Made by a program: the position numbers and the translations under genes
Source of the DNA: Lachnospiraceae bacterium
GTDB taxonomy: Bacteria; Bacillota; Clostridia; Lachnospirales; Lachnospiraceae
NCBI GenBank assembly: GCA_024693925.1
Contig: JAILKH010000131.1
Location: 1-52,139 of the forward strand
Direction: 5' to 3'
DNA: 52,139 nucleotides
Shown here: in pieces, positions 1 to 52,139 of the stretch
Position numbering within the stretch: position 1 is the first letter of the stretch
Layout of the letters: each line of letters begins with the position of its first letter
The notes under the pieces: model-generated
Seen by the model: only the letters and a program-made list of their open reading frames with translations
What the model was told of the DNA's origin: nothing
Database searches by the model: none

Positions 1-80
1 TGAAAAATGTAGAAGATTATAAAATTTGTATAATATTTTTATAACATTATTGAATAAGTACGAAATATATATTATTATAT

Positions 81-108
81 ATATGAACAATCATTCAAAT
101 GTTCAGAT
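81..108 (+). promoter_or_regulatory. ArsR/SmtB-type metal operator
   Basis: The stretch reads TATGAACAATCATTCAAATG followed by TTCAGAT. It carries TGAACA and TGTTCA as inverted arms around ATTCAA. This resembles the 12-2-12 operators bound by Zn/Co/Cd-sensing ArsR-family repressors (SmtB, CzrA). It lies directly before a P1B-type metal ATPase unit and contains the likely -35 box, so repressor binding would block RNA polymerase. The repressor gene is not in the window. The match is by eye against remembered operator patterns. Confidence 0.6.
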
Positions 109-122
109 GAAAAAACTATAAT
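94..122 (+). promoter_or_regulatory. Promoter of the metal-efflux genes
   Basis: A perfect -10 TATAAT (117-122) sits 17 bp downstream of a weak -35 TTCAAA (94-99). The -35 lies inside the ArsR/SmtB-like operator, the usual layout for a repressible promoter. The start would be near 129, about 40 nt before the first gene. Confidence 0.55.
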
Positions 123-171
123 ATACACTTTAATTCCTGTATAGTAATTGTGTTGGTAGGAGGATTTATTT

Positions 172-390
172 ATGAAGAAAAAATTTAAGATGGAAGATTT
201 GGAATGTGCACATTGTGCGGCAAAGATGGAAGAGGCTATAAAAAATATACCGGGAGTGATGAATGCATCCGTTAATTTTCTGGCACAGAAAATGACCATT
301 GAAGCACCGGATGAGTTGTTTGACGATATTGTTGACAAGGCTGTTGAGTGTGTGAAAAAGGTAGAACCCGATTGCAGGGTTCTGGTTTGA
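172..390 (+). CDS. Heavy-metal-associated (HMA) domain protein
   Basis: A 72-residue single-domain protein of the HMA/copper-chaperone fold, probably cytosolic. The metal-binding loop is seen as C12-A-H-C15 after MEDLE; the common GM before the first Cys is replaced by LE. The rest fits the beta-alpha-beta-beta-alpha-beta pattern (AxVNFLAQKMTIEAP). It has a good Shine-Dalgarno (AGGAGG, about 9 nt upstream). It precedes a P1B-ATPase that lacks its own HMA domain, so it probably delivers metal to that pump or acts as its detached regulatory domain. The metal (Zn/Cd rather than Cu) is inferred from the pump. Confidence 0.85.
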   Translation: MKKKFKMEDLECAHCAAKMEEAIKNIPGVMNASVNFLAQKMTIEAPDELFDDIVDKAVECVKKVEPDCRVLV

Positions 391-409
391 TAGGGTAATG
401 ATAAGTAGG

Positions 410-439
410 TGCATCCTGTTTTAATATAAACAGGATGCA
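410..439 (+). terminator. Hairpin between HMA gene and ATPase gene
   Basis: A perfect 12-bp stem (410-421 with 428-439, GCATCCTGTTT arm) closes a 6-nt loop and is followed by ATATTTTCTA, a poor U-tract. It may be a partial terminator or an mRNA-stabilising stem that lets the small HMA protein be made in excess over the membrane ATPase. Confidence 0.6.
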
Positions 440-508
440 TATTTTCTATCACTAAATTAAGAGTATAGTGTATTTTGAACATTGGCGGAGTTTAGGCGGT
501 AAAAGGTT

Positions 509-2422
509 ATGACAAAAAAACAACGTAAAATGCTAATTAGAATAATTATGACAGCGGTTATTTTTTTCCCGCTTTTAATGCTGGATAATTTGGGATTTAT
601 GGCGGGGTTTCCAATATTTCTGCGGATTATTGTATTTTTGATACCCTATGGGATAATTGGTTATGATGTAATACGAAGAGCTTGTATTAATATAAGGCAT
701 GGTCAGGTATTTGATGAGAATTTTCTTATGATGTTGGCAACAGCAGGTGCGATAGGAGTAGGTGAATATTCCGAAGCTGTTGCGGTTATGCTCTTTTATC
801 AGGTAGGTGAGTTGTTTCAGTCCTATGCTGTGGGTAAGAGCCGGAATTCAATATCTTCAATGTTGGAGATGATACCGGAATATGTAAACATTGAGACGGA
901 TTCGGGAATAGAGAAGGAGGATCCCGAGGAGGTTACGGTGGGAAGTATCATTGTTATAATGCCCGGAGAAAGGGTTCCTCTTGACGGGATTGTTATTGAG
1001 GGTGAATCTATGCTGGATACCTCGGCACTTACGGGAGAATCGGTTCAAAGAAGAGCATCTGAAGGAGATGAGATTTACAGTGGTTGTATAAACGGAAAAG
1101 GAATTCTTAAAGTAAGGACTACCAAAGAGTATGATGACAGTATGGTTGCAAAGATCCTGGAGTTAGTAGAGACGGCCGGAGAAAAGAAGGCCAAAACAGA
1201 GAATTTTATAACAAGATTTGCCAGGTATTATACACCGGTGGTTACAATAAGCGCGATTTTACTTGTGATTTTTGGACCTTTGGTATCCGGGGGTACAATT
1301 TCTGTTTCAACATGGATTTTCAGAGCCTGTACTTTTCTGGTTGTTTCCTGTCCCTGTGCGCTGGTCATTTCGGTGCCATTGGGATTTTTCGGGGGTATAG
1401 GAGCGTCTTCAAGACATGGAATACTGGTTAAAGGTTCCAATTATTTAGAGCTTGCATCAAAAATAAATACGATAGTATTTGATAAAACGGGGACATTAAC
1501 AAAAGGTGAATTTAAAGTGAGCAGGATAGTTCCTTTTAAGGAGGGGAAAGCTGTAGCAGGGGATAAGGAGATGGAATATAAATTGTTATCCCTGGCGGCA
1601 CAGGCTGAAGGATATTCCACACATCCCATCGCATTATCTGTTCTTGAGACGTTTAAAGAAAATGGCGGTGTTACAGATGCATCACGTGTCAGTGATGTTA
1701 CGGAGGAACCGGGTTTGGGGATCAGAGCCAAAACAGACGGAAGAATTGTATTGGTCGGAAACGAGAAGCTTTTAAATAAATACGGGATAGAGCATCAACA
1801 CTGTGAGGAAAAGGGAACGGTGGTCCATGTTTGCGTTGATAATATATATGCCGGATTTATTGTGATCTCGGACAGGATCAAGGAAGGGGCGGCAGAAGGA
1901 ATAAGAGAAATAAAAAAAGCAGGTGTAAAGCGATGCTTAATGCTTACGGGAGACAGAGAAGAAGCTGCCGAAGCTGTTGCGCAGAAATTGGAAATTGACG
2001 AATATTTTGCTTCATTAATGCCCGGTGATAAAGTATTAAAGGTTGAAAATCTGATAAAGGATAATAAAAAGGGAGAGTATACAGCTTTTGTCGGAGACGG
2101 AATAAATGATGCGCCTGTTCTGGCCAGGGCGGATATTGGTATTGCCATGGGATCCATGGGTTCGGATGCGGCTATTGAGGCGGCAGATATCGTTTTAATG
2201 GATGATAACATAAGAAAGATAGCGCTTATGATCGGTATTTCCGGGAAAACCATGCGTATAGTTAAGCAAAACATAGTATTTGCATTAAGTGTGAAGATAG
2301 GAGTGCTTATATTGAGTGCCCTGGGATATACCAATATGTGGGCTGCGGTATTTGCGGATGTGGGAGTGTGTGTTCTTGCGATACTGAATTCCATGAGAAC
2401 CCTGAATTATAAAAAAATATAA
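509..2422 (+). CDS. cadA: P1B-2 type Zn/Cd/Pb-exporting ATPase
   Basis: A membrane ATPase that pumps soft divalent metals out of the cytoplasm. Visible motifs: TGES (175-178, actuator), CPC in the sixth membrane helix (281-283), DKTGT with phosphorylated D325, HP (372-373), GDGIND (529-534) and, in the last helices, the Lys of SVKIG and the DVG that mark the Zn/Cd/Pb subgroup P1B-2. At 637 residues it is short because it starts at the first membrane helices without an N-terminal metal-binding domain; that domain is the separate protein encoded just upstream. AAGG precedes the ATG. Regulation is expected through the upstream operator. The subgroup is well supported; which metal dominates in vivo is not. 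Confidence 0.95.
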   Translation: MTKKQRKMLIRIIMTAVIFFPLLMLDNLGFMAGFPIFLRIIVFLIPYGIIGYDVIRRACINIRHGQVFDENFLMMLATAGAIGVGEYSEAVAVMLFYQVGELFQSYAVGKSRNSISSMLEMIPEYVNIETDSGIEKEDPEEVTVGSIIVIMPGERVPLDGIVIEGESMLDTSALTGESVQRRASEGDEIYSGCINGKGILKVRTTKEYDDSMVAKILELVETAGEKKAKTENFITRFARYYTPVVTISAILLVIFGPLVSGGTISVSTWIFRACTFLVVSCPCALVISVPLGFFGGIGASSRHGILVKGSNYLELASKINTIVFDKTGTLTKGEFKVSRIVPFKEGKAVAGDKEMEYKLLSLAAQAEGYSTHPIALSVLETFKENGGVTDASRVSDVTEEPGLGIRAKTDGRIVLVGNEKLLNKYGIEHQHCEEKGTVVHVCVDNIYAGFIVISDRIKEGAAEGIREIKKAGVKRCLMLTGDREEAAEAVAQKLEIDEYFASLMPGDKVLKVENLIKDNKKGEYTAFVGDGINDAPVLARADIGIAMGSMGSDAAIEAADIVLMDDNIRKIALMIGISGKTMRIVKQNIVFALSVKIGVLILSALGYTNMWAAVFADVGVCVLAILNSMRTLNYKKI

Positions 2423-2499
2423 AATTCATGATGATAAATATAAAAAAGTAAAAGTCCCAATAATATCAAGACTTATGGGTGGTATTTAGGGGACAGTTA

Positions 2500-2508
2500 T
2501 GTTACAAT
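2500..2508 (+). promoter_or_regulatory. Possible extended -10 promoter
   Basis: TGTTACAAT forms an extended -10 (TG, one base, TACAAT) about 42 bp before the next gene's start. No convincing -35 is seen at 17 bp, which is tolerated for extended -10 promoters. Confidence 0.35.
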
Positions 2509-2549
2509 ACACAAGATATAGGCAGAAAATATGATTTGAGGAGGCTGTT

Positions 2550-4070
2550 GTGAAACACTACAGGGATTATATTTCACTTAAATTTATAAATGCATTATCT
2601 GAATTTGTTCTTATTACTGTTGCATATTTTTTGTCGGGATTAATACGATTTTATCTTGGAGGCGGTATAATCCGCAGATTTGCACCAGAGGATATTATCC
2701 ATTTCTTACCGTTTTGTTTTTGCTGTAGTCTGGTCAGCGTATTATTATTTGCTGTTTTGGGTGATTATTCTACGGTAAGAGTTAAAAATGTACATAAAGA
2801 GATCGCAAGAGTATTTTTTATACAGATGGTTTCGGGAATGACAATAGCGGGCGCTCTGTTTTTGACACAGGGAAGTCAGTTTTCGCGTGTATGGTTAGTT
2901 TTATTTATAATCATATCTATTGTTTTTCTTATTTTAAAAAGAATAGTTTTTTCGGTATTCAGCTTGTATTGGTGCAGAAAAAATCAGGGTCTGAGTCATG
3001 TCTTGATAGTAGGTGAGGGTAACAACGCAAGGCGTTACTATAGGGGGATGGAGAATGAAATCCATAAAGAATGCGAGTATGTCGGTAATATTGCTCCTGT
3101 TTCGGATCCGCAGATACCTTCCTATCTTGGAACTTATGATATGATAAATGAGATAATTGACAGAACCGGGGCAGATGAGGCGGTAGTATGTTCCGAGATA
3201 GAAGAAAAAACACTTAATAAATTATTGATAGCCTGTGCGATCAAGAGTGTAATGGTATATATTGTACCGTCCTATAATGATTATCTTAGCGGTGGAAGGA
3301 TATTAAGTACTTACGGGGATCTTAATATGATAGAAGTTTCCGCACTGAGAGTTGATAATATTCTGGGCGTGAATATATCTGTGACAAATATGGAGAGTAC
3401 AATACAGACTTTAACCGAGAATATTAAAGCCTGGAAGGGACAGTATATTTGTGTTTCCAATGTTCATACTACAGTTATGGCTCATGAGAATCCCGAATAT
3501 ATGAAGATTCAGAATGAAGCGGTAATGGCATTGCCGGACGGAAGTCCGCTTTCTTCTTACAGCCGGGAAAGGGGAAAGACTACGGCGAAACGGGTTACGG
3601 GCCCGGATCTTATGAGAGAAATCCTTATAAGAAGTAAAGATAACGGATTCACTCATTTTTTCTATGGGTCTACGGAAGATACCTTAAAAAATCTTAAAGA
3701 AAAAATAGAGAAAGAATATCCCGGTGCGCAGATTGTGGGAATGATATCTCCGCCGTTCAGGCAGCTGACGGAGGAGGAAGATCTTGAATATGTTAAACAG
3801 ATCAATGATTCAAATGCTGATTTTGTGTGGGTTGGCTTGGGAGCGCCCAAGCAGGAAATCTGGATGGCTGATCATAAGGGAAGGATCAATTCCATTATGA
3901 TAGGTGTGGGAGCTGCATTTGATTTTGAAAGCGGAAATATTAAGAGAGCGCCAAAGTGGATTCAAAATATGAAACTTGAGTGGTTATATAGAATATTTCA
4001 GGATCCCAAAAGATTGTTTAAAAGGTATTTTGTTACAAATATAAAATATTTATGGTTAACAAGAAAATAG
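2550..4070 (+). CDS. Fusion: WbaP-like N-terminal membrane/Rossmann region + WecG/TagA/CpsF glycosyltransferase
   Basis: Residues 1-135 carry about four membrane helices and residues 148-262 a nucleotide-binding-like fold (VLIVGEGNNARRYY), as in the N-terminal half of WbaP/WcaJ polyisoprenyl-phosphate sugar-phosphate transferases. The catalytic C-terminal half of those enzymes is absent. In its place residues 268-506 form a WecG/TagA/CpsF glycosyltransferase, with NVHTT, LPDGSPL (putative catalytic Asp330), GLGAPKQEIWM (429-439) and GVGAAFDF. TagA/WecG enzymes add the second sugar (ManNAc or ManNAcA) to an undecaprenyl-linked primer, so this protein probably extends a lipid-linked glycan at the membrane with a built-in anchor. 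Start is GTG after GAGGAGG. Both halves are clearly visible; the sugar is unknown. Confidence 0.85.
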   Translation: MKHYRDYISLKFINALSEFVLITVAYFLSGLIRFYLGGGIIRRFAPEDIIHFLPFCFCCSLVSVLLFAVLGDYSTVRVKNVHKEIARVFFIQMVSGMTIAGALFLTQGSQFSRVWLVLFIIISIVFLILKRIVFSVFSLYWCRKNQGLSHVLIVGEGNNARRYYRGMENEIHKECEYVGNIAPVSDPQIPSYLGTYDMINEIIDRTGADEAVVCSEIEEKTLNKLLIACAIKSVMVYIVPSYNDYLSGGRILSTYGDLNMIEVSALRVDNILGVNISVTNMESTIQTLTENIKAWKGQYICVSNVHTTVMAHENPEYMKIQNEAVMALPDGSPLSSYSRERGKTTAKRVTGPDLMREILIRSKDNGFTHFFYGSTEDTLKNLKEKIEKEYPGAQIVGMISPPFRQLTEEEDLEYVKQINDSNADFVWVGLGAPKQEIWMADHKGRINSIMIGVGAAFDFESGNIKRAPKWIQNMKLEWLYRIFQDPKRLFKRYFVTNIKYLWLTRK

Positions 4071-4112
4071 CATAACTAATAACTTTATTCTTTTATAATA
4101 GGCAGGTGAAAG

Positions 4113-4874
4113 ATGAGTAATTCCGTATTATTATTAAAGGGCGTTCCGATTATTTCTGATTCAGGTAGTTTTGTTGTAGGTGTATTAATTGCAATAATAA
4201 CAGGATATTTTATAGGATGTATAAATCTATCATATTTTATATCTAGAGTAAAGGGGTTTGATATAAGGGAACATGGCTCCGGAAATGCAGGGGCTTCAAA
4301 TGTTGTGATAACTGTTGGAAAAAAAGCCGGCCTTTTTGTCGCTTTATTTGATATTTTTAAAGCTTATTTTGCAATAAGGGTAGTAAGGATGTTATTTCCC
4401 GGGTTTTTTGTGTTAGGGGCGATAACCGCCGTTTCGGTGATTCTTGGACATATTTTTCCGTTTTATATGGGTTTTAAAGGCGGAAAGGGTTTTGCCTCCC
4501 TTGGGGGTTCGGTGCTGGCATTGGATTACAGAATGTTTTTTGTTTTATTGATAATGACGATTTTTGTTGTTTGTATTACTAATTATATTTGTTTCGGACC
4601 TACCAGTGTATCTATTGTGTTTCCGATTTTATATGGATACAGTTACAGGGAAAATGGCGGCTTTTACGCAGCTTTTATATTATTTATTTCAACGGCGGCA
4701 ATAATATATCGTCATATCGAGAATTTCAGAAGGATAAGGGAAGGGAATGAGCTTAAGTTATCTTTTTTATGGAATCGCAAAGCAGAGGCAGACCGGTTTG
4801 GCGTTGAGAATGATGACGGAACAACCTATCCCTTTGAGATGGAAGAGGACGGAGCCATAAAACATAAGGAGTAA
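4113..4874 (+). CDS. plsY: Glycerol-3-phosphate acyltransferase PlsY, divergent form
   Basis: An integral membrane enzyme of the family that transfers an acyl group from acyl-phosphate to glycerol-3-phosphate to give lysophosphatidate. Family signatures are present: GSGNAGASN (55-63, usually GATN) and GHIFPFYMGFKGGKG (112-126). About five to six membrane helices are predicted up to residue ~200. At 253 residues it is some 40-50 longer than usual, with an extra acidic hydrophilic tail rich in E and D. It follows the TagA fusion by 42 bp and is probably co-transcribed. The small signature changes and the tail suggest it may be a paralogue beside a housekeeping PlsY elsewhere. Confidence 0.85.
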   Translation: MSNSVLLLKGVPIISDSGSFVVGVLIAIITGYFIGCINLSYFISRVKGFDIREHGSGNAGASNVVITVGKKAGLFVALFDIFKAYFAIRVVRMLFPGFFVLGAITAVSVILGHIFPFYMGFKGGKGFASLGGSVLALDYRMFFVLLIMTIFVVCITNYICFGPTSVSIVFPILYGYSYRENGGFYAAFILFISTAAIIYRHIENFRRIREGNELKLSFLWNRKAEADRFGVENDDGTTYPFEMEEDGAIKHKE

Positions 4875-4910
4875 ATATTTTTATAAATAAAACATGCTAA
4901 ATTTCGGATA

Positions 4911-4942
4911 AAAAAAGACATATCGTTGGATATGTCTTTTTT
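4911..4942. terminator. Bidirectional intrinsic terminator
   Basis: A perfect 14-bp stem (4911-4924 with 4929-4942) with loop GTTG has an A-tract on the left and a T-tract on the right, so it can stop transcription from both sides. It sits between convergent plsY and the FKBP gene. Confidence 0.9.
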
Positions 4943-4954
4943 GCCGCATAGTGG

Positions 4955-6160
4955 TTAATCTGTATAAGTTGCATTGTCTTTGATTATATCATATGCTCTT
5001 TCTTTGTATAAGGACTGGATAAGGTACGGATCTCCGAAACGTTCCTTGTCACTTTCGTAGCCTTCATCACTTCCGTCGGTTTCCTTAAGATAAGCTTTAT
5101 AATCATCAACGGTGCATTTGATGCCTTCTTTCTCCATTATAGCCTGATAGATCAACATTTTCTTTTCGGAGCCTTTGCAGGTTTCCGTAAGATTTTTATC
5201 ATACATTTCTTCTGTTGATCCCTGATATTCATAAAAATCGCTGTATCCGCTGCCGTACATCTGTGTATAGATCTGATTCATATACTCAAATTCTTCCATT
5301 GAAGTGTACTTCTGCAGGGATTTAAGCTGCCGTAAATACCTGGAAGGATATTTATTTACCGTAGTATTTGTATCCAGATAATTCTCAATCCAGTTATTAA
5401 GGTTATCTTTAAAGGATTTTTCCTTGAAGTACTCTTTATATTCCTCAACGGTAGAAGCGTTGTCCGATAAATATTCGGAAACAAATTCATCGGTAAATTC
5501 CGGATAAATACCGTTTATGGTACAGGTGAACAGAGCATCTTTTCCCTGAAGCTCCTCTTTGTTATAGTCCTTAGGAAAGGTTACATTAACTTCAACGGTT
5601 TCTCCAACTTTAGCACCGATAAGCTGTTCTTCAAAATCATCGATAAAGGTTCCCGAGCCAATGGTAAGATCGGAACCGTTACCGTTTGTGTTTCCGCCGT
5701 CGAATTCTTCGCCGTCGATGGTCCCCACATAATCAAGGTTTATTATATCTCCGTCTTTTATTGCATCTTTTGTTTCTTTATCAAGATGCTGCTTGCGCTG
5801 AGATATTATTTCATTTTCTATATCCGTATCGGTAGCATCTACTTCGCTGTGGGGAATTTCAATCCCTTTATATTCCGGAAGGGTAAGGCAACTTGATGCG
5901 TTAACACCTTTTATATAACCGCTTTCATCAAGGCAGGCACTGAAATCGTCGCTGGGTTTTACTTTGGAAGCTGCTTTAACAACTGCAGTGGATATAAGAT
6001 ATACAACTCCCGCAGCGATTAATGCAAGGATCACTATACTTATTATTCTGTTGGCAAGAACGGACCGTTTGTTCTTTTTTTGCTTATTGGCTCGTTCGAT
6101 ACGTTTTTTCATACTGTTGCTTAAATCGGAAGCAACCTTTTCGTCATTTGTTTTTCCCAT
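4955..6160 (-). CDS. Membrane-anchored trigger-factor-like FKBP peptidyl-prolyl isomerase
   Basis: A 401-residue protein with a basic cytoplasmic N-terminus (KKRIERANKQKKNKR), one membrane helix (about 39-61) and an extracytoplasmic part. Residues ~136-220 form an FKBP-type isomerase domain like that of trigger factor (GDIINLDYVGTIDGEEFDGG, IGSGTFIDDFEEQLIG). Residues ~221-390 are helical and resemble the trigger factor C-terminal chaperone arm. The ribosome-binding N-domain is missing, replaced by the membrane anchor. It probably assists folding of secreted proteins on the outer face of the membrane, a role like that of PrsA. The start follows AGGAGGAATAGTTAG on the minus strand. Domain calls are firm; the substrate is unknown. 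Confidence 0.85.
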   Translation of the reverse strand: MGKTNDEKVASDLSNSMKKRIERANKQKKNKRSVLANRIISIVILALIAAGVVYLISTAVVKAASKVKPSDDFSACLDESGYIKGVNASSCLTLPEYKGIEIPHSEVDATDTDIENEIISQRKQHLDKETKDAIKDGDIINLDYVGTIDGEEFDGGNTNGNGSDLTIGSGTFIDDFEEQLIGAKVGETVEVNVTFPKDYNKEELQGKDALFTCTINGIYPEFTDEFVSEYLSDNASTVEEYKEYFKEKSFKDNLNNWIENYLDTNTTVNKYPSRYLRQLKSLQKYTSMEEFEYMNQIYTQMYGSGYSDFYEYQGSTEEMYDKNLTETCKGSEKKMLIYQAIMEKEGIKCTVDDYKAYLKETDGSDEGYESDKERFGDPYLIQSLYKERAYDIIKDNATYTD

Positions 6161-6260
6161 CTAACTATTCCTCCTAAATTTATAGACTTATATATTTTAC
6201 AGCATAATCACAGCATTTTAAATAGTAAACTTGTGAAAGTTTTTTGAACCGGATCATTGT

Positions 6261-7934
6261 TTATTGTAGGATATCGGTATTTTTACGTGTCATTTCACAA
6301 AGAGCAATAATGAAAAAGATCATGGGAGTACATAAGATCTGCTGATAGCAGAAAAAATTATGGAGTACATAACCTATTATTGAGGCAGAACCTGCAACCA
6401 GAACAGGATTATCATATTTGCGAATGAATAAAACAAATGCAGTTGCAAAAATGCCAAAATATGAAATGAAACCAAGGATTCCTTCGTTAAAGAGCATATT
6501 CAGCCATTCATTATGGGCGCATACGATCACTTCACCGTTCCAAAATGAATATAATTGTGCAGATCTTATATCGGAAGAATAAAGTACGGTTGCATAGCAG
6601 TCGGGTCCGGGTCCGGTCAGCATCATTTTTTTCCAGACAGGCTCTTTCATGGTTTCTATTGTTTCTTTCCAGGTAAAACCACGGCTATTTCCCCATTGAT
6701 CATTGAAGGTAAGATATTCTATATTTTGAAAGGCTGTTGTGGGGAGTAAGCCTTTTGTATTCAGATATACCAGGATTATGATTGCCGGAATTGCCAAAAC
6801 TATCAGGATAAGAAAGATATTTCTGATTTTTTTGTATTTTGTGATATCTAACTTATTGCTGTTTATGGCTTTTTTTGCAAAAACATATGCGATTATCAAC
6901 AGGATGAGCAATACTAAGGTTACCGGTGACTGAGATATAAAGAGTGAAAGGGAATCAAGTTCTGTTGTTCTTTCCGGGAATAATATTTGGAAAAGGCCGA
7001 TTATCTTCATTGCCCCCAGCATTACCAGGAGCATTTCAAGAAATCTGATGAAGCGGTCGTTACTGATAAAGGAAACTGCAAACAAGACAATTACAATTGC
7101 ACCGAATGCGGGATATGCACTATCGCTGTTCTGGGTAACAAAGGTAGCGGCACCCAAGGAAATATAAATTGTAAGTAATATATTTGAAACGGATTTTTTA
7201 TTGTCATTAAACATATAAAAAACCATGCCTATGGGAAGTATTACCATCATGAAGCTGGAATACCAGGTTGCCTGTCCAAGAGTAGAGAGGAATTTGCTTA
7301 TATAATATTCACTTAATCCTTCGTAAAGGCCGAGAGGATCTATGTGAAAACGATGTAGAATCCCTAAAAAGAATACAATAGAGGAAGTTGAAAGAATTAT
7401 GTATAAAAGGTCTTTTTTCCAGGATTTTAAAAATAATCTTGAAGTCAGAAAATATATAGCGGCAAACATAAGCTGTGAACGCAGTCCCATATTCCATCCG
7501 TTATAGCCTTCCCATGGAAGATTTACTACGGAAGTTTCTTCGGCGGATTTAAATAAAAAAAATGTAGGATATTCGTTTGTTCTGCTTGGAGAGAATAAAA
7601 AAGACAGGAAGGAAGCTATTGCGAAAGCAATAACAAACCAGTCAAGGACCGACAGATTTTTGATAAGAGCCTTTGCGGTGGTCAAGGTGATCTTGCCTTC
7701 CTTATATTGTATAGGTAAGTATATTATAAGCATTATGAATGCCAGAGAAAGAAAAGTCACGGTGAGGTACATGAACAGGTTATATTTGAAGTTACCTATA
7801 TCGTAATATCTATCATGGTATAAAAGCGGCATGGTTATAAAAAACAGTGCACAGTATACTGATATAAAAATTTTAAAAATGAATAAAACCACTTCGGATG
7901 CACTTGTGTTTGTTTTGTTTTTTTTCTTGCTCAT
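6261..7934 (-). CDS. O-antigen ligase / Wzy polymerase-like membrane protein
   Basis: A polytopic protein of 557 residues with roughly 12-13 hydrophobic helices. Near the C-terminus the large loop is followed by CAHNEWLNMLFNEGILG, the His-Asn plus Gly signature of the WaaL/Wzy_C (O-antigen ligase) superfamily. Such enzymes join or polymerise lipid-linked glycan units on the outer face of the membrane, which fits the neighbouring TagA and PlsY genes. I chose the inner ATG at 7934 because GGAG sits about 7 nt before it; an upstream in-frame ATG at 7955 has no better site. Ligase or polymerase cannot be told apart from sequence alone. Confidence 0.8.
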   Translation of the reverse strand: MSKKKNKTNTSASEVVLFIFKIFISVYCALFFITMPLLYHDRYYDIGNFKYNLFMYLTVTFLSLAFIMLIIYLPIQYKEGKITLTTAKALIKNLSVLDWFVIAFAIASFLSFLFSPSRTNEYPTFFLFKSAEETSVVNLPWEGYNGWNMGLRSQLMFAAIYFLTSRLFLKSWKKDLLYIILSTSSIVFFLGILHRFHIDPLGLYEGLSEYYISKFLSTLGQATWYSSFMMVILPIGMVFYMFNDNKKSVSNILLTIYISLGAATFVTQNSDSAYPAFGAIVIVLFAVSFISNDRFIRFLEMLLVMLGAMKIIGLFQILFPERTTELDSLSLFISQSPVTLVLLILLIIAYVFAKKAINSNKLDITKYKKIRNIFLILIVLAIPAIIILVYLNTKGLLPTTAFQNIEYLTFNDQWGNSRGFTWKETIETMKEPVWKKMMLTGPGPDCYATVLYSSDIRSAQLYSFWNGEVIVCAHNEWLNMLFNEGILGFISYFGIFATAFVLFIRKYDNPVLVAGSASIIGYVLHNFFCYQQILCTPMIFFIIALCEMTRKNTDILQ

Positions 7935-8072
7935 ATTTTTCTCCGTATTGCACATATGATCATGTGTCAGTTATTCTGTTGTTTTTGTGAAATTATTTTG
8001 CGCAGGTAATGCTAATATATAATATCAGATTATATAATAAATAAAAAGTCAAAAAAATGAACCTATAAAAAT

Positions 8073-8089
8073 ATACGATTTTTTCGTAT
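8073..8089. repeat. Inverted repeat in divergent promoter region
   Basis: ATACGA, five T, TCGTAT form a perfect 6-bp inverted repeat between the divergent O-antigen ligase-like gene and the AAC(3) fusion gene. It lies just upstream of TGCTATTAT (8094-8102), a possible extended -10 for the rightward gene, and could be an operator. The rest of this 217-bp gap shows nothing else. Confidence 0.35.
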
Positions 8090-8151
8090 GATGTGCTATT
8101 ATACTAAGGGTGTATATAATAATGGGAATATGTATATAAATATGGAAAGAA

Positions 8152-10419
8152 ATGCGGAGCACGGTACAGTTGAAAGAAGAAAATAAATATATAAAATTAA
8201 AGGAATTGGCGGGATATCTGCATATAAATAAAGGAGATAGGATATTTGTGACTTCCGATGTAAAGCAGCTTTTATACAGCTGTATGCAGAATGGGGATGA
8301 TACGGATCTTAATATACTGATAGAGGGTATCATAAATATCATCGGTGAGGAAGGGACACTGGTTTTTCCAACCTTTAACTGGTCATTCTGTAAGGGTGTG
8401 GCATATGATGCCGGTAAAACACCCTGTAAAACAGGTTCTCTCGGTAAACTGGCTTTAAAAAGAAGTGATTTTTCAAGGACACAGCATCCGATCTATTCCT
8501 TTGCGGTATGGGGAAAGGATAAAGAAATTTTATGTTCCTTTAATAATAAGAGTTCCTTTGGCAAGGCTTCGCCTTTTGAGTTTATGGTGGAGCAGGGATA
8601 CAGAAATCTTTTTATAGATAAAGATACGGCACATTCCTTTGTGTTTGTGCATTATGCGGAGGAATCGACCGGTTCTGTTCCTTATAGATACCTTAAGGAT
8701 TTTACGGCGGATTATACGGATACGGCCGGAAATACTAGGAGGGCGGTATATTCTATGAATGTCCGGAATCTTGGAATGAATGTGGAAAATACCATAACAC
8801 CGTTGGAAGAGGAGTTTATCGCTAAAGGAATTGAAGAAAAATTTATGATAAATAATATAGAATATAAGATCATAGATCTTAATGAGAGCTATCCCATAAT
8901 GGCTGATGAAGTAATAAATAACAGGAGCAGGAGGATATGTTCTTATATCGGTCAGGAGGATGATGAAAAAGTACTTGGTGAAAGTATGTACAGGCTGGCC
9001 GAAAGGCTTTTTCCAATATGCAGGAGTATTACCGGTGAAGGGGTGAGGGAAACCTTTGGAATCCTTAAGGAATATATTCCGGACCTTAAGCTTTATGAGG
9101 TACCTACAGGTACCAAGGTAATGGACTGGACGGTCCCTAAAGAGTGGAGAATAGAGGAGGCATATATTGAGGATGAGAAAGGTGAGAGGATTGTTGATTT
9201 TAAGGTTAATAATCTTCATGTTCTGGGCTATTCCACTCCGGTAGATGAATGGATGAGTCTTGAGGAATTAGAGCCGCATATATATACTTTAAAGGATCAG
9301 CCGGATCTCATCCCGTATGTTACTTCCTATTATAAAGAGCGCTGGGGTTTTGCAATGACACAGAAGATGAAGGAAGGGCTTAAACCCGGAAAATATCATG
9401 CGGTAATAAGATCGGAGCTTTTTGAAGGCAGTTTAACCTATGGGGAGCTAATAATACCCGGAAAAACGGAAGAAGAAGTATTTTTTTCCACATATATATG
9501 TCATCCTTCCATGGCGGATAATGAGTGTTCCGGTCCTTCGCTTGCCACACATCTTATCAGTTATATTAAGAGTAACAGAGACAGGAAATATACCTACAGG
9601 ATAATATTTGTTCCCGAAACAATAGGAGCAATAACATATCTTTCAAGAAATATTGACCGGATGAAGAAGAATATAGTTGCAGGCTTTAATCTGACCTGTG
9701 TGGGAGATGACAGGGATTATTCCATTGTTCATTCAAGATATGGTGATACTCCGGCGGATGTTATTCTGACGGAGGTCTTAAAGGAGCATTATCCCGAATA
9801 TTCGGATTATTCATATTTAAAGAGGGGATCGGATGAAAGACAGTATCAGGCACCTGGGGTGGATATCCCTCTTGTGTGCTTTTGCAGATCCAAGTACCAC
9901 GTTTATCCGGAGTATCATACCTCGGGAGATAATATGTCTATTGTCAGTCCGGAAGGTTTTTACGGAGCATTTACGGTTATGCGAAAGTGCATTGATATAC
10001 TGGAAGGCGGTTCGATGTTTTCGAAAAGTTCAGATAAAGACGGGAAGGATAATCCGTATAAGCGGATAATAAAGGAAGCCTTTAAAAAGAAGGAGAGCAA
10101 TACATTAAATGCCGGGGGGGTAAACAATAAGACTTTGGGACATAGAATATCGGAAGACCGTATTGAAGGCGAGAACGGTAAGGTATACAGAGTTACCTGT
10201 TTGTGTGAGCCTCAGCTTGGGAAAAGAGGTTTGGTTCCCACAATGAGTTCCAAAGAAACTTATCAGGAAACGCTGGCCATGAAGGATGTTCTGGCATATG
10301 CGGACGGAACCCATGATGTGGAAGAATTGGCCCGCATTATTGAACAGCCGCGGGAGGTAGTTAAAAAGGTTGTTGTTCAATTGTTAAATGCAGGGTTAAT
10401 GGAAGAGATTAAAGAGTGA
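8152..10419 (+). CDS. Fusion: AAC(3)-family N-acyltransferase + M28-like aminopeptidase (DUF4910) + winged helix
   Basis: Residues ~15-265 belong to the AAC(3)/FrbF/YokD N-acetyltransferase fold, with the signature His in RTQHPIYSF (H112) and the late FVHYAEE and VPYR motifs. Residues ~275-620 match the aminopeptidase-like DUF4910 family, with putative zinc ligands in CHPSMADNECSG (H451, D456), VPET (E489), GSDERQ (D561) and YHTSGDN (H589). Residues ~700-755 form the winged-helix segment usual at the end of that family. Such proteins occur in surface polysaccharide loci, so acyl transfer to or removal from an amino sugar is more likely than drug modification. The start is uncertain: ATG 8152 has GGAAAG only 2 nt before it, and TTG 8170 is an alternative. 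ACP and hydratase genes follow directly. Confidence 0.8.
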   Translation: MRSTVQLKEENKYIKLKELAGYLHINKGDRIFVTSDVKQLLYSCMQNGDDTDLNILIEGIINIIGEEGTLVFPTFNWSFCKGVAYDAGKTPCKTGSLGKLALKRSDFSRTQHPIYSFAVWGKDKEILCSFNNKSSFGKASPFEFMVEQGYRNLFIDKDTAHSFVFVHYAEESTGSVPYRYLKDFTADYTDTAGNTRRAVYSMNVRNLGMNVENTITPLEEEFIAKGIEEKFMINNIEYKIIDLNESYPIMADEVINNRSRRICSYIGQEDDEKVLGESMYRLAERLFPICRSITGEGVRETFGILKEYIPDLKLYEVPTGTKVMDWTVPKEWRIEEAYIEDEKGERIVDFKVNNLHVLGYSTPVDEWMSLEELEPHIYTLKDQPDLIPYVTSYYKERWGFAMTQKMKEGLKPGKYHAVIRSELFEGSLTYGELIIPGKTEEEVFFSTYICHPSMADNECSGPSLATHLISYIKSNRDRKYTYRIIFVPETIGAITYLSRNIDRMKKNIVAGFNLTCVGDDRDYSIVHSRYGDTPADVILTEVLKEHYPEYSDYSYLKRGSDERQYQAPGVDIPLVCFCRSKYHVYPEYHTSGDNMSIVSPEGFYGAFTVMRKCIDILEGGSMFSKSSDKDGKDNPYKRIIKEAFKKKESNTLNAGGVNNKTLGHRISEDRIEGENGKVYRVTCLCEPQLGKRGLVPTMSSKETYQETLAMKDVLAYADGTHDVEELARIIEQPREVVKKVVVQLLNAGLMEEIKE

Positions 10420-10439
10420 AGGAAAGGAAATCATCGGTT

Positions 10440-10682
10440 ATGACCAGAGAAGAGATAATGGATAAGGTAAATGAAATATTCAGAGAGGTTTTTGATGATG
10501 ATTCCCTGGTCATCACCGATTCCACTAATTCGGAGGACATTGAGGACTGGGATTCTCTTGAACATATTTCGTTGATCATTTCCATGGAGAAGGAATTTGA
10601 TATGAAATTTGATATTAAAGAGGTTAATAAGCTTGAAAATGTAGGGCAAATGGTGGATATGATAAAGAGTAAGATGGAGTAG
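10440..10682 (+). CDS. Acyl carrier protein
   Basis: An 80-residue acidic four-helix carrier protein. The phosphopantetheine attachment serine is S39 in the motif EDWDSLEHI. I placed the start at ATG 10440, giving the usual ACP length, preceded by AGGAAAGGA. A GTG at 10416 overlapping the previous stop is the longer alternative. It lies 20 bp from the fusion gene and 19 bp before the MaoC-type hydratase, so it is probably a dedicated carrier for this pathway and not the fatty-acid ACP. Confidence 0.93.
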   Translation: MTREEIMDKVNEIFREVFDDDSLVITDSTNSEDIEDWDSLEHISLIISMEKEFDMKFDIKEVNKLENVGQMVDMIKSKME

Positions 10683-10701
10683 AGATTCAGAGAGATAAGT
10701 T

Positions 10702-11115
10702 ATGAATGAGTATACATATGACCGGATTGAAGTGGGAATGAAAGAAGGATTCAGTGTAAGGATCACTGAGGAGGAGATGACTAAGTTTTTGGAAATAACC
10801 AAAGATGTTAATCCTCTTCATAATGATGAAGATTATGCAAGAAGTAAGGGGCATAAAAAACGGGTAGTGTTTGGTATGCTTACGGCAGCGTATCTATCCA
10901 CCCTGGCAGGGGTATATCTTCCGGGAAAATATTCACTTATACACAGTGTAAAGACCAAATTTTCAGGTGCCGTATATGTGGGAGATGAGCTTAGGATAGA
11001 AGGGACGGTAGTTGAAAAAAACGATACCTTTAAGATAATAATAGTTAAGGTTGTAATGGTAAATCAAAATCAGGAAAAGGTATGTAAAGCGGAAATGCAG
11101 ATAGGGGTCATCTGA
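10702..11115 (+). CDS. MaoC-type (R)-specific enoyl hydratase
   Basis: A 137-residue single hot-dog domain. The hydratase motif is visible as KDVNPLHNDEDYA, with the catalytic pair D35 and H40. Members of this family interconvert (2E)-enoyl and (R)-3-hydroxyacyl thioesters. Placed right after a dedicated ACP, it probably makes a 3-hydroxyacyl-ACP (or its enoyl precursor) that the AAC(3)-type domain could transfer to an amino sugar. Chain length cannot be read from the sequence. GAGAGATAAGTT precedes the ATG. Confidence 0.88.
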   Translation: MNEYTYDRIEVGMKEGFSVRITEEEMTKFLEITKDVNPLHNDEDYARSKGHKKRVVFGMLTAAYLSTLAGVYLPGKYSLIHSVKTKFSGAVYVGDELRIEGTVVEKNDTFKIIIVKVVMVNQNQEKVCKAEMQIGVI

Positions 11116-11195
11116 GTTGCGGAACAGTGTTTAATTATGGGTTTACAGGCGTAAAACCTGCATTTTATGTCTGTGGGGAAAGGAGATCATGTAGT

Positions 11196-11918
11196 ATGAA
11201 AGAAATTGAAAAGCTTCAGCAATGGATCGATGAAAGTAATTATATTGTTTTCTTTGGGGGAGCAGGGGTGTCTACGGAAAGCGGAATTCCCGATTTCAGA
11301 AGTGTTGACGGACTTTATAATCAGAAATATGATTATCCGCCGGAAACCATGCTGAGTCATACCTTCTACAGGGCCAAAACGGCAGAATTCTTTCGGTTTT
11401 ACCGTGATAAGCTCATATGTACATCTGCAAAACCCAATAAGGCTCATTTAAAACTGGCAGAGCTGGAAAAAGCAGGGAAGATCAAAGCTGTTGTAACCCA
11501 GAACATAGACGGACTGCATCAAGCGGCAGGATCCGGGGAGGTGCTTGAACTTCACGGAAGCACATTGCGGAATTATTGCGAGAATTGTCATAAGTTTTTT
11601 GATATAAATTATATAATCAATTCGGAAGGCGTTCCCAAATGCGATAAGTGTGGAGGAACGGTTAAACCCGACGTGGTTTTATATGAGGAGGGTCTTGATG
11701 ACAGTATTATGAGCAGATCTATAGATCATATAAGCCGTGCCGATATGCTGATAATCGGCGGAACTTCCCTGGCGGTTTATCCGGCAGCAGGCCTTGTAAA
11801 TTACTACCGTGGAAATAAGCTGGTTCTTGTCAATAAATCTTCAACGCCTATGGATGCAAAGGCAAATCTGGTCATAAACGGCAGTATAGGTGAGGTTTTT
11901 GATCAGATCAAATGTTAA
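11196..11918 (+). CDS. cobB: NAD-dependent protein deacylase (sirtuin)
   Basis: A 240-residue Sir2-family enzyme that removes acyl groups from lysine using NAD. Motifs: GAGVSTESGIPDFRS (22-36), TQNIDGLH (101-108), catalytic H120 in LHGS, and a four-cysteine zinc site (C128, C131, C149, C152). I chose ATG 11196, preceded by AAAGGAG about 10 nt away, over an in-frame ATG at 11127 that adds 23 unrelated residues. It follows the MaoC gene by 80 bp and may be transcribed with it, although a general housekeeping role is as likely. Confidence 0.92.
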   Translation: MKEIEKLQQWIDESNYIVFFGGAGVSTESGIPDFRSVDGLYNQKYDYPPETMLSHTFYRAKTAEFFRFYRDKLICTSAKPNKAHLKLAELEKAGKIKAVVTQNIDGLHQAAGSGEVLELHGSTLRNYCENCHKFFDINYIINSEGVPKCDKCGGTVKPDVVLYEEGLDDSIMSRSIDHISRADMLIIGGTSLAVYPAAGLVNYYRGNKLVLVNKSSTPMDAKANLVINGSIGEVFDQIKC

Positions 11919-12067
11919 GAATAAAGCTGCCCGGAAATTGAATGAGATTAAAATTATAAACAGTGCTTGAAATATTGACTTACTTGTGTTAAGATTATTA
12001 GCCGTGATACAAATATTCCTTGCTTTGCATTTTCTTGCAAGGCCAGAGACCAAAAGGAGGTACTAGC

Positions 12068-12355
12068 ATGAACAAATATGAGTTATGCGTTGTTCTTAGT
12101 GCTAAGATCGAAGATGACGAGAGAGCGGCCACACTCGAGAAAGTACAGAAGTACATTACTCGTTTCGGTGGTACGGTAACAAACATTGATGACTGGGGTA
12201 AGAAGAAGCTTGCTTATGAGATTCAGAAAATGAAAGAAGCTTACTATTATTTTATCCGGTTTGATGCAGAGCCTACAGCTCCTATCGAAATCGAGAATCG
12301 TGTGCGCATTATGGAAAACGTTATCAGATACTTATGCGTTAGAGCAGAAGCATAA
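12068..12355 (+). CDS. rpsF: 30S ribosomal protein S6
   Basis: A 95-residue protein, the normal length, starting MNKYELCVVLSAK. It binds the central domain of 16S rRNA together with S18, which is encoded two genes downstream. The start is fixed by AAAGGAGGTACTAGC just before the ATG; a longer frame from 12020 adds 16 residues without a site. It opens the rpsF-ssb-rpsR operon that is standard in Firmicutes. Confidence 0.97.
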   Translation: MNKYELCVVLSAKIEDDERAATLEKVQKYITRFGGTVTNIDDWGKKKLAYEIQKMKEAYYYFIRFDAEPTAPIEIENRVRIMENVIRYLCVRAEA

Positions 12356-12369
12356 TAGAAAGTGAGTAG

Positions 12370-12813
12370 ATGATGAATAAAGTTATTCTGATGGGTAGGT
12401 TAACACGTGATCCCGATGTAAGATATTCTTCGGGTGAGAATTCGATGGCTATTACAAGATACACATTGGCCGTAGACAGAAGATTTAAACGTAACGGTGA
12501 TGAACAGACGGCGGATTTTATAGGTTGTGTAGCATTTGGAAAACAGGGTGAGTTTGCTGAGAAATATTTCAGGAAAGGAACCAAGGTTGCTGTTACGGGA
12601 AGAATTCAAACGGGAAGTTATACCAATAAAGATGGTCAGAAGGTATACACCACTGATGTTGTGGTAGAGGAACAGGAATTTGCTGAAAGCAAGAATGCCG
12701 GAGGCGATAATGCAGGTGGCGGATATATTCAGGCACCGGAGCAGCCGGGAGATCCGGGTGACGGTTTTATGAATATTTCCGACGGGATAGATGAAGAGTT
12801 ACCCTTCACCTGA
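12370..12813 (+). CDS. ssb: Single-stranded DNA-binding protein
   Basis: 147 residues: an OB-fold (about 1-105, starting MMNKVILMGRLTRDPDVRY), then a Gly/Pro-rich linker and the acidic tip DEELPFT, which recruits replication and repair partners. The second Met (12373) is an equally good start. It lies between rpsF and rpsR, as in other Firmicutes, 14 bp after rpsF. Confidence 0.97.
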   Translation: MMNKVILMGRLTRDPDVRYSSGENSMAITRYTLAVDRRFKRNGDEQTADFIGCVAFGKQGEFAEKYFRKGTKVAVTGRIQTGSYTNKDGQKVYTTDVVVEEQEFAESKNAGGDNAGGGYIQAPEQPGDPGDGFMNISDGIDEELPFT

Positions 12814-12913
12814 GATTAAAAGTGGTGTAAAGCATAGAATGAAAACAACGAATCGGCGTATGGGTCCAGACATTTACTATAGGTCCGATGCCAAATTTTG
12901 GAGGTAATTTAAT

Positions 12914-13189
12914 ATGGCTTACAATAGATCACAGGGTGATAGTGACAGAGCTGATTCTCCGATGAGGAGAAGAGGCGGAATGCGCAGAAGAAAAAAGGTT
13001 TGTGCTTTTTGCGGAAAAGAAAAGAATATTGATTATAAGGATGCAGCTACACTTAGAAAATTTGTTTCGGAAAGAGGAAAGATCCTTCCTCGCAGAATTA
13101 CCGGAACTTGTGCAAAGCATCAGAGGGCTCTTACGGTTGCGGTTAAGAGAGCACGTCATGTAGCTATCATGCCTTATGTTCAGGATTGA
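12914..13189 (+). CDS. rpsR: 30S ribosomal protein S18
   Basis: 91 residues, with an Arg-rich N-terminal arm ([12 protein letters not shown]) and a core beginning [15 protein letters not shown]. The CxxC and a later Cys in GTCAKH suggest the zinc-retaining version. It pairs with S6 on the 30S platform. TTTTGGAGGT precedes the start, and a strong terminator follows 11 bp after the stop, closing the operon. Confidence 0.97.
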
Positions 13190-13200
13190 TCTTTAAGTTA

Positions 13201-13234
13201 AAAAAGTATCGGCTGATAGCAGTCGGTACTTTTT
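13201..13234 (+). terminator. Intrinsic terminator after rpsR
   Basis: A 15-bp stem (13201-13215 with 13220-13234, two GU pairs) with loop ATAG ends in a T-run. The A-tract on the 5' side makes it usable in either direction. Confidence 0.88.
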
Positions 13235-13275
13235 TGTTGAGAAGTTATCAGGATATCAGATAAAGGAGAAGGATA

Positions 13276-14910
13276 ATGCCGATTACGGATCTGTTGGAAA
13301 AAAATGCTGCTGAATACGGAGATGATGTTTGCCTTGTGGAGTTGAATCCCGAGATTAAAGAAAACCGGAGAAAAACCTGGAAGGATTATGAATTGATCGA
13401 GAGTAATCCCAGGGAACCCTATCGAAGGGAAATAACCTGGAGTGTATTTGACGAAAAGGCTAACAGATTTGCAAATATGCTTATGGGAAGAGGAATAAAA
13501 AAGGGAGAAAAGGTGGGCATATTGATGATGAATTGCCTTGAATGGCTTCCGATCTACTTTGGTGTACTTAAAACCGGTGCCATAGCTGTTCCTTTTAACT
13601 TCAGATATTCTTCCGATGAAATTCTGTATTGTGCAAAACTGGCGGAAATAGATGTACTAGTATTCGGCCCCGAGTTTGTGGGTCGTATAGAAGAAATCGC
13701 AGATGAATTAATGCAGAAGAGGCTTCTTATCTATGCGGGAGATAATTGTCCGTCTTTTGCGGATGATTATCAGACGCTTGCAAATAATTGCAGTTCAAGA
13801 AACCCCGGGGTAAAGATCTCGGATGAGGATTACGGAGCGATTTATTTTTCATCCGGAACAACAGGTTTTCCCAAGGCTATCCTTCATAAGCATAAAGCTC
13901 TTATGCATTCCTGCAAGGTGGAACAGAATCATCATGGTCAGACCAGGGAAGATGTATTTTTGTGCATTCCGCCTTTATACCATACCGGTGCCAAAATGCA
14001 CTGGTTCGGTTCTCTTTTATCGGGGGGAAAAGCTGTACTTCTAAAAGGAACCAAGCCGGAATTTGTTTTGGATGCGGTCAGTAAGGAAAAATGTACAATA
14101 GTATGGCTGCTGGTTCCCTGGGCACAGGACATACTGGAAGCTATAGAAAGCGGCAGGGTCAGACTTGATGACTATGAGCTTTCCCAGTGGAGACTTATGC
14201 ATATTGGGGCGCAACCTGTACCAAAGAGCCTTATTAAAAAATGGAAGGAAGTATTTCCAAAGCATCAGTATGATACAAATTACGGTTTGTCGGAATCGAT
14301 CGGCCCGGGTTGTGTACATTTGGGAGTTGAAAATATTAATAAAGTAGGTTGTATAGGTAAAGCCGGTTATGGATGGCAGACGAAAATAGTAGATGAAGGT
14401 GGTCAACCTGTATCGCAGGGTGAAGTCGGAGAGCTTATTGTGAAGGGCCCCGGAGTTATGGTGGAATATTATAACGATCCCAAGGCTACATCCGAAGTCC
14501 TTAAGGATGGATGGCTTTACACAGGCGATATGGCTATGGAAGATGAGGATGGTTTTATCCTTTTGGTGGATCGTAAGAAGGATGTTATCATTAGCGGAGG
14601 AGAGAATCTTTATCCTGTTCAGATAGAGGATTTTATAAGAACCAATAAAGCGGTTCATGATGTGGCTGTAATAGGCATTCCGGATAAAAGGCTGGGAGAG
14701 GTAAGCTGTGCTATTATTGAACTTAAGGAGGGCGCCGGCATGAGCGAAGATGAAATGAATGAGTTCTGTCTTAAGCTTCCGAGGTATAAGCGTCCGAGAA
14801 AAATCATTTTTGCCGATATACCCAGGAATCCCACAGGTAAGATCGAAAAGCCAAAGCTCAGAGAAATGTATGGCGGTAAAGGGTTGGTTGCCAGCCAGAA
14901 TGAATCCTGA
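13276..14910 (+). CDS. AMP-dependent acyl-CoA/acyl-ACP synthetase
   Basis: A 544-residue ANL-superfamily enzyme that adenylates a carboxylic acid and passes it to a thiol. Motifs: SSGTTGFPK (192-200), YGLSES, LYTGDMA, the hinge region KDVIISGGENLYP, and the catalytic lysine K522 in NPTGKIEK. AAGGAGAAGGATA lies before the ATG. It follows the rpsR terminator and precedes the Alg14/Alg13-like pair. With an ACP and a hydratase gene 2.6 kb upstream, it may supply the activated acyl chain for the same glycan modification. The substrate cannot be deduced. Confidence 0.9.
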   Translation: MPITDLLEKNAAEYGDDVCLVELNPEIKENRRKTWKDYELIESNPREPYRREITWSVFDEKANRFANMLMGRGIKKGEKVGILMMNCLEWLPIYFGVLKTGAIAVPFNFRYSSDEILYCAKLAEIDVLVFGPEFVGRIEEIADELMQKRLLIYAGDNCPSFADDYQTLANNCSSRNPGVKISDEDYGAIYFSSGTTGFPKAILHKHKALMHSCKVEQNHHGQTREDVFLCIPPLYHTGAKMHWFGSLLSGGKAVLLKGTKPEFVLDAVSKEKCTIVWLLVPWAQDILEAIESGRVRLDDYELSQWRLMHIGAQPVPKSLIKKWKEVFPKHQYDTNYGLSESIGPGCVHLGVENINKVGCIGKAGYGWQTKIVDEGGQPVSQGEVGELIVKGPGVMVEYYNDPKATSEVLKDGWLYTGDMAMEDEDGFILLVDRKKDVIISGGENLYPVQIEDFIRTNKAVHDVAVIGIPDKRLGEVSCAIIELKEGAGMSEDEMNEFCLKLPRYKRPRKIIFADIPRNPTGKIEKPKLREMYGGKGLVASQNES

Positions 14911-15013
14911 TGGGTTCCGGAGAGGTTACTTGACAGGTGATTCGTTTATTCGGATGAATTGCAGTTTTGTTATATGTTTAATATATGTTAGGAAAACGGA
15001 ATGGTGAATTGAT

Positions 15014-15475
15014 GTGAAGAAGGATATAAAGGTTTGTCTTGTTTGTTCGTCCGGGGGTCATCTGACACATTTGTATATGCTTAAGCCGTTTTGGCAGGAC
15101 AAAGAAAGATTTTGGGTGACTTTTGATAAGGAGGATGCAAGGAGTTTGCTGGAAGAAGAACGAATGTATCCTTGTTATTTTCCGAGTAACAGAAGTTTGA
15201 AAGCATTGATAATTAATACATATAGGGCATTTAAAGTATTATCCAGAGAAAAGCCGGAACTTATTGTATCCTGCGGTGCTGCCGTAGCAGTCCCCTTTTT
15301 TTATGTGGGAAAATTATTTGGCGCAAAACTGATATATATCGAGGTATATGACAGGATAAACAGCAGTTCTTTAACCGGTAAGCTGGTGTATCCCATAACG
15401 GATAAATTTATAGTACAGTGGGAAGAACAGAAAAAGGTATACCCAAAGGCTGTTAATCTGGGCAGTATTTTTTAA
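15014..15475 (+). CDS. Alg14/PssD-type membrane subunit of a split glycosyltransferase
   Basis: 153 residues matching the Alg14/PssD/CpsF family. The N-terminal CLVCSSGGHLTHL loop is the family signature, and the middle (ELIVSCGAAVAVPFFYVGKLFGAKLIY) packs on the membrane. Alg14-type proteins anchor and activate the catalytic Alg13-type subunit, encoded 16 bp downstream, together forming one GT-B enzyme that adds a sugar to a lipid-linked acceptor. The start is GTG at 15014, with a weak upstream site. The sugar is unknown. Confidence 0.9.
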   Translation: MKKDIKVCLVCSSGGHLTHLYMLKPFWQDKERFWVTFDKEDARSLLEEERMYPCYFPSNRSLKALIINTYRAFKVLSREKPELIVSCGAAVAVPFFYVGKLFGAKLIYIEVYDRINSSSLTGKLVYPITDKFIVQWEEQKKVYPKAVNLGSIF

Positions 15476-15491
15476 GGAGATTCGGAATATA

Positions 15492-15983
15492 ATGATTTAT
15501 TTGACTGTGGGTACTCATGATCAGCAGTTTAACAGACTGGTAAGCTGTGTTGATGAATTAAAAGGAAGCGGCGTTATAGAGGATGATGTTATAATTCAAA
15601 GCGGGTTTTGCGATTGTATCATAAAATACTGCGAAAATAAAAAAATCTTTGCATACAATGAAATGATGGATAAATTTTCCAAAGCAAGAATAATTATATC
15701 GCATGGAGGCCCAAGTACAATAATACAAGCCTTAAGTTTCGGTAAGATTCCTATTGTGGTTCCGAGAAGTAAGTTATACGGAGAGCATGTTAACGACCAT
15801 CAGATAAAGTTTTGCAGAATGCTAAATGAAAGACAGAATAATATAATATTGGTAGAAAATATTGCCGATTTGGAAAATACAATTTTAAATTATGATAAAT
15901 TGGCTGCCCAAAAAAAGATATCCGAATTCGGAAATAACAGTAAATTTATTGAAGGATTTCAAAAAATTGTAGATGAGCTGTAG
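15492..15983 (+). CDS. Alg13/PssE-type catalytic subunit of a split glycosyltransferase
   Basis: 163 residues equal to the C-terminal half of a GT28 enzyme such as MurG. It begins MIYLTVGTHDQQFNRL and carries the nucleotide-sugar site ISHGGPSTIIQAL and the GEHVNDHQ segment. It needs the preceding Alg14/PssD-like subunit as membrane partner. AAGGAGATTCGG precedes the ATG. In streptococci and rhizobia such pairs add the second sugar of an exopolysaccharide repeat. An intrinsic terminator ends the unit. Confidence 0.92.
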   Translation: MIYLTVGTHDQQFNRLVSCVDELKGSGVIEDDVIIQSGFCDCIIKYCENKKIFAYNEMMDKFSKARIIISHGGPSTIIQALSFGKIPIVVPRSKLYGEHVNDHQIKFCRMLNERQNNIILVENIADLENTILNYDKLAAQKKISEFGNNSKFIEGFQKIVDEL

Positions 15984-16021
15984 AATAATGATGGCCGGAA
16001 TAAAAAATAACTTAGTTTTTT

Positions 16022-16050
16022 AAAAAATCTCTTGCAAAGGGATTTTTTTT
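16022..16050 (+). terminator. Intrinsic terminator of the Alg13/14 unit
   Basis: A 12-bp stem (16022-16033 with 16037-16048, one GU pair) with loop GCA is followed by a T-run. The hairpin contains the -35 box of the next promoter. Confidence 0.8.
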
Positions 16051-16060
16051 TATGTATAAT
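16032..16060 (+). promoter_or_regulatory. Promoter of the S10 ribosomal operon
   Basis: -35 TTGCAA (16032-16037), exactly 17 bp of spacer, and a perfect -10 TATAAT (16055-16060). The start is expected near 16066, leaving a leader of about 240 nt before rpsJ. The spacer is largely the T-run of the preceding terminator. Confidence 0.85.
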
Positions 16061-16065
16061 ATCGA

Positions 16066-16306
16066 TTGCTGTGACATTGATAGCTTTGAAGCGTGAGGTT
16101 GCTGTTTATCATAACAGGTTTTCCGTGGAGCGAATGTCAAGTTAGGAAACTGGCGACAAGTCACTGTACGAAATCATTAGTCTGCTAAAGCAGAAACGAC
16201 GTGTGAGAAGATCCGAATGAGTGATTTTAGGACACACACGGGAGAGTGTACAGTCACCGCTTGTCGTACTTATCATTAAAAGTGCGAAAAGGAGGCGACT
16301 TTTTTT
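16066..16306 (+). promoter_or_regulatory. Structured leader RNA of the S10 operon
   Basis: The 323-bp gap between the Alg13-like gene and rpsJ holds, after terminator and promoter, a leader with clear pairing. A long-range stem joins CGACAAG (16154-16160) to CTTGTCG (16260-16266) and ACTGTAC (16163-16169) to GTACAGT (16248-16254). Inside lie hairpins 16181-16194 (TCTGC-TAAA-GCAGA) and 16200-16240 (CGTGTG with CACACG), and upstream a small one at 16102-16117. No terminator-like U-tract follows, so any feedback (for example by L4, which controls the E. coli S10 operon) would act by translation or early elongation. The regulator is an inference. Confidence 0.65.
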
Positions 16307-16624
16307 ATGGCAACTCAGGTAATGAGAATCACATTAAAGGCATATGATCATCAGCTTGTTGATGCATCTGCCAAGAAAATCATCGAAACTGTAAGGAAGA
16401 ACGGATCGGAGGTCAGCGGACCGGTGCCTCTTCCCACTAAGAAGGAAGTAGTTACTATCCTTCGTGCTGTTCATAAATATAAGGACAGTCGTGAGCAGTT
16501 CGAACAGAGAACTCATAAGAGACTTATCGATATCATCACACCTACACAGAAGACGGTAGATTCTTTATCAAGACTGGAAATGCCGGCAGGTGTTTATATC
16601 GATATTAAAATGAAAAACAAATAA
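16307..16624 (+). CDS. rpsJ: 30S ribosomal protein S10 / NusE
   Basis: 105 residues, the usual length, with the family core [11 protein letters not shown] and the loop [19 protein letters not shown]10 sits in the 30S head and also acts as NusE in antitermination. First gene of the superoperon; AAAAGGAGGCGAC provides a strong site 8-10 nt before the ATG. Confidence 0.98.
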
Positions 16625-16682
16625 CTCCTACTAGAATGAATTCGGGAACAACGAATTCCGCTGTAGGAAAAAGGAGGAAAAA

Positions 16683-17366
16683 ATGAAGAAAGCGATTTTG
16701 GCAACAAAAGTCGGAATGACACAGATCTTCAATGATGAAGGCGTGCTCGTTCCCGTAACCGTTCTTTCTGCAGGTCCCTGTGTGGTAACACAGATAAAGA
16801 CGGTGGAAAATGACGGTTATAGTGCAGTCCAGGTTGGTTACATGGACAAAAAGGACAGGATCATCAACAAAGATAAGTCCGGAAAGAAAGAAATAGTACA
16901 CAGACATGGTGTTAACAAGCCTTTAAAGGGACATTTTGATAAAGCAGGTGTTTCATCAAAGAGGTTTGTAAGAGAATTTAAGCTTGATAATGCTGAAGAA
17001 TATTCATTGGCACAGGAGATCAAAGCAGATATATTTGCAGCCGGTGATAAGATCGATGCAACGGCTGTTTCAAAGGGTAAGGGATTCCAGGGTACAATAA
17101 AGAGACTCGGACAGCACAGAGGTCCTATGGCCCATGGTTCCAAGTTCCATCGTCATCAGGGTTCTAACGGCGCTTGCTCAAGCCCCAGCCGTGTTTATAA
17201 AGGAAAAGGAATGCCCGGTCAAATGGGTAATAAGAGAATCACAGTGCAGAATCTTGAAATTGTAAGAGTGGATGCAGAGAACAACCTGTTGCTTGTTAAG
17301 GGTGCCGTACCGGGTCCCAAGAAGGCACTGGTTACTATAAAGGAGACCGCGAAGACTATTGGTTAG
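16683..17366 (+). CDS. rplC: 50S ribosomal protein L3
   Basis: 227 residues, somewhat longer than the common ~209 because of extra residues around 58-80. The conserved central extension that reaches towards the peptidyl transferase centre is present ([25 protein letters not shown]). AAAAAGGAGGAAAA precedes the start. Confidence 0.98.
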
Positions 17367-17393
17367 TCTTTGCAAGGAAGGAGGAACACGCAG

Positions 17394-18014
17394 ATGGCTA
17401 ACGTATCTGTTTATAATATGAAAGGCGAAGAAGTTGGCAAGATGGATCTTAACGATGCGGTATTCGGCGTTGAAGTAAACGAACATCTTGTACATATGGC
17501 AGTGGTTTCGCAACTTGCAAACAATCGCCAGGGAACACAGAAGGCTAAGACCAGATCCGAAGTATCCGGCGGCGGAAGAAAGCCCTGGAGACAGAAAGGA
17601 ACAGGTCACGCAAGGCAGGGATCCACAAGATCACCTCAATGGAAGGGCGGCGGAGTTGTATTCGCACCGGTTCCGAGAGAGTATTCATTTAAACTTAATA
17701 AGAAGGAGAAGAGAGCAGCCCTTAAATCGGCACTCACTTCCAGAGTACAGGATGAGAAATTTATCGTACTTGATGAGCTTAAGCTTGATGAAATAAAGAC
17801 AAAGAAATTCAAAGAGGTTCTTGACAACCTTAAGATCAGCAAGGCTATGGTCGTTACATCGGAGGATGATAAGAATGTGATCCTTTCCGCAAGAAATATT
17901 GACGGAGTAAAAACTGCCAAGGCCGATAATATAAATACATATGATGTTATGAAATACAGTACGGTAATCGCTACAAAGGATGCCGTTGCCAGAATTGAGG
18001 AGGTGTTTGCATAA
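17394..18014 (+). CDS. rplD: 50S ribosomal protein L4
   Basis: 206 residues. The long loop lining the exit tunnel is visible ([19 protein letters not shown]). I chose ATG 17394 (MANVSVYN), preceded by AAGGAAGGAGGAA; the frame extends upstream to 17370 without cause. In other bacteria L4 represses the S10 operon, a candidate role for the leader upstream of rpsJ. Its stop overlaps the rplW start in TAATG. Confidence 0.98.
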
Positions 18015-18313
18015 TGGCTGATATCAAATATTATGATGTTATCCTTAAGCCGGTCATCACCGAGAAGAGTATGGCGGGTATGGGAGAAAAGAAGTATACC
18101 TTCTATGTACATACCGATGCGAACAAGTCCCAGATAAAGGATGCCGTGGAAAAGATGTTTGAAGGTACCAAGGTAAAAAGCGTTAATACGATCAATCTCG
18201 ACGGAAAGAACAGAAGACGCGGAGCGGTAACCGGAAAGACAGCTAAAAGTAAAAAGGCTATCGTACAGCTTACAGAAGACAGTAAGGATATAGAGATCTT
18301 CCAGGGATTATAA
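18014..18313 (+). CDS. rplW: 50S ribosomal protein L23
   Basis: 99 residues with the family opening [16 protein letters not shown]23 lies at the tunnel exit, where it docks trigger factor and SRP. It overlaps the rplD stop by one base, implying translational coupling. A 111-bp gap to rplB follows with no strong hairpin. Confidence 0.97.
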
Positions 18314-18424
18314 ATAAAGCTTAAGATGATATCTCAATCTTAAGTATCAGGATCCCGGGATTTCTGACCGGATAACGATTATAGGTTTAAAAAACCTGAT
18401 AAATGGAAGTAAAGGAGAAAAGAA

Positions 18425-19267
18425 ATGGGAATCAAAACATATAACCCATATACACCTTCGAGAAGGCAGATGACAGGTTCCGATTTTTCGGAGATAACAA
18501 AGACAGTACCTGAGAAATCACTCTGCTATTCACTTAAGAAGAATGCCGGACGTAATAATCAGGGTAAGATTACAGTAAGGCATCACGGAGGCGGATCAAG
18601 AAGAAAGTACAGAGTAATTGATTTTAAGAGAAATAAGGATGGTATTCCCGCTAATGTTATAGCTATAGAATATGATCCTAACAGAACCGCAAATATCGCA
18701 CTTATCTGCTATGCAGATGGCGAGAAAGCATATATTCTTGCACCTGAAGGACTTAAAGTCGGAATGAAGGTAATGAACGGTACCGAAGCCGAAGTAAGGA
18801 TCGGAAATTGCCTGCCTCTTTCCCAGATTCCGGTAGGTACACTTGTTCATAACATAGAATTGTATCCCGGAAAGGGAGGCCAGATGGTTCGTAGCGCAGG
18901 CAACAGCGCACAGCTTATGGCTAAGGAAGGCAAGTATGTAACCCTTCGTCTTCCGTCAGGTGAAATGAGAATGGTTCCGATGAATGCAAGAGCATCTATT
19001 GGTGTTATCGGAAACGGTGACCATAATCTTATCAACATTGGTAAAGCAGGTCGTAAGCGTCATATGGGTATAAGACCTACGGTTCGCGGTTCGGTAATGA
19101 ACCCCAATGACCATCCGCATGGTGGTGGTGAAGGAAGGACATCAATCGGTCGTCCCGGTCCTTGTACACCTTGGGGTAAGCCTGCACTTGGTCTTAAGAC
19201 CAGAAAGAAGAACAAAAAGTCCAATAAGATGATCGTAAGACGCCGTGATGGCAGAACGATCAAATAG
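18425..19267 (+). CDS. rplB: 50S ribosomal protein L2
   Basis: 280 residues. Carries the OB-fold and SH3-like domains and the C-terminal loop [12 protein letters not shown] with the conserved His close to the peptidyl transferase centre; the third residue of this loop is Asn where Val is usual. The strong site AAAGGAG precedes the ATG. Confidence 0.98.
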
Positions 19268-19291
19268 TTGATTAGAGAAGGAGAATGAAAA

Positions 19292-19573
19292 ATGGCTAGA
19301 TCACTTAAAAAGGGTCCGTTTGCAGATGAAAGCTTATTAAAGAAGATAGATGCATTGAATTCTGCCAATGATAAGCAGGTAGTTAAGACTTGGTCACGTC
19401 GTTCCACAATCTTTCCTTCGTTTGTCGGACATACGATTGCTGTTCATGACGGAAGAAAGCATGTTCCGGTATATGTTACCGAGGATATGGTAGGACATAA
19501 GCTTGGTGAGTTTGTTGCTACAAGAACTTACAGAGGCCACGGAAAAGATGAGAAGAAGTCTAAAGTTAAATAA
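19292..19573 (+). CDS. rpsS: 30S ribosomal protein S19
   Basis: 93 residues starting [18 protein letters not shown], the invariant opening of S19. It forms the 30S head with S13. GAAGGAGAATG lies before the start; the gap to rplB is 24 bp. Confidence 0.98.
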
Positions 19574-19602
19574 TTAAGATAGTTTGAAAGGAGGTTTCAT
19601 CC

Positions 19603-19989
19603 ATGGCAAAAGGACATAGATCCCAGATAAAAAGAGAAAGAAATGCGAACAAGGATACAAGACCCTCGGCAAAGCTATCTTATGCAAGGGTATCAGTACA
19701 GAAAGCTTGTTTCGTATTGGATGCAATAAGAGGAAAGGATGTAACGACGGCGCTTGGTATACTTACATATAATCCCAGATATGCATCGAGTATAATTAAG
19801 AAGTTATTGGAATCGGCTATAGCAAATGCTGAGAATAACAGCGGAATGAATGCAGAGAATCTTTATGTTGCAGAGTGCTACGCCAACAAGGGTCCCACAA
19901 TGAAAAGAATCAGACCCCGTGCACAGGGCAGAGCTTATCGTATCGAAAAGAGAATGAGCCACATTACCGTAGTACTTGATGAAAGATAA
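19603..19989 (+). CDS. rplV: 50S ribosomal protein L22
   Basis: 128 residues, with an N-terminal extension of about 15 charged residues and the conserved beta-hairpin that lines the exit tunnel ([18 protein letters not shown]). AAAGGAGGTT precedes the ATG. Confidence 0.98.
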
Positions 19990-20003
19990 GAAGGAGGAAA
20001 CAA

Positions 20004-20657
20004 ATGGGACAGAAAGTTAATCCTCACGGCTTAAGAGTCGGTGTTATTAAGGATTGGGATTCTAAATGGTATGCTGAAAAAGATTTCGCTGATTTTCTTG
20101 TAGAAGATTACAATATCAGGACATACCTTAAGAAAAAGTTAGATAATGCAGGTGTTTCAAAGATTGAGATCGAAAGAGCATCTGACAGAGTAAAGGTTAT
20201 AATATTCACTGCAAAGCCCGGTGTTATCATCGGAAAGGGCGGTCAGGAGATTGAGGTAACAAAGAAAGAACTTCAGAAGTTTACGGATAAGAAACTTGTT
20301 GTTGATATCAAAGAGATTAAGAGACCTGATAAGGATGCACAGCTTGTTGCGGAGAATATCGCTCAGCAGCTTGAGAATCGTGTAACATTCAGAAAAGCTA
20401 TGAAGTCTGCAATGTCAAGATCATTGAAAGCAGGAACTCTCGGTATCAAAACTGCTGTTTCGGGACGTCTCGGAGGAGCTGATATGGCACGTACAGAGTC
20501 TTACAGCGAAGGAACTATTCCTCTTCAGACAATGAGAGCAGATATTGATTATGGTTTTGCCGAGGCTGACACCACATACGGTAAGATTGGTGTTAAGGTA
20601 TGGATCTACAAGGGTGAAGTACTTCCCACTAAGGCAAAGGAAGGGAGCGATAAATAA
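20004..20657 (+). CDS. rpsC: 30S ribosomal protein S3
   Basis: 217 residues starting [13 protein letters not shown]. The KH domain is seen at [12 protein letters not shown], and the C-terminal domain ends in [10 protein letters not shown]. It helps form the mRNA entry site and helicase. Its stop overlaps the rplP start (TAATG). Confidence 0.98.
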
Positions 20658-21094
20658 TGTTAATGCCAAAAAGAGTTAAACGTCGTAAGCAGTTCCGCGG
20701 TACAATGAGAGGCAAGGCTCTTCGCGGTAACACATTATCCTACGGTGATTACGGTATAATAGCAACCGAGCCGTGCTGGATAAAGAGTAATCAGATAGAA
20801 GCGGCTCGTATCGCTATGACTCGTTATATAAAGCGTGGTGGTAAGGTTTGGATCAAAATCTTTCCGGATAAACCTGTAACAGCAAAGCCTGCCGAAACAC
20901 GAATGGGTTCAGGTAAGGGTGCGTTGGAGTACTGGGTAGCTGTTGTTAAGCCCGGGCGTGTAATGTTTGAAATCGCAGGCGTTCCTGAGGAAACCGCAAG
21001 AGAAGCATTACGTCTGGCAACTCACAAGCTTCCCTGCAAATGCAAGATTGTTTCTAAGGCAGACTTGGAAGGCGGTGTAGCAAATGAAGAGTAA
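20657..21094 (+). CDS. rplP: 50S ribosomal protein L16
   Basis: 145 residues starting [15 protein letters not shown], typical of the family, with the [19 protein letters not shown] core that contacts the A-site tRNA elbow. It overlaps rpsC by one base and rpmC by 11 bases, so the three are probably translationally coupled. Confidence 0.98.
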
Positions 21095-21293
21095 TAAATA
21101 TGTTGAAGAACTTAAGACAAAGTCAAATGCAGAACTTCAAGAAGATCTTGTAGCTGCTAAGAAGGAACTTTTCAATCTGAGATTCCAGAACGCAACGAAT
21201 CAGCTTGATAATACCGGAAGGATCAAGGAAGTAAGAAGGAACATAGCAAGGATCAAGACAGTTATTACCGAGAAGGCTAAGGCTGAGGCGTAG
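21084..21293 (+). CDS. rpmC: 50S ribosomal protein L29
   Basis: 69 residues forming the expected two-helix hairpin, with the signature [15 protein letters not shown]. Starts inside the end of rplP; the AAGGCGG of the rplP coding region serves as the binding site. Confidence 0.97.
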
Positions 21294-21306
21294 AAGGGAG
21301 TAGACG

Positions 21307-21561
21307 ATGGAAAGAAATTTAAGGAAAACACGTACCGGTAAGGTAGTAAGTGATAAAATGGACAAGACAGTTGTTGTGGCTGTTGAGGATCATGTAAAGC
21401 ATCCCCTTTACAAAAAGATCGTTAAGAAAACATATAAGCTCAAGGCTCATGATGAAAACAACGACTGCAGGATCGGTGATACAGTTAAGGTAATGGAGAC
21501 AAGACGTCTTTCCAAAGATAAGAGATGGAGACTTGTCGAAATAGTAGAGAAGGCTAAATAA
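21307..21561 (+). CDS. rpsQ: 30S ribosomal protein S17
   Basis: 84 residues, an OB-fold, opening [20 protein letters not shown] and holding [18 protein letters not shown] primary 16S rRNA binder. AAGGGAG precedes the ATG. Confidence 0.98.
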
Positions 21562-21577
21562 AGAAGGAGATAAAGGC

Positions 21578-21946
21578 ATGATACAGCAGGAAACCAGACT
21601 TAAGGTCGCTGATAACACAGGTGCTAAAGAACTTCTTTGCATCAGGGTTATGGGCGGTTCTGTAAGAAGATATGCAAACATTGGTGATATCATCGTTGCC
21701 ACGGTTAAAGATGCAACGCCAGGCGGCGTTGTTAAGAAGGGCGATGTTGTTAAGGCGGTTGTTGTCCGTACTGTTAAGGGTGCTCGCCGTAAAGACGGAT
21801 CATATATCAGATTTGACGAGAACGCTGCGGTTATAATCAAGGATGACAAGACTCCCAGAGGAACACGTATTTTTGGACCCGTAGCGAGAGAGCTTCGTGA
21901 CAAGCAGTTTATGAAGATTGTTTCACTGGCTCCCGAAGTATTATAG
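21578..21946 (+). CDS. rplN: 50S ribosomal protein L14
   Basis: 122 residues, the standard length, opening [18 protein letters not shown]. It lies at the subunit interface and binds the silencing factor RsfS in other bacteria. AGAAGGAGATAAAG precedes the start. Confidence 0.98.
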
Positions 21947-21958
21947 GAGGTAGACAGG

Positions 21959-22270
21959 ATGGCAACCATGAAGATAAAAAATGGTGATACCGTTAAGGTG
22001 ATCGCCGGTAAGGACGTCGGAGTCGAAGGCAAGGTAATTGACGTAGACAAAAAGAACGGAAAGCTTAAGGTTGAGGGCGTAAATATTGTTAAAAAGCACA
22101 CTAAGCCTTCAGTTGCAAATCAGAACGGCGGAATTGTGGAACAGGAAGCATTTATAGATGCGTCAAATGTAATGTTTGTTCACAATGGAAAGCCCACAAG
22201 GGTCGGATTCAAGTTCGTAAATGATAAGAAAGTTCGTTACGATAAGAAGACCGGTGATGTGATTGATTAA
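21959..22270 (+). CDS. rplX: 50S ribosomal protein L24
   Basis: 103 residues with the KOW motif near the start ([18 protein letters not shown]). It initiates 50S assembly by binding the 5' end of 23S rRNA. AGGAGG sits 8 nt before ATG 21959; a second in-frame ATG at 21968 is less well placed. Confidence 0.97.
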
Positions 22271-22293
22271 TCTATGAGAGGAGGCTTAAGACG

Positions 22294-22833
22294 TTGAGTA
22301 GATACAAGGATTTGTATAAAGATCAGATCGTAGACGGTATGATCAAGAAATTCGGATATAAGAATGTAATGGAAGTTCCAAAGCTTGACAAGATCGTTAT
22401 CAATATGGGCGTAGGTGAAGCTAAGGATAATGCTAAAGTACTTGAATCCGCAGTTAGGGATCTTGAGACTATTTCCGGTCAGAAAGCGGTAATAACAAGA
22501 GCAAAAAATGCGGTTGCTAATTTCAAGATAAGAGAAGGTATGGCTATCGGATGCAAGGTTACTCTTCGCGGTGAGAAGATGTATGAGTTTTTGGATCGTC
22601 TTGTTAATCTTGCGTTACCTCGTGTACGTGACTTTAGAGGCGTTAATCCCAATGCATTTGATGGAAGAGGTAATTATGCACTTGGAATCAAGGAACAGTT
22701 GATCTTCCCTGAAATTGAATATGACAAGATTGATAAAGTCAGAGGTATGGATGTTATTTGCGTTACAACGGCAAGGACAGATGAAGAAGCCAGAGAATTG
22801 CTTACTCAGTTTGGAATGCCTTTCGCAAAATAA
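22294..22833 (+). CDS. rplE: 50S ribosomal protein L5 (TTG start)
   Basis: 179 residues; binds 5S rRNA. Core motifs are [20 protein letters not shown]-like and [17 protein letters not shown]. The start is a TTG, supported by GAGAGGAGGC about 10 nt upstream, and the protein begins at the normal L5 N-terminus ([11 protein letters not shown]). Confidence 0.97.
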
Positions 22834-22922
22834 TTATGTAGTTAGTGATTTGATAACATTGGTTCGGCATGAGAATTTAAGTGTTAACAACTTTCTTGTG
22901 TTAATTAAAGGAGGATTCGTTC

Positions 22923-23108
22923 ATGGCTAAGACAGCAATGAAGGTGAAACAGCAGCGTAAACAGAAATTTTCTTCAAGAGAATACAGCCGTTGCAGAATA
23001 TGTGGACGTCCGCATGCATACTTGAGAAAATATGGAATATGCAGAATATGTTTCCGTGAATTGGCATATAAAGGTCAGATACCAGGCGTTAAGAAAGCAA
23101 GCTGGTGA
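22923..23108 (+). CDS. rpsZ: 30S ribosomal protein S14, zinc type
   Basis: 61 residues, the short zinc-binding S14, with four cysteines in [20 protein letters not shown]. This length and motif separate it from the zinc-free 100-residue form. AAAGGAGGATTCG precedes the ATG. The 89-bp gap after rplE has no clear structure. Confidence 0.98.
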
Positions 23109-23158
23109 GAAAGAGCAGTTATGCCTTTAAGAGCATAGGGCGTAAGGCTCTGACGAAA

Positions 23159-23180
23159 ATCTCTTATGTAAGTGAGAGAT
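23159..23180 (+). other. Hairpin between rpsZ and rpsH
   Basis: An 8-bp stem (23159-23166 with 23173-23180, ATCTCTTA and TGAGAGAT, one GU pair) closes a 6-nt loop just ahead of the rpsH binding site. No T-run follows, so it is not a terminator; it may be an mRNA processing or regulatory stem. Confidence 0.4.
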
Positions 23181-23214
23181 ATTAAGTTGTGAAAGAAAGA
23201 AGGAGGAAAGATAA

Positions 23215-23616
23215 ATGACAACTAGTGATCCTATTGCAGATATGCTTACAAGAATACGTAATGCAAATGTCGCTAAGCATGACACAGTAGATGTTCCTTC
23301 GTCCAAAATGAAGCTTGCAATTGCAGAGATTCTTTTAAACGAAGGTTATATTAAGAAATATGATATAGTAGATGCCGGCTCATTTAAGAACATACATATT
23401 ACTCTTAAGTACGGCGAGGATAAGAATGAAAAGATTATTTCCGGTCTTAAGAGAATATCTAAACCCGGTCTTCGTGTTTACGCAGGCAAGGATGAGCTTC
23501 CTAAGGTATTGGGAGGACTTGGAATTGCTATAATTTCAACAAATAACGGAGTTATTACCGATAAGGAAGCAAGAAAAGCCGGTGTCGGCGGAGAAGTTCT
23601 TGCCTTCATTTGGTAA
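23215..23616 (+). CDS. rpsH: 30S ribosomal protein S8
   Basis: 133 residues, opening [18 protein letters not shown] and ending in GGEVLAFIW with the expected [11 protein letters not shown] primary 16S rRNA binder which in E. coli represses the spc operon. AGAAGGAGGAAAG gives a strong start. Confidence 0.98.
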
Positions 23617-23672
23617 TTTTTGTAAAACAAAGTATTTATAAACTATTGTAAAAATATATAGGAGGTACGGGC

Positions 23673-24215
23673 ATGTCACGTATAGGAAGAATGCCAATCG
23701 CTATCCCGGCGGGAGTTACCGTTGAGGTGGCAGAAAATAATAAGGTGACTGTAAAAGGTCCCAAGGGTACACTGGAAAGAGTTATGGTACCTGAGATGGA
23801 GATTAAAGTAGATGGCGCCGTTGCAACGGTCAGTCGTCCCAATGATCTTAAGAGAATGAAATCTCTTCATGGTCTTACAAGAACATTGTTAAACAACATG
23901 ATCGTAGGTGTAACTGAGGGATATGAAAAGGTTCTTGAAATCAACGGTGTTGGTTACAGAGCACAGAAGCAGGGTAAGAAGCTTACATTATCATTAGGTT
24001 ATTCTCATCCGGTTGAGATGGAGGATCCTGAGGGAATAGAAACGGTACTTGACGGTCAGAATAAAATTACCGTTAAAGGAATCGATAAAGAAAAAGTTGG
24101 ACAATACGCAGCCGAAATCAGAGATAAGAGAAGACCTGAGCCTTATAAGGGCAAAGGAATCAAGTATGCTGATGAAACGATAAGACGCAAGGTTGGTAAG
24201 ACAGGTAAGAAATAG
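23673..24215 (+). CDS. rplF: 50S ribosomal protein L6
   Basis: 180 residues made of two similar alpha/beta domains, opening [15 protein letters not shown] and with the C-terminal signature [29 protein letters not shown] precedes the ATG. Confidence 0.98.
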
Positions 24216-24232
24216 ATAAGGAGTGTGTGAAA

Positions 24233-24601
24233 ATGGTTAGTAAGAAATCAAGATCGGAAGTTCGTATAAAAAAGCACAGAAGAATGCGTAACCGTTTCAG
24301 CGGCACTGCTGAGAGACCGCGTCTTTCGGTGTTTCGAAGTAACAATCATATGTATGCACAGATTATAGACGATACAGTCGGAAATACATTAGTTGCGGCA
24401 TCAACACTTGAGAAGGATGTCAAGACTCAGTTAAAGAAGACAAATGACGTTGAGGCAGCAGCATACTTAGGAACAGTAATTGCTAAGAAGGCTCTTGAAA
24501 AAGGAATTAAAGAAGTTGTTTTTGACAGAGGCGGCTTTATATATCAGGGTAAGATCAAGGCATTGGCAGAGGCGGCTAGAGAAGCCGGCTTAGATTTCTA
24601 G
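24233..24601 (+). CDS. rplR: 50S ribosomal protein L18
   Basis: 122 residues, binding 5S rRNA with L5. Motifs: [20 protein letters not shown] and [23 protein letters not shown] use ATG 24233 because AAGGAG is 9 nt upstream; the GTG at 24227 lies too close to the site. Confidence 0.97.
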
Positions 24602-24616
24602 GAAGGGAGATTATTC

Positions 24617-25126
24617 ATGAAACGTACTATCATAGATACAAGCAATATGGAACTGACAGAGAAAGTAGTTTCCATTAAGCGTGTAACAAAGGTTGTAAAA
24701 GGTGGTCGTAACATGCGTTTCACTGCCTTAGTAGTAGTCGGAGACGGAAACGGTCATGTAGGTGCCGGCCTTGGTAAAGCTACTGAAATTCCTGAAGCAA
24801 TACGTAAAGGAAAAGAGGATGCAACAAAGAGACTTGTTTCGGTAGCACTTGATGAGAATAAGAGTATAACACATGATTTTAGCGGAAAGTTCGGAGGAGC
24901 AAATGTTCTTCTTAAGAGAGCTCCCGAAGGTACCGGTGTTATAGCCGGCGGTCCGGCTCGTTCGGTTTGTGAACTTGCAGGAATAAAAAATATCCGTACA
25001 AAATCACTCGGATCAAATAATAAGCAGAATGTTGTACTTGCTACAATTGAAGCGCTTAGTCAGTTGAAGACTCCTGAAGAGGTAGCACGTCTTCGCGGCA
25101 AATCTGTGGAAGAGGTTGTAGGGTAA
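24617..25126 (+). CDS. rpsE: 30S ribosomal protein S5
   Basis: 169 residues, with the double-stranded RNA-binding-like N-domain ([11 protein letters not shown]-type, here [11 protein letters not shown]) and the segment [17 protein letters not shown]. It forms the mRNA entry channel with S3 and S4. AGGAAGGGAG precedes the ATG. Confidence 0.98.
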
Positions 25127-25157
25127 CTGGGTACTGTAAAGAAAAATATTAAAACAG

Positions 25158-25201
25158 TAAACCGGCATTAAAACATTGTCAGCAAACTGACGGTTTATGC
25201 C
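25158..25201 (+). other. Overlapping hairpins between rpsE and rpmD
   Basis: TAAACCG (25158-25164) can pair with CGGTTTA (25191-25197), while GTCAG (25178-25182) pairs with CTGAC (25187-25191) and GGCAT (25163-25167) with ATGCC (25197-25201). Some of these pairings share bases and cannot coexist fully. No T-run follows. Possible translational or processing element of the 96-bp gap. Confidence 0.35.
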
Positions 25202-25222
25202 AAATCTTAGGAGGAATTTAAA

Positions 25223-25408
25223 ATGGCTGATAAGAAATTAAAGGTTACATTGGTTAAGTCAACAATAGGTTCCATTCCCAAACATAAAGCCACTGTAGAA
25301 GCTTTAGGTCTTAAGAAGACAGGAAGAAGTAATATTCTTCCCGATAATGAGGCTGTTAGAGGAATGTGTAAACAGGTTTGTCACTTGATCAAAGTAGAGG
25401 AAATATAA
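25223..25408 (+). CDS. rpmD: 50S ribosomal protein L30
   Basis: 61 residues, the short bacterial L30, opening KLKVTLVKSTIGSIPKHKAT. TTAGGAGGAATT precedes the ATG. A dispensable 50S surface protein in many bacteria. Confidence 0.97.
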   Translation: MADKKLKVTLVKSTIGSIPKHKATVEALGLKKTGRSNILPDNEAVRGMCKQVCHLIKVEEI

Positions 25409-25432
25409 TAATAAGAAAAGGAGGTGTCGGAA

Positions 25433-25873
25433 ATGGAGTTATCAAATTTACAGCCGGCAGAAGGCTCTAAGCATAACGATAATTTTAGAAGAGGACGCGG
25501 ACATGGCTCGGGAAACGGAAAAACAGCCGGTAAGGGTCATAAGGGTCAGAAGGCTCGTTCGGGCGCACCCAGAGTTGGATTCGAGGGTGGTCAGATGCCT
25601 TTATATAGAAGAATTCCCAAGAGAGGATTTAAAAACAGAAACACAAAAGAAATTGTTGCAATTAATGTTTCAAGTCTTGAGAAGTTTGATAATGGCGCTA
25701 CAGTTACCGTTGAATCTTTAGTTGAAACAGGTATCGTCAGCAATCCCAGAGACGGTGTTAAGATTCTTGGTAACGGTGAATTAACCAAGAAGCTTACAGT
25801 TAAAGTTAATGCATTCAGTGCATCAGCAAAAGAGAAAATAGAGGCGCTTGGTGGAAATGCTGAGGTGATTTAA
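25433..25873 (+). CDS. rplO: 50S ribosomal protein L15
   Basis: 146 residues. Gly/Arg-rich N-terminal extension ([20 protein letters not shown]) followed by the globular domain. I chose ATG 25433 (MELSNLQP), 7 nt after AAAAGGAGGTG; the frame starts at 25424 without a site. Its stop overlaps the secY start (TAATG). Confidence 0.97.
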
Positions 25874-27186
25874 TGTTTAAAACATTTAGCAATGCATTAA
25901 AGGTAAAAGAGATCAGAAAAAGGTTAATCTTTACTTTCCTGATGATGGTGGTCATCAGATTAGGATGTCAGCTTCCGGTTCCCGGAGTTGACAGGGAATA
26001 TTTTTCCAACTGGTTTTCACAACAGACGGGAGATTCCTTTAATTTTATTGATGCTTTTACCGGTGGTTCATTTTTGAATATGTCGGTATTTGCGTTAAAT
26101 ATTACACCTTATATTACAAGTTCGATCATTATGCAGCTTTTGACCATCGCAATTCCCAAGCTTGAGGAAATGCAGAAGGAAGGCGAAGACGGCAGAAAAA
26201 AGATTGCTTCCATAACACGTTATGTAACGGTTGGACTTGCACTTATTGAATCAACTGCAATGGCGATCGGTTTCGGAAGGCAGGGTTTACTTGAGAACTT
26301 TAATTTCCTCAGTGTATTAACCGTAATATGTGCATTGACAGCAGGTTCTGCATTTTTGATGTGGATAGGTGAGCAGATTACTGAAAGCGGTCTTGGAAAC
26401 GGTATATCAATAGTCCTTATAATTAATATTATTTCAAGAATTCCGCAGGATTTCACTTCATTATATGCACAGTTTATGAAGGATAAATCATTTGCTAAGG
26501 CTTTTATAGCAGGAATCGTTATTATAGCAATTGTGCTTTTGACAGTGGTTCTTACTATCATTTTAAATGGCGGTGAGAGAAGGATACCTGTTCAGTATGC
26601 TAAAAAAGTACAGGGAAGAAAAGTACTTGGAGGACAGACATCACATATTCCTCTTAAGGTTAATACCGGTGGAGTAATCCCTATTATCTTCGCTTCAAGT
26701 CTTATGCAACTTCCGGTTGTACTGGCTTCTTTTGTAGGAGGCGATCAAGGTGGTGCATGGGGGACTTTCCTGCGGGTTATGAGTTCGAGAAACTGGTTTA
26801 ATAGAGAAAACTGGGGATATTCCGTAGGAGCACTTATATATGTTATACTTGTAATCTTTTTTGCATATTTTTATACATCAATAACATTTAATCCGTTAGA
26901 GATTGCTGAAAATATGAAAAAACAGGGTGGATTTGTTCCCGGAATAAGACCCGGTAAGCCTACCAGTGAGTATTTAACCAAGATTCTTAATTATATAGTA
27001 TTTATTGGTGCGATCGGTCTTATAATAGTAGCTCTTATACCTATATTTTGTAATGGTATGTTCGGAGCCGATGTATCTTTCGGAGGTACATCACTGATAA
27101 TTATTGTAGGAGTTATATTAGAAACTTTAAAACAAGTTGAGTCTATGATGCTTGTGAGAAATTATAAAGGATTTTTAGATAATTAG
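25873..27186 (+). CDS. secY: Preprotein translocase subunit SecY
   Basis: 437 residues with ten membrane helices; forms the Sec channel. Signatures: the plug region near FTGGSFLNMSVFALNITPYI, and cytoplasmic loops ERRIPVQYAKK and FVPGIRPGKPT. One-base overlap with rplO indicates coupling. Usual position in the spc operon before adk and map. Confidence 0.98.
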   Translation: MFKTFSNALKVKEIRKRLIFTFLMMVVIRLGCQLPVPGVDREYFSNWFSQQTGDSFNFIDAFTGGSFLNMSVFALNITPYITSSIIMQLLTIAIPKLEEMQKEGEDGRKKIASITRYVTVGLALIESTAMAIGFGRQGLLENFNFLSVLTVICALTAGSAFLMWIGEQITESGLGNGISIVLIINIISRIPQDFTSLYAQFMKDKSFAKAFIAGIVIIAIVLLTVVLTIILNGGERRIPVQYAKKVQGRKVLGGQTSHIPLKVNTGGVIPIIFASSLMQLPVVLASFVGGDQGGAWGTFLRVMSSRNWFNRENWGYSVGALIYVILVIFFAYFYTSITFNPLEIAENMKKQGGFVPGIRPGKPTSEYLTKILNYIVFIGAIGLIIVALIPIFCNGMFGADVSFGGTSLIIIVGVILETLKQVESMMLVRNYKGFLDN

Positions 27187-27202
27187 ATTTAATACATACA
27201 TA

Positions 27203-27224
27203 AGACAAGGCATTTGCCTTGTCT
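27203..27224 (+). other. Hairpin after secY
   Basis: AGACAAGGC (27203-27211) pairs perfectly with GCCTTGTCT (27216-27224) around ATTT, and the stem can be extended outward with one bulge. TATATGTACG follows, not a T-run, so it is at most a weak terminator; it may stabilise the secY 3' end or be a processing site. Confidence 0.5.
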
Positions 27225-27353
27225 ATATGTACGTATTTGGTAATACAGATCAATTTAAAGTATGTTTGAGTAGAGTAGATCATTTAAATATTTAACAGTC
27301 ACAGGAGCTTTGTCAGTAAGCTGGCACCTCGTGTTAAATGGGAAGGGTTATAT

Positions 27354-27998
27354 ATGAAGATAATAATGCTTGGCGCACCTGGCGCAGGAAAAGGAACACA
27401 GGCCAAAATGATAGCGGGAAAATACAATATACCGCATATTTCCACCGGAGATATATTCAGAGCCAATATTAAGGAAAAGACAGAATTGGGTCTCGAAGCA
27501 AAGAAATATATGGACCAGGGGTTACTGGTTCCCGATGAACTTACAGTTAAAATATTACTTGACAGAGTTGCAAAGGATGATTGTGCCAACGGATATGTAT
27601 TGGATGGATTTCCGAGAACTATCCCTCAGGCTGAGGTGTTGGATGAGGCAGTAAGCAAGTTAAATGATAATATAGATTATGCAGTAAATGTAGATGTTAA
27701 AGATGAAAATATAGTAAGGAGAATGTCCGGTAGAAGAGCCTGTCTTAAATGCGGTGCCACATATCATGTAGAACACATTCCGCCTAAAAAAGAAGGAATA
27801 TGTGATGTGTGCGGAAGTGAGCTTGTACTTCGTGATGATGATAAACCGGAAACCGTTGAGAAGCGCCTTAAGGTATACCACGACCAGACACAGCCCCTTA
27901 TTGATTATTACAATAAGAAGGGAATATTAAAAGAGGTAGACGGATCACAGGATATGAAAGATGTTTTTAATGCGATCGTTACCATTTTAGGTGAGTAA
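27354..27998 (+). CDS. adk: Adenylate kinase
   Basis: 214 residues; converts AMP + ATP to 2 ADP. P-loop GAPGAGKGT (7-15), AMP-binding STGD, and a long-type LID with a structural zinc site (C130, C133, C150, C153) common in Gram-positives. GGGAAGGG precedes the ATG. The stop lies 2 bp before map, implying co-expression. Confidence 0.98.
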   Translation: MKIIMLGAPGAGKGTQAKMIAGKYNIPHISTGDIFRANIKEKTELGLEAKKYMDQGLLVPDELTVKILLDRVAKDDCANGYVLDGFPRTIPQAEVLDEAVSKLNDNIDYAVNVDVKDENIVRRMSGRRACLKCGATYHVEHIPPKKEGICDVCGSELVLRDDDKPETVEKRLKVYHDQTQPLIDYYNKKGILKEVDGSQDMKDVFNAIVTILGE

Positions 27999-28000
27999 AC

Positions 28001-28759
28001 ATGTCAGTTACAATAAAATCTCAAAGAGAAATTGAACTTATGAGGGAAGCCGGTAAAAGACTTGAATTTGTGCATAATGAAATGGCACAGATCATCAAAC
28101 CCGGTATTTCAACCTGGGAAATAGATAAATTAGGTGAAAAGCTTATAAGGGATCAGGGGTGTACACCTAATTTTTTGAATTATAACGGATTTCCGGCTTC
28201 AATATGTGTTTCGGTTAATGAAGAAGTAGTACATGGAATACCAAAAAAAGAAAGGATAATCAAGGAAGGAGATATTGTAAGCCTTGATTGCGGACTGATA
28301 TATAAGGGTTATCATTCCGATGCGGCAAGGACTCATGCGGTGGGTAAGGTTGATGAAAAGGTCATTAAACTTATGGAAGTAACCAAGCAGAGTTTTTTTG
28401 AAGGGATCAAGAAAGCCACGGATGGAGCATATCTCTATGATATTTCAAATGCTATAGATGATTATGTTACTCCTTACGGATACGGGATCGTTCAGGATCT
28501 TGTGGGTCACGGCATCGGTACAAAGCTTCATGAAGATCCGCAGATTCCCAATTTCAGGCAAAGACGCCGGGGGCTTAAGCTTAAAGCGGGAATGACACTG
28601 GCGATAGAGCCTATGATAAATCTTGGAACATATGAGGTTGAGTGGTTGGACGATGATTGGACAGTAGTCGCAGCAGACGGTCTTCCGTCAGCACATTATG
28701 AAAATACGATTTTAGTAACAACAGGTGAACCGGAAATATTAACGCTCGGAAGATTATGA
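28001..28759 (+). CDS. map: Methionine aminopeptidase, type I
   Basis: 252 residues; removes N-terminal Met from new proteins. The five metal ligands are visible: D96, D107, H170, E203 and E234, with the substrate-side H79. There is no N-terminal zinc-finger extension. Its binding site overlaps the end of adk (TTAGGTGAG). Confidence 0.97.
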   Translation: MSVTIKSQREIELMREAGKRLEFVHNEMAQIIKPGISTWEIDKLGEKLIRDQGCTPNFLNYNGFPASICVSVNEEVVHGIPKKERIIKEGDIVSLDCGLIYKGYHSDAARTHAVGKVDEKVIKLMEVTKQSFFEGIKKATDGAYLYDISNAIDDYVTPYGYGIVQDLVGHGIGTKLHEDPQIPNFRQRRRGLKLKAGMTLAIEPMINLGTYEVEWLDDDWTVVAADGLPSAHYENTILVTTGEPEILTLGRL

Positions 28760-28787
28760 TATTTAGTTTGAATTTAGGAGGAAATGA

Positions 28788-29006
28788 ATGTCAAAGGCAG
28801 ATGTAATAGAAATCGAAGGAACGGTAATTGAGAAACTTCCAAATGCCATGTTTCGTGTAAAGCTGGAGAATGATCATGAAGTACTTGCTCATATAAGCGG
28901 TAAGCTTAGAATGAATTTTATCAGGATACTTCCGGGTGATAAGGTAACATTGGAGATGTCTCCTTATGATCTTTCCAAGGGAAGGATAATTTGGAGAGAT
29001 AAGTAA
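28788..29006 (+). CDS. infA: Translation initiation factor IF-1
   Basis: 72 residues, an OB-fold blocking the A site during initiation. Opens [20 protein letters not shown] and ends ITWR-like (RIIWRDK). TTTAGGAGGAAATGA precedes the ATG. Normal position between map and rpmJ. Confidence 0.98.
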
Positions 29007-29156
29007 TTGAAAACAGATAGAACTTTTGGTTGATATTTGACACTTCGTGTGTTAGAATATAAAGCGGTCTTTTTAAATAGGGAAAAACTGCCGGGTGATG
29101 TTCATACCGGTTCTTTCTGCGATTTAAGATCGTGGGTAATGAAAGGAGGGTTTAAC

Positions 29157-29270
29157 GTGAAGGTTAGATCATCAGTAAAACCGATTTGCGAAAAATGCAA
29201 AATCATCAAGAGAAAGGGTAAGATCAGAGTGATCTGCGAGAACCCTAAACACAAACAGCGTCAAGGCTGA
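29157..29270 (+). CDS. rpmJ: 50S ribosomal protein L36 (GTG start)
   Basis: 37 residues, the exact family length, with zinc ligands C11, C14, C27 and H32 in ICEKCK and VICENPKH. The start is GTG at 29157, 8 nt after GAAAGGAGGG; the longer frame from 29037 is spurious. Confidence 0.97.
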
Positions 29271-29299
29271 GAAATCTCGCAAATTTTAGCGGCTGAACA

Positions 29300-29535
29300 G
29301 CATTATTTAATACCGTCAAAAATAGTTAAATAATGCCACAATGATAGATAACCTGATGCAGCGATCATATATTGATTTACACGGGTCATCTACGATTGAT
29401 ACCGAAGATGAAAGGTTCTTCGGACAAAACCGGAGATTAGTATGAGTATCTACATATTTAATCTATGGTCGATCGTTTCATATATTATGAGAACGGTCCA
29501 GTCAATTAGTAACTATTAACATATTTGGAGGAAAG
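29300..29535 (+). promoter_or_regulatory. Structured leader before rpsM
   Basis: The 268-bp gap between rpmJ and rpsM holds three clear stems: 29300-29310 with 29326-29336 (11 bp perfect, GCATTATTTAA), 29402-29408 with 29417-29423 (CCGAAGA/TCTTCGG), and a GU-containing stem around GATCGTTT and GAACGGTC near 29471-29498. No T-run ends any of them. This is unusually long for a gap inside the operon and fits a ribosomal-protein-binding leader, perhaps for S4 or S13; the ligand is a guess. Confidence 0.5.
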
Positions 29536-29538
29536 AAA

Positions 29539-29907
29539 ATGGCTCGTATTTCAGGTGTAGATTTACCAAGAGACAAACGTGTTGAGATTGGTCTTACATA
29601 TGTATATGGTATCGGAAGACCCTCAGCTACAAAAATTCTGGCAGAAGCAAAGGTTAATCCGGATACTCGTTGCCGTGACCTTACAGATGAAGAGGTTAAG
29701 AGGATCAGCGAGATCATAGATGCTGATTATCATGTGGAAGGTGATCTTAGAAGAGAAGTTGCTATGAACATTAAGCGTCTTCAGGAGATCGGATGTTACA
29801 GAGGAATCCGTCACAGGAAGGGACTTCCCGTTCGCGGACAGAAGACTAAGACAAATGCTCGTACACGCAAGGGTCCTAAGAGAACTGTTGCAGGTAAGAA
29901 GAAGTAA
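29539..29907 (+). CDS. rpsM: 30S ribosomal protein S13
   Basis: 122 residues, opening [20 protein letters not shown], with the helix-two-turn-helix region and the basic tail ([14 protein letters not shown]) that touches P-site tRNA. TTTGGAGGAAAG precedes the ATG, after a long structured gap. Confidence 0.98.
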
Positions 29908-29960
29908 TTGTAAACATAGTAGTTAATAATATTTTATATGAAGAAAGTAGGTTAGTTTAA

Positions 29961-30356
29961 ATGGCAAAGAAGGTTGCAAAGAAAGTAACAAAAAAACGTG
30001 TCAAGAAAAACGTTGAACGAGGACAGGCACATATTCAGTCATCTTTTAATAATACCATCGTAACGATTACAGATGCTGAGGGAAATGCTTTATCATGGGC
30101 AAGTGCAGGTGGTCTGGGATTTAGAGGTTCAAGGAAATCTACTCCGTATGCAGCTCAGATGGCTGCTGAAACAGCTACCAAGGCTGCGTTGGTACATGGC
30201 TTAAAGACTGTAGATGTTATGGTTAAGGGTCCGGGTTCGGGACGTGAGGCTGCTATCAGAGCACTTGCAGCAAACGGATTAGAGGTTGTAAGTATTTCTG
30301 ATGTTACACCGGTTCCGCATAACGGATGTCGTCCGCCTAAGCGCAGAAGAGTGTAA
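29961..30356 (+). CDS. rpsK: 30S ribosomal protein S11
   Basis: 131 residues. Basic Lys/Val N-terminus, then [22 protein letters not shown] and the C-terminal [17 protein letters not shown], the invariant end of S11. Forms the 30S platform with S18 and S6. Confidence 0.98.
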
Positions 30357-30408
30357 TTAAAGTCAAGTATCTGATTTTTAATATTGGATTAATAGGAGGA
30401 AATTATAG

Positions 30409-31002
30409 ATGGCAGTCAACAGAGTTCCTGTACTTAAAAGATGCAGATCACTCGGTATGGAGCCGATGTATCTTGGTATTGATAAAAAGTCTAACAGAAC
30501 ATTAATTAGATCTAACAGAAAAATGAGCGAGTATGCTCTTCAGCTTCGTGAAAAGCAGAAAGCAAAATTTATATATGGTGTATTGGAGAAGCCTTTCAGG
30601 AATTATTATGAAAGGGCTGACAGAATGAAAGGTATGACCGGTGAGAATCTTATGATCCTGCTGGAAAGAAGACTTGATAATGTTATTTTCAGAATGGCAT
30701 TAGCAAGAACCAGAAGAGAAGCAAGACAGATAGTTGATCACAAACAGGTAACAGTAAACGGAAAATGTGTAAATATTCCTTCATACCTTGTTAAAACCGG
30801 TGATGTGATCGAGATAAGAGAAAAATGTAAGAGTTCTCAGAGGTATAAAGAAATTATTGAAGTTGCAGGCGGAAGACTTGTACCGGCTTGGATAGAAGTG
30901 GATCAGGAAAATCTCAAGGGAGAGATCAAATCACTTCCTACACGTGAGGAGATTGATGTTCCTGTAGATGAGATGCTTATTGTCGAGTTGTATTCAAAGT
31001 AA
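30409..31002 (+). CDS. rpsD: 30S ribosomal protein S4
   Basis: 197 residues. The S4 RNA-binding domain is seen at [26 protein letters not shown]. The N-terminal zinc knuckle of many S4 proteins is lost: only one Cys (C12) remains, so this is the cysteine-free (C-) type. S4 regulates its own operon in several bacteria. ATAGGAGGAAATT precedes the ATG. Confidence 0.98.
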
Positions 31003-31036
31003 TCAGCATATATCCGAAAAAGGGAGGTACTTTGCA

Positions 31037-31996
31037 GTGTTTGATTTTGAAAGACCGAATATTGAGATCGCAGAGATTTCAGAGGACAAGAAGTACGGTA
31101 GATTTGTTGTGGAACCTTTAGAAAGAGGTTATGGGACAACTCTTGGTAATTCTTTAAGAAGAATAATGCTTTCTTCACTGCCGGGTTCAGCGGTAAGCCA
31201 GATTAAAATAGACGGAGTACTTCATGAATTCAGTTCTATTCCGGGTGTTAAAGAGGATGTTGCTGAGATTATCATGAATATCAAAAGTCTTGCTATTAAA
31301 AACAACAGTCTGGGTAGTGAGATTAAGACCGCAATTATTGATTTTGAAGGTGAAGGTGTTGTTACCGCAGCTGATATTCAGGTAGATCAGGATATAGAAA
31401 TAATGAATCCCGAGCTTCCGATAGCTACATTAAACGGTGGTTCAGACTGTAAGTTATATATGGAGCTTACAATTACAAACGGTCGTGGTTACCAGGGAGC
31501 CGATAAAAATAAGGGAGAGGATCTTCCTATTGGTGTTATTGCGGTTGATTCCATTTATACACCGGTGGAAAGAGTTAATCTTACGGTTGAGAATACACGT
31601 GTAGGTCAGATAACAGATTATGATAAACTAACATTGGATGTATTTACAAACGGGACCCTTGCTCCCGATGAGGCGGTAAGTCTTGCTGCCAAGGTATTAA
31701 GCGAGCATTTGTCATTATTTATTAACTTATCCGAAATTGCCAATGCCGTTGATGTTATGGTAGAGGATAAGACGGATGATAAAGATAAGGTTCTGGATAT
31801 GAATATAGATGAACTTGAGTTATCTGTTCGTTCTTATAATTGTCTTAAGAGAGCCGGTATCAATACTGTAGGTGAATTAACCAATAAGACCAGTGAAGAT
31901 ATGATGAAGGTTCGTAATCTTGGACGTAAGTCTCTTGAAGAAGTTTTGGCTAAGCTTAAAGAGCTGGGACTTCAATTAAATGTAGGAGAAGAGTAA
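31037..31996 (+). CDS. rpoA: RNA polymerase alpha subunit (GTG start)
   Basis: 319 residues. N-terminal dimerisation domain ([20 protein letters not shown]) and C-terminal DNA-binding domain ([33 protein letters not shown]). The start is GTG 31037, 8-9 nt after GGGAGG; the frame from 30968 runs through rpsD and is not the true start. The CTD would bind A-rich UP elements such as that before rplM. Confidence 0.97.
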
Positions 31997-32121
31997 GTTT
32001 TATTCTTTTACGTAGCTGAATCGGTAAATCCAAAAGGTACGATGAGGTTTTTATACTATTGTAAGACAGTAAGACCGAAGGGCATGTCGAATGTTTTGTG
32101 CGGTGCACAGGAGGAAATAAA

Positions 32122-32658
32122 ATGGCTAAATACAGAAAACTTTCAAGAACTTCAAGTCAGAGAAAGGCTTTGCTCAGAAATCAGGTAACAAATCTTATAT
32201 ATCATGGTAAGATTCGTACCACAGAGGCAAAGGCTAAAGAAATACAGAAGATAGCTGAAGGGATCATTGCTTTGGCAGTAAAAGAGAAAGATAATTTCGA
32301 AACAGTTACGGTAGAAGCTAAAGTTCCTGTTAAGGATAAGGATGGTAAGAGAGTTAAAGAGGTTATTGACGGTAAAAAGGTAACAAAATTTGATACCGTT
32401 GATAAGGAGATCAAAAAAGATAAGCCTTCAAGGCTCCATGCCAGAAGACAGATGTTAAAGGTTCTTTATCCTATAACTGAAGTACCTACGGAAAACGCAG
32501 GTAAGAAAAAGAATACCAAGAAGATTGATCTTGTTGCTAAGTTATTTGATGAAATTGCTCCTAAGTATGAGAACCGTAAGGGTGGTTATACAAGAATCAT
32601 TAAAATAGGACAACGTAAGGGTGATGCAGCAATGGAAGTCATCATTGAGTTGGTATAA
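32122..32658 (+). CDS. rplQ: 50S ribosomal protein L17 with large insertion
   Basis: 178 residues against 112-130 in most bacteria. The core is recognisable at both ends (YRKLSRTSSQRKALLRN; RKGGYTRIIKIGQRKGDAA). The extra length comes from a charged, Lys/Asp-rich insertion at about 57-104 before SRLHARRQ and a shorter one at about 121-135 (TENAGKKKNTKK). ACAGGAGGAAATAAA fixes ATG 32122. Last gene of the alpha operon, followed by a terminator. Confidence 0.96.
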   Translation: MAKYRKLSRTSSQRKALLRNQVTNLIYHGKIRTTEAKAKEIQKIAEGIIALAVKEKDNFETVTVEAKVPVKDKDGKRVKEVIDGKKVTKFDTVDKEIKKDKPSRLHARRQMLKVLYPITEVPTENAGKKKNTKKIDLVAKLFDEIAPKYENRKGGYTRIIKIGQRKGDAAMEVIIELV

Positions 32659-32682
32659 TTATAAATAAATTTTGTTATTGAT

Positions 32683-32712
32683 AAAAGCCGCAGGCATTGC
32701 TTGCGGCTTTTT
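32683..32712 (+). terminator. Terminator of the alpha operon
   Basis: AAAAGCCGCAG (32683-32693) pairs with TTGCGGCTTTT (32701-32711) around GCATTGC, followed by T residues. Clean intrinsic terminator 24 bp after rplQ. Confidence 0.9.
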
Positions 32713-32763
32713 ATGTAATATTTATTGAATTTATATTATAATTAAGAAAAAGGAAGAACCATT

Positions 32764-33624
32764 ATGAGCTTGATCAGTACCGATAAGGTTACATATGAAT
32801 ATATCATAAGAGATAAGAATGGCAGTGTCGAAGGGATAAACCGAGCCGTTGATGAAGTGGATATGACGGTTGAACAGGGAGAATTTATTGCGATCCTTGG
32901 TTCTAACGGTTCGGGAAAAAGTACTTTGGCTAAGCATTTTAATGCTCTTTTATTACCTCTTGAGGGAACGGTTTATATTGATGGGTACGATACAGCCGAC
33001 AGTGACCATTTATGGGATATAAGGCAGACTACAGGTATGGTTTTTCAGAATCCCGATAATCAGATAATAGGTACCCTTGTTGAGGAAGATGTTGCCTTTG
33101 GCCCCGAAAATATGGGGGTTAAAAGTAAAGAAATTAAAGAACGGGTAAAAAACAGTCTTGAAAGTGTTGGAATGGAGAAATACAGGTATAAATCTCCTTC
33201 AAAATTAAGCGGCGGTCAGAAGCAGAGAATTGCTATCGCAGGGGTGCTTGCAATGAAGCCTAAATGTATAGTTCTGGATGAATCAACAGCTATGCTTGAT
33301 CCCGCCGGCCGCAAGGAAGTATTAAATGCGGTTATGGAACTGAATCGTAAGGATAAGATCACTGTAATTCTTATAACCCATTTTATGGAAGAAGTTATTA
33401 ATGCAGATAAAGTGTATGTAATTGATAAGGGTAAAATATGTATGTCCGGTCCACCGAGATTGATTTTTTCAAATGCGGAGATCCTGAAGGAAATCGGTCT
33501 ATCGGTACCGTATGCTACATTATTGTCAAATGAATTACGCAAAAGGGGTATACCCCTTAGGGATGGAATTGTTTCAAATGAGGAGCTTGCAGGTAATATA
33601 TGTCAATTATTGCAGACCATATAG
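32764..33624 (+). CDS. ecfA1: ECF transporter ATPase EcfA1
   Basis: 286 residues, an ABC ATPase of energy-coupling factor vitamin/metal transporters. Walker A GSNGSGKST, Q-loop FQNPDNQI, signature LSGGQKQR, Walker B IVLDEST. Works as a heterodimer with EcfA2, whose gene overlaps it by 25 bases. No substrate-binding S component is present, as usual for a shared group II module. Confidence 0.96.
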   Translation: MSLISTDKVTYEYIIRDKNGSVEGINRAVDEVDMTVEQGEFIAILGSNGSGKSTLAKHFNALLLPLEGTVYIDGYDTADSDHLWDIRQTTGMVFQNPDNQIIGTLVEEDVAFGPENMGVKSKEIKERVKNSLESVGMEKYRYKSPSKLSGGQKQRIAIAGVLAMKPKCIVLDESTAMLDPAGRKEVLNAVMELNRKDKITVILITHFMEEVINADKVYVIDKGKICMSGPPRLIFSNAEILKEIGLSVPYATLLSNELRKRGIPLRDGIVSNEELAGNICQLLQTI

Positions 33625-34457
33625 TATATAAATATAATGTGAAAACGCATTTTGAGAATATAGCGTTGGATGAGGTTTCCTTTAAGGTAGAGGATGGAGA
33701 ATATCTGGCTGTTATTGGGCAGACCGGTTCGGGAAAATCAACTTTAATACAGCTTTTAAACGGATTGTTAAAACCTGATTCGGGAACGGTATATTATAAT
33801 GGCGAGGATATTTTTGATAAAGATTATGATTTTTCCGGATTAAGAGGGAAAATGGGCCTGATGTTTCAATATCCCGAATATCAGTTGTTTGAAGAAGATG
33901 TGTTTTCAGATGTGTGTTTTGGCCCCCAAAATCTCGGACTGGAAAGGGCAGAGGTTGAGCTTAGAGCATATGAAGCTTTAAAAATGGTGGATTTAAAGGA
34001 TGAAGCCTTCTATCGTTCGCCCTTTGAACTTTCCGGAGGCGAAAAGAAAAGAGTGGCCCTCGCGGGAATTCTTGCTATGAAGCCGCAGGTGCTTATGCTG
34101 GATGAACCAACAGCCGGCCTTGATCCTGCAGGGAAAAAATGGTTGTTTAAGTTATTAAAAAAATTAAGAAAAGAAAGAGATATGACTATTATTTTTATTT
34201 CACATAATATGGATGAAGTGGCGGAAAATGCAGAACGTATTATTGTGATGGATAAAGGAAATCTGGTTATGGACGGGAAAACCCGGGAAGTCTTTTCTTA
34301 TTACGACGAATTGACGGGAATGGGGTTGGATATTCCTACTTCGAGTAAAATACTGCATATTTTAAAGGAAAATGGGATTAGTACAAATGCCGATCCGGTT
34401 ACATTGAGAGAGGCGGCAGATGAAATAGAAAGGTTATATAAAGCTAGATTACACTAA
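33600..34457 (+). CDS. ecfA2: ECF transporter ATPase EcfA2
   Basis: 285 residues, partner ATPase. Walker A GQTGSGKST, Q-loop FQYPEYQLFEE, signature LSGGEKKR, Walker B LMLDEPTAGLDP. The FQYPEYQLFE segment is typical of EcfA2 and separates it from EcfA1. Start ATG 33600 lies inside the end of ecfA1. Confidence 0.96.
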   Translation: MSIIADHIVYKYNVKTHFENIALDEVSFKVEDGEYLAVIGQTGSGKSTLIQLLNGLLKPDSGTVYYNGEDIFDKDYDFSGLRGKMGLMFQYPEYQLFEEDVFSDVCFGPQNLGLERAEVELRAYEALKMVDLKDEAFYRSPFELSGGEKKRVALAGILAMKPQVLMLDEPTAGLDPAGKKWLFKLLKKLRKERDMTIIFISHNMDEVAENAERIIVMDKGNLVMDGKTREVFSYYDELTGMGLDIPTSSKILHILKENGISTNADPVTLREAADEIERLYKARLH

Positions 34458-34499
34458 ATTGATTTTATAGAATAAATAGATGGGTTACTTGGTAATTAT

Positions 34500-35300
34500 A
34501 TGTTAAGAGATATAACTTTAGGACAGTTCTATCCGATTGATTCGATATTACATAGGCTGGATCCTCGTGTAAAAATAATATGTACATTTATATATATGAT
34601 ATCTGTATTTCTGGTGAGAGATGTATGGGGATATCTGGCAGCTACCCTGTTTCTTGCTATAATGATAATTATTTCAAAGGTCCCCTTTAAGTATATGATA
34701 AGAGGTTTGAAAGGGATATTGATGATAATGATATTAACTGCGGTCATTAATGTATTTACGACTCCCGGAAAGGTTCTTTTATCTATTGGGGTAATAGATA
34801 TTACACTTGAGGGAATAAAAGTGGCTGTAAGGATGGTCCTAAGGTTGATTTTTTTGGTGATGGGTTCTTCAATAATGATGCTGACAACTACTCCCAGTAG
34901 GCTTACTTACGGTTTGGAGCGGATATTTAAGCCCCTTGAAAGATTTAATCTTCCGGTACATGAAATCGCAATGATGATATCAATTGCGCTTGGTTTTATA
35001 CCTATATTGGTGGATGAGCTTGATAAGATTATTAAAGCGCAAAGTGTAAGAGGAGTTGATTTTAATAATAGGAAATTGTCGGTGCGTATCAAAAATATGA
35101 TTCCGGTACTTGTTCCCCTTTTTGTTTCGGCTTTTAGAAGAGCGGGAGATCTTGCGGTAGCAATGGAGGCAAGATGTTATCATGGAGGAGGTAAAAGAAC
35201 CGGGATCAATCCATTAAGGTATGATAGGCGTGATCACATTGCATATCTTGTTATTTTCATATATTTATCAATGATTATAGTCATAGGAATTATTTTTTGA
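34500..35300 (+). CDS. ecfT: ECF transporter membrane subunit EcfT
   Basis: 266 residues with about five to six membrane helices; opens LGQFYPIDSILHRLDPRVK, standard for EcfT. The coupling-helix motifs (the family's short Ala-Arg-Gly type) appear as MEARCYHGG and SVRGVD. It links the ATPases to exchangeable substrate-binding proteins. The binding site before the ATG is weak. Confidence 0.95.
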   Translation: MLRDITLGQFYPIDSILHRLDPRVKIICTFIYMISVFLVRDVWGYLAATLFLAIMIIISKVPFKYMIRGLKGILMIMILTAVINVFTTPGKVLLSIGVIDITLEGIKVAVRMVLRLIFLVMGSSIMMLTTTPSRLTYGLERIFKPLERFNLPVHEIAMMISIALGFIPILVDELDKIIKAQSVRGVDFNNRKLSVRIKNMIPVLVPLFVSAFRRAGDLAVAMEARCYHGGGKRTGINPLRYDRRDHIAYLVIFIYLSMIIVIGIIF

Positions 35301-35360
35301 TGATCATAGCTATTATAGGTTTTTTTAAATGATGTATGTTATAATATAGAAGGAAATTCC

Positions 35361-36098
35361 ATGAGAAGAATTATGTTAACCATCGCATATGATGGGACGA
35401 ATTATAGCGGATGGCAGATCCAGCCGGATAAACCGACTATAGAGGGAGTACTTAACACCGAGTTATCGAAACTATTTAACGAAGAGGTTCATGTTATAGG
35501 GGCATCGCGTACCGATGCGGGAGTGCATGCGGAAGGTGCGGTCGCAGTATTTGATACGGAGTCAACAATTCCCGGGGACAGATATCCTTTTGTAATAAAT
35601 CAGGTACTTCCGGATGATATATGTATAATGGAGTCGAAGCAGGTTTCTGATGATTTTCATCCCCGTAAGATCAATTGCAGAAAGACTTATGAATACAGAA
35701 TATATAATGATACATTTATACCACCGTTAAAAAGACTGTATTATCATCATGTATATGGTAAACTTGATATAGATGTTATGAATGAAGCCGCTAAATATTT
35801 GGTTGGTGAACATGATTTTGTTTCATTTTCATGTGGAAGATCTTACACCCCGACTACTGTCAGAACAATATATGACCTAAGTGTGAGACGTGAAGATAAA
35901 GAAGTTATAATTTCTGTAACCGGTAATGGTTTTCTGTATAATATGGTAAGAATAATTTCGGGAACATTAATTGAAATAGGACAGGGTAAATATTCTCCGC
36001 AGGCTGTTAACGATATTCTCGAAAAAAAAGACAGGACATCAGCGGGACAAACAGTACCGGCAAAAGGTTTATGTTTGGTAAGGTATGATTTTTTTTGA
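35361..36098 (+). CDS. truA: tRNA pseudouridine(38-40) synthase TruA
   Basis: 245 residues; isomerises uridines in the anticodon arm. Catalytic Asp52 in GASRTDAGVHA, and the later motif FLYNMVRIISGTLIEIG. AGAAGGAAATTCC precedes the ATG. Usual place after ecfT in Clostridia. Confidence 0.97.
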   Translation: MRRIMLTIAYDGTNYSGWQIQPDKPTIEGVLNTELSKLFNEEVHVIGASRTDAGVHAEGAVAVFDTESTIPGDRYPFVINQVLPDDICIMESKQVSDDFHPRKINCRKTYEYRIYNDTFIPPLKRLYYHHVYGKLDIDVMNEAAKYLVGEHDFVSFSCGRSYTPTTVRTIYDLSVRREDKEVIISVTGNGFLYNMVRIISGTLIEIGQGKYSPQAVNDILEKKDRTSAGQTVPAKGLCLVRYDFF

Positions 36099-36171
36099 TT
36101 TACTATAGGATTAAGCCTGCATTGATATATTATAGAATGATTTATAACTTATGCTTAATGGGAGATGGGAG

Positions 36172-36609
36172 ATGGGTGATTCATTTTTTAATGAAGGAAC
36201 AGAAAATACAGGTGGATATCAGCCTATTTATCACGGAATTCCTGTAGAAAGTGATAAAAGGCGTATAGAAAAGACTGAATCCAAAGAAGGCAGAGTTATA
36301 TTTACCGGAAAGGATCTGACTCAAAAAAGAAGGGACAGAATAGCTGTTTACGCTTTGGTTTTAAGTGCTTTATCTATTTTTTGTATTTTTTTTACTAATG
36401 GATATCTTGTCAGTATGGCCGGTTTATTATTGTCGGCAAGAGCTTTGAATATTGGAACATCACGGAGGAAAACGGTTTTTGCAGCTGTTATTTGCAGTAT
36501 TATGGCTATTCTTTTATATATAATGTGTGTGGCAGCAAGACCGGTGCTTCAGGATATGAAATGGTACCTGGTATTTATGGATACAGTCGGAAAGTATTGG
36601 CCGTTATAG
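36172..36609 (+). CDS. Small membrane protein of unknown function
   Basis: 145 residues. A polar N-terminal half (about 60 residues) is followed by two to three hydrophobic helices (IAVYALVLSALSIFCIFF; VFAAVICSIMAILLYIMCVA). It recalls DUF4190-like small membrane proteins, but I do not recognise it with confidence. I chose ATG 36172, with GGGAG 7-8 nt upstream; ATG 36151 is an in-frame alternative. It lies alone between truA and the rplM promoter. Confidence 0.6.
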   Translation: MGDSFFNEGTENTGGYQPIYHGIPVESDKRRIEKTESKEGRVIFTGKDLTQKRRDRIAVYALVLSALSIFCIFFTNGYLVSMAGLLLSARALNIGTSRRKTVFAAVICSIMAILLYIMCVAARPVLQDMKWYLVFMDTVGKYWPL

Positions 36610-36697
36610 GTATATATCTAAGAGCATTGATCCGGATGTGAAAACATATATACTGATACATAATTAAAAAAACAGAATAAAAGTACGGAAAACAGAA

Positions 36698-36761
36698 ACA
36701 AAAGTATAGAAAAACAAAAGTACAGAAAAACAAAAGAATAGAAAAACAAAAGTATAGAAAA
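36698..36761 (+). repeat. Four tandem 16-bp A-rich repeats
   Basis: Units at 36698, 36714, 36730 and 36746 follow the pattern ACAAAAGTATAGAAAA with one or two changes; a degenerate copy lies just upstream. They end three bases before the -35 box of the rplM promoter and look like an extended UP element. The gap 36610-37009 contains this repeat, the promoter and a structured leader, and nothing else that I can see. Confidence 0.85.
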
Positions 36762-36764
36762 ACA

Positions 36765-36793
36765 TTGACATAGATCGGACGTTATAATATAAT
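36765..36793 (+). promoter_or_regulatory. Perfect consensus promoter of rplM-rpsI
   Basis: TTGACA (36765-36770), 17 bp, TATAAT (36788-36793): a full match to the housekeeping sigma consensus. The start would be near 36800. Strong constitutive transcription is expected, further helped by the A-rich repeats. Confidence 0.92.
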
Positions 36794-36799
36794 ATTTAG

Positions 36800-37009
36800 G
36801 CGCGATTAAAATAGAAATACCATAGCCCCGGTATTATATTTAATTTATCGCAGAGGATCATAATTGTTAGCAGATGTAATTCCCAACATTTGCATGCAAG
36901 AGATCGTAATATTTTTGATTCAGTTATAGTGCAGTGAAAAGAACAGAATTAAGGCATAAGGATCGTAAATCAATTGAGGTCTGCAGTGCCGGTTAACGGA
37001 GGAATGAAA
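36800..37009 (+). promoter_or_regulatory. Structured rplM leader (possible L13 leader)
   Basis: About 210 nt. Hairpin AATACC/GGTATT (36816-36835) sits inside an outer stem formed by GCGAT near 36803 and ATCGC near 36851, and a second hairpin pairs GCAGATGT (36870-36877) with ACATTTGC (36886-36893). Firmicutes are known to carry an L13 autoregulatory leader here; I cannot verify a match to that family. Confidence 0.5.
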
Positions 37010-37438
37010 ATGAAGACTTTTATGCCCAACGAGGCAGCCATTGAGAGAAAATGGTATGTCGTTGATGCTACAGGATATACATTGGGACGTCTTGCATCAG
37101 AGGTTGCAAAGATATTAAGAGGTAAGAATAAGCCAATCTTCACACCTCATGCAGATACAGGTGATTATGTAATAATAACAAATGCTGATAAGATAACAGT
37201 TACAGGTAAGAAGCTTGATGATAAGATTTATTATCGTCATTCCGAGTATGTAGGAGGAATGAAGGAGCAGACTTTAAGAGAGAAGCTTGCCAAGGCTCCC
37301 ACAGATGTAATCGAATTAGCTGTAAGGGGAATGCTTCCCAAGGGCCCTCTTGGAAATAAGATGTACAAGAAGTTGTTTGTTTATGCAGGTGCTGAGCATC
37401 CACATGCGGCTCAGAAGCCTGAAGAGATCAAATTCTAA
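37010..37438 (+). CDS. rplM: 50S ribosomal protein L13
   Basis: 142 residues, the usual length, opening [20 protein letters not shown], with [24 protein letters not shown] 37010 is 7 nt after CGGAGG; the frame upstream to 36974 is leader. Co-transcribed with rpsI, 27 bp downstream. Confidence 0.97.
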
Positions 37439-37465
37439 GAGAAGGTTGAAAGGAGGAAAATTACG

Positions 37466-37864
37466 ATGGCTAAAGCGACAGATAGATATTACGGAACCGG
37501 AAGAAGAAAGAAAGCAATTGCCAGGGTATATATTATGCCCGGTAAAGGAAATATAACAATTAATAAGAGATCGATTGATGAATATTTAGGATTGGAAACA
37601 CTTAAGACTATTGTTCGTCAGCCTCTTGTTGCAACAGATAATGCTGATAAGTATGATGTACTTGTTAATGTTCATGGTGGCGGTTATACAGGACAGGCAG
37701 GAGCAATAAGACATGGTATTGCAAGAGCCCTTGTTAAGGCTGATTCAGATAATCGTCCTACTCTTAAGTCGGAAGGGTTCTTAACTCGTGATCCACGTAT
37801 GAAGGAAAGAAAGAAGTACGGTTTGAAGGGAGCACGTCGTGCACCTCAGTTCTCAAAGAGATAA
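37466..37864 (+). CDS. rpsI: 30S ribosomal protein S9
   Basis: 132 residues, with [14 protein letters not shown] near the start and the C-terminal tail [10 protein letters not shown] whose last Lys-Arg contacts P-site tRNA. AAAGGAGGAAAATT precedes the ATG. A strong terminator follows. Confidence 0.98.
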
Positions 37865-37898
37865 TCGTTGCTCTGTTGGAGAACACGTCGGATTTATT

Positions 37899-37930
37899 CC
37901 CCGGAAGTCAAATGGCTTCCGGGGTTTATT
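37899..37930 (+). terminator. Terminator after rpsI
   Basis: CCCCGGAAG (37899-37907) pairs with CTTCCGGGG (37916-37924), followed by TTTATT. A clean GC-rich stem with a short T-run. Confidence 0.88.
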
Positions 37931-37963
37931 ATAATTCTGTTACATTTTTTTTCTATGTCTAAT

Positions 37964-38081
37964 CATATTACGAATCCAAAATCCAAAATTGGAGAACTAT
38001 CCGTAGTGATGCGGGTCATATTACGAATCCAAAATCCAAAATTAGAAAACTATCCGTAGTGATACGGGTCATATTACGAAT
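37964..38081 (+). repeat. Two 53-bp direct repeats plus a partial third
   Basis: Unit 1 is 37964-38016, unit 2 38017-38069 (four differences by eye), and the first 12 bp recur at 38070-38081. Each unit begins CATATTACGAATCCAAAATC and contains ACTATCCGTAGTGAT. There is no spacer, no start codon with a binding site, and no coding pattern. It fills most of the 338-bp gap between rpsI and the next gene. Confidence 0.85.
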
Positions 38082-38113
38082 ATAATCACCAGAGACTCGT
38101 AACTATTCGTAAT
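38073..38113. repeat. Inverted repeat ending the repeat block
   Basis: ATTACGAATA (38073-38082) and TATTCGTAAT (38104-38113) are perfect 10-bp inverted arms 21 bp apart. The left arm is the shared start of the 53-bp repeats, so the same motif recurs four times in all, once inverted. Confidence 0.75.
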
Positions 38114-38217
38114 TCGGGCGCAATATTTCTAATTAAGTTGACGATTCAATAAAAAAATCTATAAACTAATTAATTATTTATCAAATCAAAGGAGGTAACA
38201 CTATCGAACTGAAAAAA

Positions 38218-38994
38218 ATGCTGTTGAAAGAGCAATCAAGGTTAGAAAATATTATAAAAAAAGTTAAAATGGACCTGGAGGGTGCGCCGGAGGGAAAGCT
38301 GCGCATAGGCTCCAGTAATGGGTATCCTCAATATTATCTTTGCGGGAAAGATAAGTCGCATAACGGTGTATATTTGTCTAAAAAAGAGATAAAACTTGCC
38401 GGAGAACTTGCACAAAAATCATACAATGAAAAAGTCTTAAATTATAGTATGAAGGCATATAACCGGATTTCAAGGCTATTAAAGAATTATGAGGATGATA
38501 AAATTGAAAAAATTTATATGTCGGAAAATAGGGAAAAACAAAAGTTAATAGTTCCGATAGAAGAGACATATGATCAGAAGCTGGAGCGATGGATGTTGTT
38601 ATCTTATAAAGGTAAAAGTTTCGCATCAGATGTTCCGGTGCTTTTGTCCAATAACGGATTAAGGGTACGCTCAAAATCAGAAAAGATTATGGCGGATTAT
38701 TTTGATTCCATTGGTCTTGCTTTCAAATATGAATATCCGCTTTATCTCAATTCATACGGAGTAATATATCCTGATTTCACATTTTTATCGCGTAGAACAG
38801 GTGAAGAGATTTATTGGGAACACGAGGGCATGCTGGATAATCCGGAATACGCTGTATCAGCTGTAAAGAAGATAGAATTATATGAAAAAAATGGAATTTT
38901 TCCGGGAGAGAGATTGATATTGACCTTTGAGTCTTCGGCAACAGTTTTTAATAGCAAAATAATGATGGAGTTAACTAAAAGGTATTTATTGTGA
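38218..38994 (+). CDS. Protein of unknown function, possible PD-(D/E)XK nuclease fold
   Basis: 258 residues from ATG 38218. N-terminal part: a charged helix and an LRIGSSNGYPQYY strand region. C-terminal part: RSKSEK (E155), YPDFTF (D186) and IYWEHEG (E201, H202, E203), spaced like the core of PD-(D/E)XK nucleases, although the Lys is replaced. I do not recognise a named family. The start is odd: the only good Shine-Dalgarno, AAAGGAGGT (38188-38196), is 21 nt before the ATG but 6 nt before an in-frame ATC at 38203, which would add five residues. No neighbours in the same direction hint at a role. Confidence 0.65.
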   Translation: MLLKEQSRLENIIKKVKMDLEGAPEGKLRIGSSNGYPQYYLCGKDKSHNGVYLSKKEIKLAGELAQKSYNEKVLNYSMKAYNRISRLLKNYEDDKIEKIYMSENREKQKLIVPIEETYDQKLERWMLLSYKGKSFASDVPVLLSNNGLRVRSKSEKIMADYFDSIGLAFKYEYPLYLNSYGVIYPDFTFLSRRTGEEIYWEHEGMLDNPEYAVSAVKKIELYEKNGIFPGERLILTFESSATVFNSKIMMELTKRYLL

Positions 38995-39084
38995 TATTTG
39001 TAATAATTTCATTACTTTGCCGTTTGAGAATAAGCGCTGCATAGACATTTGTACTATAAAAATGGCTTATAATAGTGGAACACT

Positions 39085-40623
39085 TTATGTATTTTCAAAA
39101 GAAAAATCCCGGGGAACACATTTAATATTTTCAAATGAAATATTTTCGCAGTACTCCATGTGGATGCTATCGGTGCCTTCGGCGGGATTTTCCATTTCGA
39201 TATCTTTGAAAGTTATATTTTTGATCTCGTGTCCCGAAACATCAAATCCGCAAAGGAGGATGGAAGGACAGTCATGCCAGTCATTTTTCCCGGCGTTGTT
39301 GTCAAGAAATCTTCCAAGCAAGTGTATTCTTTCAAAATGACAGTTTTCAAAGACCGGAGGTATGGGGTGACCTATTCCGTCATCGTTAAATGAAACGGAA
39401 TGGATCATAACATGTGAAGCGGTAATATCCTTTACTATAAGGTCCCGTACATAACCACCTCTTTTTTTGGTACCTTTTATTTCTATACCGGACCAGGTGG
39501 GGCCCATGTCGCAGTCCCACAGCCTTACATCTTCAACGCCACCGGACATTTCGCTTCCGATACAGAGGCCATGCCCAAAGTGACATACACAGTCAAAGAC
39601 ACGTATATGTTTGGAGGGTCTGTTTATCTCATTACCTTCGGGGTTTTTTCCGGATTTTACAGCCACAGAATCATCCTCAGTGAAAAACCGGCAGGCATAT
39701 ATGGTTGAATTTGTGGAAGAATCGGGATCCCATCCGTCGCCGTTCCAGACACCTTTTGATTCTATTGTACAGTGATCTGTTACGATATTATCCGAATAAA
39801 TAAAATGAAGATTCCAGGCAGGAGCATAACCAAGCATAAGTCCGTGAATCCATATATTTTTGCAATTACTCATGTTGATGAGCCTTCCCCTTGCCCGGTG
39901 AGATATGGTTTCGGGTTTTTCGTATTCATTTATTTTAGCTCCAAGAGATTCAATATAATCCTTAAGACGGATGGCCTCAAGCTTGGCGATTTTCTTTGCA
40001 AGGATCCATCCGCCGCCTATTATACTGCCTTCGCCTCGTATAATAACATTCTCACAGTTGTAACCTGAATTATGGTCAAGTTCTCCAAGGTTTATAAGGC
40101 TTCTGTAACAATCCATTTCATAGCCCTCAAACCTGCTGGGAATTTTAGGAAGATAATCCCCGGGGTCTTCGGTTCCCTTAAGAGTACCTTTTCTATCCAC
40201 ATACAACTCCGTGTCGGAGTGCATGTTAAGTGCTCCGGTAAGGAAGGTTCCTTCGGGTATGAATACATAGGAATTTTTGTCACAGTCATCAAGTGCTTTC
40301 TGTATAGCCTTTGTATTTAGCGTCTTTCCGTCACCCTTTGCATCATAGGGCGGAAGTGTGATATCAATCTTTTTTTTGCTTTTTCCGGTATGAACGGTAA
40401 TCTTTCCCAAAGAGATATTTTCGTTCGTTTTTATTTCTATTTCCGTGTCGGATTCCGGAGAAAGTTTTGTGAGAGAAAAGTGTGTTTTGCAGGTGGAATC
40501 GATTTTTATGCCGTTTTTTATTATATCATAACCGGTTTCCGGGGTTGCATTTTCCGGAAGATCCCAAAAAATTTCCGCCTCTGTATCCGTTGCCCTGAAA
40601 TCCAGTAAAAAATCACGTTTCAT
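39085..40623 (-). CDS. Cytoplasmic GH28 polygalacturonase-family hydrolase
   Basis: 512 residues. Residues ~1-80 resemble a fibronectin-III-like domain; ~90-480 form the right-handed beta-helix of glycoside hydrolase family 28. Catalytic-site motifs: NGDGWDPD (D296), DD at 317-318, GHG with H351, and IEIKG with K383. There is no signal peptide, so it probably acts inside the cell on imported oligogalacturonides or related acidic oligosaccharides from pectin. AAAGGAAT precedes the ATG on the minus strand. It stands alone, without transporter genes next to it. Linkage and sugar preference within GH28 are unknown. Confidence 0.9.
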   Translation of the reverse strand: MKRDFLLDFRATDTEAEIFWDLPENATPETGYDIIKNGIKIDSTCKTHFSLTKLSPESDTEIEIKTNENISLGKITVHTGKSKKKIDITLPPYDAKGDGKTLNTKAIQKALDDCDKNSYVFIPEGTFLTGALNMHSDTELYVDRKGTLKGTEDPGDYLPKIPSRFEGYEMDCYRSLINLGELDHNSGYNCENVIIRGEGSIIGGGWILAKKIAKLEAIRLKDYIESLGAKINEYEKPETISHRARGRLINMSNCKNIWIHGLMLGYAPAWNLHFIYSDNIVTDHCTIESKGVWNGDGWDPDSSTNSTIYACRFFTEDDSVAVKSGKNPEGNEINRPSKHIRVFDCVCHFGHGLCIGSEMSGGVEDVRLWDCDMGPTWSGIEIKGTKKRGGYVRDLIVKDITASHVMIHSVSFNDDGIGHPIPPVFENCHFERIHLLGRFLDNNAGKNDWHDCPSILLCGFDVSGHEIKNITFKDIEMENPAEGTDSIHMEYCENISFENIKCVPRDFSFENT

Positions 40624-40792
40624 ATTTGATATTCCTTTATCTTATATTATATTTTGTAAAAGTTGAATTGTACCTTTTTATATCTTTGTTTCTTTATTGG
40701 ATGTCAAAAGTGTTAAAAGATAATAGTATCATATCATAATTTGCCCTTGATAAATAGTCAGGTTGATTGATAGCCGTTTTTTTATAAAGATA

Positions 40793-40822
40793 TTGAATGA
40801 TCTGAAGTAAATAAAGTATAAT
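40793..40822 (+). promoter_or_regulatory. Promoter of the acyltransferase gene
   Basis: TTGAAT (40793-40798), 18 bp, TATAAT (40817-40822), about 55 bp before the ATG. The rest of the 253-bp divergent gap shows no further clear element. Confidence 0.55.
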
Positions 40823-40876
40823 ATTGACAAAACAGGTAATAGTAAGATATCGGGATCTATATGAGGTAGATAAAAT

Positions 40877-41968
40877 ATGGGTAGATCAGGGCAAAAGGCT
40901 AAATATCTTTATATTGAGTATCTGCGAGTAATATGTGCATTGGGGGTTATCGTTGTTCATGTTTCAGGGGCCAACTGGTATAAAATTGAAATGGGATCCG
41001 TCGATTGGATAGTTCAGACATTTTTTAATCTTGCAGGCAGATTCAGCGTTTGTGTTTTTTGCATGATCACGGGAGCGCTGCTTCTTCGGCCCGGAAAAAA
41101 TATCGGTATTCGTGATCTCGTATTCCATTATATAAAACGTATCCTGATCTGTTACATTGCATGGGTGGTCCTGTATGCTATACTCTACACGATATTGGAT
41201 CATGAGAATTTCAGTTACTTTATTTTGCGCTTATTTAAGCAGCCGGATCATTTATGGTATCTTTTGATGCTAATGGGCTTGTATCTGATTTATCCAATAT
41301 TAAATATAATTGCCAAAAATCGGGATATAACCCGCTATATGATATTACTGTTGGCAGCATTCGGAACCCTTGATACAGTTTCCGGTGTTACTGGTTTCTT
41401 TAATGAAATAGTCTCGGAAAATTATTTATATTCATTGTGGAAACCTTTCCTTGGTAATCTCGGAACATTAAATGTTGCCTTTGTTCCCGGATATGTAGCA
41501 CTGTTTTTACTTGGTCATTATATAAATGAATACGGACTTGGTTTTACGCATAAAATAATAGTTTGGTCGTCAATACCTGCGCTGCTGCTGTCAGGTCTTC
41601 TGACAGTGTGGATTTCGATTTTGACTGAAAGAGGGGTATACACCTTTATGCTCGAAGCAAATCCCCTTGTTTTTCTTGCTTCTGCAGGTATTTTCGCTTT
41701 CTTCAGAGGGGATGGTTCCGAGGTTGTGAAAACGGAACCGGTTACTTCCATATCGAAGGGTATGGTCCGGATCGCAGACAATACTTTCGGAATATATCTG
41801 ATCCACTTTGCAATACGTGAAATTATGGCTAAGGGATTCAATTTTGATGTAGCCAGCTATCCTGCAATTTTATCCGTTCCGATCAATTCATTACTGATCT
41901 TTGCTATTTCTCTGTTACTTACGGTACTTCTTAAGAAAATACCGGTAGTAAATAAGATATTAAAGTGA
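40877..41968 (+). CDS. Acyltransferase family 3 membrane protein
   Basis: 363 residues with about ten membrane helices. It opens YLYIEYLRVICALGVIVVHVSG, the first-helix motif with the conserved His of the Acyl_transf_3 (OafA/WecH/NodX) family, and ends in FGIYLIHFAIREI. Members O- or N-acylate surface glycans, usually acetylating. ATGAGGTAGATAAAAT precedes the ATG. Acceptor unknown; an exopolysaccharide or wall polymer made by nearby genes is plausible. Confidence 0.88.
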   Translation: MGRSGQKAKYLYIEYLRVICALGVIVVHVSGANWYKIEMGSVDWIVQTFFNLAGRFSVCVFCMITGALLLRPGKNIGIRDLVFHYIKRILICYIAWVVLYAILYTILDHENFSYFILRLFKQPDHLWYLLMLMGLYLIYPILNIIAKNRDITRYMILLLAAFGTLDTVSGVTGFFNEIVSENYLYSLWKPFLGNLGTLNVAFVPGYVALFLLGHYINEYGLGFTHKIIVWSSIPALLLSGLLTVWISILTERGVYTFMLEANPLVFLASAGIFAFFRGDGSEVVKTEPVTSISKGMVRIADNTFGIYLIHFAIREIMAKGFNFDVASYPAILSVPINSLLIFAISLLLTVLLKKIPVVNKILK

Positions 41969-42160
41969 TTTTGTCGGGAACGGTATATGGGAAGGTGCTT
42001 AAGCGCTCAAAGTAAATGCCCTTCCAGGAAAGACCTGTATCTGCATTTTATAGGTGTTTAAAGATAATAATATATAATGGTTATTATTATAGTAGTGCGA
42101 AATAAGGGAAATAGCCGGCTTACAGCCCGGTTGTTCCGGTTTTATAAGAAAGGAGAAGAA

Positions 42161-42778
42161 ATGGATAAAAAGGCGCTATATAATTTAAGCTACGGCGTAT
42201 TTATGGTGGGTACACGATCGGGTGATAAGAAGAATGGATGTATAACAAATACGTGTATGCAGATTGCTAATGACCCGACAAGAATTGCTATTGCGGTTAT
42301 CAATACAAATTATACTGCAGATCTTATTAAGGAAAGCGGTTTGTTTACTCTCAGTATGCTTGATAAGACGGTTTCTTTTGAAACTATTAAGCATTTTGGT
42401 TTTCAATCCGGAAGAAATGTGGATAAGCTTAAGAATCTTCCTCTGCCGGAGGATGAAAACGGGATACCGTATTTGGGGTGGAGTGCCTGTGCAATGTTGA
42501 GCGGTAAGGTTGTTGACAGTATGGATCTTGGCAGTCACACGCTGTTTATTGCCGAAGTGACCGATGCAAAAGTATTAAGTGACAATAAGCCACTTACATA
42601 TGCAGATTATCAAAGCGATGTTAAGCCTAAACCGCAAAAGGTTGATACTGATAAAAAGATAGTTGGCTGGAAGTGTAAAATATGCGGATATGTGTATGAG
42701 GGAAGTGAACTTCCAAAGGATTACAGTTGTCCGATCTGTGGCCATGGACCGGATGATTTTGAACCTGTATACGGATAG
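42161..42778 (+). CDS. Flavin reductase-like + rubredoxin fusion (Hrb type)
   Basis: 205 residues. Residues ~1-150 form an FMN-binding split-barrel flavin reductase-like domain (NLSYGVFMVGTRSGDKKNGC); residues ~168-205 are a rubredoxin with C172, C175, C190 and C193 (WKCKICGYVYEG, CPICG). This matches the high-molecular-weight rubredoxins of anaerobes that pass electrons from NAD(P)H to flavodiiron proteins reducing NO or O2. I chose ATG 42161 after AGAAAGGAGAAG. The upstream gap holds an ATAATAA/TTATTAT inverted pattern near 42066-42092, possibly an operator. No flavodiiron gene is nearby. Confidence 0.92.
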   Translation: MDKKALYNLSYGVFMVGTRSGDKKNGCITNTCMQIANDPTRIAIAVINTNYTADLIKESGLFTLSMLDKTVSFETIKHFGFQSGRNVDKLKNLPLPEDENGIPYLGWSACAMLSGKVVDSMDLGSHTLFIAEVTDAKVLSDNKPLTYADYQSDVKPKPQKVDTDKKIVGWKCKICGYVYEGSELPKDYSCPICGHGPDDFEPVYG

Positions 42779-42838
42779 AATAGTGAATAGTATATTTGCT
42801 ATATGGAAAACATAAGACACAGTATAAATGAGTTATTA

Positions 42839-44017
42839 TCAGTGTCGTGAAAGTGAACGCTCGGTCTCGCGGTCTATATTGAAGGTCATGGTTATCGTGA
42901 ACTTGGATCCGATACCGGGCGTACTGTTTACACTTATGGTTCCACCCATAAGTTCAATAAGTTTTTTGGTTATGGTTAATCCCAGTCCCGAACCCTGATG
43001 GGTACGAAGAGAATTTTTATACTCTTGTGAAAAAGGATCGAAAATATGCTGAAGGAATTCGGGGCGCATTCCCATTCCTGTGTCTTCAACCTCAAATATA
43101 TAGGTAATCCGATCCTCTGTTGGAGCGCTGTCTTTGATCCTGAAGAAGATAATATCACCGTCACGGGTAAATTTGATAGCGTTATCAAGGACATTATCAA
43201 GTACTTTTTGCAAATGGATCTCATCGCCCAATACATGGGGAAACTCGAAGACACAGAATTCCGTGATCAGATTCACCTGTTTTGAAGCAATTCGCTTACT
43301 TGCATTTTTAACACAATTTTCCGCTAACAGACTTATATTTAACGGTCTTTTAAGAATAGTTATATGATTATCCTCCAAACTGCTGATATCAAGGACATCA
43401 TTAAGTAAATGTTTAAGGTGATTGGATTCATTTGACATATTTTCAAGATATTTGCTGACTTTATTAATATCGTTAACATTTTTTCGAGCCATTTCCACCA
43501 TATCGACTACTTCATCAATCGGATTTTTGATATCATGTGAAAGATTGGTAAGAAACAGATTTTTCTCGTCTGTAACGCTTTTGGCGCGTTTGTTGGCATT
43601 GTCCAGATTATGAAGCAGGTCGCTGATCGAAGAGGTGATATTACAGGTACCGATCGCAATAAGCCCCTGAGTTTCAGAGGCTGTATTGCAGAATTTTGCT
43701 TGATAATCATATATCTTATTATTGAAAGATATCCGGTATTTTATGCAATGCACCTGTTTTCCGGATAAAGCATCTTTAATGAGATCAAGCTGCATTGAAA
43801 TCCTTAAGCGTTCTTTGTCCTCCTGTATAACTAGTTGTTCGAGGAAAGCATCGAGGTGTTCGTCGTAATTTTTTTGTGCAAAATCACCCGAAACATAGGA
43901 TGAAAATATGTTTCCGGTATTATTTGAACATATTTCTCCGCTGTTTATATTGATCAGAGCAGTTTGATCATAGTCACTTATTAATGCTGTAGCAATTACA
44001 TTATCAATATTATTCAA
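42839..44017 (-). CDS. Soluble sensor histidine kinase (TTG start)
   Basis: 392 residues, no membrane helix. Residues ~1-135 form a PAS-like sensor; the HisKA box NLSHDIKNP carries H161; the ATPase domain shows DNVLDNAIKF (N-box), VEDTGMGM, FDPFSQEY and GSGLGLTITKK. The start is TTG 44017, four to five nt after a full GGAGGT. No response regulator gene is adjacent and there is no receiver domain in the protein, so it is an orphan kinase probably feeding a distant phosphorelay. Signal unknown. Confidence 0.9.
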   Translation of the reverse strand: MNNIDNVIATALISDYDQTALININSGEICSNNTGNIFSSYVSGDFAQKNYDEHLDAFLEQLVIQEDKERLRISMQLDLIKDALSGKQVHCIKYRISFNNKIYDYQAKFCNTASETQGLIAIGTCNITSSISDLLHNLDNANKRAKSVTDEKNLFLTNLSHDIKNPIDEVVDMVEMARKNVNDINKVSKYLENMSNESNHLKHLLNDVLDISSLEDNHITILKRPLNISLLAENCVKNASKRIASKQVNLITEFCVFEFPHVLGDEIHLQKVLDNVLDNAIKFTRDGDIIFFRIKDSAPTEDRITYIFEVEDTGMGMRPEFLQHIFDPFSQEYKNSLRTHQGSGLGLTITKKLIELMGGTISVNSTPGIGSKFTITMTFNIDRETERSLSRH

Positions 44018-44032
44018 TGATACCTCCGATCA

Positions 44033-45019
44033 TTACAGAAGATGGGCCCTCATTTCATCACCGGTCATGTTGAGTAAGTATGCGGGAGCAATATCGAATA
44101 CAGTTTTACAACCATAGTTTTCTTCTTTGCTCATTCTGTAAGCGGCTCTTGCATATGCTATAAGAACGGATGAAGTAAATTCCGGATTGGATTCAAGGGT
44201 CAGTTTATATTCGATCACATGCTTGGTTTCTTTTGACCACCCGGAAACACCGCTCCGTATAACCATTCCTCCATGTGGGATTCCTTTGTGGTCTCTGTCA
44301 AGTTCTTCCTGTGAAATAAAGTGTACGGTGGTGTCATAGTCTGAAAAATAATTAGGCATTGTGACTATTTCTTTTTCAATCCTGGCTTTATCGGCCCCTT
44401 CCTCAACAACTACAAAACACTCACGGGTATGTTTTTCGCGTGTGGAAAGCTCCGGATTTGAACCGCTGCGTACAGCTTCAACTGCGGCTTCAACCGGGAT
44501 TGTGTATTGTCTGGCGTCCAAAACACCGTCTATGCGACGGATTGCATCGGAATGTCCCTGGCTGACACCTTTGCCCCAAAAGGTATAATCTTTTCCATCC
44601 GGAAGAATGGCATTGGCATAGGCTCTGTTTAAGGAGAACATACCGGGATCCCAGCCTACTGAAATTATAGCCACATGCTTACCTTCCGATGCTGCAGCAT
44701 CTACATTTGCGAAATGCTGAGGGATATTGGCGTGAGTATCAAAAGAATCTATAACATTGAAATCTTTTGCGTACTTGGGAGTCATTGCAGGAAGATCCGT
44801 AGCACTTCCTCCGCATATTATAAGAACATCAATTTCTTCTTTATGTTTTAGTATGTCATTTGTATTATATATATTGACACCATCCGTAAGAATTGTAACC
44901 AAAGACGGATCGCGTCTTGTGAAAACACAGCTTAATTCCATATCGCTGTTTTGCTTTATTGCACATTCTACACCTCTTCCAAGGTTTCCATAGCCTAATA
45001 TTCCGATTCTTATACTCAT
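44033..45019 (-). CDS. ddh: meso-Diaminopimelate dehydrogenase
   Basis: 328 residues; makes meso-DAP from tetrahydrodipicolinate in one NADPH-dependent step, for lysine and peptidoglycan. Rossmann motif IRIGILGYGNLGRGVE at the N-terminus, then ICGGSATDLP and SVGWDPGMFSLNRAYA, as in corynebacterial and Lachnospiraceae Ddh. ATG 45019 is preceded by AAAGAAAGAGGTATAA; the frame upstream to 45184 is not coding. Monocistronic, behind its own promoter. Confidence 0.95.
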   Translation of the reverse strand: MSIRIGILGYGNLGRGVECAIKQNSDMELSCVFTRRDPSLVTILTDGVNIYNTNDILKHKEEIDVLIICGGSATDLPAMTPKYAKDFNVIDSFDTHANIPQHFANVDAAASEGKHVAIISVGWDPGMFSLNRAYANAILPDGKDYTFWGKGVSQGHSDAIRRIDGVLDARQYTIPVEAAVEAVRSGSNPELSTREKHTRECFVVVEEGADKARIEKEIVTMPNYFSDYDTTVHFISQEELDRDHKGIPHGGMVIRSGVSGWSKETKHVIEYKLTLESNPEFTSSVLIAYARAAYRMSKEENYGCKTVFDIAPAYLLNMTGDEMRAHLL

Positions 45020-45071
45020 GTTTATACCTCTTTCTTTGGTCTTCTTGATTGTTTTATGACCCTTAAAATAT

Positions 45072-45100
45072 ATTTTAATTATCTTAAGGATGTTTTGCAA
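45072..45100 (-). promoter_or_regulatory. Promoter of ddh
   Basis: On the minus strand TTGCAA (45100-45095), 17 bp, TAAAAT (45077-45072). About 50 bp upstream of the start codon. Confidence 0.55.
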
Positions 45101-45118
45101 CAGAAAAGTAAGATAATA

Positions 45119-45127
45119 TGTTATAGT
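45119..45127 (+). promoter_or_regulatory. Extended -10 promoter of the LicD fusion gene
   Basis: TGTTATAGT: TG, one base, TATAGT, about 50 bp upstream of the ATG at 45177. No good -35 at the right distance. Confidence 0.45.
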
Positions 45128-45176
45128 AATAAATATGTGTGAGTTAAATTCGGAATTTGCGAAATAGAGGTTGTTT

Positions 45177-47510
45177 ATGTCCAAAATACATATTGATGAA
45201 GAATTCTATGAGGATGAAGTAAGGGAAGGCTTTTATATACCGGCATCCATAAAGCAGGCCTGGGGGGCTATGCTTTTGATCTATAACGAAATAGACAGGG
45301 TTTGCAATGAATTGAATATAAAGTATTTTGCCGATTGGGGAACATTGCTTGGAGCGATACGACATGGCGGATTTATTCCCTGGGATGATGATTTTGATCT
45401 GTGTATGTTAAGGGATGATTATGAACGTTTTATAAAGGAAGGGTTAAGCCGGCTTCCGGAAGGTTATGCTGTGTTTAATCTGGAAACCAAGCCAAGGCAC
45501 GATCAATTTATTGCAAATGTAGTGAGTAAAACCAGGATATGTTTTGATGAAGATCATCTTGAAAAATATCATGGTTTTCCGTATATTGCAGGGATAGATA
45601 TCTTTATTATTGATTATATAGATACTGATGAAAAAAAATATGAAATGATGAAAGACAAAGCCATGCATATCCTGTCAGTTTCCCAGGGCATAAATGATGG
45701 AACTTTGACCGGTTCATATCTGGAAAAGCGCCTCGAAATGCTGAAAGCTTCATTTGGGATAGAGGTACCTTCGGAACTTAGAGGAAATGAATTGCGCAGA
45801 TATCTGGATATGATGGCCGAAAAGCTGTTTGCATCTTTTGTTGATAAACGAAAACAAGCGGACCGAATAGTACAAATGATGCCCTGGGGATTGAAAAATA
45901 TTAAGGAAATGCCCAAATATTATTATTCAGAGATGGTCTATTTACCTTTTGAAAACGGTGAGGTGCCGGTTCCGCTGGTATATGAAGAAGCACTTAAGGT
46001 TCATTACGGTGATTATATGCAGTTAAATAAAAATGCCGGTGGTCATAATTATCCGTTTTTTGTAAAATCAAAAGCCCAGTTACAGGAAGTGTTGGATTTT
46101 GAACTTCCGGAATACAGAGTAAGTGCAAAAGAAGTTTTTGAGCATGAAAGGCAGAGAAAAGAAGATATAAAAAAGCAAAAAAAGGATACTTACCGGGATG
46201 TGGTACAAGATTGTCTCTCAATGATGAAAAATCTGCAGGAGGAGCTTAATAAGGGCAGGAATGAAGAAAAATGCTTGGAATTATGGCAACTGATCATAGA
46301 TTTGGGTAATTATATGGAGGCGGTTAAGGGGGAAGGATATGATATTGTGAAATTGCTGGAGGAGTATTGTGAGGAATTATATGCTCTGTCGCAAACCGGT
46401 ATTATTGCAGAAGGAGAGTCCGCTGAGAATTTCGGAAAGGCGGACGGATATGCTCCGGAAAACCTGAGGATTACCGGGCATATGCTGGAAAATATAGAGA
46501 AGAAGATAAAGAAACGAAGGGAAATTCTGTTTTTACCATATAAATTAAAGTATTTTAATACCATGAAATCCGCATATGAGGCCGCAATGAAGGATGAAGA
46601 TGCTGATGTATTTGTGGTTTTGTTACCGTATTATCATAAGGATTATAAGGGAAGGCTTATAAATATGCATTATGATGTATCGGAATGTCCCGGGGATTTA
46701 AATATAATTCATTATAATGAGTATGATATCAAATTAAGACACCCGGATATTATTGTGATTCAGAATCCGTATGATGAGCAGAATTTAGAGACATCGGTCC
46801 CGCCGTTCTTTTATAGTAAGGAGCTGCTTAAATATACTGATGAGCTCATTTATATTCCATGGTTTGAAACCTGTGATTTTACCAAAGAAGCGGAACGCGA
46901 ATATATAAATATGAGTAGTTATTGTACGGTTCCCGGAGTGTTGAATGCCGATAAGGTTATGGTGCAGTCCGAGGTTTTGAGGGAAACCTATATAAATAAG
47001 TTGTGTGAATTTACCGGAACCGGAACTCGGGAGGTCTGGGAAAAAAAAATCCTTGTAAAAGGAAGCAAAGATGATCCGTTATATTGTCCCGGGAATGATA
47101 GTGGAAATGCTTTAAATGATAAAGAAAAGGAAGATAAAATATTATTATATTATCCGGATGTAAGTAATATTATCCTGCATGGACAGAAGGCTTTGGATAA
47201 GTTAAGGTCGGTACTTAAGATTTTTGGTAATGATAACGGGAATCTGAAGTATATTCTGGTTAAAGGCTATAATGCCGAGGATATTTTGGAAGAATATGAC
47301 GGGGAATTATATGAGGCATATGTGAACCTTTTAAAGGAAGCTTACGACGGGGGATTGGTTGAGCTGGTTGAAGAAAGCAATGAGAGGACCGAGATTGACG
47401 GACTGATCAAACGCTGCTGCGCATATTACGGAGATAGCGGACGGATAGCACATATGTTCAGAAATGCGGGAAAGCCTGTTATGATTCAGAATTATGATAT
47501 TTCGGAATAA
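45177..47510 (+). CDS. Fusion: LicD phosphotransferase + TagB-like (CDP-glycerol glycerophosphotransferase-type) domain
   Basis: 777 residues. Residues ~30-310 are a LicD-family domain with the signature GTLLGAIRHGG and PWDDDFD (about 55-74); LicD enzymes move phosphocholine or similar phospho-groups from CDP carriers onto glycans. After a charged coiled linker (~310-480), residues ~490-777 match a GT-B-like domain annotated in Lachnospiraceae as CDP-glycerol glycerophosphotransferase (EILFLPYKLKYFNTMKSAYE, NPYDEQNLETSVPPFFYSKE, GKPVMIQN). One chain may therefore build and decorate a phosphate-linked wall polymer. No membrane helix. ATG 45177 lies 6 nt after GAGG; two codons upstream of it in the frame are not needed. 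Confidence 0.82.
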   Translation: MSKIHIDEEFYEDEVREGFYIPASIKQAWGAMLLIYNEIDRVCNELNIKYFADWGTLLGAIRHGGFIPWDDDFDLCMLRDDYERFIKEGLSRLPEGYAVFNLETKPRHDQFIANVVSKTRICFDEDHLEKYHGFPYIAGIDIFIIDYIDTDEKKYEMMKDKAMHILSVSQGINDGTLTGSYLEKRLEMLKASFGIEVPSELRGNELRRYLDMMAEKLFASFVDKRKQADRIVQMMPWGLKNIKEMPKYYYSEMVYLPFENGEVPVPLVYEEALKVHYGDYMQLNKNAGGHNYPFFVKSKAQLQEVLDFELPEYRVSAKEVFEHERQRKEDIKKQKKDTYRDVVQDCLSMMKNLQEELNKGRNEEKCLELWQLIIDLGNYMEAVKGEGYDIVKLLEEYCEELYALSQTGIIAEGESAENFGKADGYAPENLRITGHMLENIEKKIKKRREILFLPYKLKYFNTMKSAYEAAMKDEDADVFVVLLPYYHKDYKGRLINMHYDVSECPGDLNIIHYNEYDIKLRHPDIIVIQNPYDEQNLETSVPPFFYSKELLKYTDELIYIPWFETCDFTKEAEREYINMSSYCTVPGVLNADKVMVQSEVLRETYINKLCEFTGTGTREVWEKKILVKGSKDDPLYCPGNDSGNALNDKEKEDKILLYYPDVSNIILHGQKALDKLRSVLKIFGNDNGNLKYILVKGYNAEDILEEYDGELYEAYVNLLKEAYDGGLVELVEESNERTEIDGLIKRCCAYYGDSGRIAHMFRNAGKPVMIQNYDISE

Positions 47511-47571
47511 AAAAGTATTATGTTTATAAAAGTGTTGCGGAATTAAAGGTGATGTTTGTTACATTAGACGA

Positions 47572-47600
47572 TTGAAAAGAAATACCGGTATTGTTATAAT
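47572..47600 (+). promoter_or_regulatory. Strong promoter of the exopolysaccharide control operon
   Basis: TTGAAA (47572-47577), exactly 17 bp, TATAAT (47595-47600), with TG one base before the -10 (extended form). The leader of about 120 nt contains a stem-loop around 47671-47698 (GCAGTCT with AGACCGC, one mismatch). Confidence 0.85.
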
Positions 47601-47725
47601 TCAGAAATGGTATTTTAAAGGAAGTTAGCGAGAAGTAACCGTGAAGAACTGAGAAGACAGAAAATAAAGCAGTCTGTTAAAAACGGAATAGACCGCAGAG
47701 AATCAAATTACGAGGTGAGATTATA

Positions 47726-48565
47726 TTGAGTTACGGATACAGAAGAGAAAGAAATAATATGCCTATGTGGGCATTGATCGTTTTGGTCAGTGTGGCAACT
47801 ATAGTATGTATAATAATGGTTGCGGTGATGTACATGGATAATAAAGGAATGTTGGGTAATAGTAACCCCGCTAAAACAGAGGATAATTCCATACAGGAAG
47901 TAAAAGGCGAAGCAAATGTTGTGCAAGTTGATGACGAAGCACTGGATAATATGATCCCAAAACATGATATTGTTGATATAAAAGCCTTACAGGGTGAACT
48001 CAATGGTGATGTGTATTCATGGCTTTACATTCCGGAAACCGGTATTGATGCTCCCGTGCTTCAGAAGGAAGATGATGTTATGTATTACGGAAGTCATAAC
48101 GAGAAGGGAGAAGAGGATGGTAAGGGTACCTTGTTCACTCAGTACATCAATTCAAAGGATTACAGCGATAACGTTACTGTGATCTACGGATACAACGATG
48201 GAAGCGATAAAGGTTTTTCAAAACTCAATCTTTTTGAAGATCCGGCCTTTTTAGGCAGTCATCCATATGTATATATATATAATGAAGAAAGTTTGCTCAT
48301 ATATAAGATATTTGCGGCATATGAATCGGATGATACTCACATTTTGATGTACTATGAGCCTAATGATGACAGTAATTATGAGAAATATCTGTCGGTTATT
48401 AAGGATAATATGGGTCTTAATGCAAATGTTATAGAGGAAGTCTGGCCGTCGGTTGATGATAAGATACTTACATTATCCACCAGGATACAGGGAAAGGAAG
48501 AAAACCGCTATCTGGTACAGGCAAAGCTGCATGAAACAGTCAAATTGTCGGAGCTGACAGAATAA
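47726..48565 (+). CDS. Catalytically degenerate class B sortase-like protein
   Basis: 279 residues: short basic N-terminus, one membrane helix (~15-37) and an extracytoplasmic sortase domain (~85-270). Class B features are in place: YSWLYIPETGIDAPVL, YYGSHNEKG, the KGTLF segment, and the C-terminal ENRYLVQAKL with the conserved Arg261. The catalytic His, normally in YGHN, is Y156 (YGYN, codon TAC at 48191), and the catalytic Cys, normally in LSTC, is R253 (LSTR, codon AGG at 48482). The frame is intact and conserved around both sites, so it looks like a maintained pseudoenzyme, perhaps a binding or signalling protein of the exopolysaccharide system. TTG start, 7 nt after GAGGTGAG. First gene of the operon. 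Confidence 0.85.
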   Translation: MSYGYRRERNNMPMWALIVLVSVATIVCIIMVAVMYMDNKGMLGNSNPAKTEDNSIQEVKGEANVVQVDDEALDNMIPKHDIVDIKALQGELNGDVYSWLYIPETGIDAPVLQKEDDVMYYGSHNEKGEEDGKGTLFTQYINSKDYSDNVTVIYGYNDGSDKGFSKLNLFEDPAFLGSHPYVYIYNEESLLIYKIFAAYESDDTHILMYYEPNDDSNYEKYLSVIKDNMGLNANVIEEVWPSVDDKILTLSTRIQGKEENRYLVQAKLHETVKLSELTE

Positions 48566-48601
48566 GATTTATTATAAACAGTTACAGAAGGGAAAGTTTT
48601 A

Positions 48602-49339
48602 ATGAAATTTAAAGAAAAGAGGAGAATAATAGATATTCACAGTCATATTCTCCCGGGTATAGATGATGGATCAAACAGTTGGGAGACCTCTGTTGAAATG
48701 CTTAAGACGGCGGAAGCGGAGGGCATCACTGATATGATAGCTACTCCCCACTATAAGCCCGGACACCGAAATGCTCCGCCGCATGTGGTTAAAGAGCTGG
48801 CTGCCCGTTTGCAAAGTAAACTGAGAGAGCTTGATATAAATGTCAGAATCCATACCGGAAATGAAATAATGTACTTTAGTGAAGCAGCGGAAAAGCTTGA
48901 CCGGGGAGAGATTCTTACAATGTGTGACAGTGATTTTGTGTTGGTGGAATTTATGCCGGGTGATAATTTCAGGCATATATCGGGGAGTCTTGATGAATTA
49001 AGATATATGGGATATATTCCGATACTGGCCCACGTGGAAAGATATGAATGTATGATCTCGGAGCTTAAAAATGTGGAAGAGCTGGCAAGGCGGGATGTGA
49101 AGATGCAGATCAATGCAGCCAGTTATACAGGGGCCCTTGGTCATAAAGTAAAGAAGGCTGTTATGAAAATGGTGGATAACGGATATATAGATTATATAGG
49201 AACGGATTCGCATGATACAAAGCGAAGAGCGCCATATATGGCTAAATGTATGCAGATGCTTGATCGCCGTTACATAAGAGAAGATGTTGATGTGCTTACG
49301 TGTATAAATGCACTTGACATAATTGAATATAATCAATAA
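48602..49339 (+). CDS. cpsB: PHP-type tyrosine phosphatase CpsB/YwqE
   Basis: 245 residues; metal-dependent phosphatase that dephosphorylates the CpsD kinase. Motifs: DIHSHILPGIDDG (11-23), ATPHY, VLVEFMPG, LAHVERYE and GTDSHD, supplying His and Asp metal ligands. AAGGGAAAG precedes the ATG. It lies between the sortase-like gene and cpsC in the order cpsB-cpsC-cpsD known from streptococcal capsule loci. Confidence 0.94.
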   Translation: MKFKEKRRIIDIHSHILPGIDDGSNSWETSVEMLKTAEAEGITDMIATPHYKPGHRNAPPHVVKELAARLQSKLRELDINVRIHTGNEIMYFSEAAEKLDRGEILTMCDSDFVLVEFMPGDNFRHISGSLDELRYMGYIPILAHVERYECMISELKNVEELARRDVKMQINAASYTGALGHKVKKAVMKMVDNGYIDYIGTDSHDTKRRAPYMAKCMQMLDRRYIREDVDVLTCINALDIIEYNQ

Positions 49340-49388
49340 AATGATATCGTTTGAGGCTTTGAATTATAATTTCTATGAGGAATGATTT

Positions 49389-50378
49389 ATGGGAAACAGA
49401 GAAGAAGAGATAGAGATAGATCTGGCGGAAGTGCTTAGCTTTTTACTGCATTGGTTATGGCTTATATTTCTGAGTGCTTTTTTGTGCGGTACACTGGGTC
49501 TGCTTATAAGCGTTTTTGTTGTTTCACCTAAATATGAATCAACAACAAAGGTTTATATTTTGAATAAGCAGAATATTAATGGTAATATTTCTTATTCAGA
49601 TACTCAGTTGGCAACGCAGTTGACCAAAGACTATGAGGAGTTGATCACTTGCCGTAACGTGTTGGAAAGGGTTATTTCCGAGCTTAAGCTGGATGACAGT
49701 TATGAAACTCTTCAAAGCAGGATCACGGTAGCCAATGCATCCGATACACGTATTATCTCCATTACGGTTAAGGATGAGAATCCGGAAGAAGCCAGGCGTA
49801 TTGCAAATGAGGTAAGGGATGTTGCCAGCGCTCATATTACCGATGTTATGGATATAGAGGCCGTAAATGTGGTGGATGAGGCTAATCTGCCTGATATTGA
49901 TAAGCCTGCAGAGCCTTCGGTAATGAAGTACACTGCTATCGGTGGATTTATCGGTGCTTTTATCTGTATTGTATTCCTTATGGTAAAATATCTGGCGGAT
50001 GATACGATAAGAGTATCCGAAGATGTGGAAAAATATTTGGAATTATCAACCTTGGGATTGATTCCTGTTATGGAAGAGGAAGTTGAAAACAACAAAAAGA
50101 AGAAAAACAGGAATAAGAGAAAAGGAAGCGGACGGAAAAATACGGAATCCGCAGATGCGGAAAAAGATAATGGTTATGATATCGGAAAACTTAATGTATC
50201 CGACAGTAAAGTGAAAAACAAGAATATTTTTGGAAATAAGTATTCTGCCCAATCTATTAACTCAGCTATTCAGGTTGCGGATATTGATAGTCTGGATGAG
50301 GAAGTATCCGTACAGGACACGGAGGAGGGTAAGATAATAGAGCAGATGGAACAGGCTGAGAGTGAAACTGCCATATAA
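49389..50378 (+). CDS. cpsC: Wzz/CpsC polysaccharide co-polymerase with long cytoplasmic tail
   Basis: 329 residues. Two membrane helices (~23-45 and ~181-201) bracket an extracellular loop, with the Pro-containing segment PDIDKPAEPS before the second helix, as usual for chain-length regulators. The protein activates the CpsD kinase and sets polymer length. Unlike the ~230-residue norm it has about 125 further residues: a Lys/Arg-rich stretch (~235-250) followed by an acidic Ser/Asp/Glu tail, of unknown role, possibly contacting the kinase or the membrane. Confidence 0.92.
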   Translation: MGNREEEIEIDLAEVLSFLLHWLWLIFLSAFLCGTLGLLISVFVVSPKYESTTKVYILNKQNINGNISYSDTQLATQLTKDYEELITCRNVLERVISELKLDDSYETLQSRITVANASDTRIISITVKDENPEEARRIANEVRDVASAHITDVMDIEAVNVVDEANLPDIDKPAEPSVMKYTAIGGFIGAFICIVFLMVKYLADDTIRVSEDVEKYLELSTLGLIPVMEEEVENNKKKKNRNKRKGSGRKNTESADAEKDNGYDIGKLNVSDSKVKNKNIFGNKYSAQSINSAIQVADIDSLDEEVSVQDTEEGKIIEQMEQAESETAI

Positions 50379-50419
50379 TAGCAGAATGTGTTGATCAATA
50401 ATATGCGGGAGAAGGATTT

Positions 50420-51163
50420 ATGCAACAGATTGAAATCAAAATCGAGAAACATGATTTTCGAACCAATGAAGCATTTAAGACGCTGAGAACCAATATAGAG
50501 TTTGCGGGAGAGGATATTCAGATAATAGGTCTGACAAGTGCAACGCCCAATGAAGGAAAGTCGACAATATCTTTTGAACTTGCAAGATCATTTGCGGAAG
50601 GCGGTAAGAGAACACTTCTTATAGATGCCGATCTTAGAAAATCGGTTATGCGGTCCAGATATAAGATGGGGAAGGTAAGATACGGGCTCACTAATGTACT
50701 TGTCAAAAAAGTTGAAGTCGAAGATGCGATATGCGAAACGGACATACCGGATTTTCATATGATATTTGCAGGTCCTGTTCCGCCGAATCCCAGTGAATTG
50801 CTGGGGGGAAAATCTTTCAAAAGGATGATCGAATACGGCCGGGAGAATTATGATATTGTAATAATCGATGCTCCGCCTATCGGTTCGGTTATAGATGCCG
50901 CAGTTATCAGTAAGAAGTGTGACGGTATGATGATCGTTATAGAAAGCGGTGCGATAAGCTATCGGTTTGCCAGAAAAATGGTGGAACAGTTGAAGGTTGC
51001 CGATGCAAGGATACTGGGGGTTATATTAAATAAGGTAAATATGTCCGGTAAAGGATATTACGGAAAATATTACGGCAGATATTACGGCAGATATTACGGA
51101 AAATATTATGGAAAGTATTATGGAAATTATTACGGACATGGCGACGAGAATGATTCAGAGTAA
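50420..51163 (+). CDS. cpsD: Bacterial tyrosine kinase CpsD
   Basis: 247 residues; BY-kinase that autophosphorylates on a C-terminal tyrosine cluster and controls exopolysaccharide export. Walker A TPNEGKST (42-49), A' LLIDADLR (66-73), Walker B VIIDAPP (147-153); the N-terminal region has the EAFKTLRTN motif. The tail is seven near-perfect YYG(K/R/N) units (213-239), 14 tyrosines in pairs. Catalysis needs CpsC, encoded directly upstream, and is reversed by CpsB. Spacing of 41 bp to cpsC. AGGAT-type site before the ATG (GAGAAGGATTT). Confidence 0.95.
   Translation: MQQIEIKIEKHDFRTNEAFKTLRTNIEFAGEDIQIIGLTSATPNEGKSTISFELARSFAEGGKRTLLIDADLRKSVMRSRYKMGKVRYGLTNVLVKKVEVEDAICETDIPDFHMIFAGPVPPNPSELLGGKSFKRMIEYGRENYDIVIIDAPPIGSVIDAAVISKKCDGMMIVIESGAISYRFARKMVEQLKVADARILGVILNKVNMSGKGYYGKYYGRYYGRYYGKYYGKYYGNYYGHGDENDSE
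51056..51136 (+). repeat. 12-bp repeats coding the YYG(K/R) tail of CpsD
   Basis: Seven consecutive units of the type TATTACGG(A/C)A(A/G)A encode the tetrapeptide repeat. Synonymous differences (TAC/TAT, GGA/GGC) separate units, so the array is not brand new, but copy number could change by slippage in frame. Confidence 0.85.
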
Positions 51164-51201
51164 AGGATTCTCTGTTTGAATATTGAATATAAGAAGATTT
51201 T

Positions 51202-52139
51202 ATGAGTAGAAAAGTTGTATCCAGAAGTGAATTTATAATTAAAAGATTACTTATTATATTGGGGTGCATAATATCCGTCCTGGTTATATTGGTAGCTGTT
51301 GCCAAAATTGTTACCATCATAGGCAGGAACAAACTGGAGAAAAATGCCAATACCCAGGGTCCGGTAATGACAGATGATGCCAGGTCTTCCGAAAAGATCG
51401 AAGGTATATATGAAAGTGACTGGCAGGAAGGCTGGATCAGTTTTAACGATAAAATATACGAATATAATAAGGACATAAGAACCTTTCTTGTATTGGGCAT
51501 AGATGATGCCCATCAAGGCGGGGATTCCAAGTATTTTGAAATGACAGACGGCGGTCAGTCGGACGGTATTTTTCTTGTAATATTGAATCCTCATGACAAG
51601 ACGATCAAGGTCATGGCTGTTAATCGTGATACGCAGGTGGATGTTCTTATGGTAGGTGTGGGAGAAGACGGTAAGGATATTGTTGCCAAATCCCAGATAA
51701 CCAACCAGCATGCTTTTGGCGGCGGAGGAGAGTACAGCTGTGAACTTACCAGGGATGCGGTAAGTAAATTATTATATGAAATACCGATCCATGGATATGT
51801 GGCCGTTAATTATAAAGCTATACCTGCGATAAATGATTCGGTGGGCGGAGTGACGTTGACCCTGCCGGAAGATATGGATGTTACGGAAATCAATAAGAAG
51901 TGGACACCCGGTTCGCAGATTACTTTGATGGGTAAGGATGCATATAATTTTGTCCATTACAGGAATGTGGATGTATTTGAAAGCCAGAGGAGCAGGTTGG
52001 CCAGACAGAAGCTTTATCTTAAAAATTTTATTAATCAGACAAAGGCAAAGACAAAGGAAGATATTACTTTGCCTGTTACGATATTCAATAAAATCAAAAA
52101 TGATGTAGTAACGGATCTTACCGTTGATTCAATAAGTTA
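51202..52139 (+). CDS. LytR-CpsA-Psr (LCP) family protein, 3' end outside the window
   Basis: The first 312 residues are visible. Short basic N-terminus, one membrane helix (~14-40), then the extracellular LCP domain from ~92: FLVLGID, GQSDGIFLVILNP (D121), AVNRDTQVD (R142, D143), VNYKAIPAIND, and FVHYRNVDVFESQRSRLARQ with the conserved Arg cluster. LCP enzymes move glycans from undecaprenyl phosphate to peptidoglycan, so it probably attaches the polymer made under CpsBCD control. The site before ATG 51202 is weak (AAGAAGATTTT). The frame is open to the window end. Confidence 0.93.
   Translation, partial: MSRKVVSRSEFIIKRLLIILGCIISVLVILVAVAKIVTIIGRNKLEKNANTQGPVMTDDARSSEKIEGIYESDWQEGWISFNDKIYEYNKDIRTFLVLGIDDAHQGGDSKYFEMTDGGQSDGIFLVILNPHDKTIKVMAVNRDTQVDVLMVGVGEDGKDIVAKSQITNQHAFGGGGEYSCELTRDAVSKLLYEIPIHGYVAVNYKAIPAINDSVGGVTLTLPEDMDVTEINKKWTPGSQITLMGKDAYNFVHYRNVDVFESQRSRLARQKLYLKNFINQTKAKTKEDITLPVTIFNKIKNDVVTDLTVDSIS

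What the first reader, a model, noticed from the sequence alone, without database searches (positions are those of the whole stretch)
47726..48565. Pseudo-sortase heading an exopolysaccharide tyrosine-kinase operon
The protein keeps the class B sortase fold and the conserved Arg261, but catalytic His is Tyr156 and catalytic Cys is Arg253. Both are clean substitutions in an intact frame, with good initiation signals and a strong promoter. Loss of both nucleophile and base excludes transpeptidation, while fold preservation implies selection for another job: binding a wall peptide, acting as a sensor, or being an inactive partner for CpsC or the LCP enzyme. I know of no described role for a dead sortase in a CpsBCD system.
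Basis: partly seen in the sequence, partly recalled or inferred. Interest (0 to 1): 0.75.

Follow-up and report, generated by a model that had tools for sequence, protein, structure and literature searches.

The report
Dead sortase paired with capsule-attachment enzyme
In a rumen bacterium, a protein-anchoring enzyme that has lost its catalytic residues is kept by selection beside the enzyme that attaches surface polysaccharide, and in such loci the small secreted neighbour protein lacks the tag a working enzyme would cut, so the dead enzyme probably acts as a holder or guide.

Summary
Confirmed: 47726-48565 encodes a class B sortase fold with Tyr156 for His and Arg253 for Cys; its extracellular domain has no Cys. 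It is not recent decay. All 11 genes of its clade (10 genomes of the genus) lack the Cys (Gly, Arg, His or Tyr there), close pairs show dN/dS near 0.1, and both catalytic columns vary freely while Arg261 is invariant. The loss is fixed, not the residues. Constant neighbours are not CpsBCD (complete in 5 of 11 loci) but the LCP glycopolymer transferase and a small secreted protein, X (11 of 11 each; the window's X lies on another contig that also begins with the end of this LCP gene). The same sortase-LCP-X module with an intact sortase occurs elsewhere in Lachnospiraceae; there X mostly carries a sorting signal (30 of 41 loci; 5 have X without a full signal, 6 no clear X). Beside dead sortases X has none (0 of 46). 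Mediterraneibacter gnavus SrtB4, a sortase in such a cluster, is needed for capsule display; its catalytic residues I could not see. Best reading: a pseudosortase that docks X and/or LCP without catalysis during surface-polysaccharide attachment. The mechanism is inferred; the number of independent losses is unresolved.

The parts
47572..47600 (+). promoter-like TTGAAA-17-TATAAT with extended -10
   Evidence: consensus scan; not evidence of function
47713..47719 (+). AGGTGAG, likely ribosome-binding site of the TTG start at 47726
   Evidence: read from the sequence
47726..48565 (+). pseudosortase, class B fold, 279 aa
47765..47842 (+). predicted membrane helix, residues 14-39, holding the only Cys (28)
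   Evidence: AF2 model
48191..48193 (+). Tyr156 at the catalytic His position
48482..48484 (+). Arg253 at the catalytic Cys position
48506..48508 (+). Arg261, the conserved catalytic Arg, kept
48602..49339 (+). CpsB/CapC-type phosphatase
   Evidence: PF19567 E 6.9e-83
49389..50378 (+). CpsC, Wzz-type chain-length protein
   Evidence: PF02706 E 6.4e-17, TIGR01006 E 3.9e-59
50420..51163 (+). CpsD, tyrosine autokinase
   Evidence: TIGR01007 231.3 bits over cut-off 108.05
51202..52139 (+). LCP glycopolymer transferase, cut by the end of the contig; its C-terminal tail and the downstream secreted protein X (163 aa, no sorting signal) lie at the end of contig C67 of the same genome (G000:C67:33969-34457, minus strand)
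   Evidence: PF03816 E 1.8e-20

Best explanation
The gene encodes a conserved pseudosortase: a membrane-anchored class B sortase fold that cannot cleave or transpeptidate and now works by binding. Shown: dead clades are conserved, under purifying selection, and always linked here to an LCP glycopolymer transferase and, wherever it could be found, to a small secreted protein X that lacks a sorting signal. Inferred: the module descends from a live one in which LCP loaded polysaccharide on X and/or on peptidoglycan and the sortase anchored X to the wall. In the derived form the sortase fold docks X (perhaps its new clade-specific C-terminal tail) and/or LCP at the membrane, so that the polysaccharide made by the cps locus is attached and kept at the surface without the covalent sortase step.
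For: Cys absent in 11 of 11 clade-A genes (G4 R3 H2 Y2), His position H3 S3 T2 R2 Y1, Arg261 in 11 of 11; catalytic columns at the 94th and 84th percentile of variability in residues 88-268, against 37 of 37 invariant H, C and R in intact LCP-linked rows. dN/dS 0.056-0.314 in 10 pairs of dead genes. Fold: mean pLDDT 83.0, the best 19 PDB hits are SrtB structures, 5b23 TM 0.87 by target length. LCP and X in 11 of 11 clade-A loci, CpsBCD complete in 5. X with a sorting signal: 0 of 46 judged dead loci, 30 of 41 live loci. X of dead groups is related to X of live loci (hhalign; 0 of 60 column shuffles reach the observed E for groups A, B, C, C' and g37). SrtB4, LCP and phosphatase mutants of the M. 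gnavus capsule cluster share one phenotype, loss of capsule display (PMC13121745). Precedents: A. oris LcpA glycosylates GspA, which a sortase then anchors (PMC6381275); SipA, a signal-peptidase fold without catalytic residues, is essential for pilus assembly (PMC4049620 abstract); Cys-to-Ala sortase A has been crystallised with sorting peptides bound (PDB titles).
Against: No binding, expression or phenotype is shown for any dead member. If the groove still binds a sorting peptide, X should have kept one, yet it has not; the tail idea rests on clade-specific conserved ends only. Events behind the Cys/signal association are few: 3 changes of state on the best trees, one origin of all dead rows not rejected (AU p 0.283 for the LCP-linked dead rows and 0.26 for all dead rows), 1-2 independent pairs. 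Among 41 live loci 5 have X without a full signal and 6 have no clear X. X of four clade-A loci (L043, L044, L046, L047) is not linked to live X directly (2 of 60 shuffles reach it); only to other clade-A X (E 4.2e-05). The M. gnavus authors report nearby proteins with sorting signals for the srtB homologues as a group, which would fit a live SrtB4.
Confidence: 0.5

Rival explanations
1. Wall-side adaptor: the sortase fold keeps its second-substrate site and binds nascent peptidoglycan or lipid II, placing LCP at its acceptor; X is incidental.
For: LCP is linked in every dead row of the A, B, C, C' and g37 groups; the catalytic Arg is invariant in A and B.
Against: Arg is replaced by Gln (Glu once) in C and C'; X is next to the pair in every dead locus but one (L303), which an X-free role does not predict.
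Confidence: 0.2
2. Sensor or regulatory subunit of the CpsB-C-D phosphorelay.
For: It heads the CpsBCD operon in the window and in 4 further clade-A loci.
Against: In 4 of 11 clade-A loci there is no CpsB, C or D between it and LCP, and in 2 CpsB is missing there (they may lie elsewhere in those genomes); it has one membrane helix and only about 13 residues before it.
Confidence: 0.1
3. Shifted or new catalysis: another residue does a sortase-like reaction. In clade B a Cys sits one residue after the old position (Thr-His-Cys in 9 of 9).
For: Clade B keeps His-Cys invariant.
Against: In clade A the extracellular domain has no Cys in 9 of 11 members; catalytic positions vary freely; in clade B the catalytic His is lost in 4 of 9.
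Confidence: 0.07
4. Relic: a decaying gene kept by operon position.
For: Both catalytic residues are gone.
Against: dN/dS about 0.1 in dead pairs, intact frames in 44 distinct LCP-linked dead genes plus the window's, deep divergence between dead groups, invariant core residues.
Confidence: 0.04

Closest known systems
Class B sortases (SrtB; S. aureus, C. perfringens, C. difficile, L. monocytogenes)
   Same: fold, N-terminal membrane anchor, Arg of the active site; best sequence and structure hits
   Different: no catalytic His or Cys, TIGR03064 below cut-off, linked substrate-like protein lacks a sorting signal
SrtB4 (RGna_12035) capsule cluster of Mediterraneibacter gnavus (PMC13121745; passages and sections 11 and 15 seen)
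   Same: sortase beside an LCP gene in a cluster with BY-kinase and phosphatase; needed for capsule display
   Different: its catalytic residues are not given in the text I saw, and I did not find that genome; by locus tags the order is LCP then sortase, as in clade C, which live loci also show (L169)
LcpA-GspA-SrtA of Actinomyces oris (PMC6381275; abstract and discussion seen)
   Same: LCP enzyme, a secreted protein and a sortase in one pathway
   Different: there the sortase is the active housekeeping SrtA and GspA has a sorting signal
SipA of Streptococcus pyogenes pili (PMC4049620; abstract seen)
   Same: a catalytically dead processing-enzyme fold with kept peptide cleft, essential for surface assembly
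   Different: signal peptidase fold, pili instead of polysaccharide

Membership tests
class B sortase (as enzyme) | sortase beta-barrel fold | tested here: met
class B sortase (as enzyme) | TIGR03064 equivalog cut-off | tested here: not met
   111.8 of 153.75 bits
class B sortase (as enzyme) | catalytic His | tested here: not met
   Tyr156
class B sortase (as enzyme) | catalytic Cys | tested here: not met
   Arg253; no Cys outside the membrane helix
class B sortase (as enzyme) | catalytic Arg | tested here: met
   Arg261, 11 of 11 in clade A
class B sortase (as enzyme) | linked substrate with sorting signal | tested here: not met
   X of the window's genome ends ITKAP without motif or C-terminal helix; only the linked X was examined, not all proteins of the genome
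LCP glycosylation pathway of the A. oris LcpA-GspA type | LCP enzyme linked to a secreted protein | tested here: met
LCP glycosylation pathway of the A. oris LcpA-GspA type | transfer of glycan to the protein | not testable with these tools
   needs biochemistry
SipA-like non-catalytic assembly factor | catalytic residues lost, fold kept, gene conserved | tested here: met
SipA-like non-catalytic assembly factor | required for surface assembly | not testable with these tools
   M. gnavus SrtB4 result is the nearest, catalytic state unseen

The most novel reading that the evidence does not exclude
A family of pseudosortases acts as the dedicated receptor that couples LCP glycopolymer transfer to a secreted carrier protein X: capsule is attached to, or guided by, a protein, and in the pseudosortase lineages the cleavable sorting signal of X has been replaced by a free C-terminal tail read by the dead sortase groove.
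Probability: 0.25. Interest if true: 0.85.

Novelty: new variant of a known kind. Interest (0 to 1): 0.7.

Why it matters
Sortases are treated as enzymes first, and sortase genes are routinely annotated as active and paired with sorting-signal substrates. Here several conserved groups of Lachnospiraceae keep the fold without the chemistry, always beside an LCP enzyme and a secreted protein that lacks the signal. That gives a clean natural experiment on how Gram-positive gut and rumen bacteria attach capsule, and makes a concrete question testable: does the sortase of a capsule cluster act by catalysis or by binding?

Tried and rejected
Rejected: recent strain decay (all 10 other clade-A genes lack Cys, dN/dS near 0.1); another His/Cys pair (no Cys outside the membrane helix in the window protein); CpsBCD as the defining partner.

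Led nowhere or stayed open. (1) The first genome-contig scan with the single protein found no relative; the second, with alignment A1, gave 37 loci. (2) I tried to reach the M. gnavus genome to read SrtB4: searches for the sialidase N-terminal domain PF02973 (recalled as a mark of that species) in the genera of G753 (3 of 77 genomes, one over cut-off), G751 (0 of 37) and G061 (2 of 79, none over cut-off) gave weak, short matches inside long frames, which I took not to be M. gnavus without testing them further. (3) The fold of X (clade C, pLDDT 72.9) has no PDB match at E 0.001 or better; ankyrin ZU5-type and FIIND/GAIN-type hits are weak leads only. (4) The tree does not settle how many times catalysis was lost. 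(5) Searches of print for pseudosortase and like terms found nothing on such a protein; only the open PubMed Central library is covered, and no supplement could be read.

Rows dropped or missed: L104 is the same gene as L046 and was left out of counts; sortase frames under 200 aa were not tabulated; in L119, L128, L159, L173 and L217 and L302 my gene caller returned no sortase row; one search cut proteins to their last 330 residues; one search left out 26 rows or so of near copies, long branches and the genome's other sortases (93 rows kept). Loci L158-L217 are the best-scoring hits, whose list was cut and whose profile holds dead sequences, so the dead/live ratio is no frequency. Near copies remain in the counts (for example L102/L103, L107/L108, L166/L167, L203/L206, L111/L115, L205/L207, L213/L215). 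Three script hits for a sorting signal beside dead sortases (L175, L176, L215: LPTAEIR inside the last beta strands, no basic tail after a helix) were set to absent by eye, L184 was set to present by eye. A cruder rule also flagged L113 and, two to five genes away, L183; the stricter one flags L113 and L178 at genes five away, none adjacent.

Full report
1. Window 47726-48565(+) is an intact 279-aa frame with a class B sortase fold: PF04203 over its cut-off, TIGR03064 E 3e-32 though under its cut-off; an AF2 model with mean pLDDT 83.0 and pTM 0.71, whose 19 best PDB matches are SrtB structures. The catalytic His is Tyr156, the catalytic Cys Arg253, Arg261 is kept. The one Cys of the protein lies in the membrane helix. 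The genome's six other sortase places keep His and Cys.

2. It is a conserved pseudoenzyme, not decay. Search of 61 genomes and then of 37 genomes of the genus gives a clade A of 11 genes in 10 genomes, 45-51% identical to the window protein; a twelfth (L096, Cys position Gly) came from named records without usable context. In the 11, the Cys position is Gly 4, Arg 3, His 2, Tyr 2; the His position His 3, Ser 3, Thr 2, Arg 2, Tyr 1; Arg261 is invariant. The two positions rank at the 84th and 94th percentile of variability within residues 88-268. Ten pairs of dead genes have dN/dS 0.056-0.314, most near 0.1; two pairs of live genes that could be computed give 0.034 and 0.113, two more were saturated.

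3. The constant partners are LCP and X. Clade-A loci run pseudosortase-(CpsB)-(CpsC-CpsD)-LCP-X. CpsB, C and D all stand between in 5 of 11 (window, L043, L044, L046, L047), CpsC and D in 2 (L041, L042), none in 4 (L038, L039, L040, L045); LCP and X follow in 11 of 11. The window's contig stops inside LCP. The end of contig C67 of the same genome holds a LCP C-terminal tail and then X, 163 aa, signal peptide, ending ITKAP, no sorting signal; a few codons are missing between the contigs and no overlap was found, so that they adjoin is an inference from gene order.

4. Other dead groups. Clade B, nine genes in nine further genomes of the same genus, has Thr-His-Cys, with His at the old Cys position and Cys one later, invariant, and the catalytic His kept in 5 of 9; order pseudosortase-LCP-X-CpsB-CpsC and, where in view, CpsD. 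No genome of the 37 carries A and B (10 and 9; chance of no overlap 0.038). Clade C (10 genes, named Lachnospiraceae and related MAGs) and C' (13 genes, genus g26) have LCP-pseudosortase-X order, no Cys, no His, Gln for Arg (Glu once), and clade C a Gly-Cys lipobox-like start in 10 of 10. Genus g37 has Cys replaced by His (L191, L197, L299, L303) or Gly (L304). A further dead group, L053, L055, L058, is not linked to LCP.

5. The live module. The same pair occurs with intact His, Cys and Arg (37 of 37 rows), among them L102, L105 and L107, 31-34% identical to the window protein. There the neighbour X mostly ends in SPKTG, SPRTG, APKTG or a like motif, a hydrophobic stretch and basic residues: 30 of 41 live LCP-linked loci (27 by script, L184 by eye, L305 and L306). 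Five have X without a full signal (L166 and L167 end in SPKTGN, L204 in APKTGEF, L203 and L206 show none) and six have no clear X (L163 twice, L186, L196, L300, L301). Beside dead LCP-linked sortases X was found in 47 (44, the window's, L299, L304) and not in L303; one X (L208) is cut by the contig end; of the 46 judged none has a sorting signal. The X proteins are related by profile comparison: against live X the observed E beats all 60 column shuffles for groups A, B, C, C' and g37, with E from 8e-4 (A) to 2e-10 (g37), while the four A loci L043, L044, L046, L047 do not by themselves (2 of 60 reach it); LCP and Cps profiles give E 0.42-0.81.

6. How strong is the association? Counts of genes overstate it. 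The dead rows fall into well supported groups (A, B, C with C', the g37 trio and the LCP-free trio), but the deep forks are weak: the best trees need three changes of state, one origin of the LCP-linked dead rows is not rejected (AU p 0.283; all dead rows 0.26), and only one or two independent pairs can be drawn. Within g37 the pattern recurs (dead X 0 of 4 with signal, live X 2 of 2), which is the nearest to a second, separate case.

7. Mechanism. A. oris LcpA glycosylates GspA before a sortase anchors it (PMC6381275: abstract and discussion). By analogy the live Lachnospiraceae module may load polysaccharide on X and anchor X; this is inference. In M. gnavus a deletion of srtB4, complemented, and mutants of the LCP and phosphatase genes of that cluster lose capsule display (PMC13121745: passages and sections 11 and 15). 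Its main text holds none of the words cysteine, catalytic or active site, and it says that sortases of this strain have nearby proteins with sorting signals, so SrtB4 may be live or dead. For the dead form I propose docking of X and/or LCP. A Cys-less sortase can hold its peptide (titles of C208A sortase A complexes), and a dead processing fold as assembly factor has a precedent in SipA (PMC4049620 abstract). A tail as ligand is suggested by conserved ends of X: LH in 9 of 9 clade B; AP, with or without one basic residue, in 7 of 7 of the larger A subgroup; VGNQ with or without Arg in 4 of 4 of the other; AP in 3 of 3 of the g37 trio. Clades C and C' show no such common end.

8. Verdict. The dead sortase is real, old and selected. 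It defines pseudosortases tied to LCP and a secreted protein without a sorting signal. I found no description in print with the searches. I call it a new variant of a known kind (pseudoenzyme in surface assembly). The function is inferred, at even odds.

Noticed in passing
L053:7040-7813, L055:11267-12046, L058:1438-2226: A further group of dead sortases (no Cys, no His, Arg mostly lost) in three genomes of the genus, not linked to LCP; neighbours include DUF5067, MotA/ExbB-like, OmpA-domain and WecG-type proteins.
   Followed up: partly
A5 columns of L109-L118: Clade C pseudosortases start with a lipobox-like Gly-Cys (10 of 10), so they are probably lipoproteins instead of having the uncleaved membrane helix of clade A.
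   Followed up: no
L048-L052, L054, L056, L057, L059: Clade B pseudosortases have further invariant cysteines besides Thr-His-Cys (columns C98, C119, C204, C260 of L048), perhaps disulfides.
   Followed up: no
L166, L167, L204: Live sortase, but X stops right after SPKTGN or APKTGEF with no membrane stretch.
   Followed up: no
G983:C1:4384872-4385657, G368:C1:744619-745404, G334:C118:129761-130531 and others: Sortase matches inside open frames of about 1650 residues, possible sortase fusion proteins.
   Followed up: no
window 45171-47510: 779-aa protein with an N-terminal LicD domain and a long unassigned C-terminal part just upstream of the operon.
   Followed up: no
L112:10929-11492 (X of clade C): AF2 model of X is mostly beta; weak Foldseek matches to ankyrin ZU5-type and FIIND/GAIN-type domains, none at E 0.001 or better.
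   Followed up: partly
L175, L183 and other g26 loci, L191, L197: A 150-175 aa protein with an N-terminal membrane stretch precedes LCP in g26 and g37 loci.
   Followed up: no
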